Positions 1 to 64,000 of a DNA stretch of 64,000 bases are shown piece after piece. The notes under the pieces were generated by a model. The model was not told the origin of the DNA, did not search any database, and saw only the letters and a program-made list of their open reading frames with translations. This DNA is from Vallicoccus soli (GTDB lineage Bacteria > Actinomycetota > Actinomycetes > Motilibacterales > Motilibacteraceae). The stretch spans positions 1-64,000 of the forward strand of contig NZ_QZEZ01000001.1 of assembly GCF_003594885.1 (NCBI RefSeq), in the 5' to 3' direction. How positions within the stretch are numbered: the stretch's first letter is position 1; each line of letters opens with the position of its first letter. Made by a program: the position numbers and the translations under genes.

Positions 1-73
1 GTGGGTCGACCCCGAGCAGCGGCCCCGCCGCCACGAACGCCACCTCGCCCAGCGCCTCACCCGACCCGCGTGA
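1..73 (+). CDS. C-terminal tail of an unknown protein (5' end outside window)
   Basis: Frame 2 stays open from the left edge to a TGA at 71-73 and reads as about 23 residues ending LAQRLTRPA. Nearly every third base is G or C, as in the real genes here, and the frame would converge on the small membrane protein that follows. The fragment is too short to assign a family. It could be chance, since random GC-rich sequence also gives open frames. Confidence 0.3.
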   Translation, partial: WVDPEQRPRRHERHLAQRLTRPA

Positions 74-85
74 GGCTGTGGCACG

Positions 86-409
86 TCACGTCGACGACCC
101 GCCACGGCCGGTTCCCGTGCCAGGTCCGGCCCCGGCGCGTCGACCGATCCGCAGTGCGACGAGCAGCAGGGGCGCGGCGAGGAGCCCGTACGCGACCCCA
201 CCGGCGACCGTCCCCTCCCACGGCAGGTGCAGGGCGCAGGCGGCGGTGCCGCGCCACTGCACCGTGCAGTCGCCGGTGCGGGCCAGGCCGTAGCCCAGGC
301 CGCTCGCCCCGACCAGTGCGGCGACGACCGGGTGCCGGAGCGCGAGCTCCCGGCCGCGCCAGCGCGCGCACGGAGGTCGCAGCGCGCTGGTGCCTCTGCG
401 ACCGGCCAC
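86..409 (-). CDS. small membrane protein, hypothetical
   Basis: The 107-residue product has two hydrophobic stretches, about residues 27-42 and 66-85, separated by a short loop with two cysteines, and ends in a Gly/Thr/Arg-rich basic tail. I do not recognise a family. The GTG start is unsupported by a clear ribosome binding site. It lies just downstream of the marR gene on the same strand (57 bp gap), so it may be co-transcribed with it. The opposite strand is also open here, so the call rests on the plausible hydrophobic pattern only. Confidence 0.4.
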   Translation of the reverse strand: MAGRRGTSALRPPCARWRGRELALRHPVVAALVGASGLGYGLARTGDCTVQWRGTAACALHLPWEGTVAGGVAYGLLAAPLLLVALRIGRRAGAGPGTGTGRGGSST

Positions 410-466
410 GCGGGCCCATCGGCCGTACGGGCAGCCGGCTGAGCCCAGGGAGCAGCGGCGCCGCCG

Positions 467-1000
467 TCAGTCCCCGTCGCCGAGCCCAGCGAGCCGGTGC
501 TGCGGCGCACCGGGGCTCGGCAGGGTGCCCTCGGCGAGCAGCTGCGCGTGGACCTGCTCGAGCGCCGTGCGCAGCGGCGCGAGGAGCGCGGGGTCGAGCC
601 CGTCGAAGAACAGGGTCCTGACCAGGCGCGCGTGGTCGGGGGTCGCGGCGAGCAGCGCCGACCTCCCGGCGTCGGTGAGGGTGGCGTCCGTGGCCCGGCG
701 GTCCGAGCCGGACGCGGTGCGCGCCACGAGGCCCCGCCCGCTCATCCGCTGCAGGTGGTGGGAGAGCCGGCTGCGCTCCCAGCCGATGCGCGCGGCCAGC
801 GCACCGACCTGCAGCCGCTCGCCCGGGGAGTCCGCGAGGGCGTTGAGCACGTGGTAGTCCGGGAGCGACAGCGGGCTGTCCGCCTGGAGCTGCCGGTTCA
901 TCTCGTACGTCATCCGCAGCGCGACCCGCATCCACGCGAACCAGACCTCCTGCTGCTCCGCCGTGAGCGCGTCCCGAGGGGGCTGGTCCATGGGTGACAT
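467..1000 (-). CDS. MarR family transcriptional regulator
   Basis: A 177-residue winged helix-turn-helix repressor. After an N-terminal helix (EVWFAWMRVALRMTYEMNRQ) comes SLPDYHVLNAL near residue 46, then the recognition region GALAARIGWERSRLSHHLQRM (about 66-85) and the DRR of the wing (about 97-99), all typical of MarR proteins. ATG at 1000 or 991 are both possible; the ORF runs further upstream but into the divergent promoter. A perfect 10-bp palindrome lies across the start. The gene is divergent from an alpha/beta hydrolase, the usual layout for a MarR repressor that controls its neighbour and itself. The ligand is unknown. Confidence 0.88.
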   Translation of the reverse strand: MSPMDQPPRDALTAEQQEVWFAWMRVALRMTYEMNRQLQADSPLSLPDYHVLNALADSPGERLQVGALAARIGWERSRLSHHLQRMSGRGLVARTASGSDRRATDATLTDAGRSALLAATPDHARLVRTLFFDGLDPALLAPLRTALEQVHAQLLAEGTLPSPGAPQHRLAGLGDGD

Positions 1001-1003
1001 GTC
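994..1003. promoter_or_regulatory. candidate MarR operator palindrome
   Basis: TGACATGTCA is a perfect 10-bp palindrome in the 71-bp gap between divergent marR and hydrolase genes, overlapping the first marR ATG, with a further CATG repeat beside it. It is AT-richer than its surroundings. MarR proteins bind short palindromes in such positions. Inference; no binding data. Confidence 0.45.
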
Positions 1004-1071
1004 ATGTAGTTTGCGCTCGTCCTCCCGCGGACGTGGGGACGACCCGCCGACGACCACCCGGAGGTGCCCCC

Positions 1072-2061
1072 ATGAGCGAGCCCGTCGAGCCCGTGCTCGA
1101 GGCCCCGGCGCAGGCGTTCGCCGACGCGAACAGCACGCCGCCGTTCCTCTTCCAGCTGCCGCCCGAGGAGGGGCGGCGGATCGCCGTCGCCGTGCAGACC
1201 GACCCGCCGCCGCCCCTGCTCGACGCCGACGTCACGGACCTGACGGTGCAGGGCGGGCCGACCGGCTCCGTGCGGGTGCGGATCGTCCGGCCGTCGGGCG
1301 CGACGGGCGTGCTGCCGGTCGTGCTCTACGTGCACGGCCTGGGATGGGTCTTCGGCGGCCCCGACACCCACGACCGGCTGGTCCGCGAGATCGCCGTCGG
1401 GACGGGCGCCGCCGTCGTCTTCCCCGACTACGACCTCGCGCCCGAGGCGAAGTACCCGACGCAGGTCGAGCAGGTCTACGCCGTCCTGGACTGGATCCGG
1501 GACCAGGGCGCGGACGAGGGGCTCGACGCCGCGCGGATCGCCGTGGCCGGCGACTCCGTGGGCGGCAACATGGCCACCGTCGCGACGATCCTGGCCAAGC
1601 AGCGCGGCGGCCCGGCCCTCGCGGGGCAGCTCCTCTACTACCCCGTCACGGACGCGCGCTTCGACACCGGCTCGTACGAGCAGTTCGCCGAGGGCTACTT
1701 CCTCGCCCGCGAGGGCATGCGCTGGTTCTGGGACCAGTACACGACGGACCCGGCGGCACGCGCGGGGATCACCGCGTCCCCGCTGCGGGCGACGACGGAG
1801 GACCTCGCCGGGCTGCCCGAGGCGCTCGTCGTCGTCGCCGAGGCGGACGTGCTGCGGGACGAGGGCGAGGCGTACGCGGCCAAGCTGCGCGCCGCCGGCG
1901 TCCCCGTGACGGCGGTCCGCTACGGCGGGATCATCCACGACTTCGTCGGCCTGAACCCGCTGCGGCGCACGTACGCCGCCGAGGCGGCCATCGCCCAGGG
2001 CGTCGCCTTCCTGTCCCGCGTCCTCGGCACGGACGAGGCAGCCGGGGCCGGGCGTGGCTGA
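1072..2061 (+). CDS. alpha/beta hydrolase fold-3 (HSL-like) esterase
   Basis: A 329-residue hydrolase of the hormone-sensitive-lipase group. The oxyanion-hole motif is HGLGW (88-92, in place of the usual HGGG), the nucleophile elbow is GDSVGG with Ser162, the acid is probably Asp259 in EADVLRDEG and the base His289 in GGIIHDF. This gives a complete catalytic triad for short-chain ester hydrolysis in the cytoplasm. ATG at 1072 is chosen because the family starts here and it stands 7 bases after GGAGGTG. The stop overlaps the next gene by 8 bases. Divergent MarR probably regulates it. The natural substrate is not evident. Confidence 0.88.
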   Translation: MSEPVEPVLEAPAQAFADANSTPPFLFQLPPEEGRRIAVAVQTDPPPPLLDADVTDLTVQGGPTGSVRVRIVRPSGATGVLPVVLYVHGLGWVFGGPDTHDRLVREIAVGTGAAVVFPDYDLAPEAKYPTQVEQVYAVLDWIRDQGADEGLDAARIAVAGDSVGGNMATVATILAKQRGGPALAGQLLYYPVTDARFDTGSYEQFAEGYFLAREGMRWFWDQYTTDPAARAGITASPLRATTEDLAGLPEALVVVAEADVLRDEGEAYAAKLRAAGVPVTAVRYGGIIHDFVGLNPLRRTYAAEAAIAQGVAFLSRVLGTDEAAGAGRG

Positions 2062-2407
2062 CACCGCCGAGCTCCTGCGGGCCAACCTGCTCGACGTCTT
2101 CGGCGAGCGGGACCCCGAGCGGCGCCGGGCGGCCATCGAGCGGACGTACGCCCCCGACGTCACCTTCTCCGACCCCGACGAGACCGTCACCGGGCACGAC
2201 GCGCTGGGCGCCAAGGCGCAGCGGATCCTCGACGAGGCCCCTGGCTTCGTCTTCGCCCCCGCGGGGCCGGTCCTCGTCAACCACGACCTGGGCTACCTCG
2301 CCTGGGGCTTCGGGCCCGCCGGGCAACCGCCGGTCGTGCGCGGCGCGGACGTCGCGCTGGTCGCCGACGGCGCCATCAGCAGGATCTGGACCTTCCTCCT
2401 GGACTGA
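2054..2407 (+). CDS. nuclear transport factor 2 / SnoaL-like protein
   Basis: A 117-residue single-domain protein of the NTF2-like fold: an N-terminal helix, then YAPDVTFSDPDETVTGHDAL, typical of SnoaL-like polyketide cyclase or steroid-isomerase relatives, and a C-terminal strand ending ISRIWTFLLD. Starts with GTG inside the end of the hydrolase gene (8-base overlap), so translation is likely coupled. It may act on the same small-molecule substrate as the hydrolase, or only bind it. The exact reaction cannot be read from the sequence. Confidence 0.78.
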   Translation: MADTAELLRANLLDVFGERDPERRRAAIERTYAPDVTFSDPDETVTGHDALGAKAQRILDEAPGFVFAPAGPVLVNHDLGYLAWGFGPAGQPPVVRGADVALVADGAISRIWTFLLD

Positions 2408-2438
2408 GCCGGCGGCCCCGGCCGGGACCGTCCCTGAC

Positions 2439-2467
2439 GGCGGCGCGGGCGTCACGCCCGCGCCGCC
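2439..2467. terminator. bidirectional terminator hairpin with embedded stop codon
   Basis: A perfect 13-bp stem (GGCGGCGCGGGCG at 2439-2451 against 2455-2467) with loop TCA. The loop is the TGA stop of the minus-strand kinase gene read in reverse. It lies between the convergent NTF2-like and phosphotransferase genes. No T-tract follows, as is common in GC-rich actinobacteria. Confidence 0.7.
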
Positions 2468-3399
2468 TCCAGCAGGACGTGCAGCCGCTCTCGGGAGTGC
2501 AGGTCGTCCAGCACCTCGGCAGCCCGCTGCGCGCTCGGAGCCCCACCCGCCGCGAGCCACTGCTCGACCGCGTCCTCGAGCAGGTGGCCCAGCTGGGCGA
2601 CGAGCATGCCGAACTGCCCGAGCCGGCGCAGCCGCGCGGGCCCGCCGGCGGCCTCGTACGCGGCGACGAGCCCGCGCGCCCGCGACGGGTCGTCCCGCGC
2701 GAACTCGAACAGGACGTAGCCCAGCTCCTGCGCCGGGTCCGCGGGGCCGCTCTCGTCCCAGTCGAGGACGCAGAGGCCCCCGCCCCGGGTGCCGCGGAGG
2801 TTGTCCGCCCACAGGTCGCGGTGGCAGGTCAGCAGGTCCTCGGGCGGCGACACGAGGGCGTCGAGCGCGACCAGCTCGGCCCGGGCGGCCGCGAGGGACG
2901 CGCCGAAGGGGGCGCCGGCGGCGAGCGAGCGGGCCGCGAGGCGGTCCCAGGCGGCGGCGCCGACGGGCGCGCCGTACCAGGGCCCGACCGGGCCCCGCGC
3001 GGGCCCGCCCGCCCGGTGCGCCGCGGCCAGGACCCGCCCCACGGCCGCGGGGTCCAGCCGGTCGTCCGGGGGGTCGACGTCCACCCACCCCTGCACCCGG
3101 ACCGCCCGGCCGTGCAGCACCGCGACCGCGGCCCCCTCCCGCGTACGGCGCACCGCGGGCGCCGGCACCCCGCCCCGTCGCGCCGCCTCCTGCAGCCGCG
3201 CCGCAGCCTCCGCCGCGCGGGTCGTCCCGGCCACGGCGGACGCGTCGCCGACGGGCGCGTCCGCGACCTTCACCGCCCAGGTGCCCGTCGTGGTCACCAG
3301 GCGCCGCACGGCACCCCGCAGCCCCCGCGCCGCGGGTGCCGCGGGCACGACCACCACGTCCCCGAGCCCGAAGCGGTGCGCGACCTCCGCGGCGTCCAC
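2452..3399 (-). CDS. aminoglycoside phosphotransferase-family kinase (APH fold)
   Basis: A 315-residue protein of the APH/choline-kinase fold. The Brenner motif is CHRDLWADN (His193, Asp195, Asn200) and the Mg-binding aspartate is Asp213 in VLDWDESGPADPAQELGY; the N lobe holds WAVKV, whose lysine should contact ATP. It transfers phosphate to an unknown small hydroxylated substrate; most actinobacterial homologues are not true antibiotic-resistance enzymes. It follows the alpha/beta hydrolase gene by 27 bp on the same strand and ends in the shared hairpin at 2439-2467. Confidence 0.85.
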   Translation of the reverse strand: MDAAEVAHRFGLGDVVVVPAAPAARGLRGAVRRLVTTTGTWAVKVADAPVGDASAVAGTTRAAEAAARLQEAARRGGVPAPAVRRTREGAAVAVLHGRAVRVQGWVDVDPPDDRLDPAAVGRVLAAAHRAGGPARGPVGPWYGAPVGAAAWDRLAARSLAAGAPFGASLAAARAELVALDALVSPPEDLLTCHRDLWADNLRGTRGGGLCVLDWDESGPADPAQELGYVLFEFARDDPSRARGLVAAYEAAGGPARLRRLGQFGMLVAQLGHLLEDAVEQWLAAGGAPSAQRAAEVLDDLHSRERLHVLLEAARA

Positions 3400-3426
3400 C
3401 GAGCCCCGGCCCCCCGGTCCCGGCCC

Positions 3427-4287
3427 TCAGCCCTCGAGGACCTCGCGCAGCCGCTTCCCGAAGGCCTCGGGCTCGCCGGTCTGGCCGTACTCGCCGCCGA
3501 GGAAGCCGCCGTGGTCGCCGGGGAACACCGTCAGCTCGACCCCCAGCCGGCGGGCCATCCCCTCGGCGCCGCGGCGGGCCATCTGGGCGCCGGACGCCTC
3601 GCCGGCGGCCACGACGACCCGCGTCGGCGCCACGCGCAGCGCGGCCAGGTCGTGCTCGTGCCCCGTGCTCGCGAGCATGTTCCGGCCGAGCAGGGGGTCG
3701 TCGCGGGTGCCGTCGTCGTCCGCGGGCATCCCGAAGGCGGCGGGGTCCGGCGGGTCGGCGAGGAAGCCGTCCGGGAACGGGCCCTCGTGCGCCACGACCG
3801 CGATGAAGGCGGCCATGCCCGCGCCGTGGCCCCGCTCCTGGTAGACCTCCGCCACCCGGCGGCACGCGGCCAGCGCCTGCTCCCGGTCCGGCAGCACCGG
3901 CGCGGACGCGGGCTCGTGCGCGACGAGGGTCCGCACGTCCCGGGGGTGCCTGACCACGAGCTCGAGGGCGTTGACCGCGCCGCCGCTGCTGCCGAACACG
4001 TCCACCGGACCGCCGCCCACCGCCCCGACGACGGCGTGCAGGTCCTCGGCGTGCTCCGCCACCTCGGTCCGCACCCGCCCCGACGTGACCCGGCTGCGCT
4101 CCACGCCCCGCGGGTCGTACGTCACCACGGTGCGGTGCGGGAAGTGCCCCGCCAGCGTGGCGAAGCCGGCGGCGCCCATGGGCGACCCGACGAGCAGCAG
4201 CGGCGGCTCGTCGCCGGTGCCCTCGCGGACGTCGTACGCCAGGACGGCGCCCGGCACCTCCAGCGTGCGCGTGGTGGGCTCGGTCAT
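3427..4287 (-). CDS. alpha/beta hydrolase
   Basis: A 286-residue hydrolase: strand LLLVGSPMG, nucleophile elbow GSSGG (Ser101, variant of GxSxG), and His259 in PGDHGGF completing the triad. ATG at 4287 is selected over the longer frame because GAGGAG stands 6 bases before it. TYDPRGVERSR resembles epoxide-hydrolase or peroxidase-type relatives, but no specific substrate can be assigned. Probably heads a two-gene unit with the downstream APH-family kinase. Confidence 0.85.
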   Translation of the reverse strand: MTEPTTRTLEVPGAVLAYDVREGTGDEPPLLLVGSPMGAAGFATLAGHFPHRTVVTYDPRGVERSRVTSGRVRTEVAEHAEDLHAVVGAVGGGPVDVFGSSGGAVNALELVVRHPRDVRTLVAHEPASAPVLPDREQALAACRRVAEVYQERGHGAGMAAFIAVVAHEGPFPDGFLADPPDPAAFGMPADDDGTRDDPLLGRNMLASTGHEHDLAALRVAPTRVVVAAGEASGAQMARRGAEGMARRLGVELTVFPGDHGGFLGGEYGQTGEPEAFGKRLREVLEG

Positions 4288-4407
4288 CGCGGTCTCCTCG
4301 GGCTCGTCCGCCGCCATCATCCGGTACGACCGTCGCCCGGGGCCGGGCTCATCGGCGCGGGGAGCGTCCGCCCCGCGCGGGCCCCCGGTGCGCCCGCGAG
4401 GGGGCGC

Positions 4408-4770
4408 TCAGCAGCAGGACAGGGTGAGCGTGCGGCCCACCGCGCTCACCGAGTCCGGGACGAGCCGGTAGAACACGTTGGCGCCGCGGCGCTCCTTCTC
4501 GACCAGGCCGGCCTGGAGCAGCTGCTTGAGGTGGTGGCTCACCGTCGGCTCGCTCAGCCCCACGGCCGGCGCGAGGTCGCACGTGCAGGCCTCGAGCGCG
4601 GGCCGGGCCAGCAGGTAGCTGACGAGCTGCACCCGCACCGGGTCCGCGAGCGCCTTCAGCCGCACGGCGAGGGCGACCGCGGTCTCGTACGGCAGCGCCC
4701 CGGGGGCGGCGTCGAGCGGTCCGCACCGCAGCGGGGCGGTGTCCTCCAGCACGGGCAGCGTCTTGGGCAC
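4408..4770 (-). CDS. arsR: ArsR/SmtB family arsenic-responsive repressor
   Basis: A 120-residue winged-helix metalloregulator: RLKALADPVRVQLVSYLL, then the CTCDL motif (Cys62, Cys64) in the helix before the recognition helix, then GLSEPTVSHHLKQLLQAGLV and the wing RRGANVFYRL. The ELCxCDL-type cysteine pair is the classic As(III)/Sb(III) sensor; a further CC ends the protein (119-120) and may extend the site. The GTG at 4770 is chosen because the longer frame would run through the operator region and over the neighbour's promoter. Divergent from the flavoprotein-ACR3-arsC operon, which it should repress until arsenite binds. Confidence 0.9.
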   Translation of the reverse strand: MPKTLPVLEDTAPLRCGPLDAAPGALPYETAVALAVRLKALADPVRVQLVSYLLARPALEACTCDLAPAVGLSEPTVSHHLKQLLQAGLVEKERRGANVFYRLVPDSVSAVGRTLTLSCC

Positions 4771-4794
4771 GAGGGCGATGGTGCCACGCTCCTT

Positions 4795-4845
4795 GACGTA
4801 CGTCGAAGGGCTCCGGCACAGTGACCGCGTTCGACGAACGTCGAA
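4795..4845. promoter_or_regulatory. candidate double ArsR operator
   Basis: Two related palindromes sit between divergent arsR and the ars operon: GACGTACGTC (4795-4804, followed by GAA) and TTCGACG-AA-CGTCGAA (4830-4845, perfect 7-bp arms). Both share the half-site CGTCGAA, in direct repeat and inverted. Such paired 12-2-12-like dyads are what ArsR dimers bind. Inference from position and symmetry. Confidence 0.55.
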
Positions 4846-4871
4846 GGACCGCCACGGGAGGGCCACCGGCC

Positions 4872-6176
4872 ATGAGCAGCAGCACCGCGGACCTGCCCGT
4901 CGTGGTCGTCGGCGCCGGGCCCGCCGGGCTCGCGGCGGCGGCGCACCTCACGGGGTACGGCGTCCCGCACGTCGTGCTCGAGGCCGGCGACCGCGCCGGG
5001 GCGGCGGTGCTCGGCTGGGGCCACGTGCGCACCTTCACCCCCTGGCGCTGGCTCCTGGACCGCCAGGCGGCGGGGGTCCTCGCCCCGACCGGCTGGGTCC
5101 GACCGGAGGGCGAGGTGCCGCCGACCGGCCGGGAGCTCGTCGAGCGCTACCTCGAGCCCCTCGCGGCGGCGCTGGGCACCGTGCGCACGGGCGCCCGGGT
5201 GGTGGCCGTGGCCCGCGAGGGCATGGACAAGGCCCGCACGACCGGTCCGGACGCCCGCCCCCTCGTCGTGCGCGTGCGCCGCCGCGACGGCTCGCTCGAG
5301 GAGCTGCGCGCCCGCGCGGTGCTCGACGCCTCGGGCACCGGGGAGCGGTGCCCGCTCGGGGCGAACGGCCTGCCGGCGCTCGGCGAGGCCGAGGCGCGCG
5401 CGGCGGGCCTGGTCGTCGGGGGCCTGCCGGACGTGCTCGGCGCCGACCGGTCCCGCTTCGCGGGCCGCCGCACGCTCGTCGTCGGGATGGGCCACTCCGC
5501 GGCCGGCACGCTCCTCGCCCTGGCCCGTCTCGCCGAGGAGGAGCCGGGCACGGAGCTGCTGTGGGCGATCCGCTCGCGCACCCCGCGCCGGCTGTACGGC
5601 GGGGGAGCGGCCGACCAGCTCCCGGCGCGGGGCGCGATCGGCAGCCTGCTGCGCGCGCTCGTCGCGTCCGGGCGCGTGGAGCTGGTGCCCGGCTTCCGCA
5701 CCGCGCGGCTCGACCTCGTGCCCACCGCGGACGGTCCGGCCGTCGACGTCACGGGCAGCGACGGGTGGAGCGAGCGGACGCTGACCGGGGTGGCGACCGT
5801 GGTCGCGGCCACCGGCTCCCGCCCCGACCTCGACGTCCTCTCCGAGGTGCGCCTCGACCTCGACCCCGGCCTGGAGGCGCCCCGGGCGCTCGCCCCGCTC
5901 ATCGACCCCGAGCACCACTCCTGCGGCACCGTCCCGCCGCACGGCCACCACGAGCTCGCCCAGCCCGAGCCCGGGCTGTGGGTCGTGGGGTCCAAGTCGT
6001 ACGGCCGGGCGCCCACCTTCCTCGTCGCGACCGGCAACGAGCAGGTGCGCTCCGTCGTCGCCGCCCTGGCCGGCGACACCGCCGCGGCCGACGAGGTGCG
6101 CCTCGACCTGCCCGCCACCGGCGTCTGCTCGACCGACCTGCGCCCGGACCCCGAGCCCGCCGCCTGCTGCGGCTGA
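4872..6176 (+). CDS. ars-operon flavoprotein (ArsO-like FAD/NAD(P) monooxygenase or reductase)
   Basis: A 434-residue FAD protein with an N-terminal dinucleotide fold (VVVGAGPAG, residues 12-19) and a second NAD(P) fold (TLVVGMGHSAAG, about 203-214), as in class B flavin monooxygenases and thioredoxin-reductase-like enzymes; ATGSRPD marks the usual late motif. It ends CSTDL...AACCG with three cysteines in the last 20 residues. Similar flavoproteins (ArsO) occur in actinobacterial arsenic islands and are thought to help arsenic detoxification, but their reaction is poorly defined. ATG at 4872 follows GGGAGGGCCACC. First gene of the ars operon; arsB follows after 31 bp. Confidence 0.78.
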   Translation: MSSSTADLPVVVVGAGPAGLAAAAHLTGYGVPHVVLEAGDRAGAAVLGWGHVRTFTPWRWLLDRQAAGVLAPTGWVRPEGEVPPTGRELVERYLEPLAAALGTVRTGARVVAVAREGMDKARTTGPDARPLVVRVRRRDGSLEELRARAVLDASGTGERCPLGANGLPALGEAEARAAGLVVGGLPDVLGADRSRFAGRRTLVVGMGHSAAGTLLALARLAEEEPGTELLWAIRSRTPRRLYGGGAADQLPARGAIGSLLRALVASGRVELVPGFRTARLDLVPTADGPAVDVTGSDGWSERTLTGVATVVAATGSRPDLDVLSEVRLDLDPGLEAPRALAPLIDPEHHSCGTVPPHGHHELAQPEPGLWVVGSKSYGRAPTFLVATGNEQVRSVVAALAGDTAAADEVRLDLPATGVCSTDLRPDPEPAACCG

Positions 6177-6207
6177 CCGGCCCACCACCCCCACCGAGAG
6201 GCAGCAC

Positions 6208-7335
6208 GTGAGCGACGTCGTCGCCGAGACCCCGCGCCGCGGCGAGGACGCCCCCGTCCTGGCCCGGCTCTCCACGCTCGACCGGTTCCTGCCGCTCTGG
6301 ATCGTCGCTGCGATGGCCGCCGGGCTCCTGCTCGGGCGCGCCGTCGACGGCCTGGACGACGCGCTCGACGCGGTCCGGGTCGGCGACGTGAGCCTGCCCA
6401 TCGCCCTCGGCCTGCTGCTCATGATGTACCCGGTCCTGGCCAAGGTCCGGTACGGCGAGCTGGGCGCGGTCACCGGCGACCGGCGGCTGCTCGGCGCCTC
6501 GCTGGTGCTCAACTGGGTCGTCGGGCCCGCGGTGATGTTCGCCCTCGCCTGGGCCTTCCTCGCCGACCACCCCGAGTACCGCACCGGCCTCGTCATCGTC
6601 GGGCTGGCCCGCTGCATCGCCATGGTCCTCATCTGGAACGACCTGTCCTGCGGCGACCGCGAGGCCGGCGCCGTCCTCGTCGCGATCAACGCGGTGTTCC
6701 AGGTCGTGGCCTTCGGCGCGCTGGGCTGGTTCTACCTGGACCTGCTCCCCGGCTGGCTGGGGCTGGACCAGACCTCGCTGGACGTGTCGGTCTGGGACAT
6801 CACGCGCTCGGTGCTGGTGTTCCTCGGCATCCCGCTCGTCGCCGGCTACCTCACCCGCACCCTCGGCGAGCGGCGCCTCGGGCGGGAGGCGTACGAGTCC
6901 CGGGTCCTGCCGCGGATCGGCCCGTTCGCGCTGTACGGGCTCCTCTTCACCATCGTGGTCCTCTTCGCGCTGCAGGGGGGCACGATCACCAGCCGCCCCG
7001 GCGACGTCGCCCTCATCGCGGTGCCGCTGCTGGCGTACTTCGCCCTGCTGTGGGCCGGGTCGATGGTGCTCGGCCGCGCCCTCGGCCTCGGGTACGCCCG
7101 CTCCGCCACCCTGGCGTTCACCGCCGCCGGCAACAACTTCGAGCTGGCCATCGCCGTGGCGATCGGGGTCTTCGGCGTCACCTCCGGACAGGCCCTCGCC
7201 GGGGTCGTCGGCCCGCTCATCGAGGTGCCCGTCCTCGTCGGCCTGGTGTACGTGAGCCTCTGGGCCCGCCGCTTCTTCCCCGGCACAGGCACCGGGGCGC
7301 CCCCTGCCGCCACCCCCCTCGGAGGGCACCGGTGA
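6208..7335 (+). CDS. arsB: ACR3-family arsenite efflux permease
   Basis: A 375-residue membrane protein with about ten hydrophobic segments. Hallmarks of ACR3 are LARCIAMVLIWNDLSCGD with Cys136 and Cys148, TAAGNNFELAIAVAIGVFG, and the Glu in GPLIEVPVLVGLVY. It exports As(III) from the cytoplasm, driven by the proton motive force. GTG start after GAGAGGCAGCAC. It lies between the flavoprotein and arsC in the ArsR-controlled operon, so it removes the arsenite that ArsC makes. Confidence 0.95.
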   Translation: MSDVVAETPRRGEDAPVLARLSTLDRFLPLWIVAAMAAGLLLGRAVDGLDDALDAVRVGDVSLPIALGLLLMMYPVLAKVRYGELGAVTGDRRLLGASLVLNWVVGPAVMFALAWAFLADHPEYRTGLVIVGLARCIAMVLIWNDLSCGDREAGAVLVAINAVFQVVAFGALGWFYLDLLPGWLGLDQTSLDVSVWDITRSVLVFLGIPLVAGYLTRTLGERRLGREAYESRVLPRIGPFALYGLLFTIVVLFALQGGTITSRPGDVALIAVPLLAYFALLWAGSMVLGRALGLGYARSATLAFTAAGNNFELAIAVAIGVFGVTSGQALAGVVGPLIEVPVLVGLVYVSLWARRFFPGTGTGAPPAATPLGGHR

Positions 7336-7393
7336 CAGGGCACGACGCGCCGCCCGCCCCCTGACGGACCACGACCCCACCACGGAGGCCCCG

Positions 7394-7807
7394 ATGCCCG
7401 ACAAGCCCAGCGTCCTCTTCGTCTGCGTCCACAACGCCGGCCGGTCCCAGATGGCCGCCGGCTGGCTCAGCCACCTCGCCGGCGACGCGGTCGAGGTGCG
7501 CTCCGCCGGCTCCGAGCCCGAGGACCGGGTCAACCCCTCCGCGGTGCGGGCCATGGCCGAGGTCGGGATCGACATCGCCGGGCAGCAGCCGAAGGTCCTC
7601 ACCCCCGAGGCCGTGCAGGCCTCGGACGTCGTCATCACCATGGGCTGCGGCGACGCCTGCCCGGTCTTCCCGGGCAAGCGCTACCTCGACTGGAAGCTCG
7701 ACGACCCCGCCGGCAAGGACGTCGACGCCGTACGGCCCATCCGTGACGAGATCCGCCGCCGCGTCGAGGTCCTCCTGCGCGAGCTCGTCCCGGCCGGCGG
7801 CGCCTAG
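7394..7807 (+). CDS. arsC: arsenate reductase, low-molecular-weight phosphatase type
   Basis: A 137-residue LMW-PTPase fold enzyme. The P-loop is CVHNAGRSQ (Cys11, Arg17), with further cysteines in MGCGDACP (Cys85, Cys89) and the acid loop in DDPAGKD. It reduces As(V) to As(III). In actinobacteria such enzymes use mycothiol/mycoredoxin or thioredoxin; the C11-C85-C89 triple resembles the thioredoxin-coupled triad, so the reductant is open. Strong GGAGG before ATG. Last gene of the ars operon, next to the efflux pump. Confidence 0.93.
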   Translation: MPDKPSVLFVCVHNAGRSQMAAGWLSHLAGDAVEVRSAGSEPEDRVNPSAVRAMAEVGIDIAGQQPKVLTPEAVQASDVVITMGCGDACPVFPGKRYLDWKLDDPAGKDVDAVRPIRDEIRRRVEVLLRELVPAGGA

Positions 7808-7817
7808 GCTGCCGCCC

Positions 7818-8357
7818 GTGGTCGACGGCGCGGGGGTGGGGGTGCGGCTCGTCGAGCCGGCGGACGCGGGGACGCTGTCCCGGCTGCTCGTCGCCAGCCG
7901 CGAGCACCTCGCCCCCTGGGAGCCCGAGCGCGGGCCCGAGCACCTCACGCCCGCCGGGCAGGAGGCGGAGGTGGACAGCGCCCTGCGGCGGCACGCCGAC
8001 GGGACCTCCGTACCGCTCGTCATCACGCTCGACGGCGACGTCGTCGGGCGCATCACCGTCGCCGACGTCGTCCGGGGGGCGTTCCAGTCCGCGCACCTCG
8101 GCTACTGGGTGGCGCAGCACGTGACGGGTCGGGGGGTGGCGACGGCGGCGGTCGGGCTCGCCGTGCGCCTGGCGTTCGAGGAGCTCGGCCTGCACCGGCT
8201 GCAGGCGGACACGCTCGTGCACAACGTCGCGAGCCGCCGCGTCCTGGCCCGCAACGGCTTCGAGCGGATCGGGCTGGCCCCGCGCTACCTGCGCATCGCG
8301 GGCACCTGGCAGGACCACGTCCTGCACCAGCGGCTCCACGAGCCCGACCCCGCGTAG
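7818..8357 (+). CDS. GNAT acetyltransferase, RimJ/RimL type
   Basis: A 179-residue N-acetyltransferase. LGYWVAQHVTGRGVATAAV is the acetyl-CoA-binding motif A, and LHRLQADTLVHNVASRRVLARNGFERIG is the C-terminal motif B of RimJ/RimL-like enzymes, which acetylate protein N termini or small amines. GTG at 7818 is chosen because TAGGCT ends 7 bases before it, giving a leaderless mRNA; a longer frame would overlap arsC. Not obviously part of arsenic resistance. Confidence 0.87.
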   Translation: MVDGAGVGVRLVEPADAGTLSRLLVASREHLAPWEPERGPEHLTPAGQEAEVDSALRRHADGTSVPLVITLDGDVVGRITVADVVRGAFQSAHLGYWVAQHVTGRGVATAAVGLAVRLAFEELGLHRLQADTLVHNVASRRVLARNGFERIGLAPRYLRIAGTWQDHVLHQRLHEPDPA

Positions 8358-8428
8358 CCGCGCTGCAGGGGCTGGACAGGCCGACCGGGACGCTGTTGCC
8401 TGCTCCCGAGCCCCCGGGAGGAGACGCC

Positions 8429-8866
8429 ATGGCCCGCGACGTCCAGGTGACCTTCGACTGCGCCGACCCCGCGGCCCTGGCCGCGTTCTGGGCCGAGGCG
8501 CTCGGCGCCGCCGTGCAGGCCCCGCCGCCGGGGTACGCCTCGTGGGACGAGGCCCTGGAGGCGTTCGGGGTGCCGCCGGAGCGGCGCAACGACGCCTCGG
8601 CCGTCGTGGACCCCGACGGCAGGGCGCCGCGGCTGTTCTTCCAGCGGGTGCCCGAGGGCAAGCAGGTCAAGAACCGGGTCCACCTCGACGTGCGGGCCGC
8701 GCCGGGGCTGTCCGGCGAGGAGCGGATGGCCGCGCTCGAGGCCGAGGCCGAGCGGCTCGTGGCGCTGGGCGCGCGCCGGCTGGAGCGGCACGAGCCGTCG
8801 CCCCCGCTCGACGCGGGGCACGTCGTCATGGCCGACCCCGAGGGCAACGAGTTCTGCCTCGACTGA
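8429..8866 (+). CDS. VOC / glyoxalase-like domain protein
   Basis: A 145-residue single vicinal-oxygen-chelate domain protein: VQVTFDCADPAALAAFWAEAL at the start, KNRVHLDVRA in the middle and MADPEGNEFCLD at the end, the standard actinobacterial Glyoxalase_6 pattern with His and Glu metal positions. ATG at 8429 follows GGGAGGAG. The substrate is unknown. It ends against the DUF3291 gene in a palindrome holding the latter's stop codon. Confidence 0.85.
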   Translation: MARDVQVTFDCADPAALAAFWAEALGAAVQAPPPGYASWDEALEAFGVPPERRNDASAVVDPDGRAPRLFFQRVPEGKQVKNRVHLDVRAAPGLSGEERMAALEAEAERLVALGARRLERHEPSPPLDAGHVVMADPEGNEFCLD

Positions 8867-8874
8867 CCCGCGCC

Positions 8875-8888
8875 GAGCGGGCCCGCTC
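8875..8888. terminator. palindrome between convergent genes
   Basis: GAGCGGGCCCGCTC is a perfect 14-bp palindrome. Its right end overlaps the TGA stop of the DUF3291 gene, and the VOC gene stops 8 bases before it. No T-tract. Possible bidirectional terminator. Confidence 0.4.
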
Positions 8889-9393
8889 AGACCGCGCCGC
8901 GGGCCGCCGGCGCGGCCGCGCCGGCGGGCCCCTCCCCGTCGCCCGGTGCCGGCCAGGGGTGCCGCGCGGTGAAGGCGTACGCGGTGGGGCCGTGCTCGCG
9001 CAGGTGGCGCAGCCGCTCCGCGGCGTCGGGCATCCGGGGCCGGCGCCCCACGGGGACCCACCAGAGCGCGCTCGTTGGCTCCGGGTGCCGGGCGAACCAC
9101 TCCCGGCGCCGGCGCAGCGCCTCGCGGTGCAGGCCGTCGTGCACGAAGCGGTCCAGCGCCTCGAGGGACTCCCAGACCGACAGGTTGACCACGAGGCCGG
9201 CGCTGTCGCCGAGGTCCCAGGAGAACGGGTGCGTACGGCGTCCCGCCGGCACCGTCACGTGGGTGCGCCAGACGAACCCGGGCGCGGCGGCCCCCTCGGC
9301 CTCGACGGGCCCGGAGGCGGTGACGAAGCCCGCCGAGCCCGGCGACGGCAGCGGCGCGAGCAGCCGCGACACGTTGACCTGCGCGAGGTGCAC
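8887..9393 (-). CDS. DUF3291 family protein
   Basis: A 168-residue protein starting VHLAQVNVSRLLAPL, the signature opening of DUF3291 proteins, followed by FSWDLGDSAGLVVNLSVWESLEALDRFVHDGLH and WWVPVGRRPRMPDAAERLRHLREHGPTAYAF. The fold resembles dimeric alpha-beta barrel (antibiotic biosynthesis monooxygenase-like) proteins. Function unknown. GTG at 9393 is set by the family start and by GGGAGGA upstream. The C terminus is Ala/Gly-rich. Confidence 0.83.
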   Translation of the reverse strand: MHLAQVNVSRLLAPLPSPGSAGFVTASGPVEAEGAAAPGFVWRTHVTVPAGRRTHPFSWDLGDSAGLVVNLSVWESLEALDRFVHDGLHREALRRRREWFARHPEPTSALWWVPVGRRPRMPDAAERLRHLREHGPTAYAFTARHPWPAPGDGEGPAGAAAPAARGAV

Positions 9394-9493
9394 GGGCGTC
9401 CTCCCGACCCGGTGGCGCCGACCCGGTGGCGCCGGGCGGCGGCCCGGCGCGGCGGCGTACGGCCCATCGAACCGCACGCCGCCGCGCCGCGGG

Positions 9494-10174
9494 TCAGCTC
9501 CGGCGGACCGCCCGGACGACGGCGTCGTGCAGGCGCCGCTGCCGGCCGTCGGGGGCGGTGACGTCGCGCTCGTGCTCCTCGGCGGTCACGACGTCCCACG
9601 CCGCGGGGTCGAGCCGTGCCACCACGTCGGCGACGCCCACCGTCGCCCCCTCCGGGTGCCCGTGCCCTGCGCCGTGCCCCGCGCCGTGCCCTGCGCCGTG
9701 CCCCGCGCCGTGCCCCGCGCCGCGCAGGTGCCCGACGACGAGCAGCGTCCCGCCCGGCGCGACCCACCCGGCCAGCCGGCCGTAGAACGCGAGCTGCGGC
9801 ATCGCCGGGTGGGCGTAGTGCGTCGTCACCAGGTCGAAGCGCCGCCCGGGGTCCCAGGTCGTGAGGTCCGCCCGCACCCACGCGACGGAGCCGGCGCCCG
9901 GACGGCCCGCGGCGCGGGCGAGCGCCTCGGCGGAGACGTCCGCGCCGACGACCCGCCAGCCGCGGCCCGCGAGCCACAGCGCGTCCCCGCCCTCGCCGCA
10001 GCCGGCGTCGAGGGCGTCGCCGGGCGCGAGGCCCTCGACCTCGCGGACCAGGTGCGGGTTCGGAACCGCCCGGTGTTCGCCCGGGCGGCCCTGAGCCCGC
10101 TGCCAGTGCTGCTGCCAGTACGGCGCGTCGAACCCGTGCTCCTGCGGGGCCCGCGCCCCCTCCTGCTCGGCCAT
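9494..10174 (-). CDS. class I SAM-dependent methyltransferase with His/Gly repeat insert
   Basis: A 226-residue methyltransferase: motif I LDAGCGEGG (55-63), acidic motif II VVGADVS, then RADLTTW and VAPGGTLLVVGHL. Between the last core strands (about 148-173) is an insert of GAGH units from 12-bp tandem repeats, giving six histidines in a Gly/Ala context. The family otherwise resembles tellurite/thiol methyltransferases (PYWQQHW, GEGGDALWLA). The insert could bind metal or be neutral. ATG follows GGGGAGGA. Confidence 0.85.
   Translation of the reverse strand: MAEQEGARAPQEHGFDAPYWQQHWQRAQGRPGEHRAVPNPHLVREVEGLAPGDALDAGCGEGGDALWLAGRGWRVVGADVSAEALARAAGRPGAGSVAWVRADLTTWDPGRRFDLVTTHYAHPAMPQLAFYGRLAGWVAPGGTLLVVGHLRGAGHGAGHGAGHGAGHGAGHGHPEGATVGVADVVARLDPAAWDVVTAEEHERDVTAPDGRQRRLHDAVVRAVRRS
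9659..9718. repeat. 12-bp tandem repeat inside methyltransferase gene
   Basis: Five head-to-tail copies of GCCGTGCCCCGC, with C/T changes in some copies and a first-base change in the first copy. On the coding strand each copy gives Gly-Ala-Gly-His. The unit length is a multiple of three, so copy-number change would keep the frame. Confidence 0.85.
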
Positions 10175-10309
10175 CGCCGTCCTCCCCGTGCCTCGTGCGG
10201 CCGGCCGGACGCGTCCCGGCCCGTCCCGGCACCGGCCCGTCCCGACCAGCGGCAGGGTGCCCGAGGCCGTGCCGGGAGCGCGAGCCCGCGTGCCGGGACG
10301 GCAACGGAC

Positions 10310-11332
10310 TCAGCGCCGGCGCGCGGCCGCGGTGAGCGCGGGCGAGGTGGACATCGCGTCGGCCGGGTCCAGCGTCGTACCGGGCGGCACGACCGCGTCG
10401 ATGCGGTCGAGGAGGTCCTCCGGCAGCTCGACGTCGGCGGCGGTGAGCTGGGACTCGAGGTGCTCGAGCGTGCGCGGCCCGATGATCGCGGTGCTCACCG
10501 CCGGGTGGCGCAGCACGAAGGCGATGGCCATCTCGACGAGCGTCAGGCCCGCCTCCGCGGCGAGGTCCGCGAGCGCGTCGGCGGCCTCGAGCTTGCGTCG
10601 GCCGGTCGGGGACGAGAGGTCGTACCGCGCCGGGAACCGCCCGGCCCGCCGCGACGCGGGCGCATCCTGCCCCGTGCGGTAGCGGCCGGTGAGCCAGCCC
10701 CCCGCCAGCGGGCTGTAGGTCAGCACGCCCATCCCGTGGCGCAGGCAGGTGGGCAGCACGTCGGTCTCGACGCCGCGGACGAGCAGCGAGTACGGCGGCT
10801 GCTCGGTGCGGAACCGCTCGCGCCCGCGCCGCTCGGCGGTCCACTGCGCTTCGACGATCTCCGACGCCGGCACCGTGGAGGCGCCGACCGCCCGCACCTT
10901 GCCCTGGGCGACGAGGTCCGACAGCGCGCCCAGCGTCTCGTCGACGTCGGTCGCGGGGTCGAGGCGGTGCACCTGGTAGAGGTCGATCCAGTCGGTGCGC
11001 AGCCGCCGCAGCGAGGCCTCGACCGACTGCACGACCCAGCGCCGGGACCCGCCGCGGTGGTTGGGGTCGGCGTCGAACGGCAGCCCCACCTTGGTGGCGA
11101 GGACGACGCCGTCGCGCCGCCCGCCGGCCAGGGCCCGGCCGACGATCTCCTCGGACTCCCCGCCGGAGTAGACGTCGGCGGTGTCGATGGTGGTGATCCC
11201 CGCGTCCAGGGCGCGGTGCACGAGGCGCACCGCCTCGTCGTGGTCGGGGTTGCCGGCGCCGCCGAGCATCATCGCGCCGAGGGTGAGCTCGCTGACGGCG
11301 ATGCCGGTGCGCCCGAGCGGTCGGTGGTCCAC
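10310..11332 (-). CDS. aldo/keto reductase
   Basis: A 340-residue TIM-barrel NADPH oxidoreductase. Catalytic residues are visible: Asp and Tyr in DTADVYSGG, Lys in ATKVG, His in LYQVHR; the cofactor end holds AIIGPRTLEHLESQL. The opening HRPLGRTGIAVSELTLGAMMLG is typical of the family. GTG at 11332 is preceded by GAGGACCC. Divergent from a TetR regulator 35 bp away, which probably controls it. The carbonyl substrate is unknown. Confidence 0.92.
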   Translation of the reverse strand: MDHRPLGRTGIAVSELTLGAMMLGGAGNPDHDEAVRLVHRALDAGITTIDTADVYSGGESEEIVGRALAGGRRDGVVLATKVGLPFDADPNHRGGSRRWVVQSVEASLRRLRTDWIDLYQVHRLDPATDVDETLGALSDLVAQGKVRAVGASTVPASEIVEAQWTAERRGRERFRTEQPPYSLLVRGVETDVLPTCLRHGMGVLTYSPLAGGWLTGRYRTGQDAPASRRAGRFPARYDLSSPTGRRKLEAADALADLAAEAGLTLVEMAIAFVLRHPAVSTAIIGPRTLEHLESQLTAADVELPEDLLDRIDAVVPPGTTLDPADAMSTSPALTAAARRR

Positions 11333-11355
11333 GGGTCCTCCGGGTGGGTGGGGGG

Positions 11356-11361
11356 TACGCT
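11356..11361 (+). promoter_or_regulatory. -10 hexamer of a leaderless tetR promoter
   Basis: TACGCT stands exactly 6 bases before the ATG at 11368, so transcription should begin at or next to the start codon. The same spacing recurs at many genes in this window. Confidence 0.5.
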
Positions 11362-11367
11362 CCCGGC

Positions 11368-11967
11368 ATGACCGGAGAGCCTGTCCAGATCGACGGTAGT
11401 GGACAGGCTGTCCGCTTGCAACCACCGGCCCGCCGCGCGGACGCCCGGCGCAACCGCGACAAGGTGCTCGCGGCCGCCCGTGCGGCCTTCGCCGAGGGCG
11501 GTGAGACCTCGATGGCGGCCGTCGCCCGCCGGGCGGGGGTCGGCATGGCCACGCTCTACCGCAACTTCCCGGGGCGCCGGGAGCTGCTCGAGGCGGTGTA
11601 CGCCGACGAGGTCGCCACCGCGCTGGAGGCGGCGCGGGCCGCCGCGGCGGCCGACGACCCGGGAGCGGCCCTCGCGGGCTGGGCGCGCTCGTTCTTCGCC
11701 TTCGCCCGGGCCAAGCGCGACGTCGTCGCCGAGCTGCTGGCGCAGCCCGGGCACGACGCGGCCGGGATCGGGGAGGGGCGGGAGGCGCTGGTCGCGGCCG
11801 TGCGGCCGCTGCTCGCCCGCGCGCAGGCGGCCGGGCGGGCGCGCGCCGACCTCACCATCGAGCAGGTCGTGGACCTCGTGCTCGCCGTCGCCGCCGTGCG
11901 CGGGCCCGCCGAGCACGTCGAGCCGCTCCTCGAGACGGTCCTGGACGGGCTGGTGCGCCCCGGGTGA
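11368..11967 (+). CDS. TetR family transcriptional regulator
   Basis: A 199-residue repressor: RADARRNRDKVLAAARAAFAEGG then the HTH TSMAAVARRAGVGMATLYRNFPGR and an all-helical ligand-binding domain. ATG at 11368 fits a -10 hexamer 6 bases upstream, so the first 17 residues, before the conserved ADARRNR start, would be an N-terminal extension. That stretch of DNA also holds inverted repeats likely to be its own operator. Divergent from an aldo/keto reductase, the probable target. Confidence 0.9.
   Translation: MTGEPVQIDGSGQAVRLQPPARRADARRNRDKVLAAARAAFAEGGETSMAAVARRAGVGMATLYRNFPGRRELLEAVYADEVATALEAARAAAAADDPGAALAGWARSFFAFARAKRDVVAELLAQPGHDAAGIGEGREALVAAVRPLLARAQAAGRARADLTIEQVVDLVLAVAAVRGPAEHVEPLLETVLDGLVRPG
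11378..11413. promoter_or_regulatory. candidate TetR operator inside the tetR 5' coding region
   Basis: AGCCTGTCCA (11378-11387) and its perfect reverse complement TGGACAGGCT (11400-11409) flank 12 bases; the right arm also forms the compact palindrome GGACAG-G-CTGTCC (11401-11413). Three copies of one half-site lie 10-45 bases after the tetR start and just upstream of the divergent reductase gene. Confidence 0.55.
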
Positions 11968-11979
11968 GGACGGGCGGGC

Positions 11980-12642
11980 TCAGCCCCGCCCCTGCCACGT
12001 GCACAGGCAGACCCGGTTGCCCTCGGCGTCGGCGAGCACCCAGGAGCGGGGGGCGTGCGCGTCGCTGACCAGCGTCCCGCCCGCCGCGACCGCGGCGTCG
12101 ATCCGCGGCTGCACCTGCGCCGGGTCCAGCCAGAGGTCGGGGTGCCACCGCTGGCGCGGCTCCTCGGTGCCGGAGCGCTGGAACCGGACCGGGGGCAGGG
12201 CGCCGTACGGGTCGCGGAGCTCGTCGTCGACCCCCGGCGCGGTCCGCCCGTCCATGCCGAGCACCGCCCGCCAGAAGGGCTGCACGGCGGCGCGGTCGGG
12301 GGTGTCGAGGGCGAGCTCCAGCCGCGACACCGTGCTGCGGTCGAGCCCGACGCCGAGCCCCTCGGCGATGCTGGTGACCGTCCTGGCTAGGCGGACGTCG
12401 CGCCCGGTCACGCCCCAGGCGTCGTGGCTCGTGAGGCGCAGGTCGACGTGCGCGTAGCGCAGGTCCACGTCGGGGTGGTGGTCCGCCTCCTCGGCGGCCG
12501 CGCCGACCGCGGCCACGAGGGCCAGCCCGGTCGCGAAGTCCCCCGTGCGGGCACGGGTCTGCAGCCCGCCGAGGAGCAGCGCCCACCCCTCGAGGCCCGC
12601 CGCCGCCACCTGCTCCCCGGTCAGCCGGGTGCGCCCGCCCAC
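11980..12642 (-). CDS. pterin-4a-carbinolamine dehydratase-like domain fused to a VOC domain
   Basis: A 220-residue two-domain protein. The N half (about 1-100) follows the pterin dehydratase pattern: LTGEQVAAAGLEGW, EEADHHPDVDLRYAHVDLRLTSHDAWGVTGRDVRLA, with the catalytic HHP..H core. The C half (about 110-220) is a glyoxalase-like domain: LELALDTPDRAAVQPFWRAVLGM ending LADAEGNRVCLCTWQ. This fusion is known in actinobacteria, but its substrate is not established. GTG at 12642 is chosen because CAGAGT ends 7 bases before it; 12648 and 12651 are alternatives. Confidence 0.82.
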   Translation of the reverse strand: MGGRTRLTGEQVAAAGLEGWALLLGGLQTRARTGDFATGLALVAAVGAAAEEADHHPDVDLRYAHVDLRLTSHDAWGVTGRDVRLARTVTSIAEGLGVGLDRSTVSRLELALDTPDRAAVQPFWRAVLGMDGRTAPGVDDELRDPYGALPPVRFQRSGTEEPRQRWHPDLWLDPAQVQPRIDAAVAAGGTLVSDAHAPRSWVLADAEGNRVCLCTWQGRG

Positions 12643-12689
12643 GGGCACCACTCTGGCCCTGCGCGCGGCGGTGCGGAAGGGGGTGGCGG

Positions 12690-13166
12690 TCAGGCCGGGG
12701 GCGGCGCCCCGCCGAGGTCGCCCCGCGCCATCGCCGCCAGCTGGTCCATCCCGACCCGGTGCACCAGGGCGTCGGCGTGGCGGTGCACGAGCTCCCAGCC
12801 GGCGCCGGCCCGGCGCAGGACGAGCGTGACGCGCAGCGACCAGTCCTGCTCGGGGAACGGGCCCACCAGGCCGCGCTGGCGCTCGACGGCCACCAGGACG
12901 ACCACGTCGCGCGACGTGTGCGCCGCGTGGACCTCCAGGTCCGCCTCGCCGCCCCGGAAGTACTCCGCCGTCGCCCGCACGTGCTCGTCGGAGAGGTCGA
13001 ACCCCCGGACCGCGCCGCCCCCGTCCGGCGGGAACAGCGAGGAGCCCTCCGCGTGGGGCAGGAGCCGCGCGTACTCCCGCAGGTCGCCCCCCAGGTACGC
13101 GACCGCGGCGCGCCGGGCGCGGTCCACCAGCCCCGCCACCTCGTCGTGCGCCGGTCCCTGCTCCAT
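12690..13166 (-). CDS. SnoaL/NTF2-like protein
   Basis: A 158-residue NTF2-fold protein: helix RARRAAVAYLGGDLREYARLL, then GAVRGFDLSDEHVRATAEYF and strands DLEVHAAHTSRDVVVLVAVERQRG and WSLRVTLVLRRAGAGWELVHRHADALVH, a pattern of DUF4440/SnoaL_3 proteins. ATG at 13166 follows a G-rich GAGGGGGG. Function unknown. Same strand as, and 47 bp upstream of, the pterin dehydratase-VOC gene. Confidence 0.75.
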   Translation of the reverse strand: MEQGPAHDEVAGLVDRARRAAVAYLGGDLREYARLLPHAEGSSLFPPDGGGAVRGFDLSDEHVRATAEYFRGGEADLEVHAAHTSRDVVVLVAVERQRGLVGPFPEQDWSLRVTLVLRRAGAGWELVHRHADALVHRVGMDQLAAMARGDLGGAPPPA

Positions 13167-13253
13167 GCCGCCCCCCTCGCCGTCGGGCCCCGTCCCCTGA
13201 GGGAGGGGCCGGGAGGTCCCCCTGATGCACCGCGCGGGCGGCCCGCCGCCCCC

Positions 13254-13259
13254 TAGCCT
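13254..13259 (+). promoter_or_regulatory. -10 hexamer, leaderless promoter
   Basis: TAGCCT, 6 bases before the ATG at 13266. One of the clearest cases of the leaderless pattern in the window. Confidence 0.5.
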
Positions 13260-13265
13260 CCCGGC

Positions 13266-13883
13266 ATGACCAACGGATGGGACGCCTCCCGCCGCGCGTA
13301 CGCCGACGCCGCGGCCTGGCTCGTGCGCGCCGCCGCCCTCGTCGGCGACCGCTGGGAGCGGCCGGGGCTCGGCGCGTGGGACGTGCGCGCCCTCGTCGGC
13401 CACGCGAGCCGCTCGTTCCTCACCGTCGAGGAGTACCTCGCGCGGCCGGCCGCGGCCGTGGAGGTCGCCAGCGCCCCCGACTACTACCGCGCGGTCCGCG
13501 CCCTGGCGTCCGGGCCCGGGGTGGTGCAGCGGGGCCGCGACGCCGGTGCCGCGCTGGGCGAGGACCCCGCCGCGGCGGTGGCCGCGCTCGCGGCCCGGGT
13601 CGTCCGGCTCGTCGAGGGCTGCGACGGGACCGAGCTCCTCACCACGCTGGCCGGCGGGATGCGGCTCGACGCCTACCTGCCGACGCGCACCGTCGAGCTC
13701 GCCGTGCACGGCGCGGACCTCGCCGCCGCCCTCGGCCTGCCCCCGGACGTCCCGGCGACGGCGGCCCGCGAGGCGCTCGCCGTCGTCGTCGACCTCGCGG
13801 TCGCGGACGGCACGAGCGGGCCGTTGCTGCTCACCGCCACCGGGCGGCGCACGGGGCTGCCGCCGGGGGCGTCGGTGCTCTGA
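13266..13883 (+). CDS. mycothiol-dependent maleylpyruvate isomerase family protein
   Basis: A 205-residue DinB-fold protein: GAWDVRALVGHASRSF carries the first metal-binding His, and PTRTVELAVHGADLAAALGL the second histidine, as in MDMPI-domain proteins that use mycothiol as a cofactor. The third histidine is less clear. True maleylpyruvate isomerase activity is unlikely without aromatic-degradation genes nearby. The start is fixed by a -10 hexamer at 13254-13259. It ends in a hairpin shared with the convergent response regulator. Confidence 0.8.
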   Translation: MTNGWDASRRAYADAAAWLVRAAALVGDRWERPGLGAWDVRALVGHASRSFLTVEEYLARPAAAVEVASAPDYYRAVRALASGPGVVQRGRDAGAALGEDPAAAVAALAARVVRLVEGCDGTELLTTLAGGMRLDAYLPTRTVELAVHGADLAAALGLPPDVPATAAREALAVVVDLAVADGTSGPLLLTATGRRTGLPPGASVL

Positions 13884-13896
13884 GGGTGCCCCTCAG
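13880..13896. terminator. hairpin holding both stop codons of a convergent pair
   Basis: CTGAGGG-TGC-CCCTCAG: perfect 7-bp arms. The left arm contains the TGA of the plus-strand gene and the right arm the TGA of the minus-strand response regulator. Confidence 0.6.
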
Positions 13897-14534
13897 TCGG
13901 CGCCCAGCCCCGCCTCGCGCGCCCGGACGATCGCCGCGGACCGGTCGGGCAGGGCGAGCTTGGCGAGGACGTTCGCCACGTGGTTGCGCACCGTCTTGGT
14001 CGACAGCACGAGCCGGCGGGAGATGGTCGTGTTGTCGTAGCCGCGGGCGACGAGGTCGAGGACCTCGCGCTCGCGGTCGGTCAGCTCCGGGAACGGCACG
14101 GCGGACACGGACCGCGCGCCGGAGAGCGCCGCCAGCGCCCGCGCGGCCACCTGCGGGCCGAGGATCACCTCGCCGTTGGTCACCGCGCGCACCGCCCGCT
14201 CGACCTCCGCGGGGGAGGCCCCCTTGAGCAGGTAGCCCTGGGCGCCCGCCCGCAGCGAGGCCACGACGGACTCCTCGTCCTCGAGCATCGTCACCACGAG
14301 CACGCGCAGGTGCGGGTGCGCGCGGAGCAGGTCGCGGGTCGCCTCGATGCCCGACTCGTCCCCCAGGTGCAGGTCCATGAGCACCACGTCGACGCCGTCG
14401 CCGACGACCTCCAGCGCCTCCGCGCGCGAGGCCGCCTGCGCCGCCACCTCGATGCCGTCGAGCGTGCCGAGCAGCGCCGCCATGCCCAGCCGGAAGACGG
14501 GGTGGTCGTCGACCACCGCGACGCGCACGCTCAC
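13893..14534 (-). CDS. LuxR/NarL-family response regulator
   Basis: A 213-residue two-domain regulator. Receiver: VAVVDDHPVFRLG with acidic pocket, phosphoacceptor Asp54 in VVLMDLHLGDESG, Thr in VVTMLEDEESV, Lys in YLLKGAS. Output: GerE/LuxR HTH LTDREREVLDLVARGYDNTTISRRL...STKTVRNHVANVLAKL. Its GTG overlaps the kinase stop as GTGA, so the two are translationally coupled. It should activate or repress unknown promoters after phosphorylation by the partner kinase. Confidence 0.93.
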   Translation of the reverse strand: MSVRVAVVDDHPVFRLGMAALLGTLDGIEVAAQAASRAEALEVVGDGVDVVLMDLHLGDESGIEATRDLLRAHPHLRVLVVTMLEDEESVVASLRAGAQGYLLKGASPAEVERAVRAVTNGEVILGPQVAARALAALSGARSVSAVPFPELTDREREVLDLVARGYDNTTISRRLVLSTKTVRNHVANVLAKLALPDRSAAIVRAREAGLGAD

Positions 14535-16549
14535 CGCAGCCCCACCGGCAGCTCGGCCCGCACGCGGGTGCCGCGCTGCAGGGGCAGCACGGCGAGGCTG
14601 CCGCCCTGCTCCTGCGCCCGCTCGCGCATCGAGCTCGTGCCGACGCCGGGGACCGCGTCGGCGGGCACCCCCGTCCCGTCGTCGTCGACGACCACGAGCA
14701 CGGCGTCCTCCACGACGACCTCGACGGTGCACCGGGTCGCGCCGCTGTGGCGGGCGACGTTGGTCACCGCCTCGACCACGATCCCGTACGTCGCCGCGGC
14801 CAGCCGCGGCTCCAGCCCGTCGGCGCCGTCGCAGCGCACCTCGACCTCCAGCCCGGCCTCGCGGTGCCGGGCCGCCAGCTCGGACAGCGCCGGCCCCAGC
14901 CCGAGGGTCTCCAGCGCCGGCGGCAGCAGGCTGCGCGAGAGGGCCCGTACGTCGTCGACCCGCGCGTCGAGCTCGGCCTGCAGCGCCGCCAGCAGCTCCC
15001 CGGCCGCGGCCGGGTCGGTGGCGACGAGGTTGCGCGCGCCCTGCAGCGCCAGGCGGATGCCGGCCAGCGACGGGCCGAGCCCGTCGTGCAGCTCGCGCCG
15101 GACGACCCGCCGCTCCTCGAGCCGTACGGAGGTGAGCCGGTCGCGCGCCGCCTCCAGGTCGCGCGAGGTGCGGGCCAGGGCCACGCCCGCGGACACCACC
15201 GAGGCGAGCTCGTCGAGCGCCCGCCGCTCGCGCGCGCCCAGCGCCTCGCCCGGCGGTGCGGTCACCCGCAGCACCGCCACCTCCTCGGTGCCGTGCACGA
15301 GGCGCACGTCGACCGGGGTGCTCGTCGGGGCGCCCCAGGCCGCGGCCGTCGCGCCCTCGACGACGAGCTCGGCCGACTCCAGCCGCAGCGCCGCGCCCAC
15401 CGTCTCGACGAGGCCGGCGAGCAGCTCGTCCGCGGTCTGGGCGCGGCCCAGGTGACGGCCCAGCCGGCGCACCGTGCGCGTCGGCTCCACCGCGTCGCCG
15501 TGCACCAGGCGCGTGACCCGCCGCTGCAGCCAGGTGCGCGCCGGCTGCACCGCCACGGCGACGGCGGCCGCGGCCAGCACCTGGTCCCCACCGGGCAGCA
15601 GCCGGGCCGCGACGGTGGCGACGGCGACGTAGAGCACGACGAGCCCGGTCGTCAGCAGCCCGCCGAGCACGGCCCGGCTCACCGGCAGGTCCAGGCCCCA
15701 CATGCGCTGGCGCAGCACCGCGACGAGCACCGCGCCCGGGAACACCGCCTGCGCCGCGAGGTGCAGCGAGGGCAGGAACCACAGCGGCAGGACCGTCCAG
15801 AGCGACGGGACCGCGAGCGGCAGGAAGGACAGGGCCATGACGAGCGTGCCGACGGCCAGCCAGCCCAGCCCGACCCGCTCCGCCACCGGCCCGCGGGCGC
15901 GCCGCAGCGCGGCGTCGGCCGCGGCGAGCAGCCCGACGGCGATCGCGGCGAGGTAGAGCGGCGGCTCGTCCCCGTCGCGGTGCAGGACGTTCACCGCCGT
16001 GACCGCCACGGTCAGCGCGGAGCCGGCGGCCAGGCCCCAGCGGGCCCGGCCCAGCGGGTGGTCCCGCACGAGCCACGGCACGACGAGGAAGAGCGCGAGC
16101 GTGCCGGGGACCCAGGCGATGCCCTGCAGGTCGACGAGCCACGGCAGCGGCGGCACCGCCGGCCGGGCCCGGGACAGCTCGCCCCAGGCGTACCCGAGCG
16201 CGGCGAGGCCCCCGCCGACCGCGGCGAGGGCCAGGAGCCACGGCACCACGTGCCGGCGGCGGGACAGCACGACCGCGGCGACGGTGCCGTACACGGCGGC
16301 GACCGTCACGTCGACCGCGTAGAACCACAGCCCCTCGGTCGCCGGCGGGCGCGCCGCGGCGAGGAGCACCGCCGAGGCGAGGCCGAGCCCCCACGCCAGC
16401 AGGCCGACGGCCGCCGCGGTGCGCGGCAGGCCGCCGGCCGTGGTCGGTCCCCCCGGGGCCGGGCCCCGCCGCACCCCCGTCGCGGCGGGACGGGCGGTCC
16501 CTGCGGGAGCGCTCCTCAGATCGGTCACGGCGGGACTGTAGGTCGTCAC
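14531..16549 (-). CDS. NarL/DesK-type sensor histidine kinase
   Basis: A 672-residue membrane kinase. Residues about 45-345 hold roughly ten hydrophobic segments (7TMR-like sensor), then a GAF-like region, the HisKA_3 dimerisation helix with RRELHDGLGPSLAGI (His near 485), and a HATPase domain with EAVTNVARHSGA, DDDGTGV and GTSSMRERA. ATG at 16549 has GAGGAG upstream. Partner of the downstream response regulator. The large multi-helix N region suggests it senses a membrane or lipophilic signal, but the ligand is unknown. Confidence 0.92.
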   Translation of the reverse strand: MTTYSPAVTDLRSAPAGTARPAATGVRRGPAPGGPTTAGGLPRTAAAVGLLAWGLGLASAVLLAAARPPATEGLWFYAVDVTVAAVYGTVAAVVLSRRRHVVPWLLALAAVGGGLAALGYAWGELSRARPAVPPLPWLVDLQGIAWVPGTLALFLVVPWLVRDHPLGRARWGLAAGSALTVAVTAVNVLHRDGDEPPLYLAAIAVGLLAAADAALRRARGPVAERVGLGWLAVGTLVMALSFLPLAVPSLWTVLPLWFLPSLHLAAQAVFPGAVLVAVLRQRMWGLDLPVSRAVLGGLLTTGLVVLYVAVATVAARLLPGGDQVLAAAAVAVAVQPARTWLQRRVTRLVHGDAVEPTRTVRRLGRHLGRAQTADELLAGLVETVGAALRLESAELVVEGATAAAWGAPTSTPVDVRLVHGTEEVAVLRVTAPPGEALGARERRALDELASVVSAGVALARTSRDLEAARDRLTSVRLEERRVVRRELHDGLGPSLAGIRLALQGARNLVATDPAAAGELLAALQAELDARVDDVRALSRSLLPPALETLGLGPALSELAARHREAGLEVEVRCDGADGLEPRLAAATYGIVVEAVTNVARHSGATRCTVEVVVEDAVLVVVDDDGTGVPADAVPGVGTSSMRERAQEQGGSLAVLPLQRGTRVRAELPVGLR

Positions 16550-16601
16550 CGTCGGACTCCTCAGCGCTTCCGGGGGACCGGTGCCCGGGGGACCCGGGGC
16601 C

Positions 16602-17312
16602 TCAGGCCCGGCGGTCGCCGGCCAGGAAGGCCAGCGAGGCCACGAGGACCCACACCGGGCCGAGCATCCCGGCCAGGTACTGCAGCGGCGAGACGCCGAG
16701 CAGCACCGTCAGGCCGCCGAGCACGGCGCTGGTCCAGCCGAGCCAGCGCGGCGCGGCCCCGTGGCGCAGCGCCGCGACCGCGACGCACAGGGCGGCGACC
16801 CCCGCGCCGACCCAGAGCCACGGCACCGTGCCGGTCCAGTGCCCGAACCACACGGCCACCTCGGGCACGATCACGTCGTCGTCCGAGGCGAGGGCGAACG
16901 CCATCTCCGTCGTCAGCGCGGTGCCCATGAGGCCCGCGACGGAGACGAGCAGGAGGCCGTACGAGGCCACCTGCGGCAGCAGCCCGTCGGCCGGCGCCTG
17001 CGCCGCCAGCCGGCGCCGCAGGCCCGCCGCGAAGACGAGCAGCAGCAGGGCCGAGACCATCGTCGCCACGTGGAAGACGAGGATCGCGGGGACCTGCTCC
17101 CCCAGCCGCTCGGCGATCGCGGCGGCGTCGCCCTGGATCTCCGGGTCGTAGACCGCGTCGACCCCCATGCTGGCGGCGATGCCGGCGCCCCCCAGCGCCC
17201 CCGCCGCCAGCCCCGCGACCGCCCAGCCGCGGCCCGTACGGGCCCCCCGGCCCGTCCGGTCCCCCCGTGCCGCCGCGCCCCGCGCCGCCGGCACCGTCGT
17301 CGTCGTGCTCAC
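16602..17312 (-). CDS. multi-pass membrane protein, hypothetical
   Basis: A 236-residue protein with about six hydrophobic segments (GWAVAGLAAGALGGAGIAA, VPAILVFHVATMVSALLLLV, VASYGLLLVSVAGLMGTALT, WLWVGAGVAALCVAVAAL, WTSAVLGGLTVLLGVSPL, LGPVWVLVASLAFLAG) and a short Thr/Arg-rich N-terminal cytoplasmic region. Family not recognised; the layout is reminiscent of DUF4386-like proteins. GTG at 17312 follows GGGGGAC. Lies 52 bp upstream of the kinase gene on the same strand, so it may belong to the signalling operon, perhaps as an accessory sensor. Confidence 0.75.
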   Translation of the reverse strand: MSTTTTVPAARGAAARGDRTGRGARTGRGWAVAGLAAGALGGAGIAASMGVDAVYDPEIQGDAAAIAERLGEQVPAILVFHVATMVSALLLLVFAAGLRRRLAAQAPADGLLPQVASYGLLLVSVAGLMGTALTTEMAFALASDDDVIVPEVAVWFGHWTGTVPWLWVGAGVAALCVAVAALRHGAAPRWLGWTSAVLGGLTVLLGVSPLQYLAGMLGPVWVLVASLAFLAGDRRA

Positions 17313-17476
17313 TGCGTCCCCCTGGTCCGGCCCGGTGCTCCCGGGCCCTCGCGTCGGGGCCGCCCCCCGCGGCCCCGTCCCCCTCAGCGGGGGCACCGCA
17401 GACTCTGCGGCGCCCGGCGTCCCGGGTCCCAGGGGCGCGCGTCCCGACCTGGCGGGCGGTCGCGCGGGGGACGGGG

Positions 17477-17989
17477 CTAGTCCCCGACCCACCAGGTGTC
17501 GTGGCGGGCGTAGAACTCGGCCATCTCCTCGTCCGACGGGCGCTCCCCGCCGAGCGAGAGGTGCGCCAGGCCCTCGAAGTAGCGCTCCCGCGGGGCGCCC
17601 GGGGAGAAGAGGATGAGCATCGAGGCCGGCTCCCCGGACTCGTTGCGGAAGCCGTGGACGCCGCCCTCGGGGACGTGGACGAAGTCGCCGGGGCGCGCGT
17701 CCGCCCACCCGGTGCCGTCGTGCAGGCGCACGACGCCGGAGAGCACGAAGAAGGCCTCGGAGATGGTCCGGTGCACGTGCGGGGAGGGCCCGCTCGGCTC
17801 CGGGCCCATGTCCCAGCGGTAGAGGCCGTAGTCGCCGCGCGTCGTCGCCCCCGTGGCGAGGTGGTCGCAGGAGCCGGTGCGCGACACCACGTCCGGCGGG
17901 CCGCCCGCCCGGCGCCAGCGGGCCGACGCGGCCGGCGGGCCCTCGTGGCGGGCCGGCGGGTAGGGGTGCGGCGGCAGGAAGAACGACAC
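17477..17989 (-). CDS. cupin domain protein
   Basis: A 170-residue single-cupin protein. Motif 1 is GPEPSGPSPHVHRTISEAFFVLSG (His-His-Glu), motif 2 is DFVHVPEGGVHGFRNES (His), giving a metal-binding site. The tail LSLGGERPSDEEMAEFYARHDTWWV is typical of quercetin-2,3-dioxygenase-like actinobacterial cupins. Enzymatic activity is not certain. GTG at 17989 follows GGGAGG. The upstream gap to the membrane protein gene (17313-17476) holds nothing recognisable. Confidence 0.85.
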   Translation of the reverse strand: MSFFLPPHPYPPARHEGPPAASARWRRAGGPPDVVSRTGSCDHLATGATTRGDYGLYRWDMGPEPSGPSPHVHRTISEAFFVLSGVVRLHDGTGWADARPGDFVHVPEGGVHGFRNESGEPASMLILFSPGAPRERYFEGLAHLSLGGERPSDEEMAEFYARHDTWWVGD

Positions 17990-18030
17990 GGGGCCTCCCG
18001 GGGGCTGGCGGTCGGCCCAGCCTGGCGCAC

Positions 18031-19011
18031 TCAGCCCCGGACGAGCAGGACCTTGCCGACGTGGGTGCCCGACTCCAGGTGCGCGTGCGCGGCCGCGGCG
18101 TCCGCGAGGGGGAAGCGGCGGTCCACGACCGGGCGCAGCGCGCCGGCGGCCACGAGCGGCCAGACGTGCTCGCGCACCGAGGCCACGACGGCGGCCTTCT
18201 CGGCCACGGGGCGCGAGCGCAGGCTCGTCGCCAGCAGCGCCGCCCGCTTGGCCATGAGCGCGGACAGGTCGAGCTCGGCGCGCCGCCCGCCCTGCAGCCC
18301 GATGACGACGAGGCGCCCGTTGACGGCGAGCGCCTCGACGTTGCGCTGCAGGTACGCCGCGCCGACGACGTCGAGCACGACGTCCGCGCCGCGGCCCCCG
18401 GTCGCGCCGCGCACCGCCTCGACGAAGTCCTCGTGCCGGTAGGACACCGCCACGTCCGCGCCGAGCCCGCGGCACCGCGCGAGCTTCTCCGGCGTGCCCG
18501 CCGTGACGACCACCTGCGCGCCGAGCGCCTTCGCGAGCTGGATGGCGGTCGTGCCGATCCCCGAGGCGCCGCCGTGCACGAGCAGCGTCTCGCCGGGCTG
18601 CAGCGCCGCGAGCACGAAGACGTTGGACCAGACCGTGCAGACGGTCTCGGGCAGCGCCGCGGACTCCTCGAGGGACAGCCCCCCGGGCCGGGGCAGCAGC
18701 TGGCCCGCCGGCACGGCGACCCGCTCGGCGTACCCGCCGCCGGCGAGCAGCGCGCACGCCTCGTCGCCCAGGGCCCAGCCGTCCACGCCCTCGCCGAGCG
18801 CCGCGACGCGGCCCGACGCCTCCAGCCCGGGGTACGCCGGCGCGCCCGGCGGCGGGGGGTAGTGCCCCTGCCGCTGCAGCAGGTCGGCCCGGTTGACCGC
18901 GCTCGCGGCGACGTCGAGCACGACCTCGCCCGGGCCGGCCACCGGGTCGGGGACCTCCGCCCAGGTGAGGACCTCGGGACCGCCGGGCTGGGGGATCGTC
19001 ACGGCTCGCAC
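18031..19011 (-). CDS. NAD(P)H-quinone oxidoreductase (zinc-independent MDR family)
   Basis: A 326-residue medium-chain reductase: MRAVTIPQPGGPEVLTWAEVPDP opening, N-terminal GroES-like domain with NRADLLQRQGHYPPPPG, and cofactor motif LLVHGGASGIGTTAIQLAKALGAQVV, typical of the PIG3/QOR group, which reduces quinones with NADPH. The zinc-binding cysteines of alcohol dehydrogenases are absent. GTG at 19011 stands 7 bases after TAGCGT, giving a leaderless start. Confidence 0.92.
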   Translation of the reverse strand: MRAVTIPQPGGPEVLTWAEVPDPVAGPGEVVLDVAASAVNRADLLQRQGHYPPPPGAPAYPGLEASGRVAALGEGVDGWALGDEACALLAGGGYAERVAVPAGQLLPRPGGLSLEESAALPETVCTVWSNVFVLAALQPGETLLVHGGASGIGTTAIQLAKALGAQVVVTAGTPEKLARCRGLGADVAVSYRHEDFVEAVRGATGGRGADVVLDVVGAAYLQRNVEALAVNGRLVVIGLQGGRRAELDLSALMAKRAALLATSLRSRPVAEKAAVVASVREHVWPLVAAGALRPVVDRRFPLADAAAAHAHLESGTHVGKVLLVRG

Positions 19012-19044
19012 GGCCCGGACGCTACCCGCCGGGGCGGGCGCCGC

Positions 19045-20151
19045 TCACCGCGCCAGGTCGTCCTGCGACGTGGCGTGCGGGCCCCGGGTGTCGAGCACGA
19101 CGAGGCGGTCGTCCTGGCGCAGCTGCTCGCAGGCCGGGTCGTCGTAGAGCCGGACCTTCCCGTTGCGCACCACGGCCAGCACGATGTCCGGCAGGTCCTT
19201 CACCGAGCGCCCCACCTCGCCGGTGCGCAGGACGCGCTCGGTGAGCTGCAGGCCCGAGCCCGGCACCAGCAGGTCCTCGAGCACCTCGCCGAGGCTCGGG
19301 TTGGTGCTGGCCACGCCGAGCAGGCGGCCGGCGGCGTCGGAGGAGGTGATGACGGTGCTGGCGCCGCTCTGCTGCAGCAGCGGGGCGTTCTCCGACTCGC
19401 GCACCGAGGACACGATGACCGCGTGCGGGTTGAGCGCCCGGGCGGTGAGGGTGACGAGGACGGCGGTGTCGTCGCGCTGGGCGGCGACGATGATCCGGCG
19501 GGCGCGCCCCACCTCCGCGCGCGCGAGCACCTCGCTGCGCGTCGCGTCGCCGACCACGCCGGCGATGCCCTCGCGGTTGGCGTCCGCGACGGCCTCGGGC
19601 GAGGGGTCGACGACGACGATCGACGTGGGGGGCGCGTCCTGGCCCAGCAGGGTGCGCACCGCGCTGCGGCCCTTGGTGCCGAACCCGACGACCACGGTGT
19701 GGTCCTTCAACGCGCTCCTCCAGCGGTCGACGCGCCACTGCTCGCGGCTGCGCTCGGTGAGGGCCTCGAGGGTGGTGCCGACGAGGATGATGAGGAACAG
19801 GACCCGCAGCGGGGTCACGACGAGGACGTTGACGAGCCGCGCCTGGTCGGTGACCGGGGTGATGTCGCCGTACCCGGTCGTGGACAGGGTGACGGTCGCG
19901 TAGTACGCCGCGTCGAGCAGCGTCAGGCTGCCCACCTCGTCGCCGTCGCGGTAGCCGTCGCGGTCGGCGTACACGATCCCGACCGTCGCGGCCAGGACGG
20001 CGGCGGCGACGACCATCCGCTTGAGCACCTGGGCGAGCGGCCCGGTCTCCGGCCGCGGCAGGGACACCGGCCCGGGGCCGGCGGCGGGCCGCCGGCGCCG
20101 CGGGAGCAGGGACCGCGGGATGCGCTGCGGCAGGTGGGGGTCCGCGCTCAC
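19045..20151 (-). CDS. potassium channel with TrkA-N (RCK) domain
   Basis: A 368-residue two-helix K+ channel: first helix about 45-61, pore loop with selectivity filter TTGYGD (91-96), second helix VVTPLRVLFLIILVGTTLEAL, then a cytosolic RCK domain starting HTVVVGFGTKGRSAVRTL (NAD-fold) and a C-terminal TrkA-C-like part. It passes K+ across the membrane with gating by a ligand on the RCK ring. GTG start 7 bases after TACGGT. Divergent from the GGDEF-EAL gene. Confidence 0.93.
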   Translation of the reverse strand: MSADPHLPQRIPRSLLPRRRRPAAGPGPVSLPRPETGPLAQVLKRMVVAAAVLAATVGIVYADRDGYRDGDEVGSLTLLDAAYYATVTLSTTGYGDITPVTDQARLVNVLVVTPLRVLFLIILVGTTLEALTERSREQWRVDRWRSALKDHTVVVGFGTKGRSAVRTLLGQDAPPTSIVVVDPSPEAVADANREGIAGVVGDATRSEVLARAEVGRARRIIVAAQRDDTAVLVTLTARALNPHAVIVSSVRESENAPLLQQSGASTVITSSDAAGRLLGVASTNPSLGEVLEDLLVPGSGLQLTERVLRTGEVGRSVKDLPDIVLAVVRNGKVRLYDDPACEQLRQDDRLVVLDTRGPHATSQDDLAR

Positions 20152-20213
20152 GCGGGAGACCGTACGGCAGGCCCGGGGGCTCAGGTCGACACGGCCCCGG
20201 CCGATGGCGTGGC

Positions 20214-22121
20214 GTGCCTCGTCGTGATCATGCGCGCTGCGCCGCGTCGCAGGGCGAGCCCGCGCTGTGGGCCGGGCACCTGCGCGCCGGCGCCGCGCTC
20301 GCCGCCGGCACCGCCCTGCTGGTGGCGGCGTACGTCGTGCTCGGCGACCGGCCCGCCGCGGCGCTGCTCGTGCCGACGGCCCTCGCCGTCGCGGCCCTCA
20401 GCCCGCTCCTCGTGCGGCTCCCGCGCTCGCGGGCCGGCCAGGTCGCGCTGTACGGGTGGTGCAGCGCGCTGTGCGTCGTCCTCGGCGTCGCGGCCGCGCT
20501 CGACGGCGGCTCCGCGAGCCCGCTGCTGGCGGTGCTGCCGCTCGTGCTCGCCTTCTCCTCGCTGACCTGCCCGCCGCTCGGGCTCGTCGTGCTCAGCGCC
20601 GTCGTCCCGCTCACCGGGCTCGCCGTCCTCGTCGTCGCCGGGCCCGTCACGCCCGCGGCGACGCTGCTCGTCGTGCTGCTCCTCGCGCAGTCGGCCGTCG
20701 GGCTGGCCTGCCGCGAGTCCCAGTGGTCCAGCCTGCACCGCCAGCTCGAGCTCACCCGCCGGCTCGAGGGCATGGCCCGCGAGGACCAGCTCACCGGGCT
20801 CCTCAACCGCCGCGAGGTCGACGAGCGCCTCGCCGCCGCCCTCGCCGCGGACGCGCCCGCCGGGCGCTGCACCGGGGTCGTCGTCCTCGACCTCGACGGC
20901 TTCAAGGACGTCAACGACTCGCTGGGGCACGCCGCGGGCGACGCCGTGCTGCAGGAGGTCGCCGCGCGGCTGCGCGCGGTCGTGCGCGAGGGCGACGTCG
21001 TGGCGCGCCTCGGCGGCGACGAGTTCCTCGTCGGCCTGCCCGGGCTGGCCTCGCCCGCCGACGCCGAGCGCGTCGCCGCGGCGCTGCGCGGGGCGCTCGG
21101 GGCCCCGTACGCCACGAGCGCGGGCGCCGTCGTCCTCGGCGGCAGCGTCGGCGTGGCCGTCGCCCCGCAGGACGGGTGCGACGAGGTCGACCTGCTCAAG
21201 CGGGCGGACCTCGCGATGTACCGCGCCAAGCGCGGGCACGCCGGCTGGGCGCGCTACGACGTCGCGGCCGACGCGGACCCCCGGGGCCGCCTCGAGCTGC
21301 TCGCCGACCTGCGCGCGGCGATCGACGGGGGCGGGCTCCGGCTCGCGTACCAGCCCGTGGTGCTGCTCGGCACCGGCGAGGTGTCGAGCGTGGAGGCGCT
21401 GCTGCGCTGGGACCACCCCCGCCTCGGGCCGCAGAGCCCGGCCGACTTCGTCGCGCTCGCCGAGTCCGCCGGCCTCGTCGGCGCGCTCACCGACGCCGTC
21501 GTGACGATGGCCGCCGCGCAGGCGGCGGCCTGGGACCGCGCCGGACGCGCGCTGCCCGTCGCGGTCAACGTGAGCAGCAGCGACCTCGCCCGCCCCGGCT
21601 TCGCCGCCCACCTGCTCGGGCTCGCTACGGCGCAGGGCTGCGACCCGCGGCTCCTGCGCGTAGAGGTCACCGAGACCTCGCTCGTCGAGGAGCGCGCGGT
21701 CGCGGTGCTGCGCGAGCTCGCGGCGGCGGGGCTGCGCGTCGGGGTGGACGACTTCGGCACCGGCTACTCCTCGCTGGGGCGGCTCAAGCAGCTGCCGGTG
21801 CAGGCGCTGAAGATCGACCGGTCGTTCGTCACCGGGCTGCACGAGGACCGCCGCGACGTGGCGATCGTCCGCGCCGTCGTCGCGCTCGCGGACGAGCTCG
21901 GGCTCAACGTCATCGCCGAGGGCGTCGAGACCGCCGACGTCGCCCGGACCCTGCACCGGCTCGGCGTGCCGAAGGCGCAGGGCTACCTCTTCAGCCGCCC
22001 GCTGCCCGCGCACGAGCTCGAGGCCGCGCTGGACGCCGGACGGGTCGGCGCCCCCGCGGAGCCGAGCGGGGCCGCGGAGCCGGACGGGGCCGCGGCCCGC
22101 GCCGGGGCCGCGGCGGGCTGA
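20214..22121 (+). CDS. membrane GGDEF-EAL cyclic di-GMP enzyme
   Basis: A 635-residue protein: about six hydrophobic segments (20-165), a GGDEF domain with intact RLGGDEF (about 264-270) and substrate motif DLDGFKDVNDSLGH, and an EAL domain with VEALLRW, VNVSSSDL, VEVTETSL, DDFGTGYSSL and KIDRSFV. Both catalytic motif sets are complete, so it could both make and degrade c-di-GMP, a second messenger of development in actinobacteria. GTG start; no strong ribosome binding site seen. A Glu/Ala/Pro-rich tail closes it. Confidence 0.92.
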   Translation: MPRRDHARCAASQGEPALWAGHLRAGAALAAGTALLVAAYVVLGDRPAAALLVPTALAVAALSPLLVRLPRSRAGQVALYGWCSALCVVLGVAAALDGGSASPLLAVLPLVLAFSSLTCPPLGLVVLSAVVPLTGLAVLVVAGPVTPAATLLVVLLLAQSAVGLACRESQWSSLHRQLELTRRLEGMAREDQLTGLLNRREVDERLAAALAADAPAGRCTGVVVLDLDGFKDVNDSLGHAAGDAVLQEVAARLRAVVREGDVVARLGGDEFLVGLPGLASPADAERVAAALRGALGAPYATSAGAVVLGGSVGVAVAPQDGCDEVDLLKRADLAMYRAKRGHAGWARYDVAADADPRGRLELLADLRAAIDGGGLRLAYQPVVLLGTGEVSSVEALLRWDHPRLGPQSPADFVALAESAGLVGALTDAVVTMAAAQAAAWDRAGRALPVAVNVSSSDLARPGFAAHLLGLATAQGCDPRLLRVEVTETSLVEERAVAVLRELAAAGLRVGVDDFGTGYSSLGRLKQLPVQALKIDRSFVTGLHEDRRDVAIVRAVVALADELGLNVIAEGVETADVARTLHRLGVPKAQGYLFSRPLPAHELEAALDAGRVGAPAEPSGAAEPDGAAARAGAAAG

Positions 22122-22132
22122 CGCGCGTCAGC
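22117..22132. terminator. perfect palindrome spanning both stop codons
   Basis: GCTGACGCGCGTCAGC is a 16-bp perfect palindrome containing the TGA of the GGDEF-EAL gene and the TGA of moeA on the other strand; the genes are 6 bp apart. Confidence 0.5.
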
Positions 22133-23264
22133 GGGGGAGGTCGAGGACCTCGTACGGCCCCTCGGACGCCCCCTCGCCCGGCGGGACGACCGCGACGCCG
22201 TCGGCCGCGGCGAGGCCGCGGAGCATCCCGGGGCCGGTGTGCGCGCAGGGCGCGCCGTCGCGGACCGGGACGAGCCGGGTGGCGCGCCCCGCGGGGAGCG
22301 GCGCGGCGAGCGCGCAGCGGCGGCCGGCCCCGGCGCCGAGCAGCGGGGCGACGAGGGTCAGCACCCCGGCCGCGGCCGCGAGCGGGTTGCCCGGCAGGCC
22401 GACGACGGGGGTGCCGTCCGGCAGGCGCGCGAGCAGCATCGGGTGCCCCGGGCGCACGTCGACGGACGGTACGAGGAGCCGGGCGCCGAGCCGGCGCAGG
22501 ACGGGGCGCAGGTGGTCCGCCGGGCCCGCGGCGGTCGCGCCCGTGGTCACGACGACGTCCGCGGGCCGGGCGAGGGCCGCGGCGAGCGCGTCGGGGTCGT
22601 CCGGCACGCGCTCGGTGCGCGGCGCGGCGCCGAGGGCGCGGAACCAGGCCGGCAGCGCGGGGCCGAGCGCGTCGCGCACCTTGCCGTCGCGGGGCGGGCC
22701 GGCGGCGAGCAGCTCGTCGCCGACCACGAGCAGGGCGAGGCGGGGGACGGCGCGCACGGCGAGGTCGTCGTGCCCGGCGGCCGCGGCCAGCGCGACCACG
22801 GCCGGCGTCGCGCGGGCGCCGGCCGGCACCAGCGGGGTGCCGCGCAGCACCTCCTCGCCCCGCGGGCGCACGTCGCGCCCGGCGGCCGGGGCCCCGGGGG
22901 CGGCGGCGCGCAGGGTGCCGCCCTCGACGCCGCCGTGCTCGCGGCGCAGCACCGCCTCGGCGCCCGGGGGCAGCCAGGTGCCGGTGGCGACCACCACGGC
23001 CGTACCGGGGGGCAGCGGCGCCGGGCGCTGGCCGGCGAGCACCGCCCCGGTGACCTGCCAGGGGCCGGGCCCGGCCACCGCCCAGCCGTCCATGGCGCTC
23101 GTCGGGGCCGGGGGCAGGTCCGCGTCGGCCACGAGGTCGGCGGCGAGCGCGCGCCCCGCCGCCGCCGCGAGCGGCACCCGCTCCACGGGCAGCCCCGCGC
23201 GCAGCCGCGCGCCCTCCGCCCCGGCGGCGTCGCGCGCCGCGGACCAGGGGAGGGCGTCGGGCAC
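22128..23264 (-). CDS. moeA: molybdopterin molybdenumtransferase
   Basis: A 378-residue MoeA: PTSAMDGWAV near the N terminus, ATGTWLPPGAEAVLRREH, RPRGEEV, VVGDELL, VTTGATAAGPADHL and VVGLPGNPLAA mark the family in order. It inserts molybdate into adenylylated molybdopterin. Relative to the usual family the TTGG-S-G-D loop reads TTGATAAGPAD, a divergent version. Leaderless GTG 6 bases after TAGCGT. A mobA-like gene lies 6 kb away, so cofactor genes are partly clustered here. Confidence 0.9.
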   Translation of the reverse strand: MPDALPWSAARDAAGAEGARLRAGLPVERVPLAAAAGRALAADLVADADLPPAPTSAMDGWAVAGPGPWQVTGAVLAGQRPAPLPPGTAVVVATGTWLPPGAEAVLRREHGGVEGGTLRAAAPGAPAAGRDVRPRGEEVLRGTPLVPAGARATPAVVALAAAAGHDDLAVRAVPRLALLVVGDELLAAGPPRDGKVRDALGPALPAWFRALGAAPRTERVPDDPDALAAALARPADVVVTTGATAAGPADHLRPVLRRLGARLLVPSVDVRPGHPMLLARLPDGTPVVGLPGNPLAAAAGVLTLVAPLLGAGAGRRCALAAPLPAGRATRLVPVRDGAPCAHTGPGMLRGLAAADGVAVVPPGEGASEGPYEVLDLPR

Positions 23265-23454
23265 GCCGCGACGCTAGCCGCCGGGGCCCCACCACGCGGG
23301 ACCCGCCCCTGTCACGCAGGCGCGCCGGCGCGTCCGGGGGACACGGGGTCAAGCCGCGGGGCCGGCGTGCCGAGGGAGGACCGGGGCCGCCGCCGCGGCC
23401 GCGGGCGACCAGCGCCCGCCCACCCACCACCGACCCCTCCAGGAGATGCGTCAG

Positions 23455-26400
23455 ATGCCGCGACCGGTGCTCGGGATCAGGGCCACCCTCCTCGCGCTCG
23501 TCGCCGTGCCCGTCGCCCTGCTGCTCGTCGTCGCCGGGCTGCTCGTGGCCGACGGCGCGACCCGCGGCGGGGCCGCGGACCGGGTGCAGGAGCTGACCGC
23601 GGCCGCCGGGTCCGCCGGCGCGGCGGGCGACGCCGTCGTCCGCGAGCGCGGCGCGACCGTGCGGGCGCTGCACGGGGGCCCCGCCGCGCTCGGCGCCCTC
23701 GCCGACGCGCGCGGGCTCACCGACGCCGCCCTCGCCCGCGCCGCCGTCGACGCGGCCCGCCAGGACGACGGGGCCGCCGCCGAGGTCGCCCGCACCGGGC
23801 GCGACGTGGCCGCGGCGCGCGCCGCCCTCGACGCCGACCCGCTCGCCCGTCCCGCCACCGTCGACGCGCTCACCGCCGCGGGCGACGCCCTCGACGCGAC
23901 CGAGTCCTCGCTCCTCGCCGCCCTGGACGCCCAGGCCCGCGAGGACGCGGCCTCCGCGGCGGGGCAGGCCCGTACCGCGGCAGCGCTCGGCGCGCTCGGC
24001 CTGGTGGCCGGCGCCGCCCTCGTGCTCGGCGCCGCGCGCCGCCTCGCCGGCCGGCTCGTGCGGCTCGCCGCCGCCGCGGACGCGCTCGGCGCGGCCCTGC
24101 CCGCGGTCGTCGCCGGTGGGCCGGACGCCGCCCTGCCCGAGCCGCTCGTCCCCGTCGAGGGCGACGACGAGGTCGCCCGCGTCGCCGCCGCGCTCGGCGC
24201 GGTCGGCGCCACGACCGTCGAGCTCGCCCGCGAGCAGGCGGCGCTGCGCGAGGGGCTCGCCGCGACGTACGTGCACGTCGCCCGCCGCAACCAGGGCCTG
24301 CTCGGCCGCCAGCTCGCCGTCGTGGACCGGCTCGAGCGCAGCGAGGAGGACCCCGACCGGCTCGAGGAGCTCTACCGCCTCGACCACCTCGCGGCGCGCA
24401 TGCGCCGCGGCGCCGAGAGCCTGCTCGTGCTCGCCGGCGTCGACGCCAACCGCCGCCTGCGCCGTCCCATGCCGCTCGTCGACGTCGTGCGCACCGCCGC
24501 CTCCGAGATCGAGCAGTACGACCGCGTCGACGCCCCCGACGAGCACGGCGACCTGCTCGTCGACGGCCGCGCCGCGCTGCCCGCCGCGCACCTGCTCGCC
24601 GAGCTGCTGGAGAACGCCGCCCGCTCGTCCGACCCGGGCACCCGCGTCACCGTCACGGCCGAGCCCGCCGGCGACGGCGTGCGCCTCGTCGTCGCCGACC
24701 GCGGCATCGGCATGGCGGACGGGGAGTACGAGGCCGCCACCGCCCGCGTGGCCTCCCCGCCGCCCGTCGGCACCGCCGTCAGGCAGCGCCTCGGCCTGCT
24801 CGTCGTCGGCCGCCTCGCCGCGCGCCTCGGCGCCACCGTCGTGCTGCGCGCCCGGGACGGCGGCGGCACCGTCGCCGAGGTGCTCCTGCCCGCCCCCGTC
24901 CTCGCGCGGGGCCGGGCGGGGACCGCGGCGCGCGGCGCCGCGCCCGCCGCCGCTCCCGCGCCGTCCACCGCTGCGGCGACCGGGGACGCTGCGGCGGTCC
25001 CCGTCGCCGCGCCCGCCGCCGCCGCCGAGGACGAGCCGGCGCTGCTGCCCGGCCTGGACGCGGTGCGCGACGCCGCCGAGTACGTCGAGCCGCGCCGCTC
25101 CCTCCTCGGCCGGCTGCGCCGCGGCCCCGCCGCGGGTCCCGCTGCTGCCGCCGCCCCTGCCCCTGCCCCTGCCTCTGTCTCTGCCGCCGGCCCCGATGCG
25201 GCGGGCGGGGAGCCCGCGGGCGCCGCGCCGGTGGCGCCCGCCGGGCCGGCGCCGGTGTACGCCGCCGCCGTCGACGTCCTCCCCGTCCGCGGCCGCGGCC
25301 GCCGGGGCCGCGGCGCCGCGCCCGCCGTGCCCGCCGTGCCCGCCGTCCCCGCTCTGCCTGCCGTCCCCGCCGCCGGTGCGGGCGGCGCCGTCGCGCCGTC
25401 GCCCTCGGCGCCGTCGCGCCCCGCTGCCGGCCCCGCTGCCGGCCCCGCTGCCGGCCCCGCTGCCGGCCCCGCTGCCGGCACCGCCGGCGGCCCCGCTGCC
25501 GGCCCCGCCGGCGCCGGGTCGGCGGCCTCGGCCGGGGCGCCGGCCGGTCCCGGGCCGTCGTCGGTGCCCGCCCCGGCGGGCCTGCCGCCGCGGTCGTCCG
25601 CCGCCGGCCGCGCCGCTGGCGCCGCACCGGCGCCGCAGGTCGCGCCGCACGCCGCACCGCACGCCGCACCGCAGGCCGCGCCGCAGGTCGCGCCGCTCGT
25701 CCGGCGCGCGGCCCCCGCCGGCCCCCCCGCCGGTGCCCCCGCGAGCGCCCCCGTGGTCCCGGGCCTCGCGCCCGGCCTCGCCCCCGGCGTCGCGCCCGCC
25801 CCGGCACGGACCGCCGCTGCCCCCGCCCCCGCGGCCGGCGCCACCCCCGTGGCCGGCGCCGCGCCCGCTCCTGCGCGCACTCCTGCGCCCGTGCCCGTGC
25901 CCGCCCCGACGGGCGCCTCGGCCGACCCGTGGGCCGCGCCGGGCAGCGCCCCGCTGCCCCCGGGCACCGTCCCGGGTGCACCCGCCGGCGCATCGCCCGG
26001 CGCGTCCCCCGGTGCACCCGTCGGTGCACCTGCCGGTGCGCCCCCGGCCCCCGCCGCCACCGGCAGCCCCGCCGTGCGCGGGGGCGCGGGCACCCCGACC
26101 GTCCCCTTCGCCCCCGACGCCCCCGCTCCGGCGGGCACCCCGTCCGCGGCGACCGGTGCCCCCGGTGCCCCGGGTGCCCCCGGTGCTCCCGGTACCGCCC
26201 TGCCGCAGCGCGGTGCAGCGCCGCAGCGCCCCGCACCCGCTGCGCAGGCCCCCGTGGCCGGGCTCGACGGGCGCGTCGAGGACTTCGCCGCGGCGGCCCG
26301 GGCGGCCGTGGCCGCGTCCCTGCCGGACTACCGGCCGGTCGCCGAGCCGGGGCGCCCCGCGCCCGCACCGGTCGTCCCGGCCGGGGGCTGGGACGCGCCG

Positions 26401-26811
26401 GAGGCCGCGGAGACGGTCTCCGGCGGGGCGCAGCTGGCCTCGGCCGCCCTGGCCGAGCTGACCCGGCTCTCCCAGGGCTACGCGCCGGAGCAGACCCGGG
26501 TGGAGGGTCCCGCTGGGCTCGCCCGCCGCGCTCCGCGCACCGGGACCGCCGCCGGCGCGACCGCCGCCTCCGCGGGCGCGCCGGGCGGGGCCGCCGCCGC
26601 GGGCTCCCCGGCCGCATCGCCCGCACCGGCCGCACCGCCCGCGCAGCCCGCACCGCGGTCCCGCGACGCCGAGCAGGTCCGCTCGCGCCTGAGCGGCTTC
26701 CGCCAGGGCGTCGAGCGCGGCCGCTCGGCCGCCGCCCGCGGGGCCGGGGGGGAGGCGCCGGTCCGCCCCGCCGCCCCCGCCGCCACGCCCGGCAGCACCG
26801 GCACCGCCTGA
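23455..26811 (+). CDS. cvnA: conservon sensor kinase-like protein CvnA with giant low-complexity tail
   Basis: About 1118 residues. Two membrane helices (about 8-30 and 175-198) bracket an extracytoplasmic helical sensor; then a helical region with YVHVARRNQGLLGRQL and LYRLDHLAARMRRGAESLLVL, and a HATPase domain with ELLENAARSS, DRGIGM and LGLLVVGRLAARLGA, as in nitrate/sulfonate-type CvnA proteins. From about 483 the chain is almost only Ala/Pro/Gly with short repeats. The end, RDAEQVRSRLSGFRQGVERG, matches the family terminus. ATG at 23455 is preferred over 23446 because AGGAG lies 10 bases before it. It heads a cvnABCD operon and is thought to control the CvnD GTPase. Confidence 0.9.
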   Translation: MPRPVLGIRATLLALVAVPVALLLVVAGLLVADGATRGGAADRVQELTAAAGSAGAAGDAVVRERGATVRALHGGPAALGALADARGLTDAALARAAVDAARQDDGAAAEVARTGRDVAAARAALDADPLARPATVDALTAAGDALDATESSLLAALDAQAREDAASAAGQARTAAALGALGLVAGAALVLGAARRLAGRLVRLAAAADALGAALPAVVAGGPDAALPEPLVPVEGDDEVARVAAALGAVGATTVELAREQAALREGLAATYVHVARRNQGLLGRQLAVVDRLERSEEDPDRLEELYRLDHLAARMRRGAESLLVLAGVDANRRLRRPMPLVDVVRTAASEIEQYDRVDAPDEHGDLLVDGRAALPAAHLLAELLENAARSSDPGTRVTVTAEPAGDGVRLVVADRGIGMADGEYEAATARVASPPPVGTAVRQRLGLLVVGRLAARLGATVVLRARDGGGTVAEVLLPAPVLARGRAGTAARGAAPAAAPAPSTAAATGDAAAVPVAAPAAAAEDEPALLPGLDAVRDAAEYVEPRRSLLGRLRRGPAAGPAAAAAPAPAPASVSAAGPDAAGGEPAGAAPVAPAGPAPVYAAAVDVLPVRGRGRRGRGAAPAVPAVPAVPALPAVPAAGAGGAVAPSPSAPSRPAAGPAAGPAAGPAAGPAAGTAGGPAAGPAGAGSAASAGAPAGPGPSSVPAPAGLPPRSSAAGRAAGAAPAPQVAPHAAPHAAPQAAPQVAPLVRRAAPAGPPAGAPASAPVVPGLAPGLAPGVAPAPARTAAAPAPAAGATPVAGAAPAPARTPAPVPVPAPTGASADPWAAPGSAPLPPGTVPGAPAGASPGASPGAPVGAPAGAPPAPAATGSPAVRGGAGTPTVPFAPDAPAPAGTPSAATGAPGAPGAPGAPGTALPQRGAAPQRPAPAAQAPVAGLDGRVEDFAAAARAAVAASLPDYRPVAEPGRPAPAPVVPAGGWDAPEAAETVSGGAQLASAALAELTRLSQGYAPEQTRVEGPAGLARRAPRTGTAAGATAASAGAPGGAAAAGSPAASPAPAAPPAQPAPRSRDAEQVRSRLSGFRQGVERGRSAAARGAGGEAPVRPAAPAATPGSTGTA
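25419..25486. repeat. 12-bp tandem repeats in cvnA tail
   Basis: About five to six copies of CCCGCTGCCGGC encode Pro-Ala-Ala-Gly units. Other short Pro/Ala periodicities follow at about 25630-25700 (Ala-Pro-His/Gln) and 26155-26195 (Gly-Ala-Pro). All unit lengths are multiples of three. Confidence 0.8.
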
Positions 26812-26851
26812 CCCGGCCCGTCCCCCGTACCCCTCCGGAAGGACCCCTCGC

Positions 26852-27292
26852 ATGAGCACCACCGCGCCCGACGCGGCCGGGTTCACCTGGCTGCTGCGCT
26901 CCTTCGTGCAGTCCGTCCCCGACGTGCGCCACGTCCTCGTCGTGTCGGCCGACGGCCTGCTCATGGCGATGTCGGACGGCCTGGACCGCACGTCCGGCGA
27001 CCAGGTCGCCGCCATCGTGTCCGGCCTGTCGAGCCTGACCCGCGGCGCCGCGCGCCACCTCGGCGGCGGACGCGTCCTGCAGTGCGTCGTCGAGACCGAC
27101 GGGCTGTTCCTCTTCACCACGAGCGTGGGCGACGGCTCCGTCGTCGCGGTGGTGGCCGACGCGCAGTGCGACGTGGGGCTCGTCGGCTACGAGATGACGC
27201 TGCTCGTCGAGCGGGCCGAGGCCGTGCTCACCCCGCAGCTCGTCGCCGCCGCGCGGGCGCGCCTGCCCCTCGACGCGCCGGTCGGGGCGTGA
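26852..27292 (+). CDS. cvnB: roadblock/LC7 domain protein CvnB
   Basis: A 146-residue roadblock/LC7 protein: FTWLLRSFVQSVPDVRHVLVVSADGLLMAMSDGL and VETDGLFLFTTSVGDGSVVAVVADAQCDVGLVGYEM are the typical strands. In conservons CvnB works with CvnC and the GTPase CvnD at the membrane beneath CvnA; related MglB proteins are GTPase-activating proteins for MglA. GGAAGGA precedes the ATG. Second gene of the operon; its stop overlaps cvnC (GTGA). Confidence 0.93.
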   Translation: MSTTAPDAAGFTWLLRSFVQSVPDVRHVLVVSADGLLMAMSDGLDRTSGDQVAAIVSGLSSLTRGAARHLGGGRVLQCVVETDGLFLFTTSVGDGSVVAVVADAQCDVGLVGYEMTLLVERAEAVLTPQLVAAARARLPLDAPVGA

Positions 27293-27702
27293 GCGTGGCG
27301 ACCGTCCCGCCGGCCGAGGACGACGCGCCCACCGTCCGGCCGTACACCCTCACCGGGGGGCGCACCCGCACCCGCGCGGGGGAGCCGCCGCTCGCGCTCG
27401 AGGCCCTCGTCCGCGCGGTCCCGCCCGCGCCGGTCCCGCCCGCGGGTCCGGCGGCCGCGACCGGCACCACGACCCCGGAGGGCCGGGCGATCCTGCGCCG
27501 CTGCGCCGAGCGGTACCTCTCCGTCGCGGAGCTGTCCGCGCACCTCGCGCTGCCGCTCGGCGTCGTCCGGGTGCTCGTCGGCGACCTGCGCGACGCCGGC
27601 CGCGTCAGCGTGCAGGAGCCGGGTGCCGGGGCTGCCGGCGCCGGCGACCCGACCGACCCGCAGTTCCTCAGGAGCGTGCTCGATGGCCTCTCCACCCTCT
27701 GA
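27289..27702 (+). CDS. cvnC: DUF742 protein CvnC
   Basis: A 137-residue DUF742 protein: VRPYTLTGGRTR at the start, LEALVRA, then the winged-helix-like RYLSVAELSAHLALPLGVVRVLVGDLRDAGRVSVQEP and the conserved end LRSVLDGLSTL. GTG at 27289 overlaps the cvnB stop, implying coupled translation. The middle is Pro/Ala-rich. Biochemical role within the conservon is not well defined. Confidence 0.92.
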   Translation: MSVATVPPAEDDAPTVRPYTLTGGRTRTRAGEPPLALEALVRAVPPAPVPPAGPAAATGTTTPEGRAILRRCAERYLSVAELSAHLALPLGVVRVLVGDLRDAGRVSVQEPGAGAAGAGDPTDPQFLRSVLDGLSTL

Positions 27703-28261
27703 GCACCGCCCGCCGGTCACCGCCAAGATCGTCGTCGCGGGGGGCTTCGCGGTCGGCAAGACGACGTTCATCGGCTCCATCTCCGACATCGAGCCGCTGC
27801 GCACCGAGGCGGCGATGACCGAGCACTCGCTCGGCGTGGACGACGCGGGCGGCGTCACCGACCGCAAGACGAGCACCACCGTCGCGATGGACTTCGGCCG
27901 CATCGCCCTGCCCGGGCACCTCTGGCTGTACCTCTTCGGCACCCCGGGCCAGGACCGCTTCGTCTTCATGTGGGACGACCTCGTCCGCGGCGCCATCGGC
28001 GCGGTCGTCCTCGTGGACACGACCCGGCTCGAGCAGTGCTTCGCGGCGGTGGACTACTTCGAGGAGCGCGGGCTGCCGTTCGTGGTCGCCGTGAACTGCT
28101 TCGACGGGATCGCCCGGCACGCTCTCGACGACGTGCGCGCGGCGCTGGGCGTCGGGGACGGCACGCCGGTGTTCTACGTCGACGCCCGCGACCGGCAGGC
28201 GACGAAGCAGGCGCTGCTCAGCGTCGTCTCCCACGCCATGGCGCGCCTGCGCGCCGCCTGA
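27683..28261 (+). CDS. cvnD: conservon Ras-like GTPase CvnD
   Basis: A 192-residue small GTPase of the MglA/Rag-like group: P-loop GGFAVGKTTF, switch region with KTSTTVAMDFGRI, G3 FGTPGQDRF, G4 variant VNCFD instead of NKxD. Begins with ATG inside the end of cvnC (20-base overlap). It is the output switch of the conservon; in Streptomyces such operons affect aerial growth and antibiotic production. It completes cvnABCD. Confidence 0.94.
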   Translation: MASPPSEHRPPVTAKIVVAGGFAVGKTTFIGSISDIEPLRTEAAMTEHSLGVDDAGGVTDRKTSTTVAMDFGRIALPGHLWLYLFGTPGQDRFVFMWDDLVRGAIGAVVLVDTTRLEQCFAAVDYFEERGLPFVVAVNCFDGIARHALDDVRAALGVGDGTPVFYVDARDRQATKQALLSVVSHAMARLRAA

Positions 28262-28319
28262 GGCCGGTGCGGCACCACGGGGAGGAGCGCCCCGCGAGGG
28301 CCTGCGTGACGATGGCCCG

Positions 28320-28826
28320 GTGAACGCGCCGGCGCCCCTCGTCCTCACCCTCGCCCTCGACGACGAGGACCAGGAGCGCTTCGACGCGCTGCGGCGCGCC
28401 CACTTCCCGCCCGAGCGCAACCACCTCGCCGCGCACGTCACGCTCTTCCACGCCCTGCCCGGGGAGCGGCTGGAGCAGGTGCGGGAGGAGGTCGCGGAGG
28501 CGGCCCGGCGCGCGCCGTTCGCCGTGCGCGTGGTCCGGGTGCGCTCGCTCGGGCGCGGGGTCGCGTACGACCTCGACGCGCCCGAGCTCACCGCGCTGCG
28601 CCGCGGCCTCGCGGACGCGTGGGCACCGTGGCTCACCCGCCAGGACGCGTCGTGGTCGCGCGCCCACGTCACCGTGCAGAACAAGGTGGAGCCCGAGCGG
28701 GCGCGGGCGCTGCTCGAGGAGCTGTCCGCGGGGTTCGGCCCGTGGACGGTACGGGCCGCCGGGCTCGCCCTGTGGCACTACCGCGGCGGGCCGTGGGAGG
28801 CGGCGGGGCGCTACCCGTTCGGGTGA
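28320..28826 (+). CDS. 2'-5' RNA ligase-like 2H phosphoesterase
   Basis: A 168-residue protein with two H-x-T motifs, HVTLF (about 40-44) and HVTVQ (about 116-120), the catalytic signature of 2H phosphoesterases, and the end ALWHYRGGPWEAAGRYPFG. It may hydrolyse cyclic phosphates of nucleotides or RNA. GTG start stands 6 bases after GACGAT, suggesting its own leaderless transcript rather than part of the conservon. Confidence 0.85.
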   Translation: MNAPAPLVLTLALDDEDQERFDALRRAHFPPERNHLAAHVTLFHALPGERLEQVREEVAEAARRAPFAVRVVRVRSLGRGVAYDLDAPELTALRRGLADAWAPWLTRQDASWSRAHVTVQNKVEPERARALLEELSAGFGPWTVRAAGLALWHYRGGPWEAAGRYPFG

Positions 28827-28866
28827 GCCCGGCCCTGCTGCCCGGCCCTGCTGCCCCCGCCGGGCG

Positions 28867-29589
28867 TCAGCAGCCCTCGGGGCCGCAGGCCTCGCCGGCG
28901 CCCGGGGCGCCGACGGCGTCGAGCACGGTGATGCGGTGACCCTCGGCCCACGCCTGGCGCAGCGCCTGCAGGAGCAGGTCGGCCGGCTGGGCCCCGGAGA
29001 CGCCGTACCGCCGATCGACGACGAAGAAGGGCACGCCGGTGATGCCGAGCGCGGCGGCCTCGGCCTCGTCCGCCCGTACGGCCTCGGCGTGGTCCTGGCG
29101 CTCGAGCGCGCCGCGCACCTCGTCGGCGTCGAGACCGGCCTCGGCGGCGAGCCGCACCAGCACCTCGCGGTCGCCGACCGCCTCGCCCTCGGTGAAGTAC
29201 CCGCGCAGCAGCCGCTCCTTCACCGCGTCCTGCAGGCCGCGGTCCGCGGCGAGGTGCAGCACCTGGTGGGCGTCGAACGTGCCGGCGCGCACGGCGCGGT
29301 CGAAGCGCAGGTCGAGGCCCTCGGCGGCGGCCTGGTCGACCATCGTCGCGATCATCTGCCCGGCGCGCTCCCGGGTGCCGCCGTACTTGCGGGCCAGCCG
29401 GTCGGCGTAGTCGTGGGGCCCGGGCTCGTGGCCGGCCGGGTCGGACACCGCGCCGGGGTCGAGCTCGAACGAGCGCCACACGACCTCGACCTCGTCGCGG
29501 TGCTCGAAGCGCGCCAGCGCCGCCTCGAACCGGCGCTTGCCGACGTAGCACCAGGGGCAGACGACGTCGGACCAGACCTCGACCTTCAC
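28867..29589 (-). CDS. FrnE-like DsbA-family oxidoreductase
   Basis: A 240-residue thioredoxin-fold protein: VKVEVWSDVVCPWCYVGKRRFE with Cys11-Pro-Trp-Cys14, an all-helical insert, and the cis-proline loop GITGVPFFVVDRRYGVSGAQP. No signal peptide, so it is cytoplasmic, as FrnE. It ends CGPEGC, a second cysteine pair that could relay electrons. GTG at 29589 is set by the GAGGAG 8 bases upstream and the conserved beginning. Likely a thiol isomerase or reductase acting under oxidative stress. Confidence 0.9.
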   Translation of the reverse strand: MKVEVWSDVVCPWCYVGKRRFEAALARFEHRDEVEVVWRSFELDPGAVSDPAGHEPGPHDYADRLARKYGGTRERAGQMIATMVDQAAAEGLDLRFDRAVRAGTFDAHQVLHLAADRGLQDAVKERLLRGYFTEGEAVGDREVLVRLAAEAGLDADEVRGALERQDHAEAVRADEAEAAALGITGVPFFVVDRRYGVSGAQPADLLLQALRQAWAEGHRITVLDAVGAPGAGEACGPEGC

Positions 29590-29659
29590 GGCACGGCTCC
29601 TCGCTCGGGGGTACGCGCCGTGCAACGCCCCCGGCGCCCCGGATCGTCCGGGACGCCCG

Positions 29660-30211
29660 TCACAGCCGCTGGCGCACCTGCTCGACCTGGTCCCAGGTGT
29701 CGCAGTCGAGGCTCGCGCCGTTGTCGTCGGTCACCTTGACGAGGTCGAGACCGGTGACGGCCCGGCGCAGCGACGCGCTCGCCGGCAGCGGCGCCACGTT
29801 CGCGGCGAGGCGGTCGTGGTCGTACACCGCGAGGAGGAACTGCTCGTGCCGGCCGTCGCAGAGCACCGCGCCGTCGTGGCCCTCGGCGGCGGCGACGAGC
29901 CGCTCCACCGTCCCGCGGTCCACGAGCGGCACGTCCGCGGCGAGCACGACGACGCGGTCCGCGGTCGCGTACGCCAGGCCGTGGCGCAGCGCCGCGACGG
30001 GGCCGGCCCCCGGCGGGTTCTCCCGGACCCAGGTGACGCAGCGGTCCGTCGTGCGCGCGGGCCCGACGACGACGGTGTGCTCGGCCCCCTCGACCGCGTC
30101 GAGCACGCGGTCCAGCGCCGTGCGTCCGCCGAAGTCCAGGCCGGGCTTGTCCGCGCCGCCGAGGCGCTTGGCCGCGCCCCCGGCGAGGACGACGGCGTCG
30201 TACTCGACCAT
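29660..30211 (-). CDS. mobA: molybdenum cofactor guanylyltransferase-like nucleotidyltransferase
   Basis: A 183-residue nucleotidyltransferase: YDAVVLAGGAAKRLGGADKPGLDFGGRTALDRVL is the GTP-binding signature of MobA, with LAADVPLVDRGTVERLV and the C-terminal LDCDTWDQVEQV. It links GMP to molybdopterin. ATG at 30211 follows GAGGAGGAG; an upstream in-frame ATG is less well placed. It lies 6.4 kb from moeA. Relatives (MobA-like, CTP/CDP-sugar transferases) are possible. Confidence 0.85.
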   Translation of the reverse strand: MVEYDAVVLAGGAAKRLGGADKPGLDFGGRTALDRVLDAVEGAEHTVVVGPARTTDRCVTWVRENPPGAGPVAALRHGLAYATADRVVVLAADVPLVDRGTVERLVAAAEGHDGAVLCDGRHEQFLLAVYDHDRLAANVAPLPASASLRRAVTGLDLVKVTDDNGASLDCDTWDQVEQVRQRL

Positions 30212-30260
30212 CTCGAGCTCCTCCTCGTCGTGCACCATCGAGCGTAGCTCCGCGGAGGGC

Positions 30261-30629
30261 TCAGCGGACGAGCGTCGCGAGGATCCGCTGCAGCTCGGCG
30301 GCAGGGTCGTGCGTCACACCCGTGTGCACCGGCGAGGGCTGCACCACGGCGCTGCGCGGCGCGGTCAGCCAGCGGAAGCGCTCGCCCATCGGCCGCCGGC
30401 CGTTGTCGCCGGCCGCGTCCGCGCCGGCGCACAGCGCCACGGCGGCATCGAGGTGCCGCCGGGCCAGCGCCAGGTCGAGCTGTGGGCCGAGCGCCGCGGC
30501 CCGCCCCTCGTCGAGGTGGGTCGCCGCGGCGAGGTAGTCGAGCGAGCGGCAGTAGACGACGGCCCCGGCGTTGACGAACTCCCCGCGCTCCACGCGCGGG
30601 ACGAGCCGCAGCAGCGCCCACTCGTACAT
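30261..30629 (-). CDS. DUF3037 family protein paired with a HipA-like kinase
   Basis: A 122-residue protein opening MYEWALLRLVPRVERGEFVNAGAVVYCRSLDYLAA, the exact DUF3037 pattern, followed by a helical half and FRWLTAPRSAVVQPSPVHTG. ATG at 30629 follows GAGGGGAG. Function unknown. It lies 16 bp downstream of a HipA-like gene; these two families are commonly adjacent in bacteria, which suggests a joint function. Confidence 0.88.
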   Translation of the reverse strand: MYEWALLRLVPRVERGEFVNAGAVVYCRSLDYLAAATHLDEGRAAALGPQLDLALARRHLDAAVALCAGADAAGDNGRRPMGERFRWLTAPRSAVVQPSPVHTGVTHDPAAELQRILATLVR

Positions 30630-30645
30630 GTGGCGGGCGCTCCCC

Positions 30646-31419
30646 TCACCGGCGGGCGGCACGGGCGGCCTCCATCGCGGGGAGCCACGCCGCCGGCGCC
30701 GCGGCCCGGGCGCCGAGGACCTCGAGGTACGCCGCGCGCACGTCGTCCGGGCCGTCGAACCCCGGCTCGTCGGCCAGCCAGCCGTCCGGGACCTCGGAGA
30801 GCACGGCTGGCAGCACCTCGGGGACGCGCGGCGCGAGCGCGTCGTGCGCCTCCTGCAGCGGTCCGGCGCGGCCGAGGAGGACGTGCTCGGCGGCGGCGGG
30901 GTACGGGCGCCCCGCCGCCCGCTCGCGGGAGCGCCAGTCGTGGTGGAAGTAGAGGGACGCGCCGTGGTCGATGAGCCACAGGTCGCCGTGCCAGCGCAGG
31001 AGGTTGGGGTTGCGCCACGAGCGGTCGACGTTCTGCACGAGCCCGTCGAACCAGGCGACGCGGGCCGCCTCGTCGGCCGGCACCCGGTCGGCGACGGGGT
31101 CGAAGCCGAACGAGCCCGGCAGGTAGTCCATGCCGAGGTTGTGGCCGGGGCTCGCCCGCAGGAGGTCCTGCACCTCCTCGTCGGGCTCGCCGGGCGCGAA
31201 GGCCGGGTCGAGGTCGACGACGACGAGCTCGGGCACCCGCAGGCCGAGGGCGCGGGCGAGCTCGCCCGCGACGACCTCGGCCACGAGCGCCTTGCGGCCC
31301 TGCCCGGCGCCGCGGAACTTCACGACGTACGTCCCCAGGTCGTCGGCCTCGACGAGGCCGGGCAGCGAGCCGCCCTCGCGCAGCGGGGCGAGGTATCGGG
31401 TGGCGACGACGGTCCTCAC
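30646..31419 (-). CDS. HipA-like kinase family protein
   Basis: A 257-residue protein of the short HipA-like kinase family: YLAPLREGGSLPGLVEADDLGTYVVKFRGAGQGRKALVAE in the N lobe (Lys of VVKF), FDGLVQNVDRSWRNPNLL as catalytic loop (Asp, Asn) and LWLIDHGASLYF as the metal-binding segment. It lacks the long N-terminal part of true HipA toxins and no HipB antitoxin is present. GTG overlaps the enoyl-CoA hydratase stop (GTGA), so translation is coupled. Substrate unknown; function likely with the DUF3037 partner. Confidence 0.85.
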   Translation of the reverse strand: MRTVVATRYLAPLREGGSLPGLVEADDLGTYVVKFRGAGQGRKALVAEVVAGELARALGLRVPELVVVDLDPAFAPGEPDEEVQDLLRASPGHNLGMDYLPGSFGFDPVADRVPADEAARVAWFDGLVQNVDRSWRNPNLLRWHGDLWLIDHGASLYFHHDWRSRERAAGRPYPAAAEHVLLGRAGPLQEAHDALAPRVPEVLPAVLSEVPDGWLADEPGFDGPDDVRAAYLEVLGARAAAPAAWLPAMEAARAARR

Positions 31420-32219
31420 GGGCGGCCGCCGGGCCGGTCGGGCGCGGCGAGGGGCGGGAAGTCCGGCGCGCGGCGCTCGCGGAGGGCGGCGAGGCCCTCC
31501 TGCAGGTCAGGCCAGGTGAGGGAGGTGCGCATGAGGGCGGCGGCGTCGCGCTGGGCGTCCTCGCGGCTGCGGGCGAGGTCGCCCCACACCTGGCGCTTCA
31601 CGGCCTCCATGGAGCGCGGGGAGCTGCTGCGGGCGAGCCCCTGCGCGTACCCGACCGCCGTCGCGCGCGCGTCGTCGGCGAGCCGCTCGACGAGGCCGAT
31701 GCGCTCGGCCTCCTCCGCGCCGACGGTGCGGGCGGACAGCAGCAGGTCGAGCGCCCGGGACGGGCCGACGAGGCGCGGCAGGAGCCAGCTCGTGCCGTAC
31801 TCGGCGACGAGGCCCAGCCGGGCGAACGAGCTGGTGAAGGTCGCCGCCGGGCCGGCCACGCGCACGTCCGCGCCGAGGGCGATGACGAGGCCGAGGCCCG
31901 CGCAGGGGCCGTTCACCGCGGCGACGACGGGCTTGCGCAGCCGCGGCGGGAACACCGCGCCGTCCGGCGGGAAGTCGGCGTCGGACGTGCCGTCGGCGAT
32001 GGCGGCGAGCAGCTGCAGGTCCGCACCGGCGCAGAACCCGCGGCCCGCTCCGGTGACCACGACGGCGCGGACCGCGGGGTCGGCGTCCGCGTCGCGCATG
32101 ACCGCGAGGTAGGCCTCGCCCATCTCCTGCGTGACCGCGTTGAGCCGGTCCGGCCGGTTCAGCGTCACGACGGCGACGCCGGCGTCGACCTCGCTGAGGA
32201 CCTGCGCGGTGCCGGGCAC
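31416..32219 (-). CDS. enoyl-CoA hydratase/isomerase
   Basis: A 267-residue crotonase-fold enzyme: VVTLNRPDRLNAVT, GAGRGFCAGADLQLL (first oxyanion-hole loop), AAVNGPCAGLGLVIALGADVRVAG (second), and FARLGLVAEYGTSWLLPRLVG carrying a Glu at a catalytic position. Cytoplasmic beta-oxidation-type hydration or isomerisation of acyl-CoA esters; the specific acyl-CoA is unknown. GTG stands 7 bases after TAGCCT (leaderless). First gene of a three-gene run with HipA-like and DUF3037 genes. Confidence 0.9.
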   Translation of the reverse strand: MPGTAQVLSEVDAGVAVVTLNRPDRLNAVTQEMGEAYLAVMRDADADPAVRAVVVTGAGRGFCAGADLQLLAAIADGTSDADFPPDGAVFPPRLRKPVVAAVNGPCAGLGLVIALGADVRVAGPAATFTSSFARLGLVAEYGTSWLLPRLVGPSRALDLLLSARTVGAEEAERIGLVERLADDARATAVGYAQGLARSSSPRSMEAVKRQVWGDLARSREDAQRDAAALMRTSLTWPDLQEGLAALRERRAPDFPPLAAPDRPGGRP

Positions 32220-32276
32220 GCGCCGGAGGCTACCGGGCGGCTCCGCCGACGGCCCTCCCGCGGCGGCCCGCGCCCC

Positions 32277-32282
32277 TACGAT
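32277..32282 (+). promoter_or_regulatory. -10 hexamer upstream of the Lsr2-like gene
   Basis: TACGAT lies 45 bases before the GTG at 32328. A transcript starting near 32289 would have a short leader with AAGGGG before that GTG, supporting the shorter protein rather than one starting at 32283. Confidence 0.4.
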
Positions 32283-32327
32283 GTGGCCCTGCTCGTCGCT
32301 GCCGTCCCGCACCCGAAGGGGCTCCCC

Positions 32328-32900
32328 GTGAGGCTCACCGTCGACTCGAACGACCCGCTCGCCGACGTCCTCGCCGTCGTCGGGGCGATGTACGGCGTCC
32401 GCCTCCAGGTCGCCGTCGACGACGCGGCCGACGGGACCGGCGCCGCTCCCGGCGGCGACGCCGGTGCGGGCGCCGGTGGCGTCGCGGGTGCCGAGGGCGG
32501 CGACGCCACGGCCGCGGTCGCCGAGCCCGCCGACGGTGACGGGGTCGTGGACGCGGGCCTCGACAGCGGCGCCGTCGCCGGTGACGGTGCTGCTGCCGGT
32601 GCTGCTGCCGGTGCTGCTGCCGGTGCGGAGGTGGAGGCCGCCGCTGCGACGGCCGGCGTCGAGCCGCTCGAGGAGGCGCCGTCGCGCCGCCGTCGGAGTG
32701 CCGGTGGCGGGCGTCGCCGCGCCGCCGCCGCGGACGCCCCGCGACGGGGTGGGCGCTCCACCACGCGGACCCGCCGCGCCCCCGCCCCCGTCGACACCCG
32801 CGTCGTCCGGGCCTGGGCGCGCGAGAACGGCCACGAGGTCAGCGCCAGGGGCCGCCTGTCGGCCGGCGTCATCGAGGCGTACCGGGCCGCGCAGGCCTGA
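32328..32900 (+). CDS. Lsr2-type DNA-binding domain protein with unrelated N terminus
   Basis: A 190-residue protein. The last 36 residues, VDTRVVRAWARENGHEVSARGRLSAGVIEAYRAAQA in pattern, match the Lsr2 C-terminal domain that inserts RGR into the AT-rich minor groove (here ARGR). The first 40 residues form a small alpha/beta unit (VRLTVDSNDPLADVLAVVGAMYGVRLQV) that is not the Lsr2 oligomerisation domain. An Ala/Gly linker with GAAA repeats and a basic patch (RRRR) joins them. Probably a nucleoid-associated or xenogeneic-silencing relative. GTG chosen by AAGGGG spacing. Confidence 0.78.
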   Translation: MRLTVDSNDPLADVLAVVGAMYGVRLQVAVDDAADGTGAAPGGDAGAGAGGVAGAEGGDATAAVAEPADGDGVVDAGLDSGAVAGDGAAAGAAAGAAAGAEVEAAAATAGVEPLEEAPSRRRRSAGGGRRRAAAADAPRRGGRSTTRTRRAPAPVDTRVVRAWARENGHEVSARGRLSAGVIEAYRAAQA

Positions 32901-33068
32901 CGGCCGCGATGCCCGCGGGCTGAGTCGGCAACCGGTTTCCTGCCAGCCCTCGCCCGGCGAGCCTGCCTCGCCGCTCGGAACGGCGGCTCGTCGTCGAGGC
33001 CGGGCCACGAGCCGTGGGAGCGCTGGGGGCGGGTGGTGCCCAGCTCATCCTGCTCGCCGTCAGTCCTG

Positions 33069-33136
33069 CCGTGATCATGCTCCGATGGCGCGGGTGTGCC
33101 GCTGCCCTCGTCCTCGCCATCCCTGCATGATCGCGG
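33069..33136. repeat. 68-bp imperfect palindrome (REP- or MITE-like, or RNA hairpin)
   Basis: CCGTGATCATGC (33069-33080), TCC, GATGGCG (33084-33090) pairs with CGCCATC (33115-33121), CCT, GCATGATCGCGG (33125-33136): 22-base arms with one 3-base internal mismatch and one G-T pair, loop of 24 bases. GATCATGC is AT-richer than its surroundings. The GATCATGC word also occurs near 20226. Confidence 0.6.
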
Positions 33137-33310
33137 CGGGGACGGGGGGCGGGCTGCTGCTGCTCGTGCTCCCGTGCCACCGTCCGGCCGGGTCCTGCTC
33201 GTTCGTCGCCTCGTCCACGGGCGGCCGGCGCCCCTCCCTCGACGCGATCGGCCAGCCGGCCCTGCGCCGGTCTACCGGCCGCTGCCTCGCTCGGCGTCCC
33301 GTTCCTCGTC

Positions 33311-33430
33311 GGTCAGCCCGCCGGCCCGTCAGCCCGCCGGCCCGCCGGCCCGCCGGCCTGTCAGCGCGCCAGCCCCGCCCGGCCCGGCCGGCCCGGCCAG
33401 CCCGGCCGGCCAGCCCGCCCCGCCCGGCCC
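33311..33430. repeat. short GC-rich direct repeats
   Basis: Contains a 16-bp direct repeat GTCAGCCCGCCGGCCC at 33312-33327 and 33328-33343, then degenerate GCCCGCCG and GCCCGGCC units up to the end of the flavoprotein gene. Looks like slippage-grown sequence. Confidence 0.6.
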
Positions 33431-33431
33431 G

Positions 33432-34607
33432 TCAGCCGGCGAGCACCGGCGGGCGCAGGGTGCGCCGGAGGCGGCCGAAGGTCCGGGGGAGGCCGACGGC
33501 GAGGGCGGCGACGGGGGCGCCGTCGGCGCGCCAGACGGCGGCGAAGGGGCGCTCGGCCAGGGAGCCCTCGACGACCTCGGGGGCGGCGCCGGGCGGGACG
33601 CGGCCGGCGAGCTGGAGGCGGGTGCCGTACTGGTCGCTCCACACGTACGGCGGGGCGGTGACGGCGGCGGGGGCGTCGCGTCCCAGGAGCGTGGCGGCGG
33701 CGACCTGCGCCTGCTCGACGGCGCTGGTCCAGTGCTCGAGGCGCAGGTGCGTGCCGGTCCAGCCGTGCACGGCGCGGGCGACGTCGCCGACCGCGAGCAC
33801 CCCGGGGACGGCGGTGCGGCAGCGGGCGTCGCAGACGACGCCGTCGCGCAGCTCGACCCCGGAGCCGTGCAGCCAGTCCGTCGCCGGCACCACGCCGACG
33901 CCGACGACCACCACGTCCGCCGGCAGCTCCCTCCCGTCGGCGAGGACGACCGCGCAGACCCGCCCGCCGTCCGCCCGCAGGCCGGCCACGCCGTCGCCCG
34001 TGAGCAGCCGCGTGCCGTGGTCCTCGTGCAGGCGCGCGACGGCCGCGCCGACCTGCGGCCCCAGGCTGCCGGCGAGCGGCACCGCGAGCGCCTCGACGAC
34101 CGTGACGTCCAGCCCGAGGCCCCGCGCGGTCGACGCGACCTCCGAGCCGATGAAGCCGGCGCCGACGACGACCACCCGGGGCGAGCCGGCGACGAGGTCG
34201 GCGCGCAGCGCCCGGGCGTCGTCGAGGGTGCGCAGCAGGTGCACGCCCGCCAGGCCCTCGCCGGCGGCGAGCCTGCGCGCGTGCGCACCGGTGGCGACGA
34301 CGACCGCGTCGGACACGACCCGCTCGCCCGTCCCGAGGACCACCGCGCGGTCCGCGGGGTCCAGCCGCACCGCGCGCACGCCCCGCCGGACGTCGAGCGC
34401 GAGGTCCTCGCCGTCCTCGAGGAGGGCGAGGTCGTCCTCCTGCGCCTCCCCGGCGAGCAGCGCCTTGGACAGCGGCGGGCGGTCGTACGGGGCGTGGTCC
34501 TCCTCGCCGACGAGGAGGAGGCGCCCGTCGTACCCGCCCGCGCGCAGGGCCCGCGCGGTGGACAGGCCGGCGAGGCTGGACCCGACGACGGTGACGCTGC
34601 TCAGCAC
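33432..34607 (-). CDS. ferredoxin reductase-type FAD/NAD(P) oxidoreductase
   Basis: A 391-residue flavoprotein: FAD fold VTVVGSSLAGLSTARALRAGG, YDRPPLSK (typical of rubredoxin/ferredoxin reductases of Rieske and P450 systems), NAD fold VVVVGAGFIGSEVASTARGLGLDV, and VLAVGDVA near the end, then a reductase C domain. It passes electrons from NAD(P)H to a small iron-sulfur partner, which is not encoded nearby. GTG stands 6 bases after CACCCT (leaderless-type). Confidence 0.9.
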   Translation of the reverse strand: MLSSVTVVGSSLAGLSTARALRAGGYDGRLLLVGEEDHAPYDRPPLSKALLAGEAQEDDLALLEDGEDLALDVRRGVRAVRLDPADRAVVLGTGERVVSDAVVVATGAHARRLAAGEGLAGVHLLRTLDDARALRADLVAGSPRVVVVGAGFIGSEVASTARGLGLDVTVVEALAVPLAGSLGPQVGAAVARLHEDHGTRLLTGDGVAGLRADGGRVCAVVLADGRELPADVVVVGVGVVPATDWLHGSGVELRDGVVCDARCRTAVPGVLAVGDVARAVHGWTGTHLRLEHWTSAVEQAQVAAATLLGRDAPAAVTAPPYVWSDQYGTRLQLAGRVPPGAAPEVVEGSLAERPFAAVWRADGAPVAALAVGLPRTFGRLRRTLRPPVLAG

Positions 34608-34611
34608 CCGG

Positions 34612-36222
34612 TCAGGGTGCCACCGGGTCCGCGCCGCGGCGCCGGGCCCCGTCCTCGGCCGCGGTGAGGTCGAGGGTGCGGGCGGCGGGGCGGCCGGGCC
34701 CGTCCGGGGGCTCGGGCCGGTGCCGGCGGCGCAGCTCCAGCACGAGCGAGACGCAGGTGCCGACCATGACGAGCATGAAGGGGAAGGCGGCGACGATGCA
34801 CATGGTCTGCACGGCGCCGAGCCCTCCGGCGAGCAGCAGCACCCCCGCCACGAGCCCGGTGAGCACGCCCCAGAGGGCGACCACGGGGCGGGCCGGCTCG
34901 ACGGAGCCGCGGCTGGACATCATGGCCAGCACGACCGCCGCCGCGTCGGCGCCGCTGACGAAGAACAGCGCGACGAGCACGACGACGAGCACCGAGGTGG
35001 CGGTGAACCAGGGCAGCTGCTGCAGGGTGGCGAAGAGGCCGGCCTCGGGGCTCTCGCCGACCGCGTCGCCGATGGCGGTGACGCCGTCGAGGGACAGGTC
35101 CAGGGCGGTGCCGCCGAGGACCGAGAACCAGACGAAGCTCACCAGGCTCGGCGCGAGGATCACGCCCAGCACGAACTCCCGCACCGTGCGGCCGCGGGAG
35201 ATGCGCGCGATGAAGGCGCCCACGAAGGGCGTCCACGAGATCCACCACGCCCAGTAGAAGATCGTCCAGGAGCCCAGCCAGGCCGGGTCCGCGTTGGCGC
35301 CGGTCGTGGTGGCCATGCCGGGCAGCGCGGTGAGGTAGCCGCCGACGGACGAGGTGAACGTGTCGAGGATCGCGACGGTCGGGCCGACGGCGAGGACGAA
35401 GACCACGAGCAGCAGCGCGAGCACCATGTTGGTGCTGCTCAGCCACTGGATGCCCCGGTGCACGCCGGACAGCGCGGAGGCGAGGAAGGCGAGCGTCAGC
35501 ACGCCGATGACCGCGACGGCGAGCGCGTCGGACGGGTCGACGCCCCACACGTAGTCGAGGCCGCTCGTGATCTGCAGGGCCCCCAGGCCGAGGGACGTGG
35601 CGCTGCCGAAGAGCGTCGCCACGATCGCGAGGACCTCGATCGCCCGCCCGGCGGTGCCGTCCACGCGGTCGCCGATCAGGGGGCGGAAGGTCTCGCTGAT
35701 GAGCGGCTTGCCGCCGCGCCGGTAGCCGAAGTAGGCGAGGGCGAGGCCGACCACGGCGTACATCGCCCAGGGGTGGGCGGCCCAGTGGAAGTAGGACCAC
35801 TCCATCGCGTCGAGGGCGGTCTCGCGGGTGCCGGGCTCGCCGCCGCCCGGCGGCGGCGCGAGGAGGTGCGAGACCGGCTCGCTGACCCCCCAGAACATGA
35901 GGCCGATGCCCATGCCGGCGCTGAACATCATGGCGATCCAGCTCGCGGTGCGGAACTCGGGCCGGGCGTCGGGCCCGCCGAGGCGCACGTGGCCGTACCG
36001 GGACGCGGCGAGCCAGACGGCCAGGACGAGGAAGCCCCCGCTGGCCAGGACGAAGGCCCAGTCGAGCGCGCCGGTGACGCGGGCCAGGGCGTCGCCCGAC
36101 AGCTCCGAGAGGCTCTCCGGGGAGAGCACCCCCCAGAGCACGAAGAGCGTGACCACCCCCGCTGACACGAGGAGCACGGGGCGGTCCACGGAGGGTGCGT
36201 GTCGCTCACGCTGGGTGGACAT
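34612..36222 (-). CDS. BCCT-family osmolyte transporter (betaine/choline/carnitine)
   Basis: A 536-residue membrane protein with about twelve helices. GMGIGLMFWGVSEPVSH and SWTIFYWAWWISWTPFVGAFIARISRGRTVREF are hallmarks of BCCT carriers, the tryptophans forming the quaternary-ammonium site. It imports glycine betaine, choline or carnitine with Na+ or H+. The C-terminal tail (about 40 residues) is hydrophilic and might sense osmotic stress as in BetP. ATG at 36222 is chosen over a longer frame. Divergent from the APC permease. Confidence 0.94.
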   Translation of the reverse strand: MSTQRERHAPSVDRPVLLVSAGVVTLFVLWGVLSPESLSELSGDALARVTGALDWAFVLASGGFLVLAVWLAASRYGHVRLGGPDARPEFRTASWIAMMFSAGMGIGLMFWGVSEPVSHLLAPPPGGGEPGTRETALDAMEWSYFHWAAHPWAMYAVVGLALAYFGYRRGGKPLISETFRPLIGDRVDGTAGRAIEVLAIVATLFGSATSLGLGALQITSGLDYVWGVDPSDALAVAVIGVLTLAFLASALSGVHRGIQWLSSTNMVLALLLVVFVLAVGPTVAILDTFTSSVGGYLTALPGMATTTGANADPAWLGSWTIFYWAWWISWTPFVGAFIARISRGRTVREFVLGVILAPSLVSFVWFSVLGGTALDLSLDGVTAIGDAVGESPEAGLFATLQQLPWFTATSVLVVVLVALFFVSGADAAAVVLAMMSSRGSVEPARPVVALWGVLTGLVAGVLLLAGGLGAVQTMCIVAAFPFMLVMVGTCVSLVLELRRRHRPEPPDGPGRPAARTLDLTAAEDGARRRGADPVAP

Positions 36223-36314
36223 GCGCAGCACATGACCCGTGCCGCGTGGTCCAAACGGACCGGTACGGCGCCGGCGCACGGCACGATGGGCCGCCGGACG
36301 ACGAGGGGACGCGC

Positions 36315-37844
36315 ATGACCAGCCGCACGGACGACGGGCTCGAGGGGTTCGGGTACCGCCAGCAGCTCGACCGGAGCATCGGCGGGTTCGCCAGCTTCGC
36401 CGCCGGGATCAGCTACATCTCGATCCTCACCGGCACCTTCCAGCTCTTCTACTTCGGCTGGGGCAGCGGCGGCCCCGCGTACGTCTGGTCGTGGCCGCTG
36501 GTCTTCCTCGGCCAGCTCATGGTCGCGCTCTGCTTCGCCGAGCTCGCCGGGCGCTACCCGGTGGCCGGGTCGGTCTACAACTGGGCCAAGCGGCTGGGCA
36601 GCGCGACGGTCTCGTGGATGGCCGGCTGGACGATGCTCACGGCCTCGGTCGTGACGATCGCGGCGGTGGCGCTGGCGTACCAGATCACGCTGCCGCAGAT
36701 CTGGAGCGGCTTCCAGGTCTACGGCGACGGCACGGGGACGTACGACTCCGCGGCGAACGCCGTCGTCCTCGGCGGCGTCCTCATCCTCTTCACCACCGTC
36801 GTCAACGCCTTCGGCGTGCGCCTCATGACCCGCATCAACTCCGCCGGCGTGGTCATCGAGCTGGTCGCCGCGGTGCTGCTCGTGGTGCTGCTCGCGGTGA
36901 ACCTCACGAACCCGCCGGACCTGCTGCTCGACACGCAGGGCACGGGGCAGGGCGTCCCGGGCGGCTACCTCGGCGCGTTCCTCGTGGCGGCGCTGGCGTC
37001 GGGCTACGTGATGTACGGCTTCGACACGGCCAGCTCCCTCGGGGAGGAGACGCGCGACCCGCGCCGCACGGCCCCGCGCGCGATCCTGCGGGCCATCACC
37101 GCCTCGTTCGTCCTCGGCGGCGGCATCCTCGTCCTCGGCATCCTCGCCGCGCCGGACCCGTCCGACCCGGCCCTGGGCAGCGGCACGGGCGGCCTGCAGG
37201 CGATCGTCCTGCAGTCGCTGGGCAGCGGGGTCGGCAAGGCCTTCCTCGTGTCGATCGTCGTCGCGATCACCGTCTGCTGCCTCGCGGTGCACACCGCCGC
37301 GATCCGCGTCGCCTTCGCCATGGCGCGCGACAACAACCTGCCCGCGAGCCGGGCGCTGGCCCGGGTGCACCCGCGCTTCCGCGCCCCGGTCGTGCCGGCC
37401 GTCGTCATCGGCGTCCTCGCGCTCGCGATCCTGCTCGTCAACGTGCGCCAGCCGCAGATCTTCACCGTCGTCACGAGCATCGCGGTGGCGATGATCTACA
37501 TCGCGTACCTGCTCGTCACGGTGCCGATGCTGCGCGCCCGGCTGCGCGGGGACTGGCCCCCGCCGGGCGCCGGCTGGTTCTCCCTGGGGCGGTGGGGACT
37601 GCCGGTCAACGTCGTGGCGGTGCTGTGGGGCGCGGCGATGGCGACGAACCTGCTGTGGCCGCGGGCCGCGGTCTACAACGCGACGGCGCCGTACCACTGG
37701 TACCTGCGCTGGGGCGGGGTCATCGCGGTGGCGGCGATCCTCGGCGGCGGGCTGCTGCTCTACCGCGGCTACCAGCGCAAGCGCACCGGGGTCCTCGAGG
37801 CGCACCGCCTCGCCCCCGAGCCGGACGGGCTGGCGGGGGCCTAG
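36315..37844 (+). CDS. APC-superfamily amino acid permease
   Basis: A 509-residue permease with twelve predicted helices: GFASFAAGISYISILTGTFQLF, ELAGRYPVAGSVYNWAKRL (family motif), GYVMYGFDTASSLGEETRDPRRTAPRAIL (helix 6 motif with acidic residues). Resembles amino acid/GABA/choline permeases of the Bat1-like group. ATG at 36315 has GAGGGGA 8 bases upstream. With the divergent BCCT carrier it suggests uptake of nitrogenous compatible solutes or amino acids. Substrate not fixed. Confidence 0.92.
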   Translation: MTSRTDDGLEGFGYRQQLDRSIGGFASFAAGISYISILTGTFQLFYFGWGSGGPAYVWSWPLVFLGQLMVALCFAELAGRYPVAGSVYNWAKRLGSATVSWMAGWTMLTASVVTIAAVALAYQITLPQIWSGFQVYGDGTGTYDSAANAVVLGGVLILFTTVVNAFGVRLMTRINSAGVVIELVAAVLLVVLLAVNLTNPPDLLLDTQGTGQGVPGGYLGAFLVAALASGYVMYGFDTASSLGEETRDPRRTAPRAILRAITASFVLGGGILVLGILAAPDPSDPALGSGTGGLQAIVLQSLGSGVGKAFLVSIVVAITVCCLAVHTAAIRVAFAMARDNNLPASRALARVHPRFRAPVVPAVVIGVLALAILLVNVRQPQIFTVVTSIAVAMIYIAYLLVTVPMLRARLRGDWPPPGAGWFSLGRWGLPVNVVAVLWGAAMATNLLWPRAAVYNATAPYHWYLRWGGVIAVAAILGGGLLLYRGYQRKRTGVLEAHRLAPEPDGLAGA

Positions 37845-37857
37845 CGGGGCAGCGCGC

Positions 37858-38736
37858 TCACAGGTCGCGCTGCACCTCGACGCTGCGGTGGGTGGGGACG
37901 TACCCGAGGCCCGCGTTGACCCGGCGCATCGCCTCGTTGGCGTCGGCGGTGTCGGCGAGGAGGCCGGCGAGCCCCGGGTGCTGCTCGCGCGCCGCGAGGG
38001 CGGCAGCGGCCTTCATCCACCGCGCCAGCCCGCGCCCGCGGTGCGCCGGCAGGACGGCGGTGCCGTAGTGCAGCGCGTCGCCGCGCCCGCCCGGCGGCGC
38101 GACGAGCTCGGTGAAGCCCACGACGTCGCCGCTCGCCTCCTCGACCGCGGCGACGGTGTGCAGGTGCTCGCCGCGGTCGGCGACGGCCTGCGCCACGGCG
38201 CGCACCCGGTCGACGTCCCACACCAGCCGGCCGAGGTCCGCGCCGTCGGTGGGCATGTCGTCCATGGCGCGCCGGGAGGCCGCGTACGTCCCCGCCAGGC
38301 CGTCGGGGACGGTGCCGCGCCAGTCGACGAGGCGGTAGCCGGGGTGCGCCCGTCCCGCCTCGGCGCGCAGGGCGCCCAGGTCGGCGGCGGCGAGGTCCAG
38401 GCGGACGTACGTCAGCGCGAGGACCTGCCGGAAGCCGTGCGCGGCGGCGAAGGCCTCGCCGCCGCTGCCGCCGACGACCTGCGCGAGCACCGAGCGCCGG
38501 CCGGCCCCGCGCGCGGTGCCGAGGGCGGCGTCGAGCAGGCGGGTGCCCGCGCCGCAGCGCCGCTCCGCGGGGTGCACGTGCAGGTCCAGCTCGGCCAGGT
38601 GCCCCTGCCCCGGCCCGTCCGGCAGCCGCAGCCGGGCGACGCCGACGGGCCGCCCGTCGGGGGCGGTGGCGAGCCAGACGGCGCGCCGCCCGCCCGCGGC
38701 CGCGGGGTCCAGGAGCTCGGTCAGCCGGAGGTCCAT
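37858..38736 (-). CDS. tandem GNAT acetyltransferase
   Basis: A 292-residue protein with two GNAT domains. The N domain has LDLHVHPAERRCGAGTRLLDAAL, the C domain TAVLPAHRGRGLARWMKAAA with NAGLGYVPTHRSVEVQRDL, the layout of mycothiol-synthase-like actinobacterial acetyltransferases. It lacks clear evidence for MshD function. ATG stands 7 bases after TAGCGT, so it is probably leaderless. Convergent with the APC permease gene. Confidence 0.88.
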   Translation of the reverse strand: MDLRLTELLDPAAAGGRRAVWLATAPDGRPVGVARLRLPDGPGQGHLAELDLHVHPAERRCGAGTRLLDAALGTARGAGRRSVLAQVVGGSGGEAFAAAHGFRQVLALTYVRLDLAAADLGALRAEAGRAHPGYRLVDWRGTVPDGLAGTYAASRRAMDDMPTDGADLGRLVWDVDRVRAVAQAVADRGEHLHTVAAVEEASGDVVGFTELVAPPGGRGDALHYGTAVLPAHRGRGLARWMKAAAALAAREQHPGLAGLLADTADANEAMRRVNAGLGYVPTHRSVEVQRDL

Positions 38737-38797
38737 GCCGCGGACGCTAGACGCAAACGGGTGGCCGCGCGTGCGCCCCGCAGGTGAACGTGGACCG

Positions 38798-39958
38798 GTG
38801 ACGGACGGTGCGACGGTCCTCGTGGACTTCTTCTACGCCCAGCCGGTGGGGCACGCGGTGGAGGCGCTGCACCACGCCCTGGCGGTGCAGCGGGCCGACC
38901 CGTCGCGGCGGGTGTCGGTGCTGCTCAACGCCGCCACGCCGGTCGAGCTGGCCTCCTGCTGCCCGTGGCTCGACCGGGCGTACGCGGTCCGCTCGCCGTT
39001 CCTCGAGCCGGCGCCGGACGCGCTCGCGGCGCTGGCCCACGTGCCGCGCGACTGGGACTGGGTGCTCGACGACCCGCGCCGGCACCAGCCCGTGCAACGG
39101 GAGTCGTTCGCCGGGATGGTCGACCACTACGCCGCCTCCGACGCGTGGCTCCGCCCGCGCGAGGGCCGCCGCCCCCTCGGCTACCCGCCGCCCAGCCGCT
39201 CCCGCCACGAGCCGCTGCGCCTCGAGCTGCCCGCGGCGGCGCGCGCCGCCGCGGCGGGCCGGCTGCCCGGGCGCGGGGGACCCCTGGTCGCGCTGCTGCC
39301 CGCCGGCTCGGGGCCGGCGGCGCAGTACCCGTCGGCGCGGTCCTGGGGCCTCGTCCTCGACGCGCTGCGCGAGGCCCTGCCCGGGCTGGGCGTCGTCCTC
39401 GTGGGACGGCGGGTCCGCGACGAGCGCACGTCGACCGGGATGCCCGCGGCGGACCTCGCGCGGCTGGCGGCGCACCCCGCCGTCGTCGCCGACGTCCTCG
39501 ACGTGCCGCTGCTCGAGCAGCTCGCCGCCGTGCAGCGCTGCGGGCTGCTGCTCTCGCCGCACTCGGGGTTCGGCATGGCCGCCATGGCCGTCGGGACGCC
39601 CTGGCTGACCCTGTCCGGCGGGCGCTGGTTCGAGTGGTGGTTCGACCACGTGCCCTTCCGCAGCGTCGTGCCGGACGTGCGGCGGTTCCCCGCGTACTCG
39701 CAGTTCGGCGCCGAGGCTACGGTGCCGGACGGCGACGGGGGCGAGCGGGTGCCGAGCATGGTGCGCGAGCGCGTGCAGGCCGACCTGCACCGGGTCGTCG
39801 CCGCCGCCGACGAGCTGCTGCGGGGCGCGGTGCCGTACGAGCGCTGCCTCGACGACTACGTCCGCGACCTCGTCGCCGCGCACGGCGGCGACGCGTCGGC
39901 GCTGTGGAGCTTCGACGACGTGCACCGCGAGCACCTGCCGGGCAGGCTCGGCGGGTGA
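38798..39958 (+). CDS. glycosyltransferase family 9-like (heptosyltransferase-like) protein
   Basis: A 386-residue GT-B-like protein. The N half ends near 160; the C half has VALLPAGSGPAAQYPSARSWGLVLDAL, VVLVGRR, LLEQLAAVQRCGLLLSPHSGFGMAAMAVGTPWLTLSGG, the nucleotide-sugar-binding pattern of GT9 enzymes. GT9 proteins usually add heptose to lipopolysaccharide, which actinobacteria lack, so it must serve another glycan or be a diverged paralogue. GTG start; stop overlaps the next gene as GTGA. Confidence 0.72.
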   Translation: MTDGATVLVDFFYAQPVGHAVEALHHALAVQRADPSRRVSVLLNAATPVELASCCPWLDRAYAVRSPFLEPAPDALAALAHVPRDWDWVLDDPRRHQPVQRESFAGMVDHYAASDAWLRPREGRRPLGYPPPSRSRHEPLRLELPAAARAAAAGRLPGRGGPLVALLPAGSGPAAQYPSARSWGLVLDALREALPGLGVVLVGRRVRDERTSTGMPAADLARLAAHPAVVADVLDVPLLEQLAAVQRCGLLLSPHSGFGMAAMAVGTPWLTLSGGRWFEWWFDHVPFRSVVPDVRRFPAYSQFGAEATVPDGDGGERVPSMVRERVQADLHRVVAAADELLRGAVPYERCLDDYVRDLVAAHGGDASALWSFDDVHREHLPGRLGG

Positions 39959-42774
39959 CCCCGACCCGCACCGGCGCCCCGACGGCCGAGCAGCTCGCCG
40001 GCCTGCTGCGGGCCCGGGTGCGCGGGGCGGTCGACACCTCGGCGCGCCGGCGGGCCGAGTACTCCTCCGACGCCTCGAACTACCGCGTGGTCCCCGAGGT
40101 CGTCGTCCTCCCGGAGCACGTCGACGAGGTCCTGGAGGTCCTCGACGTCTGCCGCGCCACCGGGGTGCCGCTGACCGCCCGCGGCGGCGGCACCTCCGTC
40201 GCGGGCAACGCCGTCGGGCCGGGCGTCGTCGTCGACCTCGGGCGCCACCTGACCCGCGTCCTCGCCGTCGACCCCGCGGCCCGTACGGCCGTCGTGGAGC
40301 CGGGGGCCGTCCTCGACGACCTGCAGCGGGCCGCCGCCCCGTACGGGCTGCGCTTCGGGCCCGACCCGTCGACGCACGCGCGCTGCACCCTCGGCGGGAT
40401 GCTCGGCAACGACGCCTGCGGCCCGCACGGGCTCACGAGCGGGCGCACCTCGGACAACGTCGAGGCGCTCGACGTCGTCACCGGCGCCGGGCAGCGGCTG
40501 CGGGCCGGGCGCGGGGGGCCGCTGCCGGTCGCGGGGCTCGAGGGGCTCGTCGGGCGCCACCGGGCGACGCTGCGCACCGAGCTCGGGCGGTTCGGCCGGC
40601 AGGTGTCGGGCTACCCGCTGCACCGGCTGCTGCCGGAGAACGGCCGCGACCTCGCGAAGGCGCTCGTCGGGACCGAGGGGACCTGCGCGCTCGTGCTCGC
40701 GGCGACGGTCCGGCTGGTGCCGCTGGCCCCGGCGACGGCGCTGGTCGTCCTGGGCTACGAGGACCTCGCGGCGGCGGCGGAGGGCGTGCCCGCGGTGCTG
40801 CCGCACGCCCCCCTCGCGGTGGAGGGGATCGACGCGCGGCTCGTCGACGTCGTGCGCGCCCGCGGGCAGCGGGGCGCGGTGCCCGACCTGCCGCCGGGCG
40901 GGGCGTGGAGCTTCGTCGAGGTCGGTGGCGCGACGGCGCGGGAGGCGCGGGCCGCCGCCGGGCGGGTGGCGCCGTCCGCGGGCGCGCTCGGCGCCCTCGT
41001 CGTCCACGAGCCCGCGCAGGCCAGGGCGCTGTGGCGGGTCCGCGAGGACGGGGTCGGGCTCGCCGGCCGGACCCCGGCGGGGCGCCCGGCCTGGCCGGGC
41101 CTGGAGGACGCGGCCGTGCCGCCGGAGGTCCTCGGGCCGTACCTGCGCGACGCGGAGCGCCTGCTGCGCTCCCACGGCCTCGACGGGCTCGCGTACGGGC
41201 ACCTCGGCGAGGGCTGCGTCCACGTGCGGGTCGACTTCCCGCTCGCCGAGGACCCCGGCCGCTTCCGGGCCTACCTCGAGGACGCGGCGCGGCTCGTGGC
41301 GTCGTACGGCGGCTCGGTGTCCGGCGAGCACGGCGACGGCCGGGCGCGCGGCGAGCTGCTGCGGCACCTGTACTCGCCGGACGCGCTCGCCGCCTTCGAG
41401 GGGTTCAAGGGGCTGCTCGACCCGGACGACGTGCTGAACCCGGGAGTGCTCGTGCGCCCCCGCCCGCTCGACGCGGACCTGCGCCTGCCGGCGGCGCGCC
41501 CGCTCGACCGGGGGCTGGCCTTCGCGCTGGCCGAGGACGGGGGCGACCTCACGACCGCGGTGCACCGCTGCACCGGCGTCGGGAAGTGCCGCGCGGACCT
41601 CACCCCGGCGGGCGGGGCGATGTGCCCGTCGTACCTCGCCACCCGCGACGAGCGGGACTCGACGCGGGGGCGGGCCCGGGTGCTGCAGGAGATGGCCAAC
41701 GGCTCGCTCGTGCAGGGCGGGTGGCGCTCCCCCGAGGTGCACGACGTCCTCGACCTGTGCCTGCAGTGCAAGGCGTGCGCGTCGGACTGCCCCGCGGGGG
41801 TGGACATGGCGACCTACAAGGCGGAGGTGCTGCACCAGGCGTACCGGGGGCGACCGCGCCCGCGCTCGCACTACGCCCTGGGGCGGCTGCCGGTGTGGCT
41901 CCGGCTCGCCGGGCGGGCGCCGCGGGCGGCGGACCGGGTGCTGCGCAGCGCGCCCGTCGCGGCGCTGGCGAAGCGGGCCGCGGGCATGGACCCGCGCCGC
42001 CCGCTCCCGGCGCTCGCGCCGGAGACGTTCCGCGCGTGGTGGTCCCGCCGGCCGGTCACGCGGCAGGGGGACCCCGTCGTGCTCTGGGTCGACACCTTCA
42101 CCGACGCGCTGGCGCCGGAGGTGGGCCGCGCCGCGGTCGCGGTGCTGGAGGCGGCCGGGCTGCGCGCCGTGGTGCCGGACGAGCCCGCGTGCTGCGGGCT
42201 GACGTACGTGACGACCGGGCAGCTCGACGGGGCCCGCCGGCGGATGCGGGCCACCCTCGACGCGCTGGCGCCGCACGTCGCCGCGGGCCTGCCGGTGGTC
42301 GGGCTCGAGCCCTCCTGCACCGCCACCCTGCGCTCGGACCTCGTCGGGCTGCTGCCGGGCGACCCGCGCGCCGAGGCGGTGCGCGACGCCACGACGACCC
42401 TCGCCGAGCTGCTCGCCCGGCACCGGCCGGGCTGGGAGCCGCCGTCGCTCGCCGGGACGCGCGTCGTCGCCCAGCCGCACTGCCACCACCGCGCGGTGAT
42501 GGGCTGGGACGCGGACCGCGCGCTGCTCGAGCGCGCCGGCGCCGAGGTCGAGCAGGTCGGCGGGTGCTGCGGGCTGGCCGGGAGCTTCGGCGTCGAGCGG
42601 GGCCACTACGAGGTGTCCGTGGCGGTCGCGGAGCACGCGCTGCTGCCCGCCGTGCGCGCGGAGCCGTCGGCGGTCGTCCTCGCGGACGGCTACTCCTGCC
42701 GGCTGCAGCTCGACGACCTGGCCCAGCGGCGCGGCGTGCACCTCGCGCAGCTGCTCGCCGACCGGCTGCCGTAG
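39955..42774 (+). CDS. FAD/Fe-S D-lactate dehydrogenase-type oxidoreductase (GlcD-GlcF-like fusion)
   Basis: A 939-residue enzyme. N part: FAD_binding_4 (PLTARGGGTSVAGNAVGPGVV, LGGMLGNDACGPHGLTSGRTSDNV) and FAD-oxidase C domain (AYGHLGEGCVHVRVDFP, SGEHGDGRARGELL). C part: two 4Fe-4S-type cysteine sets (CTGVGKC...MCP; CLQCKACASDCP) and CCG domains (EPACCGLTYV, GGCCGLAGSF). Oxidises D-lactate or another 2-hydroxyacid and passes electrons to the quinone pool. GTG overlaps the upstream GT9-like stop. Confidence 0.9.
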   Translation: MTPTRTGAPTAEQLAGLLRARVRGAVDTSARRRAEYSSDASNYRVVPEVVVLPEHVDEVLEVLDVCRATGVPLTARGGGTSVAGNAVGPGVVVDLGRHLTRVLAVDPAARTAVVEPGAVLDDLQRAAAPYGLRFGPDPSTHARCTLGGMLGNDACGPHGLTSGRTSDNVEALDVVTGAGQRLRAGRGGPLPVAGLEGLVGRHRATLRTELGRFGRQVSGYPLHRLLPENGRDLAKALVGTEGTCALVLAATVRLVPLAPATALVVLGYEDLAAAAEGVPAVLPHAPLAVEGIDARLVDVVRARGQRGAVPDLPPGGAWSFVEVGGATAREARAAAGRVAPSAGALGALVVHEPAQARALWRVREDGVGLAGRTPAGRPAWPGLEDAAVPPEVLGPYLRDAERLLRSHGLDGLAYGHLGEGCVHVRVDFPLAEDPGRFRAYLEDAARLVASYGGSVSGEHGDGRARGELLRHLYSPDALAAFEGFKGLLDPDDVLNPGVLVRPRPLDADLRLPAARPLDRGLAFALAEDGGDLTTAVHRCTGVGKCRADLTPAGGAMCPSYLATRDERDSTRGRARVLQEMANGSLVQGGWRSPEVHDVLDLCLQCKACASDCPAGVDMATYKAEVLHQAYRGRPRPRSHYALGRLPVWLRLAGRAPRAADRVLRSAPVAALAKRAAGMDPRRPLPALAPETFRAWWSRRPVTRQGDPVVLWVDTFTDALAPEVGRAAVAVLEAAGLRAVVPDEPACCGLTYVTTGQLDGARRRMRATLDALAPHVAAGLPVVGLEPSCTATLRSDLVGLLPGDPRAEAVRDATTTLAELLARHRPGWEPPSLAGTRVVAQPHCHHRAVMGWDADRALLERAGAEVEQVGGCCGLAGSFGVERGHYEVSVAVAEHALLPAVRAEPSAVVLADGYSCRLQLDDLAQRRGVHLAQLLADRLP

Positions 42775-42820
42775 CGCGGCTGCCGTGGCGCGGCCCGGCC
42801 GGCGGACCTACCCTGCCGCC

Positions 42821-43234
42821 GTGCCGCGCGAGGGCCCCCGCCACGACGGCGACGCGCACCTGCTGCTCGCCGCGCACGTCCACGCGCTCGCCCAGCTGCC
42901 GTACGGCGCCCTGCTCGCCCGGTCAGGCAGCGCCGTCCGCGAGCTGGTCGACGGGCTCGACGGGACGGCGTACGTGCGGTGCACCCGCGTCGTGCGCGAG
43001 CGGCGCGGCGGTGAGGAGCAGGTCCGGCTCGTCGTGGACGTGGCGCCGCCCGGCGGGGCGGCCGTCGCGGAGGAGGTGCTCGTCGCGACCCCGGACGGGC
43101 GGGTGCGCAGCGCCTGGTCCCGGCCCGGCGCGGCCTCCCGGCGGTCCCCCGACGCGGCGCCGGTGGGCCTGCTCGCCGCGGGAGCCGTGCTCGCGGTCCT
43201 GCTGGCCGTCACGCTCCTCGTGGCGCTGGGGTAG
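42821..43234 (+). CDS. C-terminally anchored small protein, hypothetical
   Basis: A 137-residue protein with a soluble part (about 1-105: HLLLAAHVHALAQLPYGALLARSGSAVRELVDGLDGTAYVRC...) and one C-terminal membrane helix, VGLLAAGAVLAVLLAVTLLVAL, ending two residues later. No known family recognised. GTG at 42821 stands 6 bases after TACCCT (leaderless). Its last 26 bases overlap the convergent LysR gene. Confidence 0.65.
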   Translation: MPREGPRHDGDAHLLLAAHVHALAQLPYGALLARSGSAVRELVDGLDGTAYVRCTRVVRERRGGEEQVRLVVDVAPPGGAAVAEEVLVATPDGRVRSAWSRPGAASRRSPDAAPVGLLAAGAVLAVLLAVTLLVALG

Positions 43235-44135
43235 GGCCGCCGGAGACCTCGCGGGCGAGGGCGACGAGCTCGTCGAGGACCCGCCGCACGACGAGCCGCT
43301 CGGCGCGGTCGGGCCGCAGCAGGGCCTCGACCCGCCGCCCGGCCGCGACGTCGGCGAGGGGGACGAGCCGCACGCCCGGGTGCGGGCCGGCGCTGAAGCG
43401 GGGCAGCAGCGACACCCCGTGGCCGGCGGCGACGAGCGCCGCGACGACGTGGAAGTCGTTGATCCGCTGCACGATCCGCGGCGGGCGCCCGGCGCGGGCG
43501 GCGACCGCGTCGAGCACGCCGGCGACCGGGAAGCCCTCGCGGACGGTGATCCAGTCCTCCCCGGCCAGGTCGCCGGGCCGCACCCGCTCCTCGGCGGCGA
43601 GCGGGTGGTCGAGCGGCACGGCGACGTCGAGCGGCTCGCGCAGCAGCGGCACGACCCGCAGCGGCACCCCGCTCCACGGGCCCGCCCCGTCGGGGCGGTG
43701 CGCGACGACGACGTCGATGCGGTCGGTGAGGGCGGCGAAGTCGCCCTGGGCCACGTCCTCGTCGGAGCACTCCAGCGCGATCCCGCCGAGGGCCCCCACC
43801 CGGGCCAGCAGCCCCGGGAGCAGCAGCTGGGCCCCGCTCTGGAACGCCGACACGCTCACCGTCCCCTCGGGCCGGTCGAGGAACGCCGCGCACGCCGCGC
43901 GGGCCCGCTCGACGGCGACCGCCACGTCGACGGCGGCGTCGGCGAGCGCCTCCCCGGCGGGGGTCAGGCGCAGCCCGCGCCCCACCCGCCGGGTGAGGGG
44001 CACCCCCGCGTCGCGCTGGAGCGCGGCGAGCTGCTGCGACACCGCGGACGGGGTGAGGTGCAGGACCGCCGCCGCGGCGGTGACCCCGCCGTGCGCCCGT
44101 ACGGCCCGCAGGGCCTCCAGCTGGTGCACCTCCAT
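43209..44135 (-). CDS. LysR family transcriptional regulator
   Basis: A 308-residue regulator: HTH MEVHQLEALRAVRAHGGVTAAAAVLHLTPSAVSQQLAALQRDAGVPL (1-47), then a periplasmic-binding-like effector domain. ATG stands 6 bases after TAGCCT, giving a leaderless message. Divergent from an EamA transporter gene; a 10-bp inverted repeat in the gap is the likely binding site. The inducer is unknown. Confidence 0.93.
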   Translation of the reverse strand: MEVHQLEALRAVRAHGGVTAAAAVLHLTPSAVSQQLAALQRDAGVPLTRRVGRGLRLTPAGEALADAAVDVAVAVERARAACAAFLDRPEGTVSVSAFQSGAQLLLPGLLARVGALGGIALECSDEDVAQGDFAALTDRIDVVVAHRPDGAGPWSGVPLRVVPLLREPLDVAVPLDHPLAAEERVRPGDLAGEDWITVREGFPVAGVLDAVAARAGRPPRIVQRINDFHVVAALVAAGHGVSLLPRFSAGPHPGVRLVPLADVAAGRRVEALLRPDRAERLVVRRVLDELVALAREVSGGPTPAPRGA

Positions 44136-44151
44136 GCAGCCAGGCTAAAGG

Positions 44152-44186
44152 GACCGTGCAGCGGTCTTCGCTGGTGCTGCACGGTC
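44152..44186. promoter_or_regulatory. candidate LysR operator
   Basis: GACCGTGCAG (44152-44161) and CTGCACGGTC (44177-44186) are perfect reverse complements with 15 bases between. They cover the -35 region of the EamA gene, whose CAGCAT -10 hexamer lies at 44196-44201. Confidence 0.5.
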
Positions 44187-44207
44187 GGTGCCCGGCAGCA
44201 TCGGGGC

Positions 44208-45176
44208 GTGCCCGTCCGCGACCGCCTCCTTGCCCTGACCGTCGCCGTGGTCTGGGGCCTGAACTTCCCGGCGATCCACCTGTCGCTGGAGCAGTTCCCG
44301 CCGTTCTTCCTCGTGGCGCTGCGCTTCGCGCTCGTCGCCGTGCCCACGCTGCTGCTCGTCCCGCGCCCGGCGGTGCCCGTGCGGTGGCTCGTCGGGTACG
44401 GCCTCGGCTTCGGGGTGCTGCAGTTCCTCTTCCTCTACCTGGCGATGGACACCGGGATGCCGACCGGCCTCGCCTCGCTCGTGCTGCAGTCGTCGGCGCC
44501 GTTCACGGTGCTGCTCGCCGGGCTGCTGCTGCGCGAGCGGCTCACCGCGCGGCAGGTCGCCGGGGTGGCGCTCGCCGTCGGGGGCCTGGGCGGCATCGCG
44601 GTGCACCGCGCGGGCCTGGACGGCGGCGCCACGCTGGTGCCCGTGCTGCTGACGCTGTGCGCCGGGCTGGGCTGGGCGCTCGGCAACCTCAGCAACCGGC
44701 AGGCCCGCGCCGCCGAGCCGTTCCGCCTCATGCTCTGGATGACCGTCGTGCCGCCGGTGCCGATGCTCGCCGTGTCGCTGGCGCTGGAGGGGCCCGCGGC
44801 GGTGGGCGCGTCGTTCGGCGGGCTGGGGGAGCGGCAGGGGCTGCTCGCCCTCGCCGGCCTCGCCTTCACCGTGCTCGTCGCGACCCTGCTCGGCTCCGGC
44901 ATCTGGACCGCGCTCATGGCGCGGCACCCGTCGAGCACGGTGGCGCCGTTCTCGATGCTCGTCCCTGTCGTCGGGATCGGCGCGTCGTGGCTGCTGCTGG
45001 ACGACCCGACCACCCTGCCGGAGGTCGCGCTCGGCGGGGTCGTCGTCGCGGGGGTGCTGCTGGGCAGCGGCGGTCAGAGCCCGGCGAGGCGGTCGCAGGC
45101 GGCGAGCAGCGCGTCCTGCAGCGCGGCGTCGGCGAGGTGGCCCGGCACGGCGGTCTCGCCCCGCCCCTTGCGGTAG
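44208..45176 (+). CDS. EamA/DMT-family transporter
   Basis: A 322-residue permease with ten hydrophobic segments in two EamA repeats: LTVAVVWGLNFPAIHLSLEQFPPFFLVALRF and the second GLGWALGNLSNRQAR. Exports metabolites or amino acids (RhtA/YdcZ-like). The last 35 residues (from about SGGQS) are encoded opposite the SDR gene end and look like non-family sequence (Ser/Arg/Ala-rich), so the ancestral stop may have been lost. Leaderless GTG after CAGCAT. Probably controlled by the divergent LysR. Confidence 0.9.
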   Translation: MPVRDRLLALTVAVVWGLNFPAIHLSLEQFPPFFLVALRFALVAVPTLLLVPRPAVPVRWLVGYGLGFGVLQFLFLYLAMDTGMPTGLASLVLQSSAPFTVLLAGLLLRERLTARQVAGVALAVGGLGGIAVHRAGLDGGATLVPVLLTLCAGLGWALGNLSNRQARAAEPFRLMLWMTVVPPVPMLAVSLALEGPAAVGASFGGLGERQGLLALAGLAFTVLVATLLGSGIWTALMARHPSSTVAPFSMLVPVVGIGASWLLLDDPTTLPEVALGGVVVAGVLLGSGGQSPARRSQAASSASCSAASARWPGTAVSPRPLR

Positions 45177-45862
45177 GTCCCGCTCCGCACCGACGGGTCC
45201 TGCGCGCAGCGCGCGAGCGCCTCGGCGGAGTCCTCGACCCGGCCGGGCGCGCCGGCGGACGCGAGCTTGGTCGGGACCCAGCCGGGGTCCAGCGCCAGGC
45301 TGGCCACCCCGTCCGGCTCCAGCCGGCGGGCCCAGCCCAGCGCGAGGGCGACGTCGGCGGCCTTGCTGTCGGCGTACGCCCGCCCGGCGTCCCGCGCCGG
45401 CTCCTGCAGCCGGTCGGGGTCGACCCGCCCGGAGCGCGCCATGCCGGAGCCGAGCCAGACCACCCGCCCGCCGGCGGCGGCGAGGCGCGGGCGCAGCAGC
45501 GCCGTGAGCAGGTGGTGGGCGAGCACGTTGACCGCGAACGTCGCGGGCAGCCCGTCCGCGCTGCGGTCGGGGGCGTCGCCGCGCAGCCACACGCCGGCGT
45601 TGAGCAGCAGCGCGTCCAGCGGGCCGGCGCCCGCGACCTGCGCGGCGAGGCCGCGGACCTGCCCCAGGTCCGCGAGGTCGCCGGTGACGACCCGCACCTC
45701 CCCGGGGCCCTCGCCGGCCAGCTCGTCGCGCACGGGGGCGCCCCGCTCCGCGGTGCGCGCGTGCAGCAGGAGCACGTCGCCCGGCTGCGCCCGCCGCGCG
45801 AGCAGCCGCGCCGTCGCCCGGCCGATCCCGTCGGTGGCCCCGGTGAGGCAGGTCGTCGTCAC
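45074..45862 (-). CDS. short-chain dehydrogenase/reductase
   Basis: A 262-residue SDR: VTTTCLTGATDGIGRATARLLARR (TGxxxGIG), LLLNAGV, and the active-site YADSKAAD (Tyr-xxx-Lys). The N-terminal Gly-rich motif starts with CLTGATDGIG. It most resembles the retinol/protochlorophyllide-like short group of actinobacteria. GTG stands 7 bases after CAGGCT. Overlaps the convergent EamA gene by about 100 bp. Confidence 0.9.
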   Translation of the reverse strand: MTTTCLTGATDGIGRATARLLARRAQPGDVLLLHARTAERGAPVRDELAGEGPGEVRVVTGDLADLGQVRGLAAQVAGAGPLDALLLNAGVWLRGDAPDRSADGLPATFAVNVLAHHLLTALLRPRLAAAGGRVVWLGSGMARSGRVDPDRLQEPARDAGRAYADSKAADVALALGWARRLEPDGVASLALDPGWVPTKLASAGAPGRVEDSAEALARCAQDPSVRSGTYRKGRGETAVPGHLADAALQDALLAACDRLAGL

Positions 45863-45917
45863 GCGCCCCAGCCTGCCCCCGCTGGTGCCGGCCCGCAGCC
45901 GGTGGTGGCATGGGGCG

Positions 45918-46553
45918 GTGAGCGTCCCCAGCGCCGGCCCCTTCCCGCCGGGCTTCTTCGACCGGGCCGACCCCGGGCCGGACACCTCGTTCTACGCGGT
46001 GCCGCGGCTCGTCACGCACATCGACGAGGGCGCGGTCGCCGCGGTGGGTGCCCTGTACGAGGAGCTCGCCCTCGGTCCGAGGGTCCTCGACGTCTGCTCG
46101 TCGTGGGTGTCGCACTTCCGCCGCCCGCCGGAGCACCTCACCGTCCTCGGGCTCAACGCGGCCGAGCTCGACGCGAACGCCGCCGCCGAGCACCGGGTCG
46201 TCGCCGACCTCAACGAGGACCCGCGCCTGCCGTTCGCCGACGCGGCGTTCGACGACGCGGTGTGCTGCGTGTCGGTCGACTACCTCGTGCGGCCCGTCGA
46301 GGTCTTCGCCGAGGTGGCCCGGGTGCTGCGCCCCGGCGGCCGGTTCGTCTGCACCTGGAGCGACCGCTGCTTCCCGACGAAGGCGGTGCGGGGGTGGCTC
46401 GAGGCCGACGACCGGGGGCGCCTGGCGACGGTGGCGGCGTACCTGCGCCTCGGCGGGTTCGCCGACGTCCAGCGGGCGGTGCGGGTGCCGCCGGGCGGTC
46501 CCGGCGACCCGCTGTGGGCGTGCTGGGGGACGGTGCCGCCCGCGGGCGGGTGA
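45918..46553 (+). CDS. class I SAM-dependent methyltransferase
   Basis: A 211-residue methyltransferase: FYAVPRLVTHIDEGAVAAVGALYEELALGPRVLDVCSSWVSHF covers motif I (LDVCSSW, variant), LGLNAAELDAN motif II, LPFADAAFDDAVCCVSVDYLVRPVEVFAEVARVLRPGGRFV the rest of the Methyltransf_11 core. Cytoplasmic; substrate unknown. GTG start. The unusual VCSSWVSHF replaces the glycine-rich loop, as in a subgroup of actinobacterial family members. Confidence 0.82.
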   Translation: MSVPSAGPFPPGFFDRADPGPDTSFYAVPRLVTHIDEGAVAAVGALYEELALGPRVLDVCSSWVSHFRRPPEHLTVLGLNAAELDANAAAEHRVVADLNEDPRLPFADAAFDDAVCCVSVDYLVRPVEVFAEVARVLRPGGRFVCTWSDRCFPTKAVRGWLEADDRGRLATVAAYLRLGGFADVQRAVRVPPGGPGDPLWACWGTVPPAGG

Positions 46554-46579
46554 GCGGGGTGCGACGTACCGTGGAGGGC

Positions 46580-46966
46580 GTGGGAGCCGCGGAGCGCGCG
46601 CCTGGGCGCGCGGAGCGCCTGCGCACGGTCGTGGAGCGCGACGGCGGGCGGTGCGTCTGGTGCGGGCGACCCCTCGGCGGCCTCGTGCCGGCGACGACGG
46701 AGCACGTCGTCCCGCGGGTCAAGGGCGGACCGTCGTGGCTGGAGAACGAGGTCGCCGCCTGCCGCCGCTGCAACGGCGAGCGCGGGCACCGCACCGTCGT
46801 CGAGTGGCTCGAGGAGTGCGAGCGCCGCGGCTGGGAGCCGTCCCGCGAGGTCCTCGTCCGGGTCCTCGAGCAGCTGCAGGGCGCCATCGCCGAGCGGGGC
46901 GGGCAGCGGCGGGCGCGGCCGTACCTCGACGGGCAGCTGCGCCGGCTGCGCAAGCGCGCCGCGTGA
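46580..46966 (+). CDS. HNH endonuclease domain protein
   Basis: A 128-residue HNH nuclease: CVWCGRPL (Cys-x2-Cys), TTEHVVPRVKGGPSWLENEVAACRRCNGERGHR (HNH core with second Cys-x2-Cys). It should bind a structural zinc and cut nucleic acid. GTG at 46580 is preferred because TACCGT stands 7 bases before it (leaderless); 46550 or 46559 would give longer forms. Cytoplasmic; it could be a DNA-repair or defence-type nuclease, but no partner is seen. Confidence 0.82.
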   Translation: MGAAERAPGRAERLRTVVERDGGRCVWCGRPLGGLVPATTEHVVPRVKGGPSWLENEVAACRRCNGERGHRTVVEWLEECERRGWEPSREVLVRVLEQLQGAIAERGGQRRARPYLDGQLRRLRKRAA

Positions 46967-46972
46967 CGGGCG

Positions 46973-47005
46973 CCCCGCGCGTGCGGTCGCGCCTCCGGCG
47001 CGGGG
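46973..47005. terminator. weak hairpin between convergent genes
   Basis: CCCCGCGC (46973-46980) pairs with GCGCGGGG (46998-47005) around a 17-base loop, between the HNH gene and the YciO-like gene. Confidence 0.35.
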
Positions 47006-47012
47006 GTGCCCC

Positions 47013-47633
47013 TCAGGCGAACCTGGACGGGTCGCCGGCGCCCTCGCGCACGACCTCCGGGTAGCCCTCGGACCAGTCGACCACCGTCGTCGGCACGGTG
47101 CCGACCTCGCCGGCGTCCACGACCGCGTCGACGACGTGGTCGAGCTCCTCCTTGACCGCCCACCCGTCGGTGGGCGGGTCCTCGTGCCCGGGCAGCAGCA
47201 GCGTCGAGGACAGCATCGGCTCGCCGAGCTCGCGCAGCAGGGCCCGCACCACGGGGTGGTCGGGGATGCGCACCCCGACGGTGCGCCTCTTCTGGTGCGC
47301 CAGCCGGCGCGGCACGTCCTTCGTCGCGGTGAGGATGAAGGTGTACGGGCCCGGCGTCGCGGCCTTGATGGCGCGGAACGCCGCGTTGTCGAGGTGGACG
47401 TACTGCCCGAGCTGCGCGAACTCCGCGCACACGAGCGTGAAGTGGTGCCGGTCGCCGAGGTGCCGGATCCGGCGGATGCGCTCCGCCCCGGTCGGGCTGT
47501 CCAGCCGCGCGCCGAGCGCGTAGCAGGAGTCCGTCGGGTACGCGACGAGCGCGTCGTCGCGCAGCAGCTGGACCACCTGCCCGATGGTCCGGGGCTGCGG
47601 GTCGCGGGGGTGCACGTCGAAGTACCGGGCCAC
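47013..47633 (-). CDS. Sua5/YciO/YrdC-family protein
   Basis: A 206-residue protein of the YrdC fold: DDALVAYPTDSCYALGARLDSPTGAERIRRIR, HHFTLVCAEFAQLGQYV, ATPGPYTFILTATKDVPRRLAH and the KRRTVGVRIPDHP segment. It is closest to YciO, a paralogue of the threonylcarbamoyl-AMP synthase TsaC/Sua5 of tRNA t6A synthesis, so the specific role is uncertain. Leaderless GTG 6 bases after TAGGCT. Confidence 0.88.
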   Translation of the reverse strand: MARYFDVHPRDPQPRTIGQVVQLLRDDALVAYPTDSCYALGARLDSPTGAERIRRIRHLGDRHHFTLVCAEFAQLGQYVHLDNAAFRAIKAATPGPYTFILTATKDVPRRLAHQKRRTVGVRIPDHPVVRALLRELGEPMLSSTLLLPGHEDPPTDGWAVKEELDHVVDAVVDAGEVGTVPTTVVDWSEGYPEVVREGAGDPSRFA

Positions 47634-47656
47634 CGGCCCAGCCTAGGCGCGGCCCG

Positions 47657-50600
47657 TCAGGGCGCCCCCGCCTCGTCGACCCAGGCGAGCTGCACGACCT
47701 CGGGCGGGCGCTGCCGGGCGACGTGCTGCGCCCGGCCCGGCGGCAGGTCGCGCAGCCGGGCGCCGTGCAGGACCTGCCCCTCCTCGCGCGACCCCGACAG
47801 CAGCAGCCCCGGGGTCCCGAGCTCGCGCAGGCGGCGCAGCACCGGCTGCATCGCCGCGGCGGCGAACCCGCCGGAGGAGCGCGCGACGACGACGTGCAGG
47901 CCCACGTCACGGCCGAGCGGCAGCAGCTCCAGCAGGGCGGCGAGCGGGTCGCCGCTGGGCGCCGCGACGAGGTCGTGGTCGTCGACGACGACGAGGGCGT
48001 GCGGCCCGCTCCACCAGTCGCGGGCGCGCAGCTGCGCGGGGGTGACGTCGGGCCCGGGCAGCCGTGCGGCGAGCTTGGTCGCGAGCGCCTGCAGGGTGCC
48101 CGCGGCGGCCGGGGCCGACGCGCAGTACTGCGACAGGTGCGCCTCGTCGACGGCCTCGAGCAGGGTGCGCCGGTAGTCGACGACCACCACGAGCAGCTCG
48201 TCGGGGGAGTGGCGACGGGTGGCGCCGTCGAGCAGCGTGCGCAGCGCCGCGGTCTTGCCCGAGCCGGCGTCGCCGACGACGAGCAGGTGCGGGTCGCGCC
48301 CGCCGACGAGGTCGAGCGCGAGCGGGCGCAGGTCGCGCTCGCGCAGCCCCACGGGGACGCCGGGCTCGTCGGCGGCGGGCAGGTCGCGGGCGCGCAGCAG
48401 CGTCGGGAGCAGGACCACCGGCGGCGCGACGGGGCCGGTCCAGGCCGCGCGCAGCCGGGCCGCGGTCTCCTCCGGTGCCTCCGCCAGCGGTGCGCCGGAG
48501 GCGTCGCGCGGCCCGTCCGGCGGGGCCAGGCGGGGCAGCGCGACCTGGACGAGCCGTGCGCCGGGGGCGAGGGCCCGCCCGGGCACGTCGGCCGGGAGGG
48601 TGCGGGCGGTCCGGCGCTCGTACGTCGAGTCGGCCGGGTCGCCGAGGCGCAGCTCGAGCCGGGTGCCGAGCGCGTCGCGCAGCGGCGGGCGCAGGTCGAG
48701 CCAGCGCGCCGCGGCGACGACCACGTGGATGCCGTGCGCGAGCCCGCGCTGGGCGAGGGTCGTGACGGGCTGCTCGAGGTCCTCCAGGTCGGCCCGCAGG
48801 GCGGCCCAGCCGTCGACGACGAGCAGCACCTCGCCGTACGCGTCGCCCTGCCCGGCCCGCCGCACGGCCGGCGGGGCGGCCCCCTGCTCGGCGCTGCGCC
48901 GCTCGCGCTCCTCGAGCAGGGCGGTGAGCTGGGCGACGGTGCGCCGGGCCAGGGCCGGCTCGTGCCGGCCGGCCACGCCGCCCACGTGCGGGAGCCCCGC
49001 CAGCCCGGCGAGCGCCCCGCCGCCGAGGTCGAGGACGTAGGCCTGGACCTCCGCCGGCGTGCGGGTGACGGCGAGCGAGGTGACGAGCGTGGCGAGGGCC
49101 GTGCTCTTGCCGGTGCGCGGCGCCCCGACGACGCCGACGTTGCCGCCGGCGCCCGCGAGGTCGAGGGCGAGCACGTCGCGGCGCTGCTCCTCGGGCAGGT
49201 CGACGACGCCGACCGGCACGCGCAGGCCGGGCTCCCCGCCGGTGCCCAGCCCCCGCCCGGGGTCCACGCGCAGCGGGGGCAGCAGCGCGCCGAGCGCGAC
49301 CCGCGGGGGCAGCGGCGGCAGCCACACCTGGTGCACCCGCTCCGCGGCGCCGGCCAGCCGCTCGACGACGACGTCGAGCGTCGAGCGGCGCGACGGGTCG
49401 GACAGCTGCACGCCGAGCGCGGCCGGGGCGGGCGCCGGGCCGGTCCGGTCGAACGACGGGACGGGGGCGGGCCGCAGGGTGCGGTCGACCGCGGGGTGCG
49501 AGGCGGGGTCGGCGTACGGCGTGGAGACCGTCGCGACCCGCAGCCGGCGGAAGACGCTGGTGTCGACCTTGAGGTAGGCCGAGCCGGGGACCGGCGGCAG
49601 CTCGAACGCGTCGGGGCCCCCGATCACCGCGCGGCTCTCGGCGGCGCTGAAGGTGCGCAGCGCCAGGCGGTAGGACAGGTGGCTGTCCAGGCCCCGCAGC
49701 CGGCCCTCCTCGAGGCGCTGCGTCGCGAGCAGCAGGTGCACGCCGAGGCTGCGCCCGAGCCGGCCGACCGCGACGAAGAGGTCGATGAGGTCGGGCTGCT
49801 GCACGAGCAGCTCGGTGAACTCGTCGACGACGACGAGCAGGTGCGGCATCGGGGCGAGCGGGGCGCCGGCGAGGCGCCGGGCGCGGTGCTCGCGGATGCT
49901 CACGAGGTCGCCGCTGTCGCGCAGCAGCCGCTCGCGCCGGCGCAGCTCGCCGCGCAGCGCCGCGGCGAAGCGGTCGACCGTGGCGGCGTCGTCCTCGAGG
50001 TCGGTGAGCGACCCGGCGACGTGGGGCAGCGCGGCCAGCCCGGCGAACGTGGCGCCGCCCTTGTAGTCGACCAGGACGAGGGCGAGGTCGTCGGGGGAGT
50101 GCGTCGCCGCGAGGCCGGTGACGAGGGTGCGCAGCAGCTCGGACTTCCCGGAGCCGGTGGCGCCCACGGCGAGCCCGTGCGGCCCCATGCCGCCGAGCGC
50201 CGACTCCTTGAGGTCGAGCTCGACGGGGCGCCCGTCGGCGTCGACGCCCAGGGGCACGCGCAGCAGGTCGCGCTCGCCGCGCGGCGCCCACGCGGCGGCC
50301 GGGTCGAGCGCGCGGACGTCGCCGAGCCCGAGCAGCTCGGGCAGCCCGCTCACGTCGGACAGGGCCGCCTCGCCGGCGGTGCGGGAGAGCTGCAGCGGGG
50401 CGAGCCGACGGGCCAGGGCGTCCGCCTCCGGCGCGGTGAGCGCGTCGGGGCGCACCGGTCCCGCCCCGGTGAGGACGGACCGCGCCGGGTCGGGCGTGCG
50501 GACCACGGGCTCGAGGGTGCCGGCACCGAGCCGCAGGGTGAGGTCGACGTGCAGCGGCTGCTCGTCCTCCGAGCGCACCAGGCGCAGCTGCGCGACCCCT

Positions 50601-51571
50601 AGCTCCTCGGCGCCGAGCAGCGGGTCGGGGGTCGAGGCGGGTCCGTCCACGACGAGCAGCAGGGCGGGCCCCCCGGGGCGGCCGGTGGCCGAGCGGCGCC
50701 GGTCGAGCTCGGCGCCGACGAGGCGGGCCAGCGCGCGGTCGTCCGTCGCCAGCAGGGGCTCGCCCGTGGCTGGGTGGTGGGCGTGGGGCAGCCACTTGAC
50801 CCAGTCCCAGGCCTGGTGGGCACCGTCGGCCGAGGCGCAGACGGCCACGCGCACGTCGTCGGGCGCGTGCAGCGCGGCCACCTGGGCCACCAGCGCCCGG
50901 GCCAGCGCGCGCGAGGGGCCGGCGGCGCCGACCAGTGCGGTGGTGCCGCCGCCCAGGGGGACGGCGACCGGGACGTCCTCGACCCGGGCGTGGGTCGCGA
51001 CGAGCCGCCGGGCCGCGTCGTCCGCCGCGGGGTCGAGCTGGCGGGCGGGGTCGGGCTCGCCGAGGTCGGGGACCGCGACCGCGGGCACCGCGCCCGTGCC
51101 GATGCGCACGTGCAGGAAGTCGGGGTCGGACGGTCGGCGCTCCCACAGCCGGGGCGAGCCCACGACGCCAGGCAGCGCCGACGGCTCGGGGTGCGCGGCG
51201 CGGGCGACCTCGCGCTGGGCGTCGGCGGCCGCCCGCAGCCGCCGGCGGGCCTCGGCGAGGTGGGCGAAGTAGCGGCTGCGCTCGTCGGCGCGCGCCGAGC
51301 GGGTGCGGCCCTGCAGCGACGCGTACATCGCCACGCCCATGCCGATCGAGCCGAGGACGAAGACGCCCCCGGCGATGAGGTAGAGCGGGTTGCCGTTGAC
51401 CAGCGCGATGACGAGGAGCCCGGCGCTGCCGAGGACCGGGAACAGCGCGTAGGTCCAGCTCGCCCCGGACGCGGCGTCCGGCAGGCCGGGCGGCGGGGCC
51501 ACCGCCACCCGCGGCGGCGGGCCGGGAGGCAGTGGGCGGCGCGCGGACCGGTGCATCAGGATGTCCGTCAT
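47657..51571 (-). CDS. eccC: ESX type VII secretion ATPase EccC (fused EccCa-EccCb)
   Basis: A 1304-residue FtsK/SpoIIIE-type ATPase. Two membrane helices (about 38-85) anchor it, then three ATPase modules with Walker A GATGSGKS (near 470), GAPRTGKS (near 810) and GDAGSGKT (near 1095), and Walker B LLVVVDEF, LLVVDGW, ALVVVDDHD. It energises export of WXG100 proteins through the plasma membrane. ATG at 51571 has GAGG 8 bases upstream. It is divergent from eccD, with both starts in one CATG, and transcribed in the same direction as the esx genes. Confidence 0.95.
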   Translation of the reverse strand: MTDILMHRSARRPLPPGPPPRVAVAPPPGLPDAASGASWTYALFPVLGSAGLLVIALVNGNPLYLIAGGVFVLGSIGMGVAMYASLQGRTRSARADERSRYFAHLAEARRRLRAAADAQREVARAAHPEPSALPGVVGSPRLWERRPSDPDFLHVRIGTGAVPAVAVPDLGEPDPARQLDPAADDAARRLVATHARVEDVPVAVPLGGGTTALVGAAGPSRALARALVAQVAALHAPDDVRVAVCASADGAHQAWDWVKWLPHAHHPATGEPLLATDDRALARLVGAELDRRRSATGRPGGPALLLVVDGPASTPDPLLGAEELGVAQLRLVRSEDEQPLHVDLTLRLGAGTLEPVVRTPDPARSVLTGAGPVRPDALTAPEADALARRLAPLQLSRTAGEAALSDVSGLPELLGLGDVRALDPAAAWAPRGERDLLRVPLGVDADGRPVELDLKESALGGMGPHGLAVGATGSGKSELLRTLVTGLAATHSPDDLALVLVDYKGGATFAGLAALPHVAGSLTDLEDDAATVDRFAAALRGELRRRERLLRDSGDLVSIREHRARRLAGAPLAPMPHLLVVVDEFTELLVQQPDLIDLFVAVGRLGRSLGVHLLLATQRLEEGRLRGLDSHLSYRLALRTFSAAESRAVIGGPDAFELPPVPGSAYLKVDTSVFRRLRVATVSTPYADPASHPAVDRTLRPAPVPSFDRTGPAPAPAALGVQLSDPSRRSTLDVVVERLAGAAERVHQVWLPPLPPRVALGALLPPLRVDPGRGLGTGGEPGLRVPVGVVDLPEEQRRDVLALDLAGAGGNVGVVGAPRTGKSTALATLVTSLAVTRTPAEVQAYVLDLGGGALAGLAGLPHVGGVAGRHEPALARRTVAQLTALLEERERRSAEQGAAPPAVRRAGQGDAYGEVLLVVDGWAALRADLEDLEQPVTTLAQRGLAHGIHVVVAAARWLDLRPPLRDALGTRLELRLGDPADSTYERRTARTLPADVPGRALAPGARLVQVALPRLAPPDGPRDASGAPLAEAPEETAARLRAAWTGPVAPPVVLLPTLLRARDLPAADEPGVPVGLRERDLRPLALDLVGGRDPHLLVVGDAGSGKTAALRTLLDGATRRHSPDELLVVVVDYRRTLLEAVDEAHLSQYCASAPAAAGTLQALATKLAARLPGPDVTPAQLRARDWWSGPHALVVVDDHDLVAAPSGDPLAALLELLPLGRDVGLHVVVARSSGGFAAAAMQPVLRRLRELGTPGLLLSGSREEGQVLHGARLRDLPPGRAQHVARQRPPEVVQLAWVDEAGAP

Positions 51572-53030
51572 GTCGGCGACCTCGAACCTCGCTTCCCCGG
51601 GTGGGCGGGACGACCTGCGGGAGTCTGGCACGGCGGTCCGGCAGGGCCCGGACGAGCCGCAGGCCGAGGGGCCGGGCGACGGCGCGTGGCGCAGGGTGCG
51701 GGTCGTGGGCCCGACCGGCGCGCTCGACGTCAGCCTCCCGACGGGGCGCCCCGTCGCCGAGCTCGTCGACGAGCTGCGCACCGCCCTGCTGCCGGGCGCC
51801 CCGTTGGGCGACGCGGACCGCCCGTGGCACCTGCACCGGGTCGGCGGCGCGCCCCTGCCGCCGGGCGCGCCCCTCGTCGACGCGCGGCTGCGCGACGGCG
51901 ACGTGCTGCACCTGACGCCGGGCGCCGCGCCGGCGCCGGCCCACCGGGTCGACGACGCCCTGGAGGTGCTCGCGCAGGGCGCGTCCGCCGCGGGCCGCTG
52001 GACGCTCGCCGGGCTGCGCGCGGCGGCCGCCGTCGCCGCGGTCGTGCTGGGGGCGGGCGCCGCCGTCCTCGCGCTCGGCCTGCCTGGGGGCGGCCCCGCC
52101 GCCCCGCTGGTGGTGGCCGCGCTGCTGCTCCTCGCCGCGACCCGGCTGCGCGCCACCCGCGACGGCGACCTGGGCAGCGACGTCGCGGCCCTCGCGGCCC
52201 TGCCCGCCTGGGCGGCCGCCGGGTGGTCGGTGGGCGGCACCGCGGGAGGGGGCTGGGCGCGCGCCGCGCTGGTCGGTCTCGGCGTGGCCGCCGGGGCGCT
52301 CGCGGCCGCCGCCTGCACGCCCCGCCGCCGCGCGTGGTGGTCGCTCGGCGCGCTCGGCGGAGCGGCGGTCGCCGTCGGCGCCGGGCTCGTCGCCCGCGAC
52401 GTCCTGGCGCCCGCCGAGGCCGCGGGGGCGGTCGGCGCGGTGGCGCTGGCCGGGCTCGCGGCGCTGCCGTGGCTGGTGACCCGTACGGCCCTGTGGTCCG
52501 AGCCCGCCCCCGCCGGCCGCGACGAGGCGTCCCTGCTCCGCGCCGCGGCGGGCACCCGGGCGCTGCTCACCGGCGCCACGGCGGCCTGCGCCGGGGCGGT
52601 CGGCGCGTGCGCGACGGCGCTGGCGCTCGGCGAGGGGTCGTACGAGCGGTGGCTCGGCGCCGCCCTCGCCGTCGTGCTGCTCCTGCGGGCACGGCGCAGC
52701 CGGGTCGTCGCCGACTCCGCGGCGGCGCTGGTGTCGGCCGCGGTGCCCCTCGCCGTGGCGCTGGCCCGGCTCGCGCTCGACGGGGGCACGACGGCGCGCG
52801 CCGTCGTCCTCGGGGTGCTCGCCGTCCTCACCGCGGCCTCGCTGCTGCTGCACGCGCTCGGCGCGGTCGCCGCCACCGGGCGGCGCACCGCGCTGGAGCG
52901 CATGGCCCGTCCCCGGGTCCGCCGGAGCCTCGACGTGCTCGAGGGCCTCGCCGCGGTCACCGTGCTGCCGCTGCTGGCGGGGGTGCTCGGGGTGTACGGC
53001 GCCGCGGCGGACGCGGGCTCGCAGCTCTAG
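51570..53030 (+). CDS. eccD: ESX type VII secretion membrane protein EccD
   Basis: A 486-residue protein: an N-terminal ubiquitin-like YukD domain (about 40-120, RVRVVGPTGALDVSLPTGRPVAELVDELR) followed by eleven hydrophobic helices. It forms the transmembrane vestibule of the ESX channel with EccB, EccC and EccE. ATG at 51570 is preferred over 51561 because AGGA stands 8 bases before it. It is the only ESX gene on the plus strand here, facing away from eccC and towards the immunity genes, with a stop shared in a CTAG. Confidence 0.9.
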   Translation: MSATSNLASPGGRDDLRESGTAVRQGPDEPQAEGPGDGAWRRVRVVGPTGALDVSLPTGRPVAELVDELRTALLPGAPLGDADRPWHLHRVGGAPLPPGAPLVDARLRDGDVLHLTPGAAPAPAHRVDDALEVLAQGASAAGRWTLAGLRAAAAVAAVVLGAGAAVLALGLPGGGPAAPLVVAALLLLAATRLRATRDGDLGSDVAALAALPAWAAAGWSVGGTAGGGWARAALVGLGVAAGALAAAACTPRRRAWWSLGALGGAAVAVGAGLVARDVLAPAEAAGAVGAVALAGLAALPWLVTRTALWSEPAPAGRDEASLLRAAAGTRALLTGATAACAGAVGACATALALGEGSYERWLGAALAVVLLLRARRSRVVADSAAALVSAAVPLAVALARLALDGGTTARAVVLGVLAVLTAASLLLHALGAVAATGRRTALERMARPRVRRSLDVLEGLAAVTVLPLLAGVLGVYGAAADAGSQL

Positions 53031-53164
53031 CCGGCGCTCAGGGCTCCCAGGGCGTCGAGCATCGGCTGCAGCCGAGGGTCCTCCCCGCGCCGACCGTCCT
53101 CGACGGCGAGGTCGATGCCGCGGACGTACGCGTCGACCACCGGGTCGTGCTGCGGCTCCGCCAC
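53027..53164 (-). CDS. 45-residue ORF at the end of the immunity cluster
   Basis: GTG at 53164 begins MAEPQHDPVVDAYVRGIDL and runs 45 residues to TAG at 53027-53029, the mirror of the eccD TAG in CTAG. Most codons end in G or C, and the first 25 residues look like a helix with acidic surface. It starts 4 bases after the paralogue's stop. Could be a small immunity-type protein, a truncated remnant, or chance. Confidence 0.4.
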   Translation of the reverse strand: MAEPQHDPVVDAYVRGIDLAVEDGRRGEDPRLQPMLDALGALSAG

Positions 53165-53167
53165 TGC

Positions 53168-53671
53168 TCAGCGCTCACGGCGCAGGAACGGCTCCCACGC
53201 GCCGAACGACGGGACCGGCTCGGTCTGCAGCTGGTCCACCGGCAGGTGGGAGGACAGCCGCTCGACGGGGCCGCCGGGCGGACCTCCCACGATGCTGACC
53301 CGGCCGTCCGGCTGGAAGCGGAAGGTCTGCACGGACGAGGGTCGCGCCGTCCGGTCGTCCGGGTAGGTGAGGGCCTCGCTCTGCTCGAGGAGCAGCTGGT
53401 CCTCGGGCCAGCCGGGGGTGGTCCCGGTGCCGAAGAGGTAGGTGAGCTCGGGTCGGCCCTGCCCGTCGAGGAAGTACGAGCTCAACGACCGCCCGCTCGC
53501 GCGCACGTGGAGGACGACGAGCTCCTCGTCCGGTCCTCGCTGCACGACCCACAGGTCCTCGCCCGTGGCGAAACGGCGTCGCGCCTCGACGGCGGCGTAG
53601 GGCTCGCCGCGCGGTCCGCGCAGGCCGGGGTTCCAGTCCTGGTAGGTCCACTGCTGCCCGGCAGCGGTCAC
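53168..53671 (-). CDS. putative immunity protein, paralogue of 54327-54818
   Basis: A 167-residue soluble protein with no signal peptide: EARRRFATGE, SGRSLSSYFLDGQGRPELTYLFG, GWPEDQLLLEQS, FRFQPDGRVS and a C terminus LQTEPVPSFGAWEPFLRRER. The same elements occur in the same order in the gene directly downstream of the toxin. No named family recognised. GTG overlaps the upstream Imm11-like stop (GTGA). Its position in the toxin tail suggests protection against a variant toxin, an orphan immunity gene. Confidence 0.72.
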   Translation of the reverse strand: MTAAGQQWTYQDWNPGLRGPRGEPYAAVEARRRFATGEDLWVVQRGPDEELVVLHVRASGRSLSSYFLDGQGRPELTYLFGTGTTPGWPEDQLLLEQSEALTYPDDRTARPSSVQTFRFQPDGRVSIVGGPPGGPVERLSSHLPVDQLQTEPVPSFGAWEPFLRRER

Positions 53672-54096
53672 AGCGCGGCGTCCTGCGGCTCGACGAGGCA
53701 GTTCTCGAGGTGGAACCCGCGCAGGACGTCCATCGCGGCGTCCGAGCAGAGCAGGCGCCCGGTGCCGTCGAGGGCGACGTCGTCGCGCCCGGCCTCGCCC
53801 ACGGGCTGGAGCCAGCGGAGCGGCGGCAGCCGCTGGTGGGGGGCGAGGTCGGCGGCGACGTCGGAGGTGGTCACCTCTGCGGCGCCCCACGCCACGCCGG
53901 TCAACCCGGCCTCGTCGACGGCCCTCGCGAGGGCCTCCGTGGCCAGGAAGCACGGGTGGCTCTCGAGCAGGTCGTCACCCAGCCACTGGTCGACCTCGTA
54001 GTGCAGCGCCGTCACGCGCGGGACCGGCCCCGTCCGGTCCCAGACGGTCCGCTCGCCGAGACCACCGGCCACCTCGGGCTCCAGCACGTAGCTCAA
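53668..54096 (-). CDS. Imm11/DUF1629-like immunity protein
   Basis: A 142-residue protein: VDQWLGDDLLESHPCFLATEALARAVDEAGLTGV, LRWLQPVGEAGRDDVALDGTGRLLCSDAAMDVLRGFHLENCLVEP is the DUF1629/Imm11 layout, seen in polymorphic-toxin immunity proteins. Starts with TTG at 54096, supported by GAGGAG 9 bases upstream; the TTGA overlaps the end of the upstream fragment and its own stop overlaps the next gene (GTGA). It probably neutralises a toxin other than the intact one here. Confidence 0.78.
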   Translation of the reverse strand: MSYVLEPEVAGGLGERTVWDRTGPVPRVTALHYEVDQWLGDDLLESHPCFLATEALARAVDEAGLTGVAWGAAEVTTSDVAADLAPHQRLPPLRWLQPVGEAGRDDVALDGTGRLLCSDAAMDVLRGFHLENCLVEPQDAAL

Positions 54097-54305
54097 CGGC
54101 GCCACTCCTCCTCGGCGGGTACGCCCCCCACGTCCGCCGCCCGACCTCGCTGCCACGGCGAGAGCAGGCCCCCGTCCCGCAGAGCGCGGTGGGTCTCGAG
54201 GACGTCGTCGGGGGAGGCGGTCAGCGGGGAGGCGGTGCGCGACCTGCTCCGGCGAGCTGCTCCTGGCCGGCCACGCGGCCTGCAGGGACGGGCGCTCCGA
54301 GCCAC
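54093..54305 (-). pseudogene. remnant of a toxin tip or small protein
   Basis: About 70 codons on the minus strand end in DVLETHRALRDGGLLSPWQRGRAADVGGVPAEEEWRR and stop in the TTGA overlapping the Imm11-like start. The end looks like the C terminus of a larger protein, but the upstream part is Arg/Ser-rich and out of context. A displaced polymorphic-toxin tip is one reading; a short real gene or noise are others. Confidence 0.35.
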
Positions 54306-54326
54306 CGGGCACCGGACTCGACCTCG

Positions 54327-54818
54327 TCAGCGCTCGCGGCGCAGGAACGGCTCCCACTCGCCGAAGGCGGGGACCCGCTCGGTCTGCAGCTGCTCGACCG
54401 GCATGGTCGTCCGCATCTCCTCGCGGTCGCCGGTCACCGGGCCGCGCGAACCGAACACGGTGCCGTCCGGGTGGAAGTAGTAGGACTCGATCGCGCTGTG
54501 GTCGGCCTCCGGACCCGGCTCGTCGTACGCGCGGAGGTGGCTCTGCTCGAGGAGCAGCACGTCGGACGGCCAGCCGGGTGCGTCCGAGGGCACCGCGAAG
54601 GTGTACGAGAGCTCAGGACGCCGGTACTCGTCCAGCCAGTACGTGGAGATGTTGCGTCCGCTGCGAGCGATCTGGACCACGAGGTCGGGCCCCTCGGGGT
54701 CGCCGGCCAGGACGTGGAGCACCTCCCCGGCGTCGAACCGGCGCCGGGCCTCCTCCTCGCCGTACTGGTCGAGGAGCTCGTTGAAGGGGAGGTTCCAGTG
54801 GCCGTACTGAAGGGTCAC
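54327..54818 (-). CDS. putative cognate immunity protein of the ESX toxin
   Basis: A 163-residue soluble protein: EARRRFDAGEVLHVLAGD, SGRNISTYWLDEYRRPELSYTFA, GWPSDVLLLEQS, YYFHPDGTVF, EQLQTERVPAFGEWEPFLRRER. Its ATG lies 7 bp after the toxin stop, the standard place for a cognate immunity gene, since the toxin-immunity pair must be co-expressed. Paralogue of 53168-53671, with a nearly identical 3' end. Sequence family not recognised. Confidence 0.72.
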   Translation of the reverse strand: MTLQYGHWNLPFNELLDQYGEEEARRRFDAGEVLHVLAGDPEGPDLVVQIARSGRNISTYWLDEYRRPELSYTFAVPSDAPGWPSDVLLLEQSHLRAYDEPGPEADHSAIESYYFHPDGTVFGSRGPVTGDREEMRTTMPVEQLQTERVPAFGEWEPFLRRER

Positions 54819-54825
54819 CCTGCTC

Positions 54826-56106
54826 CTAAGGCGCGATCCTGATGCGAATGCCGTACTGACGAGCGTAAGCGACGAGCTCCGGTGGGACCGGGGCGCGCTG
54901 AGCCGGCACGAGCAGCTCCATGCGACCCTCCAGCTGCCGTCCCACCAGGCCGGGCGGCGTGGTCGGGGTCGGTGCGATCTGCGTGCCCGGCGCGTACTTG
55001 TGGCGCAGTTCGTCGATGTACCTCCGCGCGGTGGCGGGTGAGACCTCTGCCAGCTGGGTGTGCTTCATCGACGTGATGGTCTGCGTCACCGGGTCGTAGG
55101 CGTCGACCCGGTTGTTCTGGCCAGTGACCGGCGCGCCCTCGGGCTTGCGCACGTGCAACTCGGTGACGACGTTGGGGTTCCCGTCGACGAGCCGCGCCTG
55201 CTGGGCCCGGTGCCAGTCGCTGCCGGCGCGGATGCGGGCTAGCCAGTCGGGCAGCCCGCGGCGGACCGGGGGCACCGCGTCGGCGGCCCGCGCGGCGGCG
55301 GCCACCTCGTCGGCGTGGCGGGCGGCGTCGGAGGCGGCGTCGGCGGCCTGGACGCCCTTGTTGACGGCCTTGCCGCCGGTGGCGAACCAGCCGGCGACCG
55401 GGATGGCGCCGGCGGCGGAGAGCCCGGCGTTGAGCTCGTCGCCCTCCGCGCCGTACCAGGCGGCGTTGGCCAGGTCGGCGGGCTCGCCGACGACCGGGAT
55501 GAGCCCGGCGCCGTCGAGCAGGAGGTGCCCGGCGTCGCTCCACCAGGGCCGGTCCTCCTCCGGCGGCGGGGGTGGCGTCGGCGGTGCGGGTGGGCGCGCG
55601 GTCATGGCCGCGAGCTCGGCCGTGAGCCCGTCGAGGGCTGCGGCGGCGGCCGCGCTGGCCTGCGCCTCGCGCTGCACGGCGGCGTCCATGTCCGCGGCGG
55701 CGCCGCTGACCCGCCCGGCGGCCCGGGAGAGCTGGTCGCGCACGTCGGGGTCGTTGCGGACCGCGGGCGCCAGCGCGGCGACGCTCGCGCGCAGCTCGGA
55801 CTGCGCGCCCAGCGCCGCCCGGTGCGCGCTGCTCGCCGCGTCCCAGGCGGCCTGCGCGGCGCGCAGCTCGGCGGCGTACGCCTCCAGGGCGGTCGCCGCG
55901 TCGGGGCAGACGTCCCCGCCGACGGAGGTGCGGTGCCCGAGGAAGGTGATGCCGTCGAGCGCGGCGTCGGCGGCGTCGCCGGTCCACTCGGCGGTGACGT
56001 CGAGCGCGTGCACACCGACGGACACGGCGGCGTCGGCGAGCCCGGCGCCGGCCTGGCGCAGGGTGCGCGCGGCCGCCTCGACGGCGGCCGGGTCGCCGGG
56101 GATCAC
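54826..56106 (-). CDS. ESX-secreted polymorphic toxin with WXG-like head
   Basis: A 426-residue protein. Residues 1-165 form a long helical hairpin with EWTGDAADA as the W-x-G turn (T7SS-secreted head). A Pro-rich link (PPAPPTPPPPPEED) leads to a pre-toxin segment DLANAAWYGAEGDELNAGLSAAGAIPVAGWFATGGKAV. The tip (about 290-426) has NRVDAYDPVTQTITSMKHTQLAEV: an Asp and a Ser-x-Lys that resemble a PD-(D/E)xK nuclease core, then an RRYIDELRHKYAPG helix. The nuclease reading is inference. It follows the EspC-like gene by 13 bp. Confidence 0.78.
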   Translation of the reverse strand: MIPGDPAAVEAAARTLRQAGAGLADAAVSVGVHALDVTAEWTGDAADAALDGITFLGHRTSVGGDVCPDAATALEAYAAELRAAQAAWDAASSAHRAALGAQSELRASVAALAPAVRNDPDVRDQLSRAAGRVSGAAADMDAAVQREAQASAAAAAALDGLTAELAAMTARPPAPPTPPPPPEEDRPWWSDAGHLLLDGAGLIPVVGEPADLANAAWYGAEGDELNAGLSAAGAIPVAGWFATGGKAVNKGVQAADAASDAARHADEVAAAARAADAVPPVRRGLPDWLARIRAGSDWHRAQQARLVDGNPNVVTELHVRKPEGAPVTGQNNRVDAYDPVTQTITSMKHTQLAEVSPATARRYIDELRHKYAPGTQIAPTPTTPPGLVGRQLEGRMELLVPAQRAPVPPELVAYARQYGIRIRIAP

Positions 56107-56119
56107 GTACGAGCCTCCT

Positions 56120-56434
56120 TCAGCGGCCGAGCAGCTCGGCCGCGCCGGTGTCGGTCGCCCAGTAGACGCAGGCGTTGCCGGCGAGCGCCTGCCCCGCCGT
56201 GGCGACCGCGGCGCTCATCTCCCCGCTGCGCGCGCCGAGCTCGGCAGCGAAGGCGTGCAGGGCGCCGACGACCGGCCCGGGGGCGCAGGCGCCGGCCGCG
56301 GCGGTCGCCGCGGCCGCACCGGCGCTGCCCTCGGTGCCGATCGCCTCGCCGTCCTCGGCGAGCCAGCCGGCGCCCGCCTCGAGGACCGGGGGGCGGACGT
56401 CGTACGACCCGCCGCCCCCGCTCTGCGCGCCCAT
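56120..56434 (-). CDS. EspC-like type VII secretion target
   Basis: A 104-residue helical protein: VLEAGAGWLAEDGEAIGTEGSAG, HAFAAELGARSGEMSAAVATAGQALAGNACVYWATDTGAAEL. This fits the small ESX-1-associated EspC/DUF2580 group that is secreted with toxins or serves as a partner. ATG overlaps the esxA stop (ATGA) and the toxin starts 13 bp later, so the three form one translational run. Confidence 0.78.
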   Translation of the reverse strand: MGAQSGGGGSYDVRPPVLEAGAGWLAEDGEAIGTEGSAGAAAATAAAGACAPGPVVGALHAFAAELGARSGEMSAAVATAGQALAGNACVYWATDTGAAELLGR

Positions 56435-56724
56435 CAGCCCCAGGACGCCGTGTTGGCGGCCTCGCCGGCCTGGTAGTCGGCGTTGGCGACGTCCGTGGCG
56501 CGCTGGAACTGCCCGAGGGCCTCGGTGAGGTCCTGCCAGGCGGCGTCCCACTTCTGCTGGTGCGCGTAGTACGCCGTCTGGGCGGAGCCCTCCCACGTCG
56601 CCACCATCGGGGCGATGTCGGCCTTGAGCTCCTGCAGGCGCTGGCCCTGCGCGGCGACACCGGCGGCGATGTCGCCGACCGCGGTGTCGAGCGAGCCGAA
56701 GGTCACGCGGATCTGGTCAGCCAT
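56434..56724 (-). CDS. esxA: WXG100 protein (ESAT-6-like)
   Basis: A 96-residue two-helix protein: RVTFGSLDTAVGDIAAGVAAQGQRLQELKADIAPMVATWEGSAQTAYYAHQQKWDAAWQDL, with W-E-G at the turn (44-46) and a C-terminal YQAGE that fits the YxxxD/E export signal. It is a typical ESX substrate that dimerises with the other Esx. ATG start. Follows the other esx gene by 27 bp. Confidence 0.92.
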   Translation of the reverse strand: MADQIRVTFGSLDTAVGDIAAGVAAQGQRLQELKADIAPMVATWEGSAQTAYYAHQQKWDAAWQDLTEALGQFQRATDVANADYQAGEAANTASWG

Positions 56725-56751
56725 GGTGCTCGTCCTCTCGTCGGTCGGTGC

Positions 56752-57075
56752 TCAGAAGCCGGGCGCGTCGAACGCCGCGCCGGAGGTGCTCAGGCCGCTC
56801 TGCGCCTGCGCGTCGTCCGCGGAGTAGCGCGCCTCGTTGGCCTTGATGAGCTCGCCGATCGCCGTGAGCGCCTGGTTGAGCCGGGCGTTCGCCGACTGGT
56901 AGCGCGCCTCGGCGCCGACGAAGGCGGTGCGCCCGTCGCCGAGCCACTGCCCCTCGAGCGCCATGAGGCGGTTGAGCAGGGCGTTGAGGTCGGCGCGGAT
57001 CGACTCCGCGTCGGAGAGGACCTTCTGCGAGGTCGCCTGCATCGTCGCGGTCGAGGTGTCGAACAGACCCGCCAC
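56752..57075 (-). CDS. esxB: WXG100 protein (CFP-10-like)
   Basis: A 107-residue WXG100 protein: MQATSQKVLSDAESIRADLNALLNRLMALEGQWLGDGRTAFVGAEARYQSANARLNQAL, with W-L-G at the turn and YSADD near the C terminus as YxxxD export signal. GTG start 6 bases after GGGGAGGC. First gene of the esx-toxin-immunity run; the 163-bp gap upstream ends at eccB. Likely partner of the 56434-56724 protein. Confidence 0.92.
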   Translation of the reverse strand: MAGLFDTSTATMQATSQKVLSDAESIRADLNALLNRLMALEGQWLGDGRTAFVGAEARYQSANARLNQALTAIGELIKANEARYSADDAQAQSGLSTSGAAFDAPGF

Positions 57076-57218
57076 CGGGTGCCTCCCCTGCTCGTCGGTC
57101 CGGGGATCCGGCACCCGGGCACGGGGGCGCGACGGCAGCCCCCGTACCGGGTCACCCCGGTCTGCGGGCCGCAATCTGTCACACAGCGGGGCACGACGGG
57201 AAGCCCGCCGAGGGTCAA

Positions 57219-57236
57219 GCGCTCGTCAAGGAGCGC
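57219..57236 (-). terminator. small hairpin after eccB
   Basis: GCGCTC-GTCAAG-GAGCGC, perfect 6-bp arms, 3 bases past the eccB stop and before the esx genes. Could lower read-through into esxB. No T-tract. Confidence 0.4.
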
Positions 57237-57238
57237 GC

Positions 57239-58552
57239 TCAGCCCTGGGTCTCGACCACGGCGCCGGTCGGCGCGAGCGCGAGCCAGGCCCCCGGCAGCA
57301 GCACGGTCTGCTCGCGCCGGTAGCCGAGCGCCCGCAGGGCGTCGAGGTCGGCCACCTCGTGCGCCAGGCCGTCGGCCACGAGGCGGATCCCGCCGCTGCC
57401 CCGCGCGCTCGTGCCCGCCGGCGGCGGCGCGTCGAGGTCGGGCGGCCCGACCAGGGCGCCCTGGCCCGGCGCGAGGTGCCAGCGCACGGTGACCGGCGGG
57501 TCCGTCGGCGCCTCGCGCGGCGTCGACGGGCGCGTCCCGCGGTCCTGCGCGCTGCGCAGCAGGGACAGCTGCCCGTCCGAGCTGCGGGTGCACGGGACGA
57601 CCGGCGTCGACGGGTCCGGCACGGCGGGCGGCTCCGCCGGGGCGCCGGGGACGCCGACCGGCGGACCCTCCGGCGCGGCCTCGAGCGCGGCGTCGGGCAC
57701 GGCGCGCACCGGGCGCGGGGCCAGCAGCTCGCTCGTGCGGTCGAGGAACGGGCGGACGGTGCCGCGGCTCACGAGGTACGCCCGCCCCGTGCCCCGGCTC
57801 GCCACCACCTCCCCGCCCTGCCCCACGCCGCGCACGCCCTGCCCGGCCGGCTCGGGCGGCACGGCCAGCGGTCGCAGCGCGGGCCCGCTCGGGACGAGCG
57901 CGAGCCACGCCGCGGGCACCTCCCGCACCTGGGCCGGGAAGAGGCCCAGCGGGGCGAGGGCGTCGCCCGCGACCGGGTGCGCCCGCGCACCGGCGAGGAG
58001 CACGAGCTGCGTGCTGCCGGGCGTGCGCACCAGCAGGCCGGTGGCGTCGGCGGGCGCCCCGCCCGGCGCCCCCGCGTGGACGTCCACCGCGGCCGGCGCC
58101 GTGAGGCAGGCGGTGAAGCCGGTGGGGCGCTCGGGGAGCCCCGGCGGGGCCTCGGGCAGGCCCGCCCCGCCCAGCGCCGCGCCGAGGGGGGCGGCCGCGA
58201 CGGCGTCGTGCGGGACGAGGACGGGGTCGGTCCGCCCGCCCGCGAGGAGCACGCTCGTGAGGGTCGGCGCGGGGCGCAGGCGCCCGTCCTCGGCGAGGAA
58301 CCGCGCCCCCGTCTCGCGGTCGAGCACCAGCGTCCCGTCGCGCTGCCAGCCGGAGGGCTCGCGCCCGGTCACGAAGGCGGTGCCGGCCGTCGCGGCGGCG
58401 GCGAGCAGGGCGAGGACGACGCCGGCGGCGAGCGCGGCGTTGGGGCGGCGCGGCACCTCCTCGACGTCGAGGCTGTCCCCGCGCAGCAGCGCGGCGACGC
58501 CGCGGCGGCGCGCGAAGTCCTCGGCGTCGATGAGCACCCGGCGGCTGGCCAC
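57239..58552 (-). CDS. eccB: ESX type VII secretion protein EccB
   Basis: A 437-residue protein: short cytoplasmic head SRRVLIDAEDFARRRGVAALLRGD, one membrane helix (about 38-60), and a large extracytoplasmic part with EccB repeats and two cysteines in TACLTAP and VVPCTRSS, the conserved disulfide. It sits on the outer face of the ESX membrane complex. GTG stands 6 bases after TACGCT (leaderless). First ESX gene of the run; eccE and mycP were not found in this window. Confidence 0.92.
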   Translation of the reverse strand: MASRRVLIDAEDFARRRGVAALLRGDSLDVEEVPRRPNAALAAGVVLALLAAAATAGTAFVTGREPSGWQRDGTLVLDRETGARFLAEDGRLRPAPTLTSVLLAGGRTDPVLVPHDAVAAAPLGAALGGAGLPEAPPGLPERPTGFTACLTAPAAVDVHAGAPGGAPADATGLLVRTPGSTQLVLLAGARAHPVAGDALAPLGLFPAQVREVPAAWLALVPSGPALRPLAVPPEPAGQGVRGVGQGGEVVASRGTGRAYLVSRGTVRPFLDRTSELLAPRPVRAVPDAALEAAPEGPPVGVPGAPAEPPAVPDPSTPVVPCTRSSDGQLSLLRSAQDRGTRPSTPREAPTDPPVTVRWHLAPGQGALVGPPDLDAPPPAGTSARGSGGIRLVADGLAHEVADLDALRALGYRREQTVLLPGAWLALAPTGAVVETQG

Positions 58553-58603
58553 GGCAGGAGCGTAGGCGCCCGGTCGCGCACCGCACGTCCCCCTCGTCAC
58601 CCC

Positions 58604-58631
58604 TTGACCCGGTCCGCCCAGCCGGTACGGT
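58604..58631 (+). promoter_or_regulatory. sigma70-type promoter for the repeat protein gene
   Basis: TTGACC (58604-58609), 16-base spacer, TACGGT (58626-58631), then 7 bases to the GTG at 58639. Both boxes are close to consensus. It implies a leaderless transcript. Confidence 0.6.
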
Positions 58632-58638
58632 CTGCGCC

Positions 58639-59754
58639 GTGCACGAGGAGCAGCGGGGGAGCGCGCGGCCGGGGTCCGGCGCGGTGCGCGGTGCCAAGGG
58701 GGCCGGCGGCGGGCTCGTCGTCGGCCTGACGCTCGGCCTGGCCGTGGCCGCGGCCGCCAGCGGGCTCGGCGGCGGGGGCGACACCATCTCCGCGTCGGGC
58801 GCGCCGGCCCGCGAGATCAGCCGCGCCCTCGCCGAGGAGCCGCTGCCCGTCGAGGCGCTGCCCGTGGAGGACGTCCCGGCGCTCACCGCGGCCGCGACGG
58901 CGCCGCTGCCGCAGCGGCCCCCGGCGCCGCGCCGCACGGCTCCGGCCGCCGCGCCGGCGCCCGACCCGGTGGCTGCCGCGGCCCCCGCCCCCGCGCCCGT
59001 CGAGACGCAGGTCGTCGTCGTGCGCGTGGAGGTCCCGGCGGCCGAGCCGCCGGCCGCCGCGCCCGCCGCCCCCGACGCCGCGCGGGACGCCGCCCGGCAG
59101 GCCGCGCTGCGCGAGCAGCGGGCGCAGGCGGTGCGCGAGCGGCGGGCCCTCGTGGCCGAGCAGCAGCGGGCGCAGGCGGTGCGGGCGCAGCGCGCCGCGG
59201 CGGTCCGCGGGCAGCAGGCGCTCGCGGCCCAGGAGCAGCGGGCTGCGGCGGTGCGGGAGCAGCGGGCTGCGGCGGTGCGAGAGCAGCGGGCTGCGGCGGT
59301 GCGGGAGCAGCGGGCTGCGGCGGTGCGGGAGCAGCGGGCTGCGGCGGTGCGGGAGCAGCGGGCTGCGGCGGTGCGCGAGCAGCAGCGGGCGGAGCAGCGC
59401 CGGCGGGACGGGCGCGACGGGGCCGGCGCGCCCCTCACGGCGTACGAGCGCGCGACGTGGCGCCACGTCGTGGAGCCCGCCCTGCTGCGCGGGACGGACC
59501 GGCCCGCGGCGCGGCGGCTCGTCGAGCGCCTCGAGGGGTCGGGGCAGGCGCTGCACGTGCAGCGCGCCGCCGCGCGCGTCGTCGCGGAGGGGCACCGCCG
59601 CGCCCTGGTGCGCGCGCTGTCGCGCCACGGCGCGGCGCGCGCCACGCACGTCGGGGCCCTGCGCGACGCGGTCCTGGACCGGGTCCGGCAGGTGGCCCGG
59701 GCCGAGGGCGTCGACCTCTGGCCGGCGCAGCCGGTGCGCGGCGACCGGCGCTGA
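58639..59754 (+). CDS. membrane-anchored coiled-coil repeat protein, hypothetical
   Basis: A 371-residue protein: membrane helix about 24-46, a Pro/Ala-rich stalk (about 95-140), a charged helix (145-260) built from Ala/Arg/Gln/Glu with six EQRAAAVR units from a 24-bp repeat, and a folded C-terminal part (AYERATWRHVVEPALLRGTDRPAARRLVERL...) of unknown type. Expected to extend from the membrane outward or inward as a long helix. Divergent from eccB; link to the ESX system unproven. Confidence 0.75.
   Translation: MHEEQRGSARPGSGAVRGAKGAGGGLVVGLTLGLAVAAAASGLGGGGDTISASGAPAREISRALAEEPLPVEALPVEDVPALTAAATAPLPQRPPAPRRTAPAAAPAPDPVAAAAPAPAPVETQVVVVRVEVPAAEPPAAAPAAPDAARDAARQAALREQRAQAVRERRALVAEQQRAQAVRAQRAAAVRGQQALAAQEQRAAAVREQRAAAVREQRAAAVREQRAAAVREQRAAAVREQRAAAVREQQRAEQRRRDGRDGAGAPLTAYERATWRHVVEPALLRGTDRPAARRLVERLEGSGQALHVQRAAARVVAEGHRRALVRALSRHGAARATHVGALRDAVLDRVRQVARAEGVDLWPAQPVRGDRR
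59233..59376. repeat. six 24-bp tandem repeats in the coding sequence
   Basis: Unit begins GAGCAGCGGGCTGCGGCGGT; six copies run head to tail, differing only at the last base of copies 2 and 6. Each gives Glu-Gln-Arg-Ala-Ala-Ala-Val-Arg. The near-identity implies recent or ongoing copy-number change. Confidence 0.9.
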
Positions 59755-59835
59755 CGCACGGGCGCGCCGGGCGCCGGCGGCCAGGAACATCCGGGGCCCG
59801 GGTCCGGTTGCGGGGGCGACCGAGGAGGGAGCCCC

Positions 59836-60258
59836 ATGACCAGCACCCCGGGGACCGGCACCCCGCCGACGACCACCCCGCCGGCGACGTCAACCGCCCT
59901 CGCCGCGCCCGCCGCGCTGGCGGCGCTCGTCGCGCCGGCGCAGGACGACGCGTACGCGGCCTACCGCGAGGCCGAGCTGCTGCTCGACGCGGGCCGCGCC
60001 GCCGAGGCGGCGCGGGTCGCCGCGACCGTGGTGGCGGCCGCGCCGGGGGACGTGGCCGCGCTGGAGCTGCACGCGCGGGCCCTCTTCGCCTCCGCGCAGC
60101 TGCGCCGGGCCGAGGCGGCGCTGCGCGCGCTCGTCGAGCGCCGGCCGGACGACGGGTGGGCCCGCTTCGCGCTGGCGCGCACCCTCGAGCGGCAGAGCCG
60201 CGGCGCCGAGGCCGGCGAGCACCGGCGCCTGGCGGCCGCGCTCGGCGTCACCGGCTGA
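59836..60258 (+). CDS. tetratricopeptide repeat-like protein
   Basis: A 140-residue protein. After a Thr/Pro-rich start (1-35) come helical hairpins AYAAYREAELLLDAGRAAEAARVAATVVAAAPGDVAALELHARALFASAQLRRAEAALRALVERRPDDGWARFALARTL in the TPR 34-residue rhythm (about three units). A protein-protein interaction module, no enzymatic motif. ATG follows GAGGAGGGAG. Downstream of the repeat protein, perhaps in the same transcript. Confidence 0.75.
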   Translation: MTSTPGTGTPPTTTPPATSTALAAPAALAALVAPAQDDAYAAYREAELLLDAGRAAEAARVAATVVAAAPGDVAALELHARALFASAQLRRAEAALRALVERRPDDGWARFALARTLERQSRGAEAGEHRRLAAALGVTG

Positions 60259-60271
60259 GGGGGCCCCTCAG
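60255..60271. terminator. hairpin holding both stop codons of a convergent pair
   Basis: CTGAGGGG-G-CCCCTCAG, perfect 8-bp arms; the left arm has the TGA of the TPR gene and the right arm the TGA of the small minus-strand gene. Same design as at 13880-13896. Confidence 0.6.
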
Positions 60272-60567
60272 GCGGCGGCAGCGCGGAGCGGCGCCGGCTC
60301 GTCGAGGGCCCGCAGGGCGCGGGCGAGCTCGCGCCGGGTGAGCGCCAGGGGCGCCTGCCCGGGCGCGAGCAGCTCCCACAGGTCGCGGCGGGGCTGCACG
60401 CGCACGTGCGCGGGGCCGAGCAGCGCCACCCAGCCGTGCGGCGTGCGGCGCAGGTCGCGCAGGGCGCCCGGGCCGCGGAGCCCCGCCTCGGCGGCGAGGT
60501 CGAGGAGCACCTCGGCGACCCGCCGCCCGGCGAGCCGCTCGACGAGGTGGTGCGCGTACGAGCCCAT
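60268..60567 (-). CDS. 99-residue conserved-looking hypothetical protein
   Basis: Starts MGSYAHHLVERLAGRRVAEVLLDL and contains WVALLGPAHVRVQPRRDLWELLAPG. ATG at 60567 follows GGAGGACC. The fold looks alpha/beta but no family is recognised. Convergent with the TPR gene and about 80 bp from the SDR gene. Confidence 0.6.
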   Translation of the reverse strand: MGSYAHHLVERLAGRRVAEVLLDLAAEAGLRGPGALRDLRRTPHGWVALLGPAHVRVQPRRDLWELLAPGQAPLALTRRELARALRALDEPAPLRAAAA

Positions 60568-60645
60568 GCGGTCCTCCGGTCCTGCGCGTCGCTGGTCGTC
60601 CCCCATCGGCGCGCGGGCGCCGCGACCTGAGCGGGCCGGGCGGCG

Positions 60646-61491
60646 TCAGCCGCGCGCCACCCGGACGGCGGACAGCGCGTCGAGGGCGCGCCCGTACGAG
60701 GCGGGGGCGGCCCGGGCGAGCAGGTCCGGCACCCGGGCGCTCGCGCCGACGAGCACGCGCGGGCGGCGCCGTTCGACGCCGCGCAGCACCGCCTCGGCCG
60801 CCGTGCGGGGCGCGATGGTGAGCAGCCGGGCGAAGGCGGCGCGGGCCGCCGCCGCGCGCTCGGGGTCGACGCCGGCCCCGACGCGCGCGGTGGCCGCGAT
60901 GCGGGTGGCCACGCCGCCGGGGTGCACGCACGTGACGCCGACCTCGCCCGCGAGCTCGTGGCGGAGCGCCTCGGTGAGCCCGCGCAGCCCGAACTTGCTC
61001 GCCGCGTACGCCGCCTGCCCCGCCGGGGCGACGAGGCCGTACACGCTCGACACCGTCACCAGGTGCGCGCCGGGGTTGCGCCGCAGCACCGGGACGAGGG
61101 CGTGCGTGAGCACCACCGCCGCGCGCAGGTTGACGTCGAGGACCCACTCGACGTCCTCGAGCGACACCTCGTCGTAGCGCCCGGCCAGGGCGACGCCGGC
61201 GTTGCTGACGACCAGCGTCGTCCCCGGGTGCCCGGCCGCGACCGCCCGGGCGGCGTCGACGGCGGCCGCGCGGTCGGCGAGGTCGACGACCCGGGTGGCG
61301 ACCTGCAGGCCGGGGTGCCGCGCGCGCAGCCCGGCCGCGACCGCCCCCAGCCGCCCGCCCTGCCGGTCCAGGAGCACCAGGTGGCTGCCGCGCCGGGCCA
61401 GGCCCTCGGCGAGCGCCTCCCCGATGCCCCCGGCGGCCCCGGTGACGATGGCGGTGCCGCCGGCGAAGGCGTACGGCCCGAGCCGGCTCAC
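60646..61491 (-). CDS. short-chain dehydrogenase/reductase
   Basis: A 281-residue SDR: GGTAIVTGAAGGIGEALAEGLARRG (TGxxxGIG), LVVSNAGVALAG, VSSVYG, and AYAASKFGLRGL (Tyr-xxx-Lys). Its GTG overlaps the monooxygenase stop (GTGA), so the two are translationally coupled; the pair could oxidise and reduce one ketone or alcohol substrate. NAD(P) dependent. Confidence 0.9.
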   Translation of the reverse strand: MSRLGPYAFAGGTAIVTGAAGGIGEALAEGLARRGSHLVLLDRQGGRLGAVAAGLRARHPGLQVATRVVDLADRAAAVDAARAVAAGHPGTTLVVSNAGVALAGRYDEVSLEDVEWVLDVNLRAAVVLTHALVPVLRRNPGAHLVTVSSVYGLVAPAGQAAYAASKFGLRGLTEALRHELAGEVGVTCVHPGGVATRIAATARVGAGVDPERAAAARAAFARLLTIAPRTAAEAVLRGVERRRPRVLVGASARVPDLLARAAPASYGRALDALSAVRVARG

Positions 61492-62957
61492 GCCGCCCGC
61501 CCGGGCGCCGGCGCGTCGAACCGCACCCCGTCGGTGAGCGGGCCCCAGCGCAGCAGCCGCAGGTCGCGCAGGTAGTCCTGGTGCAGCCGCCACGGCGCCG
61601 CCGGCCCCTGCCGCGGCAGCCGGCCCGCACCCCGCAGGACGTAGCCGGACCGCAGGTCGATGAGCGGCACGAGGTCCTCCTCGGGCAGGTCGGGCGCGAC
61701 GGGGACGACCGAGCGGTGCCCGGTCCGGTCGAGGTGGCGCAGCAGCCGGCTGACGTACGTCGCCACGAGGTCGGCCTTGAGCGTCCAGGACGCGTTGGTG
61801 TAGCCGACCGTGAGGGACAGGTTGGGCACGCCGCCGAGCATGAGCCCCTTGTACGCCAGGGTGCGCGCCGGGTCGACCTCCTCGCCGTCGACGACGAGGC
61901 GCAGGCCGCCGAGCGCCAGGAGCTCCAGGCCCGTGGCGGTGACGACGACGTCGGCGGGCAGCGTACGGCCGCTGGCAAGGGCTATCCCGTCGGTCACGAA
62001 CCGCTCGACCGCGTCCGTGACCACCTCGGCCCGGCCCTCGCGCACGACGCGGAACAGGTCGCCGTCCGGCACGACGCACAGCCGCTGGTCCCAGGGGTCG
62101 TACGACGGCGTGAAGTGGGTGGCGACGTCGTAGCCGGGCGGCAGCTGCGCCGCGGCCCGCCGCTGCAGGAGCGCCGCGACCCGCTGCGGCCGGCGCCGGC
62201 TGGCGCGGTAGAGGGCCCGGCTCAGCAGCACGTTCTTCCAAAGGACGACGGGGCGGACCACCGGCCCGGGGAGCGCCCGCCGCAGCCGGCGCGCCAGCGG
62301 GTCGTCCGACGGCAGCGCCAGGACCCACGAGGGCGAGCGCTGCAGCATCGTCACCCGCGCCCCCCGCGCGGCGAGCGCCGGGACGAGCGTGACCGCCGTC
62401 GCGCCGCTGCCGACGACGACCACGTCGCGCCCGGCCACCTCGAGGTCCTGCGGCCAGTGCTGCGGGTGCACCACGTCGCCGCGGAACGCCTCCCGCCCGG
62501 GGAAGGCCGGCGCGTACCCCGCGTCGTAGCGGTAGTAGCCCGTGCAGGCGGCGAGCCACGAGCAGGTGAGGCGCAGCTCGTCCCCGGTGTCCCCGCGCGC
62601 GACGGTGAGGGTCCAGCGGGCGTCGGCGGACGACCACGCGGCGGCGACCACGCGGTGGTGCAGGCGCACGCGCCGGTCGACGCCGGTCTCCGCGGCGGTC
62701 TCGCGCAGGTACGCCAGGATCGACGCCCCGTCGGCGATGGCCCGGGGGCCCCGCCAGGGGCGGTCGGCGTACCCCAGGGTGTGCATGTCCGAGTCGGAGC
62801 GGACCCCGGGGTAGCGGAACAGGTCCCAGGTCCCGCCCGTCGCGCCCCGGGCCTCGAGCACGGCGACGCTGCGGTGCGGGTGGTCCCGCAGCAGGCGCGC
62901 GGCCATGCCGGTGCCGGACAGCCCGGCCCCCACGACGACGACGTCCACGTGCTCCAC
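61488..62957 (-). CDS. flavin-containing (Baeyer-Villiger-type) monooxygenase
   Basis: A 489-residue class B flavin monooxygenase: VVVVGAGLSGTGMAARLL (FAD), GGTWDLFRYPGVRSDSDMHTLGY, FRGDVVHPQHWPQDLEVAGRDVVVVGSGATAVTL (FMO-type and NADPH fold). GTG at 62957 follows GAGGAGGG. It inserts oxygen into a ketone or heteroatom; the substrate is unknown. Coupled downstream SDR suggests an alcohol-ketone-ester path. Confidence 0.9.
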   Translation of the reverse strand: MEHVDVVVVGAGLSGTGMAARLLRDHPHRSVAVLEARGATGGTWDLFRYPGVRSDSDMHTLGYADRPWRGPRAIADGASILAYLRETAAETGVDRRVRLHHRVVAAAWSSADARWTLTVARGDTGDELRLTCSWLAACTGYYRYDAGYAPAFPGREAFRGDVVHPQHWPQDLEVAGRDVVVVGSGATAVTLVPALAARGARVTMLQRSPSWVLALPSDDPLARRLRRALPGPVVRPVVLWKNVLLSRALYRASRRRPQRVAALLQRRAAAQLPPGYDVATHFTPSYDPWDQRLCVVPDGDLFRVVREGRAEVVTDAVERFVTDGIALASGRTLPADVVVTATGLELLALGGLRLVVDGEEVDPARTLAYKGLMLGGVPNLSLTVGYTNASWTLKADLVATYVSRLLRHLDRTGHRSVVPVAPDLPEEDLVPLIDLRSGYVLRGAGRLPRQGPAAPWRLHQDYLRDLRLLRWGPLTDGVRFDAPAPGRAA

Positions 62958-63004
62958 GCTGCGGGCCCTCCTCCTCGACGGCCCGTCCACGCTAACCCGT
63001 TGCC

Positions 63005-64000
63005 TCAGGCCACGTCCCGCCGCCGGTAGCCGGCCAGCGCCCCCGCCGCCAGGGCGGCGGCGAGGGCGGTGAGGACGGCCAGCGGCAGCACCCGCAGCGG
63101 CGCGGCCGGCAGGCCGGGCACGTGCCAGAACGGCGAGAGCGCCGCGACGGCGTCGGGGAGGGACAGCAGGTCGCCGAGCCAGCCCACCACGAAGCACCCC
63201 GCGAGCAGCGCCCACGCCGCGAGCGCGGCGCCCGGCGCCCAGCCGACGAGCAGCGCGGCCACGCCCGCCACGACGAGCACGGCGGGCACGTGCGCCAACG
63301 CGGCGCCGAGCAGCCCGGGGACGGCCGACGCGTCGCCGGTCGCCAGGGCGTGCGAGGTGCCCGCGCCGAGCCCGCCCGCCGCGACCACGAGCACGGTGCC
63401 CGCGACCGTGACGCCGAGCGAGCCGAGCAGCCAGCGGCCGCGGGAGAGCCCGGTCGCGAGCAGCGCCTCGGCGCGCCCCGCCGCCTCCTCGGCGCGCACC
63501 CGCAGCACGGAGCCGACGGCGTACCCCGTGGACAGCAGCGCGAGCAGCAGCACCACGGTCGCGAAGAACGCGTCCACGACGTCGGCGCCGCCCGCCGCGA
63601 GGACCTCGCCCAGGTCCGGGTTGCCCTCGACGATCGACTCCACCTCCCGCCCGAACGCCCCGAAGGCGAGGCCGGCCAGCAGGACGCCGGCCGTCCAGCC
63701 GAGGAGCGAGCCGCGCTGCAGGCGCAGCGCGAGGCCGGCGCCGCTGCCCAGGAGCGCGCCCCCGCGCGCAGGGCCCGGCCGGTCGGCGACGAGCCCGCCG
63801 CCGAGGTCCCGCCGGCCGAGCAGCGCCACCGCGGCCGCGGCGAGGAGGACCGTGGCCGCGAGGCTCGGCAGCAGCGGCCACCAGCGGTCGCCGCCGTACG
63901 CGTGGACCCCCTGGGACCAGCCCAGCGGGGACGCCCAGGACCAGGCGGTCCCCGTGACGTCGCCGACCGCGCGGAGCAGGAAGGCCGCCGCGAGCACCGC
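63005..64000 (-). CDS. ABC-2-type exporter permease (5' part outside window)
   Basis: The C-terminal portion (about 330 residues) of a membrane protein with many hydrophobic segments; VRAEEAAGRAEALLATGLSRGRWLLGS and LSPFWHVPGLP are features of the exporter-of-polyketide-antibiotics (TetA/B-like) permeases. The gene runs off the right edge, so the true start is not visible. The partner ATPase would be upstream, beyond the window. Confidence 0.85.
   Translation of the reverse strand, partial: AVLAAAFLLRAVGDVTGTAWSWASPLGWSQGVHAYGGDRWWPLLPSLAATVLLAAAAVALLGRRDLGGGLVADRPGPARGGALLGSGAGLALRLQRGSLLGWTAGVLLAGLAFGAFGREVESIVEGNPDLGEVLAAGGADVVDAFFATVVLLLALLSTGYAVGSVLRVRAEEAAGRAEALLATGLSRGRWLLGSLGVTVAGTVLVVAAGGLGAGTSHALATGDASAVPGLLGAALAHVPAVLVVAGVAALLVGWAPGAALAAWALLAGCFVVGWLGDLLSLPDAVAALSPFWHVPGLPAAPLRVLPLAVLTALAAALAAGALAGYRRRDVA

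Follow-up and report, generated by a model that had tools for sequence, protein, structure and literature searches.

A flavoprotein with a conserved cysteine arm in an actinobacterial ars cluster, a candidate handler of trivalent metalloids

The 64,000-nucleotide stretch of Vallicoccus soli DNA analysed here (the window) holds a genuine ars cluster at 4408-7807, in which an arsR gene on the minus strand is followed, on the plus strand, by genes for a flavoprotein, acr3, and arsC (Table 1). We favour, tentatively and at somewhat under an even chance, the reading that this flavoprotein is an NAD(P)H/FAD monooxygenase or oxidase acting on trivalent arsenic or antimony, coupling capture by a cysteine arm to oxidation, and produced under ArsR control through a double operator. 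This reading draws on features observed here, namely a predicted fold, conserved cysteines, an arm found across the family, linkage to ars genes, and paired sites in the divergent gap. The reaction of several ars-operon flavoproteins is described as unsettled (for arsO, in excerpts of PMC12607644 and PMC6514093), and the four unevenly conserved cysteine positions of the present family offer a concrete and cheap handle on the direct handling of a thiol-bound metalloid.

The ars cluster and its divergent gap

All three components of an ars operon were found, i.e., an ArsR-family regulator, an arsenite permease, and an arsenate reductase, the last of these through Pfam and through NCBIfam models of LMW-PTP-type reductases that score 92-97 bits, below their cut-offs. 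The regulator exceeds the cut-off on both Pfam HTH_5 and NCBIfam HTH_metalloreg, and reaches 139.6 bits on the Rv2640c model (cut-off 155). It has a single cysteine near the N-terminus, a CTCDL motif, and a C-terminal CC, and its likely start codon was assigned by analogy with the VPK start at a related locus (L060). Apart from the Acr3 encoded in the cluster, we found no further Acr3 copy in the V. soli genome, nor a second full-length relative of the flavoprotein, an ArsM or ArsK above cut-off, or an ArsH match. A scan of positions 4300-7900 for consensus promoters and terminators returned none. Directly 3′ of arsC lies a GNAT acetyltransferase gene (7818-8354), which was rejected as ArsN1 (29.5 bits, cut-off 170) and whose highest score, obtained with a ribosomal-protein acetyltransferase model, was again below the cut-off. 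A glyoxalase-like protein (8429-8863), considered as ArsI, was rejected as well, with no NCBIfam match of any kind.

Table 1 Features of the ars cluster and its divergent gap (positions in the window). Cysteine conservation is given, in order, for the actinobacterial rows (best 80 of 144 loci plus the window), the plasmid sample, and the phylum sample
Feature	Position	Strand	Remarks
arsR	4408..4770	-	120 aa; HTH_5; likely GTG start at 4770
Operator-like palindrome 1, CTTGACGTACGTCGAA	4792..4807		Imperfect; left arm matches 6/8; half-site repeated
Operator-like palindrome 2, TTCGACGAACGTCGAA	4830..4845		Perfect 6+4+6
GGGAGG, likely ribosome-binding site of the flavoprotein	4856..4861	+	Read off the sequence; 10 nt before ATG 4872
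Flavoprotein gene	4872..6176	+	ATG 4872, stop 6174-6176, 434 aa; two dinucleotide-binding motifs
Cys351 codon, in HSCGTV	5922..5924	+	81/81 rows; 18/18 rows; H[ST]CGT 20/20
Cys419 codon, in LPxTGVC, tail root	6126..6128	+	81/81 rows; 18/18 rows; GVC 20/20
Cys432-Cys433 codons, terminal CC	6165..6170	+	CC in 76/81, 15/17, and 19/20 tails
acr3, arsenite efflux permease	6208..7335	+	TIGR00832 424.3 bits, cut-off 282.8
arsC, LMW-PTP-type arsenate reductase	7394..7807	+	PF01451 (LMWPc) above cut-off

The divergent gap between arsR and the flavoprotein gene contains two operator-like palindromes, whose starts lie 38 bp apart. An earlier note on this DNA had described them as two palindromes sharing a CGTCGAA half-site: the pair is present and the half-site is repeated, but palindrome 1 is imperfect, and the interval given began inside it, at 4795, omitting three bases. 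Nor is ACGTCGAA rare by itself, with three occurrences in the window and as many in 4 of 100 shuffles. The longer pattern TTCGAC-N4-GTCGAA occurs once in the 64 kb, against 0.01 occurrences expected. When the two palindromes were scored jointly under a model of paired [AT]TCGA-N6-TCGA[AT] sites, 3 of 2000 stretches drawn at random from the window scored as well as the pair, a comparison that is less biased by the composition of the gap itself, yet uses the same site model.

Similar site pairs were found in relatives. Of the 48 loci in which ArsR is divergent, the gap test covered 23, namely the window together with 22 relatives, the 25 loci with more than 520 bp between ArsR stop and flavoprotein start having been dropped. 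Two-site scores in these 23 gaps lay above nearly all of 200 shuffles (p-values of 0.005-0.015), although these p-values are not independent and serve as description only, because the site model was drawn from the same gaps. The spacing between sites was 32-38 bp in 20 of the 23 gaps, and 26, 27, and 56 bp in the other three, the last of these (locus L016) being a loose match in both spacing and arms. The high scores of the paired sites agree with the proposal, already made in the earlier note, that ArsR acts through two sites. Under the reading we favour, the divergent ArsR would bind these operators, about 38 bp apart, and repress both promoters.

That the ArsR beside the flavoprotein ends in CC is likewise borne out by the sequence. 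Its use as a parallel for the flavoprotein tail, however, does not generalize: among the 48 ArsRs encoded beside a flavoprotein (window included), CC is found near the N-terminus in 46 and at the C-terminus in two, those of the window and of locus L060, and therefore the flavoprotein tail does not follow that of ArsR. In CgArsR-type repressors, an N-terminal CC and a third cysteine correspond to Cys15, Cys16, and Cys55 (excerpt of PMC13236881). The window ArsR, which has a single cysteine on the N-terminal side and CC at the C-terminus instead, is not of this type. In Rhodococcus and some relatives, a long ArsR-type regulator of about 290 aa lies beside the flavoprotein (loci L087, 2953-3840; L099, 2953-3822; L106; L116; and L119).

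Conserved cysteines and the Cys-rich arm

The flavoprotein ends in ...LPATGVCSTDLRPDPEPAACCG (GVCSTDL...AACCG) and contains five cysteines, C160, C351, C419, C432, and C433. The three-cysteine tail (C419, C432, and C433) on which the earlier note had focused is present, and C351, which it had overlooked, is as conserved as C419. Both residues are invariant across the actinobacterial rows, which comprise the window and the best 80 of 144 confirmed loci fetched by six search patterns, an invariance that is partly due to selection because one of these patterns contains Cys351. The two other samples are free of this selection and gave the same result. The first includes the window and 17 annotated plasmid relatives from Actinomycetota, Pseudomonadota, and Bacillota (17 of 19 plasmid loci, L102 and L103, unannotated over the stretch, having been left out). 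The second comes from 396 genomes sampled evenly across the phylum, in which a whole-protein search yielded 20 loci in 19 genomes (the V. soli genome and G194, a partial match, were left out).

The end of the tail is conserved less evenly. At least one cysteine follows GVC in 80 of the 81 actinobacterial tails (best 80 of 144 loci plus the window), the sole exception being that of locus L079, and the two plasmid tails without CC, both from Staphylococcus, still contain cysteines. In the same-alignment columns of the 18 rows formed by the window and the plasmid relatives, the C432 position is Cys in 18 and the C433 position in 14. Cysteine density in the 81 proteins (again the best 80 of 144 and the window) is 6.2 per 100 residues in tails vs. 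0.28 in cores, i.e., about twenty-fold higher. When the tails of more closely related pairs were aligned with cysteine unweighted, Cys was kept at 0.69, below F, G, H, and P, which counts against the reading we favour. Taken as a whole, cysteine conservation across the 81 rows, the 18 rows, and the 20 phylum-sample loci upholds that part of the earlier note's interpretation in which the thiol-rich tail is maintained by selection.

Counted from TGVC, the arm is 19 to 92 residues long, the 19 residues of the window protein being the shortest among the 81 (best 80 of 144 loci plus the window). A frame error as the cause of this short tail was considered and rejected, as acr3 starts 32 nt past the stop and the tail is just the shortest of its set. 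Cys160 (codon 5349-5351, in a GTGERCPLG segment) is found in the window only, the other 80 rows (best 80 of 144) having Asn at this position. A second tail motif, roughly GFATGxxHGRSGD, was detected with a loose pattern in 73 of the 81 tails (loci L004-L083; best 80 of 144 plus the window), and lies either before or after CC depending on the lineage. The window protein lacks this motif.

Cys-rich stretches are also found at the opposite end of some relatives. An N-terminal Cys-rich extension (CCG-x2-CC...AK..AGCGC or close) was identified in 19 of the best 80 of 144 loci, from a clade of Thermomonosporaceae, and the tree gives support of 100/100 to a clade of 21 that holds these 19 loci. Four Bacillota plasmid rows include cysteines near the N-terminus too, six annotated proteobacterial relatives carry a similar Cys-rich stretch at the protein C-terminus, and the window protein has the short tail form only. 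With cysteines held fixed, the N-terminal module and the proteobacterial C-terminal module aligned with a score of 52.6, compared to 36.8 ± 4.3 for shuffles, none of which (0 of 500) scored as high. Judged from this alignment, the two modules share more than their cysteine spacing, a likeness that may reflect either common descent or convergence. A plasmid search with one proteobacterial tail matched 20 records, in which the annotated features were the flavoprotein itself or an ArsK overlapping its end, and none of these 20 records contained a standalone copy of the module. Four peptides from the module gave no match in a Pfam search.

Predicted fold, proposed reaction, and alternatives

In addition to its two dinucleotide-binding motifs, the flavoprotein shows weak Pfam matches to pyridine-nucleotide oxidoreductase and FAD families, and we infer that it would use FAD and NAD(P)H. 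An AlphaFold2 model built from 59 sequences, with 58 of the 80 relative loci used, has a mean pLDDT of 85.5, with values below 50 at a loop (residues 376-379) and along the arm (416-434), and moderate values of 64-66 in the Cys351 region. The best fold matches of this predicted model are bacillithiol disulfide reductases (Z 30.5, 28.8, and 28.0), followed by small flavin monooxygenases (Z 26.0, 25.6, and 25.5) and thioredoxin reductases (about 25).

In the capture-and-oxidation reading, a flexible arm with Cys419 at its root and CC at its end would capture a trivalent species through thiol ligation and pass it in the direction of Cys351 and the flavin, to be converted there to a less toxic pentavalent form. 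The remainder would be handled by ArsC and a partner exporter, which would be Acr3 here and an ArsK-like MFS protein in many relatives. The arm cysteines belong to the class of ligands by which trivalent arsenic is held, and the flavin fold would supply the redox step. That a cysteine-bearing arm is kept across three phyla suggests arsenic capture for the enzyme, and the invariance of C351 and C419, outside the loose end of the arm, points to a role or a hand-off inside the enzyme. Direct contact between arm and arsenite, as suggested in the earlier note, is plausible, and the metalloid could equally be a methylated arsenical or antimonite. A trivalent organoarsenical, e.g., methylarsenite, would be the most likely substrate, because exporters and ArsH, ArsN1, or ArsJ, which act on organoarsenicals, are present in some relatives' clusters, and because oxidation of inorganic As(III) beside ArsC would be a futile cycle. 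It speaks against such a substrate that the V. soli genome has neither ArsM nor ArsK above cut-off, nor an ArsH match, so that a methylated compound would need an external source.

Two features of the predicted structure count against the reading we favour. Given the low pLDDT of the arm and of the 376-379 loop and the moderate values around Cys351, these cysteines may or may not lie near the flavin, and the top fold match of the model is a disulfide reductase rather than a monooxygenase. A fold shared with YpdA/Bdr or with small flavin monooxygenases proves no function in itself. FxGxxxHxxx(Y/F), the fingerprint of class B flavin-containing monooxygenases, was found in none of the 98 proteins of the family. 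The small flavin monooxygenases 4a9w, 4usq, and 4usr resemble the window protein in predicted fold (Z 24.8-26.0, 24% identity), but are shorter (330-357 residues in the match table) and have different substrates.

We consider it unlikely that the arm serves instead as an As(III) sink, chaperone, or sensor, passing arsenic to Acr3 or an ArsK-like exporter or switching the enzyme, while the flavin acts on another substrate. Such a role would fit both the frequent adjacency of exporter genes to the flavoprotein gene and the way in which arm length and module position vary while the cysteines stay (best 80 of 144 loci plus the window). Yet the invariance of C351 and C419 argues for a role within the enzyme, and a standalone module was not seen in the plasmid records matched by one proteobacterial tail.

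Because of the fold match, we also retain, as a quite unlikely reading, an NADPH-dependent thiol or disulfide reductase (YpdA- or thioredoxin-reductase-like), which would recycle thiols oxidized in arsenate reduction or free arsenic from low-molecular-weight thiols. The tail cysteines would then form a shuttle disulfide, as in selenium-type thioredoxin reductases. YpdA/Bdr (7a76) is the best fold match, with Z 30.5 over 317 residues, and ArsC or thioredoxin reductase genes adjoin the flavoprotein in some relatives. However, a cysteine in the first GxGPxG loop is essential in YpdA/Bdr, where it is part of GGGPCG in 7a76, and this cysteine is absent from the window family, with GxGPCG in 0 of 98 relatives and plain GxGPxG in 97. 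A redox-active CxxC or CxxxxC in the core (residues 41-400) was likewise found in 0 of 98. Furthermore, the lineages in which the family occurs have different main thiols, namely mycothiol, bacillithiol, and glutathione.

Drift of a low-complexity tail, dispensable for the enzyme, is very improbable: while tails align poorly, are predicted to be disordered, and in a few cases lack CC or any cysteine after GVC, their cysteines are enriched about twenty-fold over the core and recur in three phyla. Finally, it is hardly credible that the flavoprotein is an ordinary ArsO, since although the ArsO model (NF040505) is its best NCBIfam match and both are ars-linked flavoproteins, it scores 37.1 bits against a cut-off of 425, three relatives score 53-57 bits, and separate ArsO-like genes (236-281 bits, below cut-off too) lie beside the flavoprotein in Streptomyces, Rhodococcus, and Cytobacillus clusters. 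The ArsO-like label of the earlier note was abandoned on the same grounds. What the two share is that both are ars-linked NAD(P)H/FAD oxidoreductases with an unsettled reaction, ArsO being known from Streptomyces FR-008 and Rhodococcus BCP1 (excerpt of PMC6514093).

Among characterized systems, ArsV of Paracoccus sp. SY is reported to be a flavin monooxygenase oxidizing methylarsenite, with ArsW exporting the product (excerpt of PMC10080717), and ArsV also appears in excerpts of PMC11719878 and PMC9144182. Compared by description only, ArsV resembles the window flavoprotein as a flavin enzyme of an ars cluster, and an MFS-class exporter gene follows the flavoprotein gene in relatives of the window protein. 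On this comparison by description, the window family may include ArsV as characterized kin.

The capture-and-oxidation reading also has an analogue in mercury resistance. MerA is a flavoenzyme with a C-terminal CC that reduces Hg(II) via a redox-active CxxxxC, and certain MerA proteins carry an N-terminal extension that binds the metal and delivers it to the active site. The likeness is one of design, both being flavoenzymes with CC at the C-terminus and with an N-terminal extension in part of their members, and would amount to an analogy, whereas the redox-active CxxxxC of MerA is absent from 98 of 98 relatives in the window family. We regard as possible, but doubtful, a broader reading in which the family would represent arsenic flavoenzymes of three phyla, distinct from ArsO, with a movable Cys-rich arm that presents trivalent arsenic or antimony, bound to its thiols, to the flavin, as an oxidative counterpart of the MerA hand-off. 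The arm, as read from the sequences, would be mostly C-terminal, with an additional N-terminal one in the Bacillota rows and in a single actinobacterial clade. If true, a capture arm at either end would be a second solution, beside MerA, for feeding a toxic thiophile to a flavin. Searches of open literature on ArsO, ArsV, ArsK, and Cys-rich ars flavoproteins, covering a minority of the relevant journals, brought up no description of such a cysteine arm.

Genomic setting in relatives

Within the phylum, the flavoprotein was detected in 21 of 396 genomes (E ≤ 1e-50). A genome-wide tie between flavoprotein and Acr3 was sought in these 396 genomes and not found: Acr3 was detected in 122 of them, corresponding to 6 of the 21 flavoprotein genomes vs. 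116 of the 375 others, and the presence of one gene therefore does not predict that of the other, a point against the reading we favour. In five of the six genomes with both, Acr3 lies at most 4.3 kb from a flavoprotein gene, the exception being G194. An ArsK-like MFS query (E ≤ 1e-60) matched 3 of the 396 genomes, all of them flavoprotein genomes, and in each the match adjoins the flavoprotein gene (four best candidates scored per genome).

Most flavoprotein loci nevertheless sit among ars genes. Across the best 80 of 144 loci, an ORF resembling ArsR, Acr3, or ArsC is present in the flanking stretch of 73, and the ORF starting at most 350 bp downstream on the same strand is MFS-like in 30, ArsC in 6, ArsR in 2, and Acr3 in 1, with none of these in 41. 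On plasmids, an annotated MFS gene is next downstream at 10 of 17 loci, including two named ArsK, one of which was checked and scores 513 bits (cut-off 400), while at an eleventh (L095) the flavoprotein and MFS genes are separated by one small gene. An ArsR-like ORF accompanies the flavoprotein at 19 of the 20 phylum-sample loci. With ArsR near-constant and exporters differing, the core thus consists of ArsR and the flavoprotein, joined by varying exporters. If the capture arm works as proposed, it would account for the pairing of this flavoenzyme with very different exporters.

Two further kinds of neighbours were observed. Aquaglyceroporin channels can release arsenite, and a MIP (aquaglyceroporin-like) ORF is found near the flavoprotein in seven sampled loci (L104, L108, L110, L111, L114, L117, and L120, that of L114 being a weak match). 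Plasmids of Cellulosimicrobium and Ensifer (L088 and L101) carry pst genes for phosphate uptake near the flavoprotein cluster.
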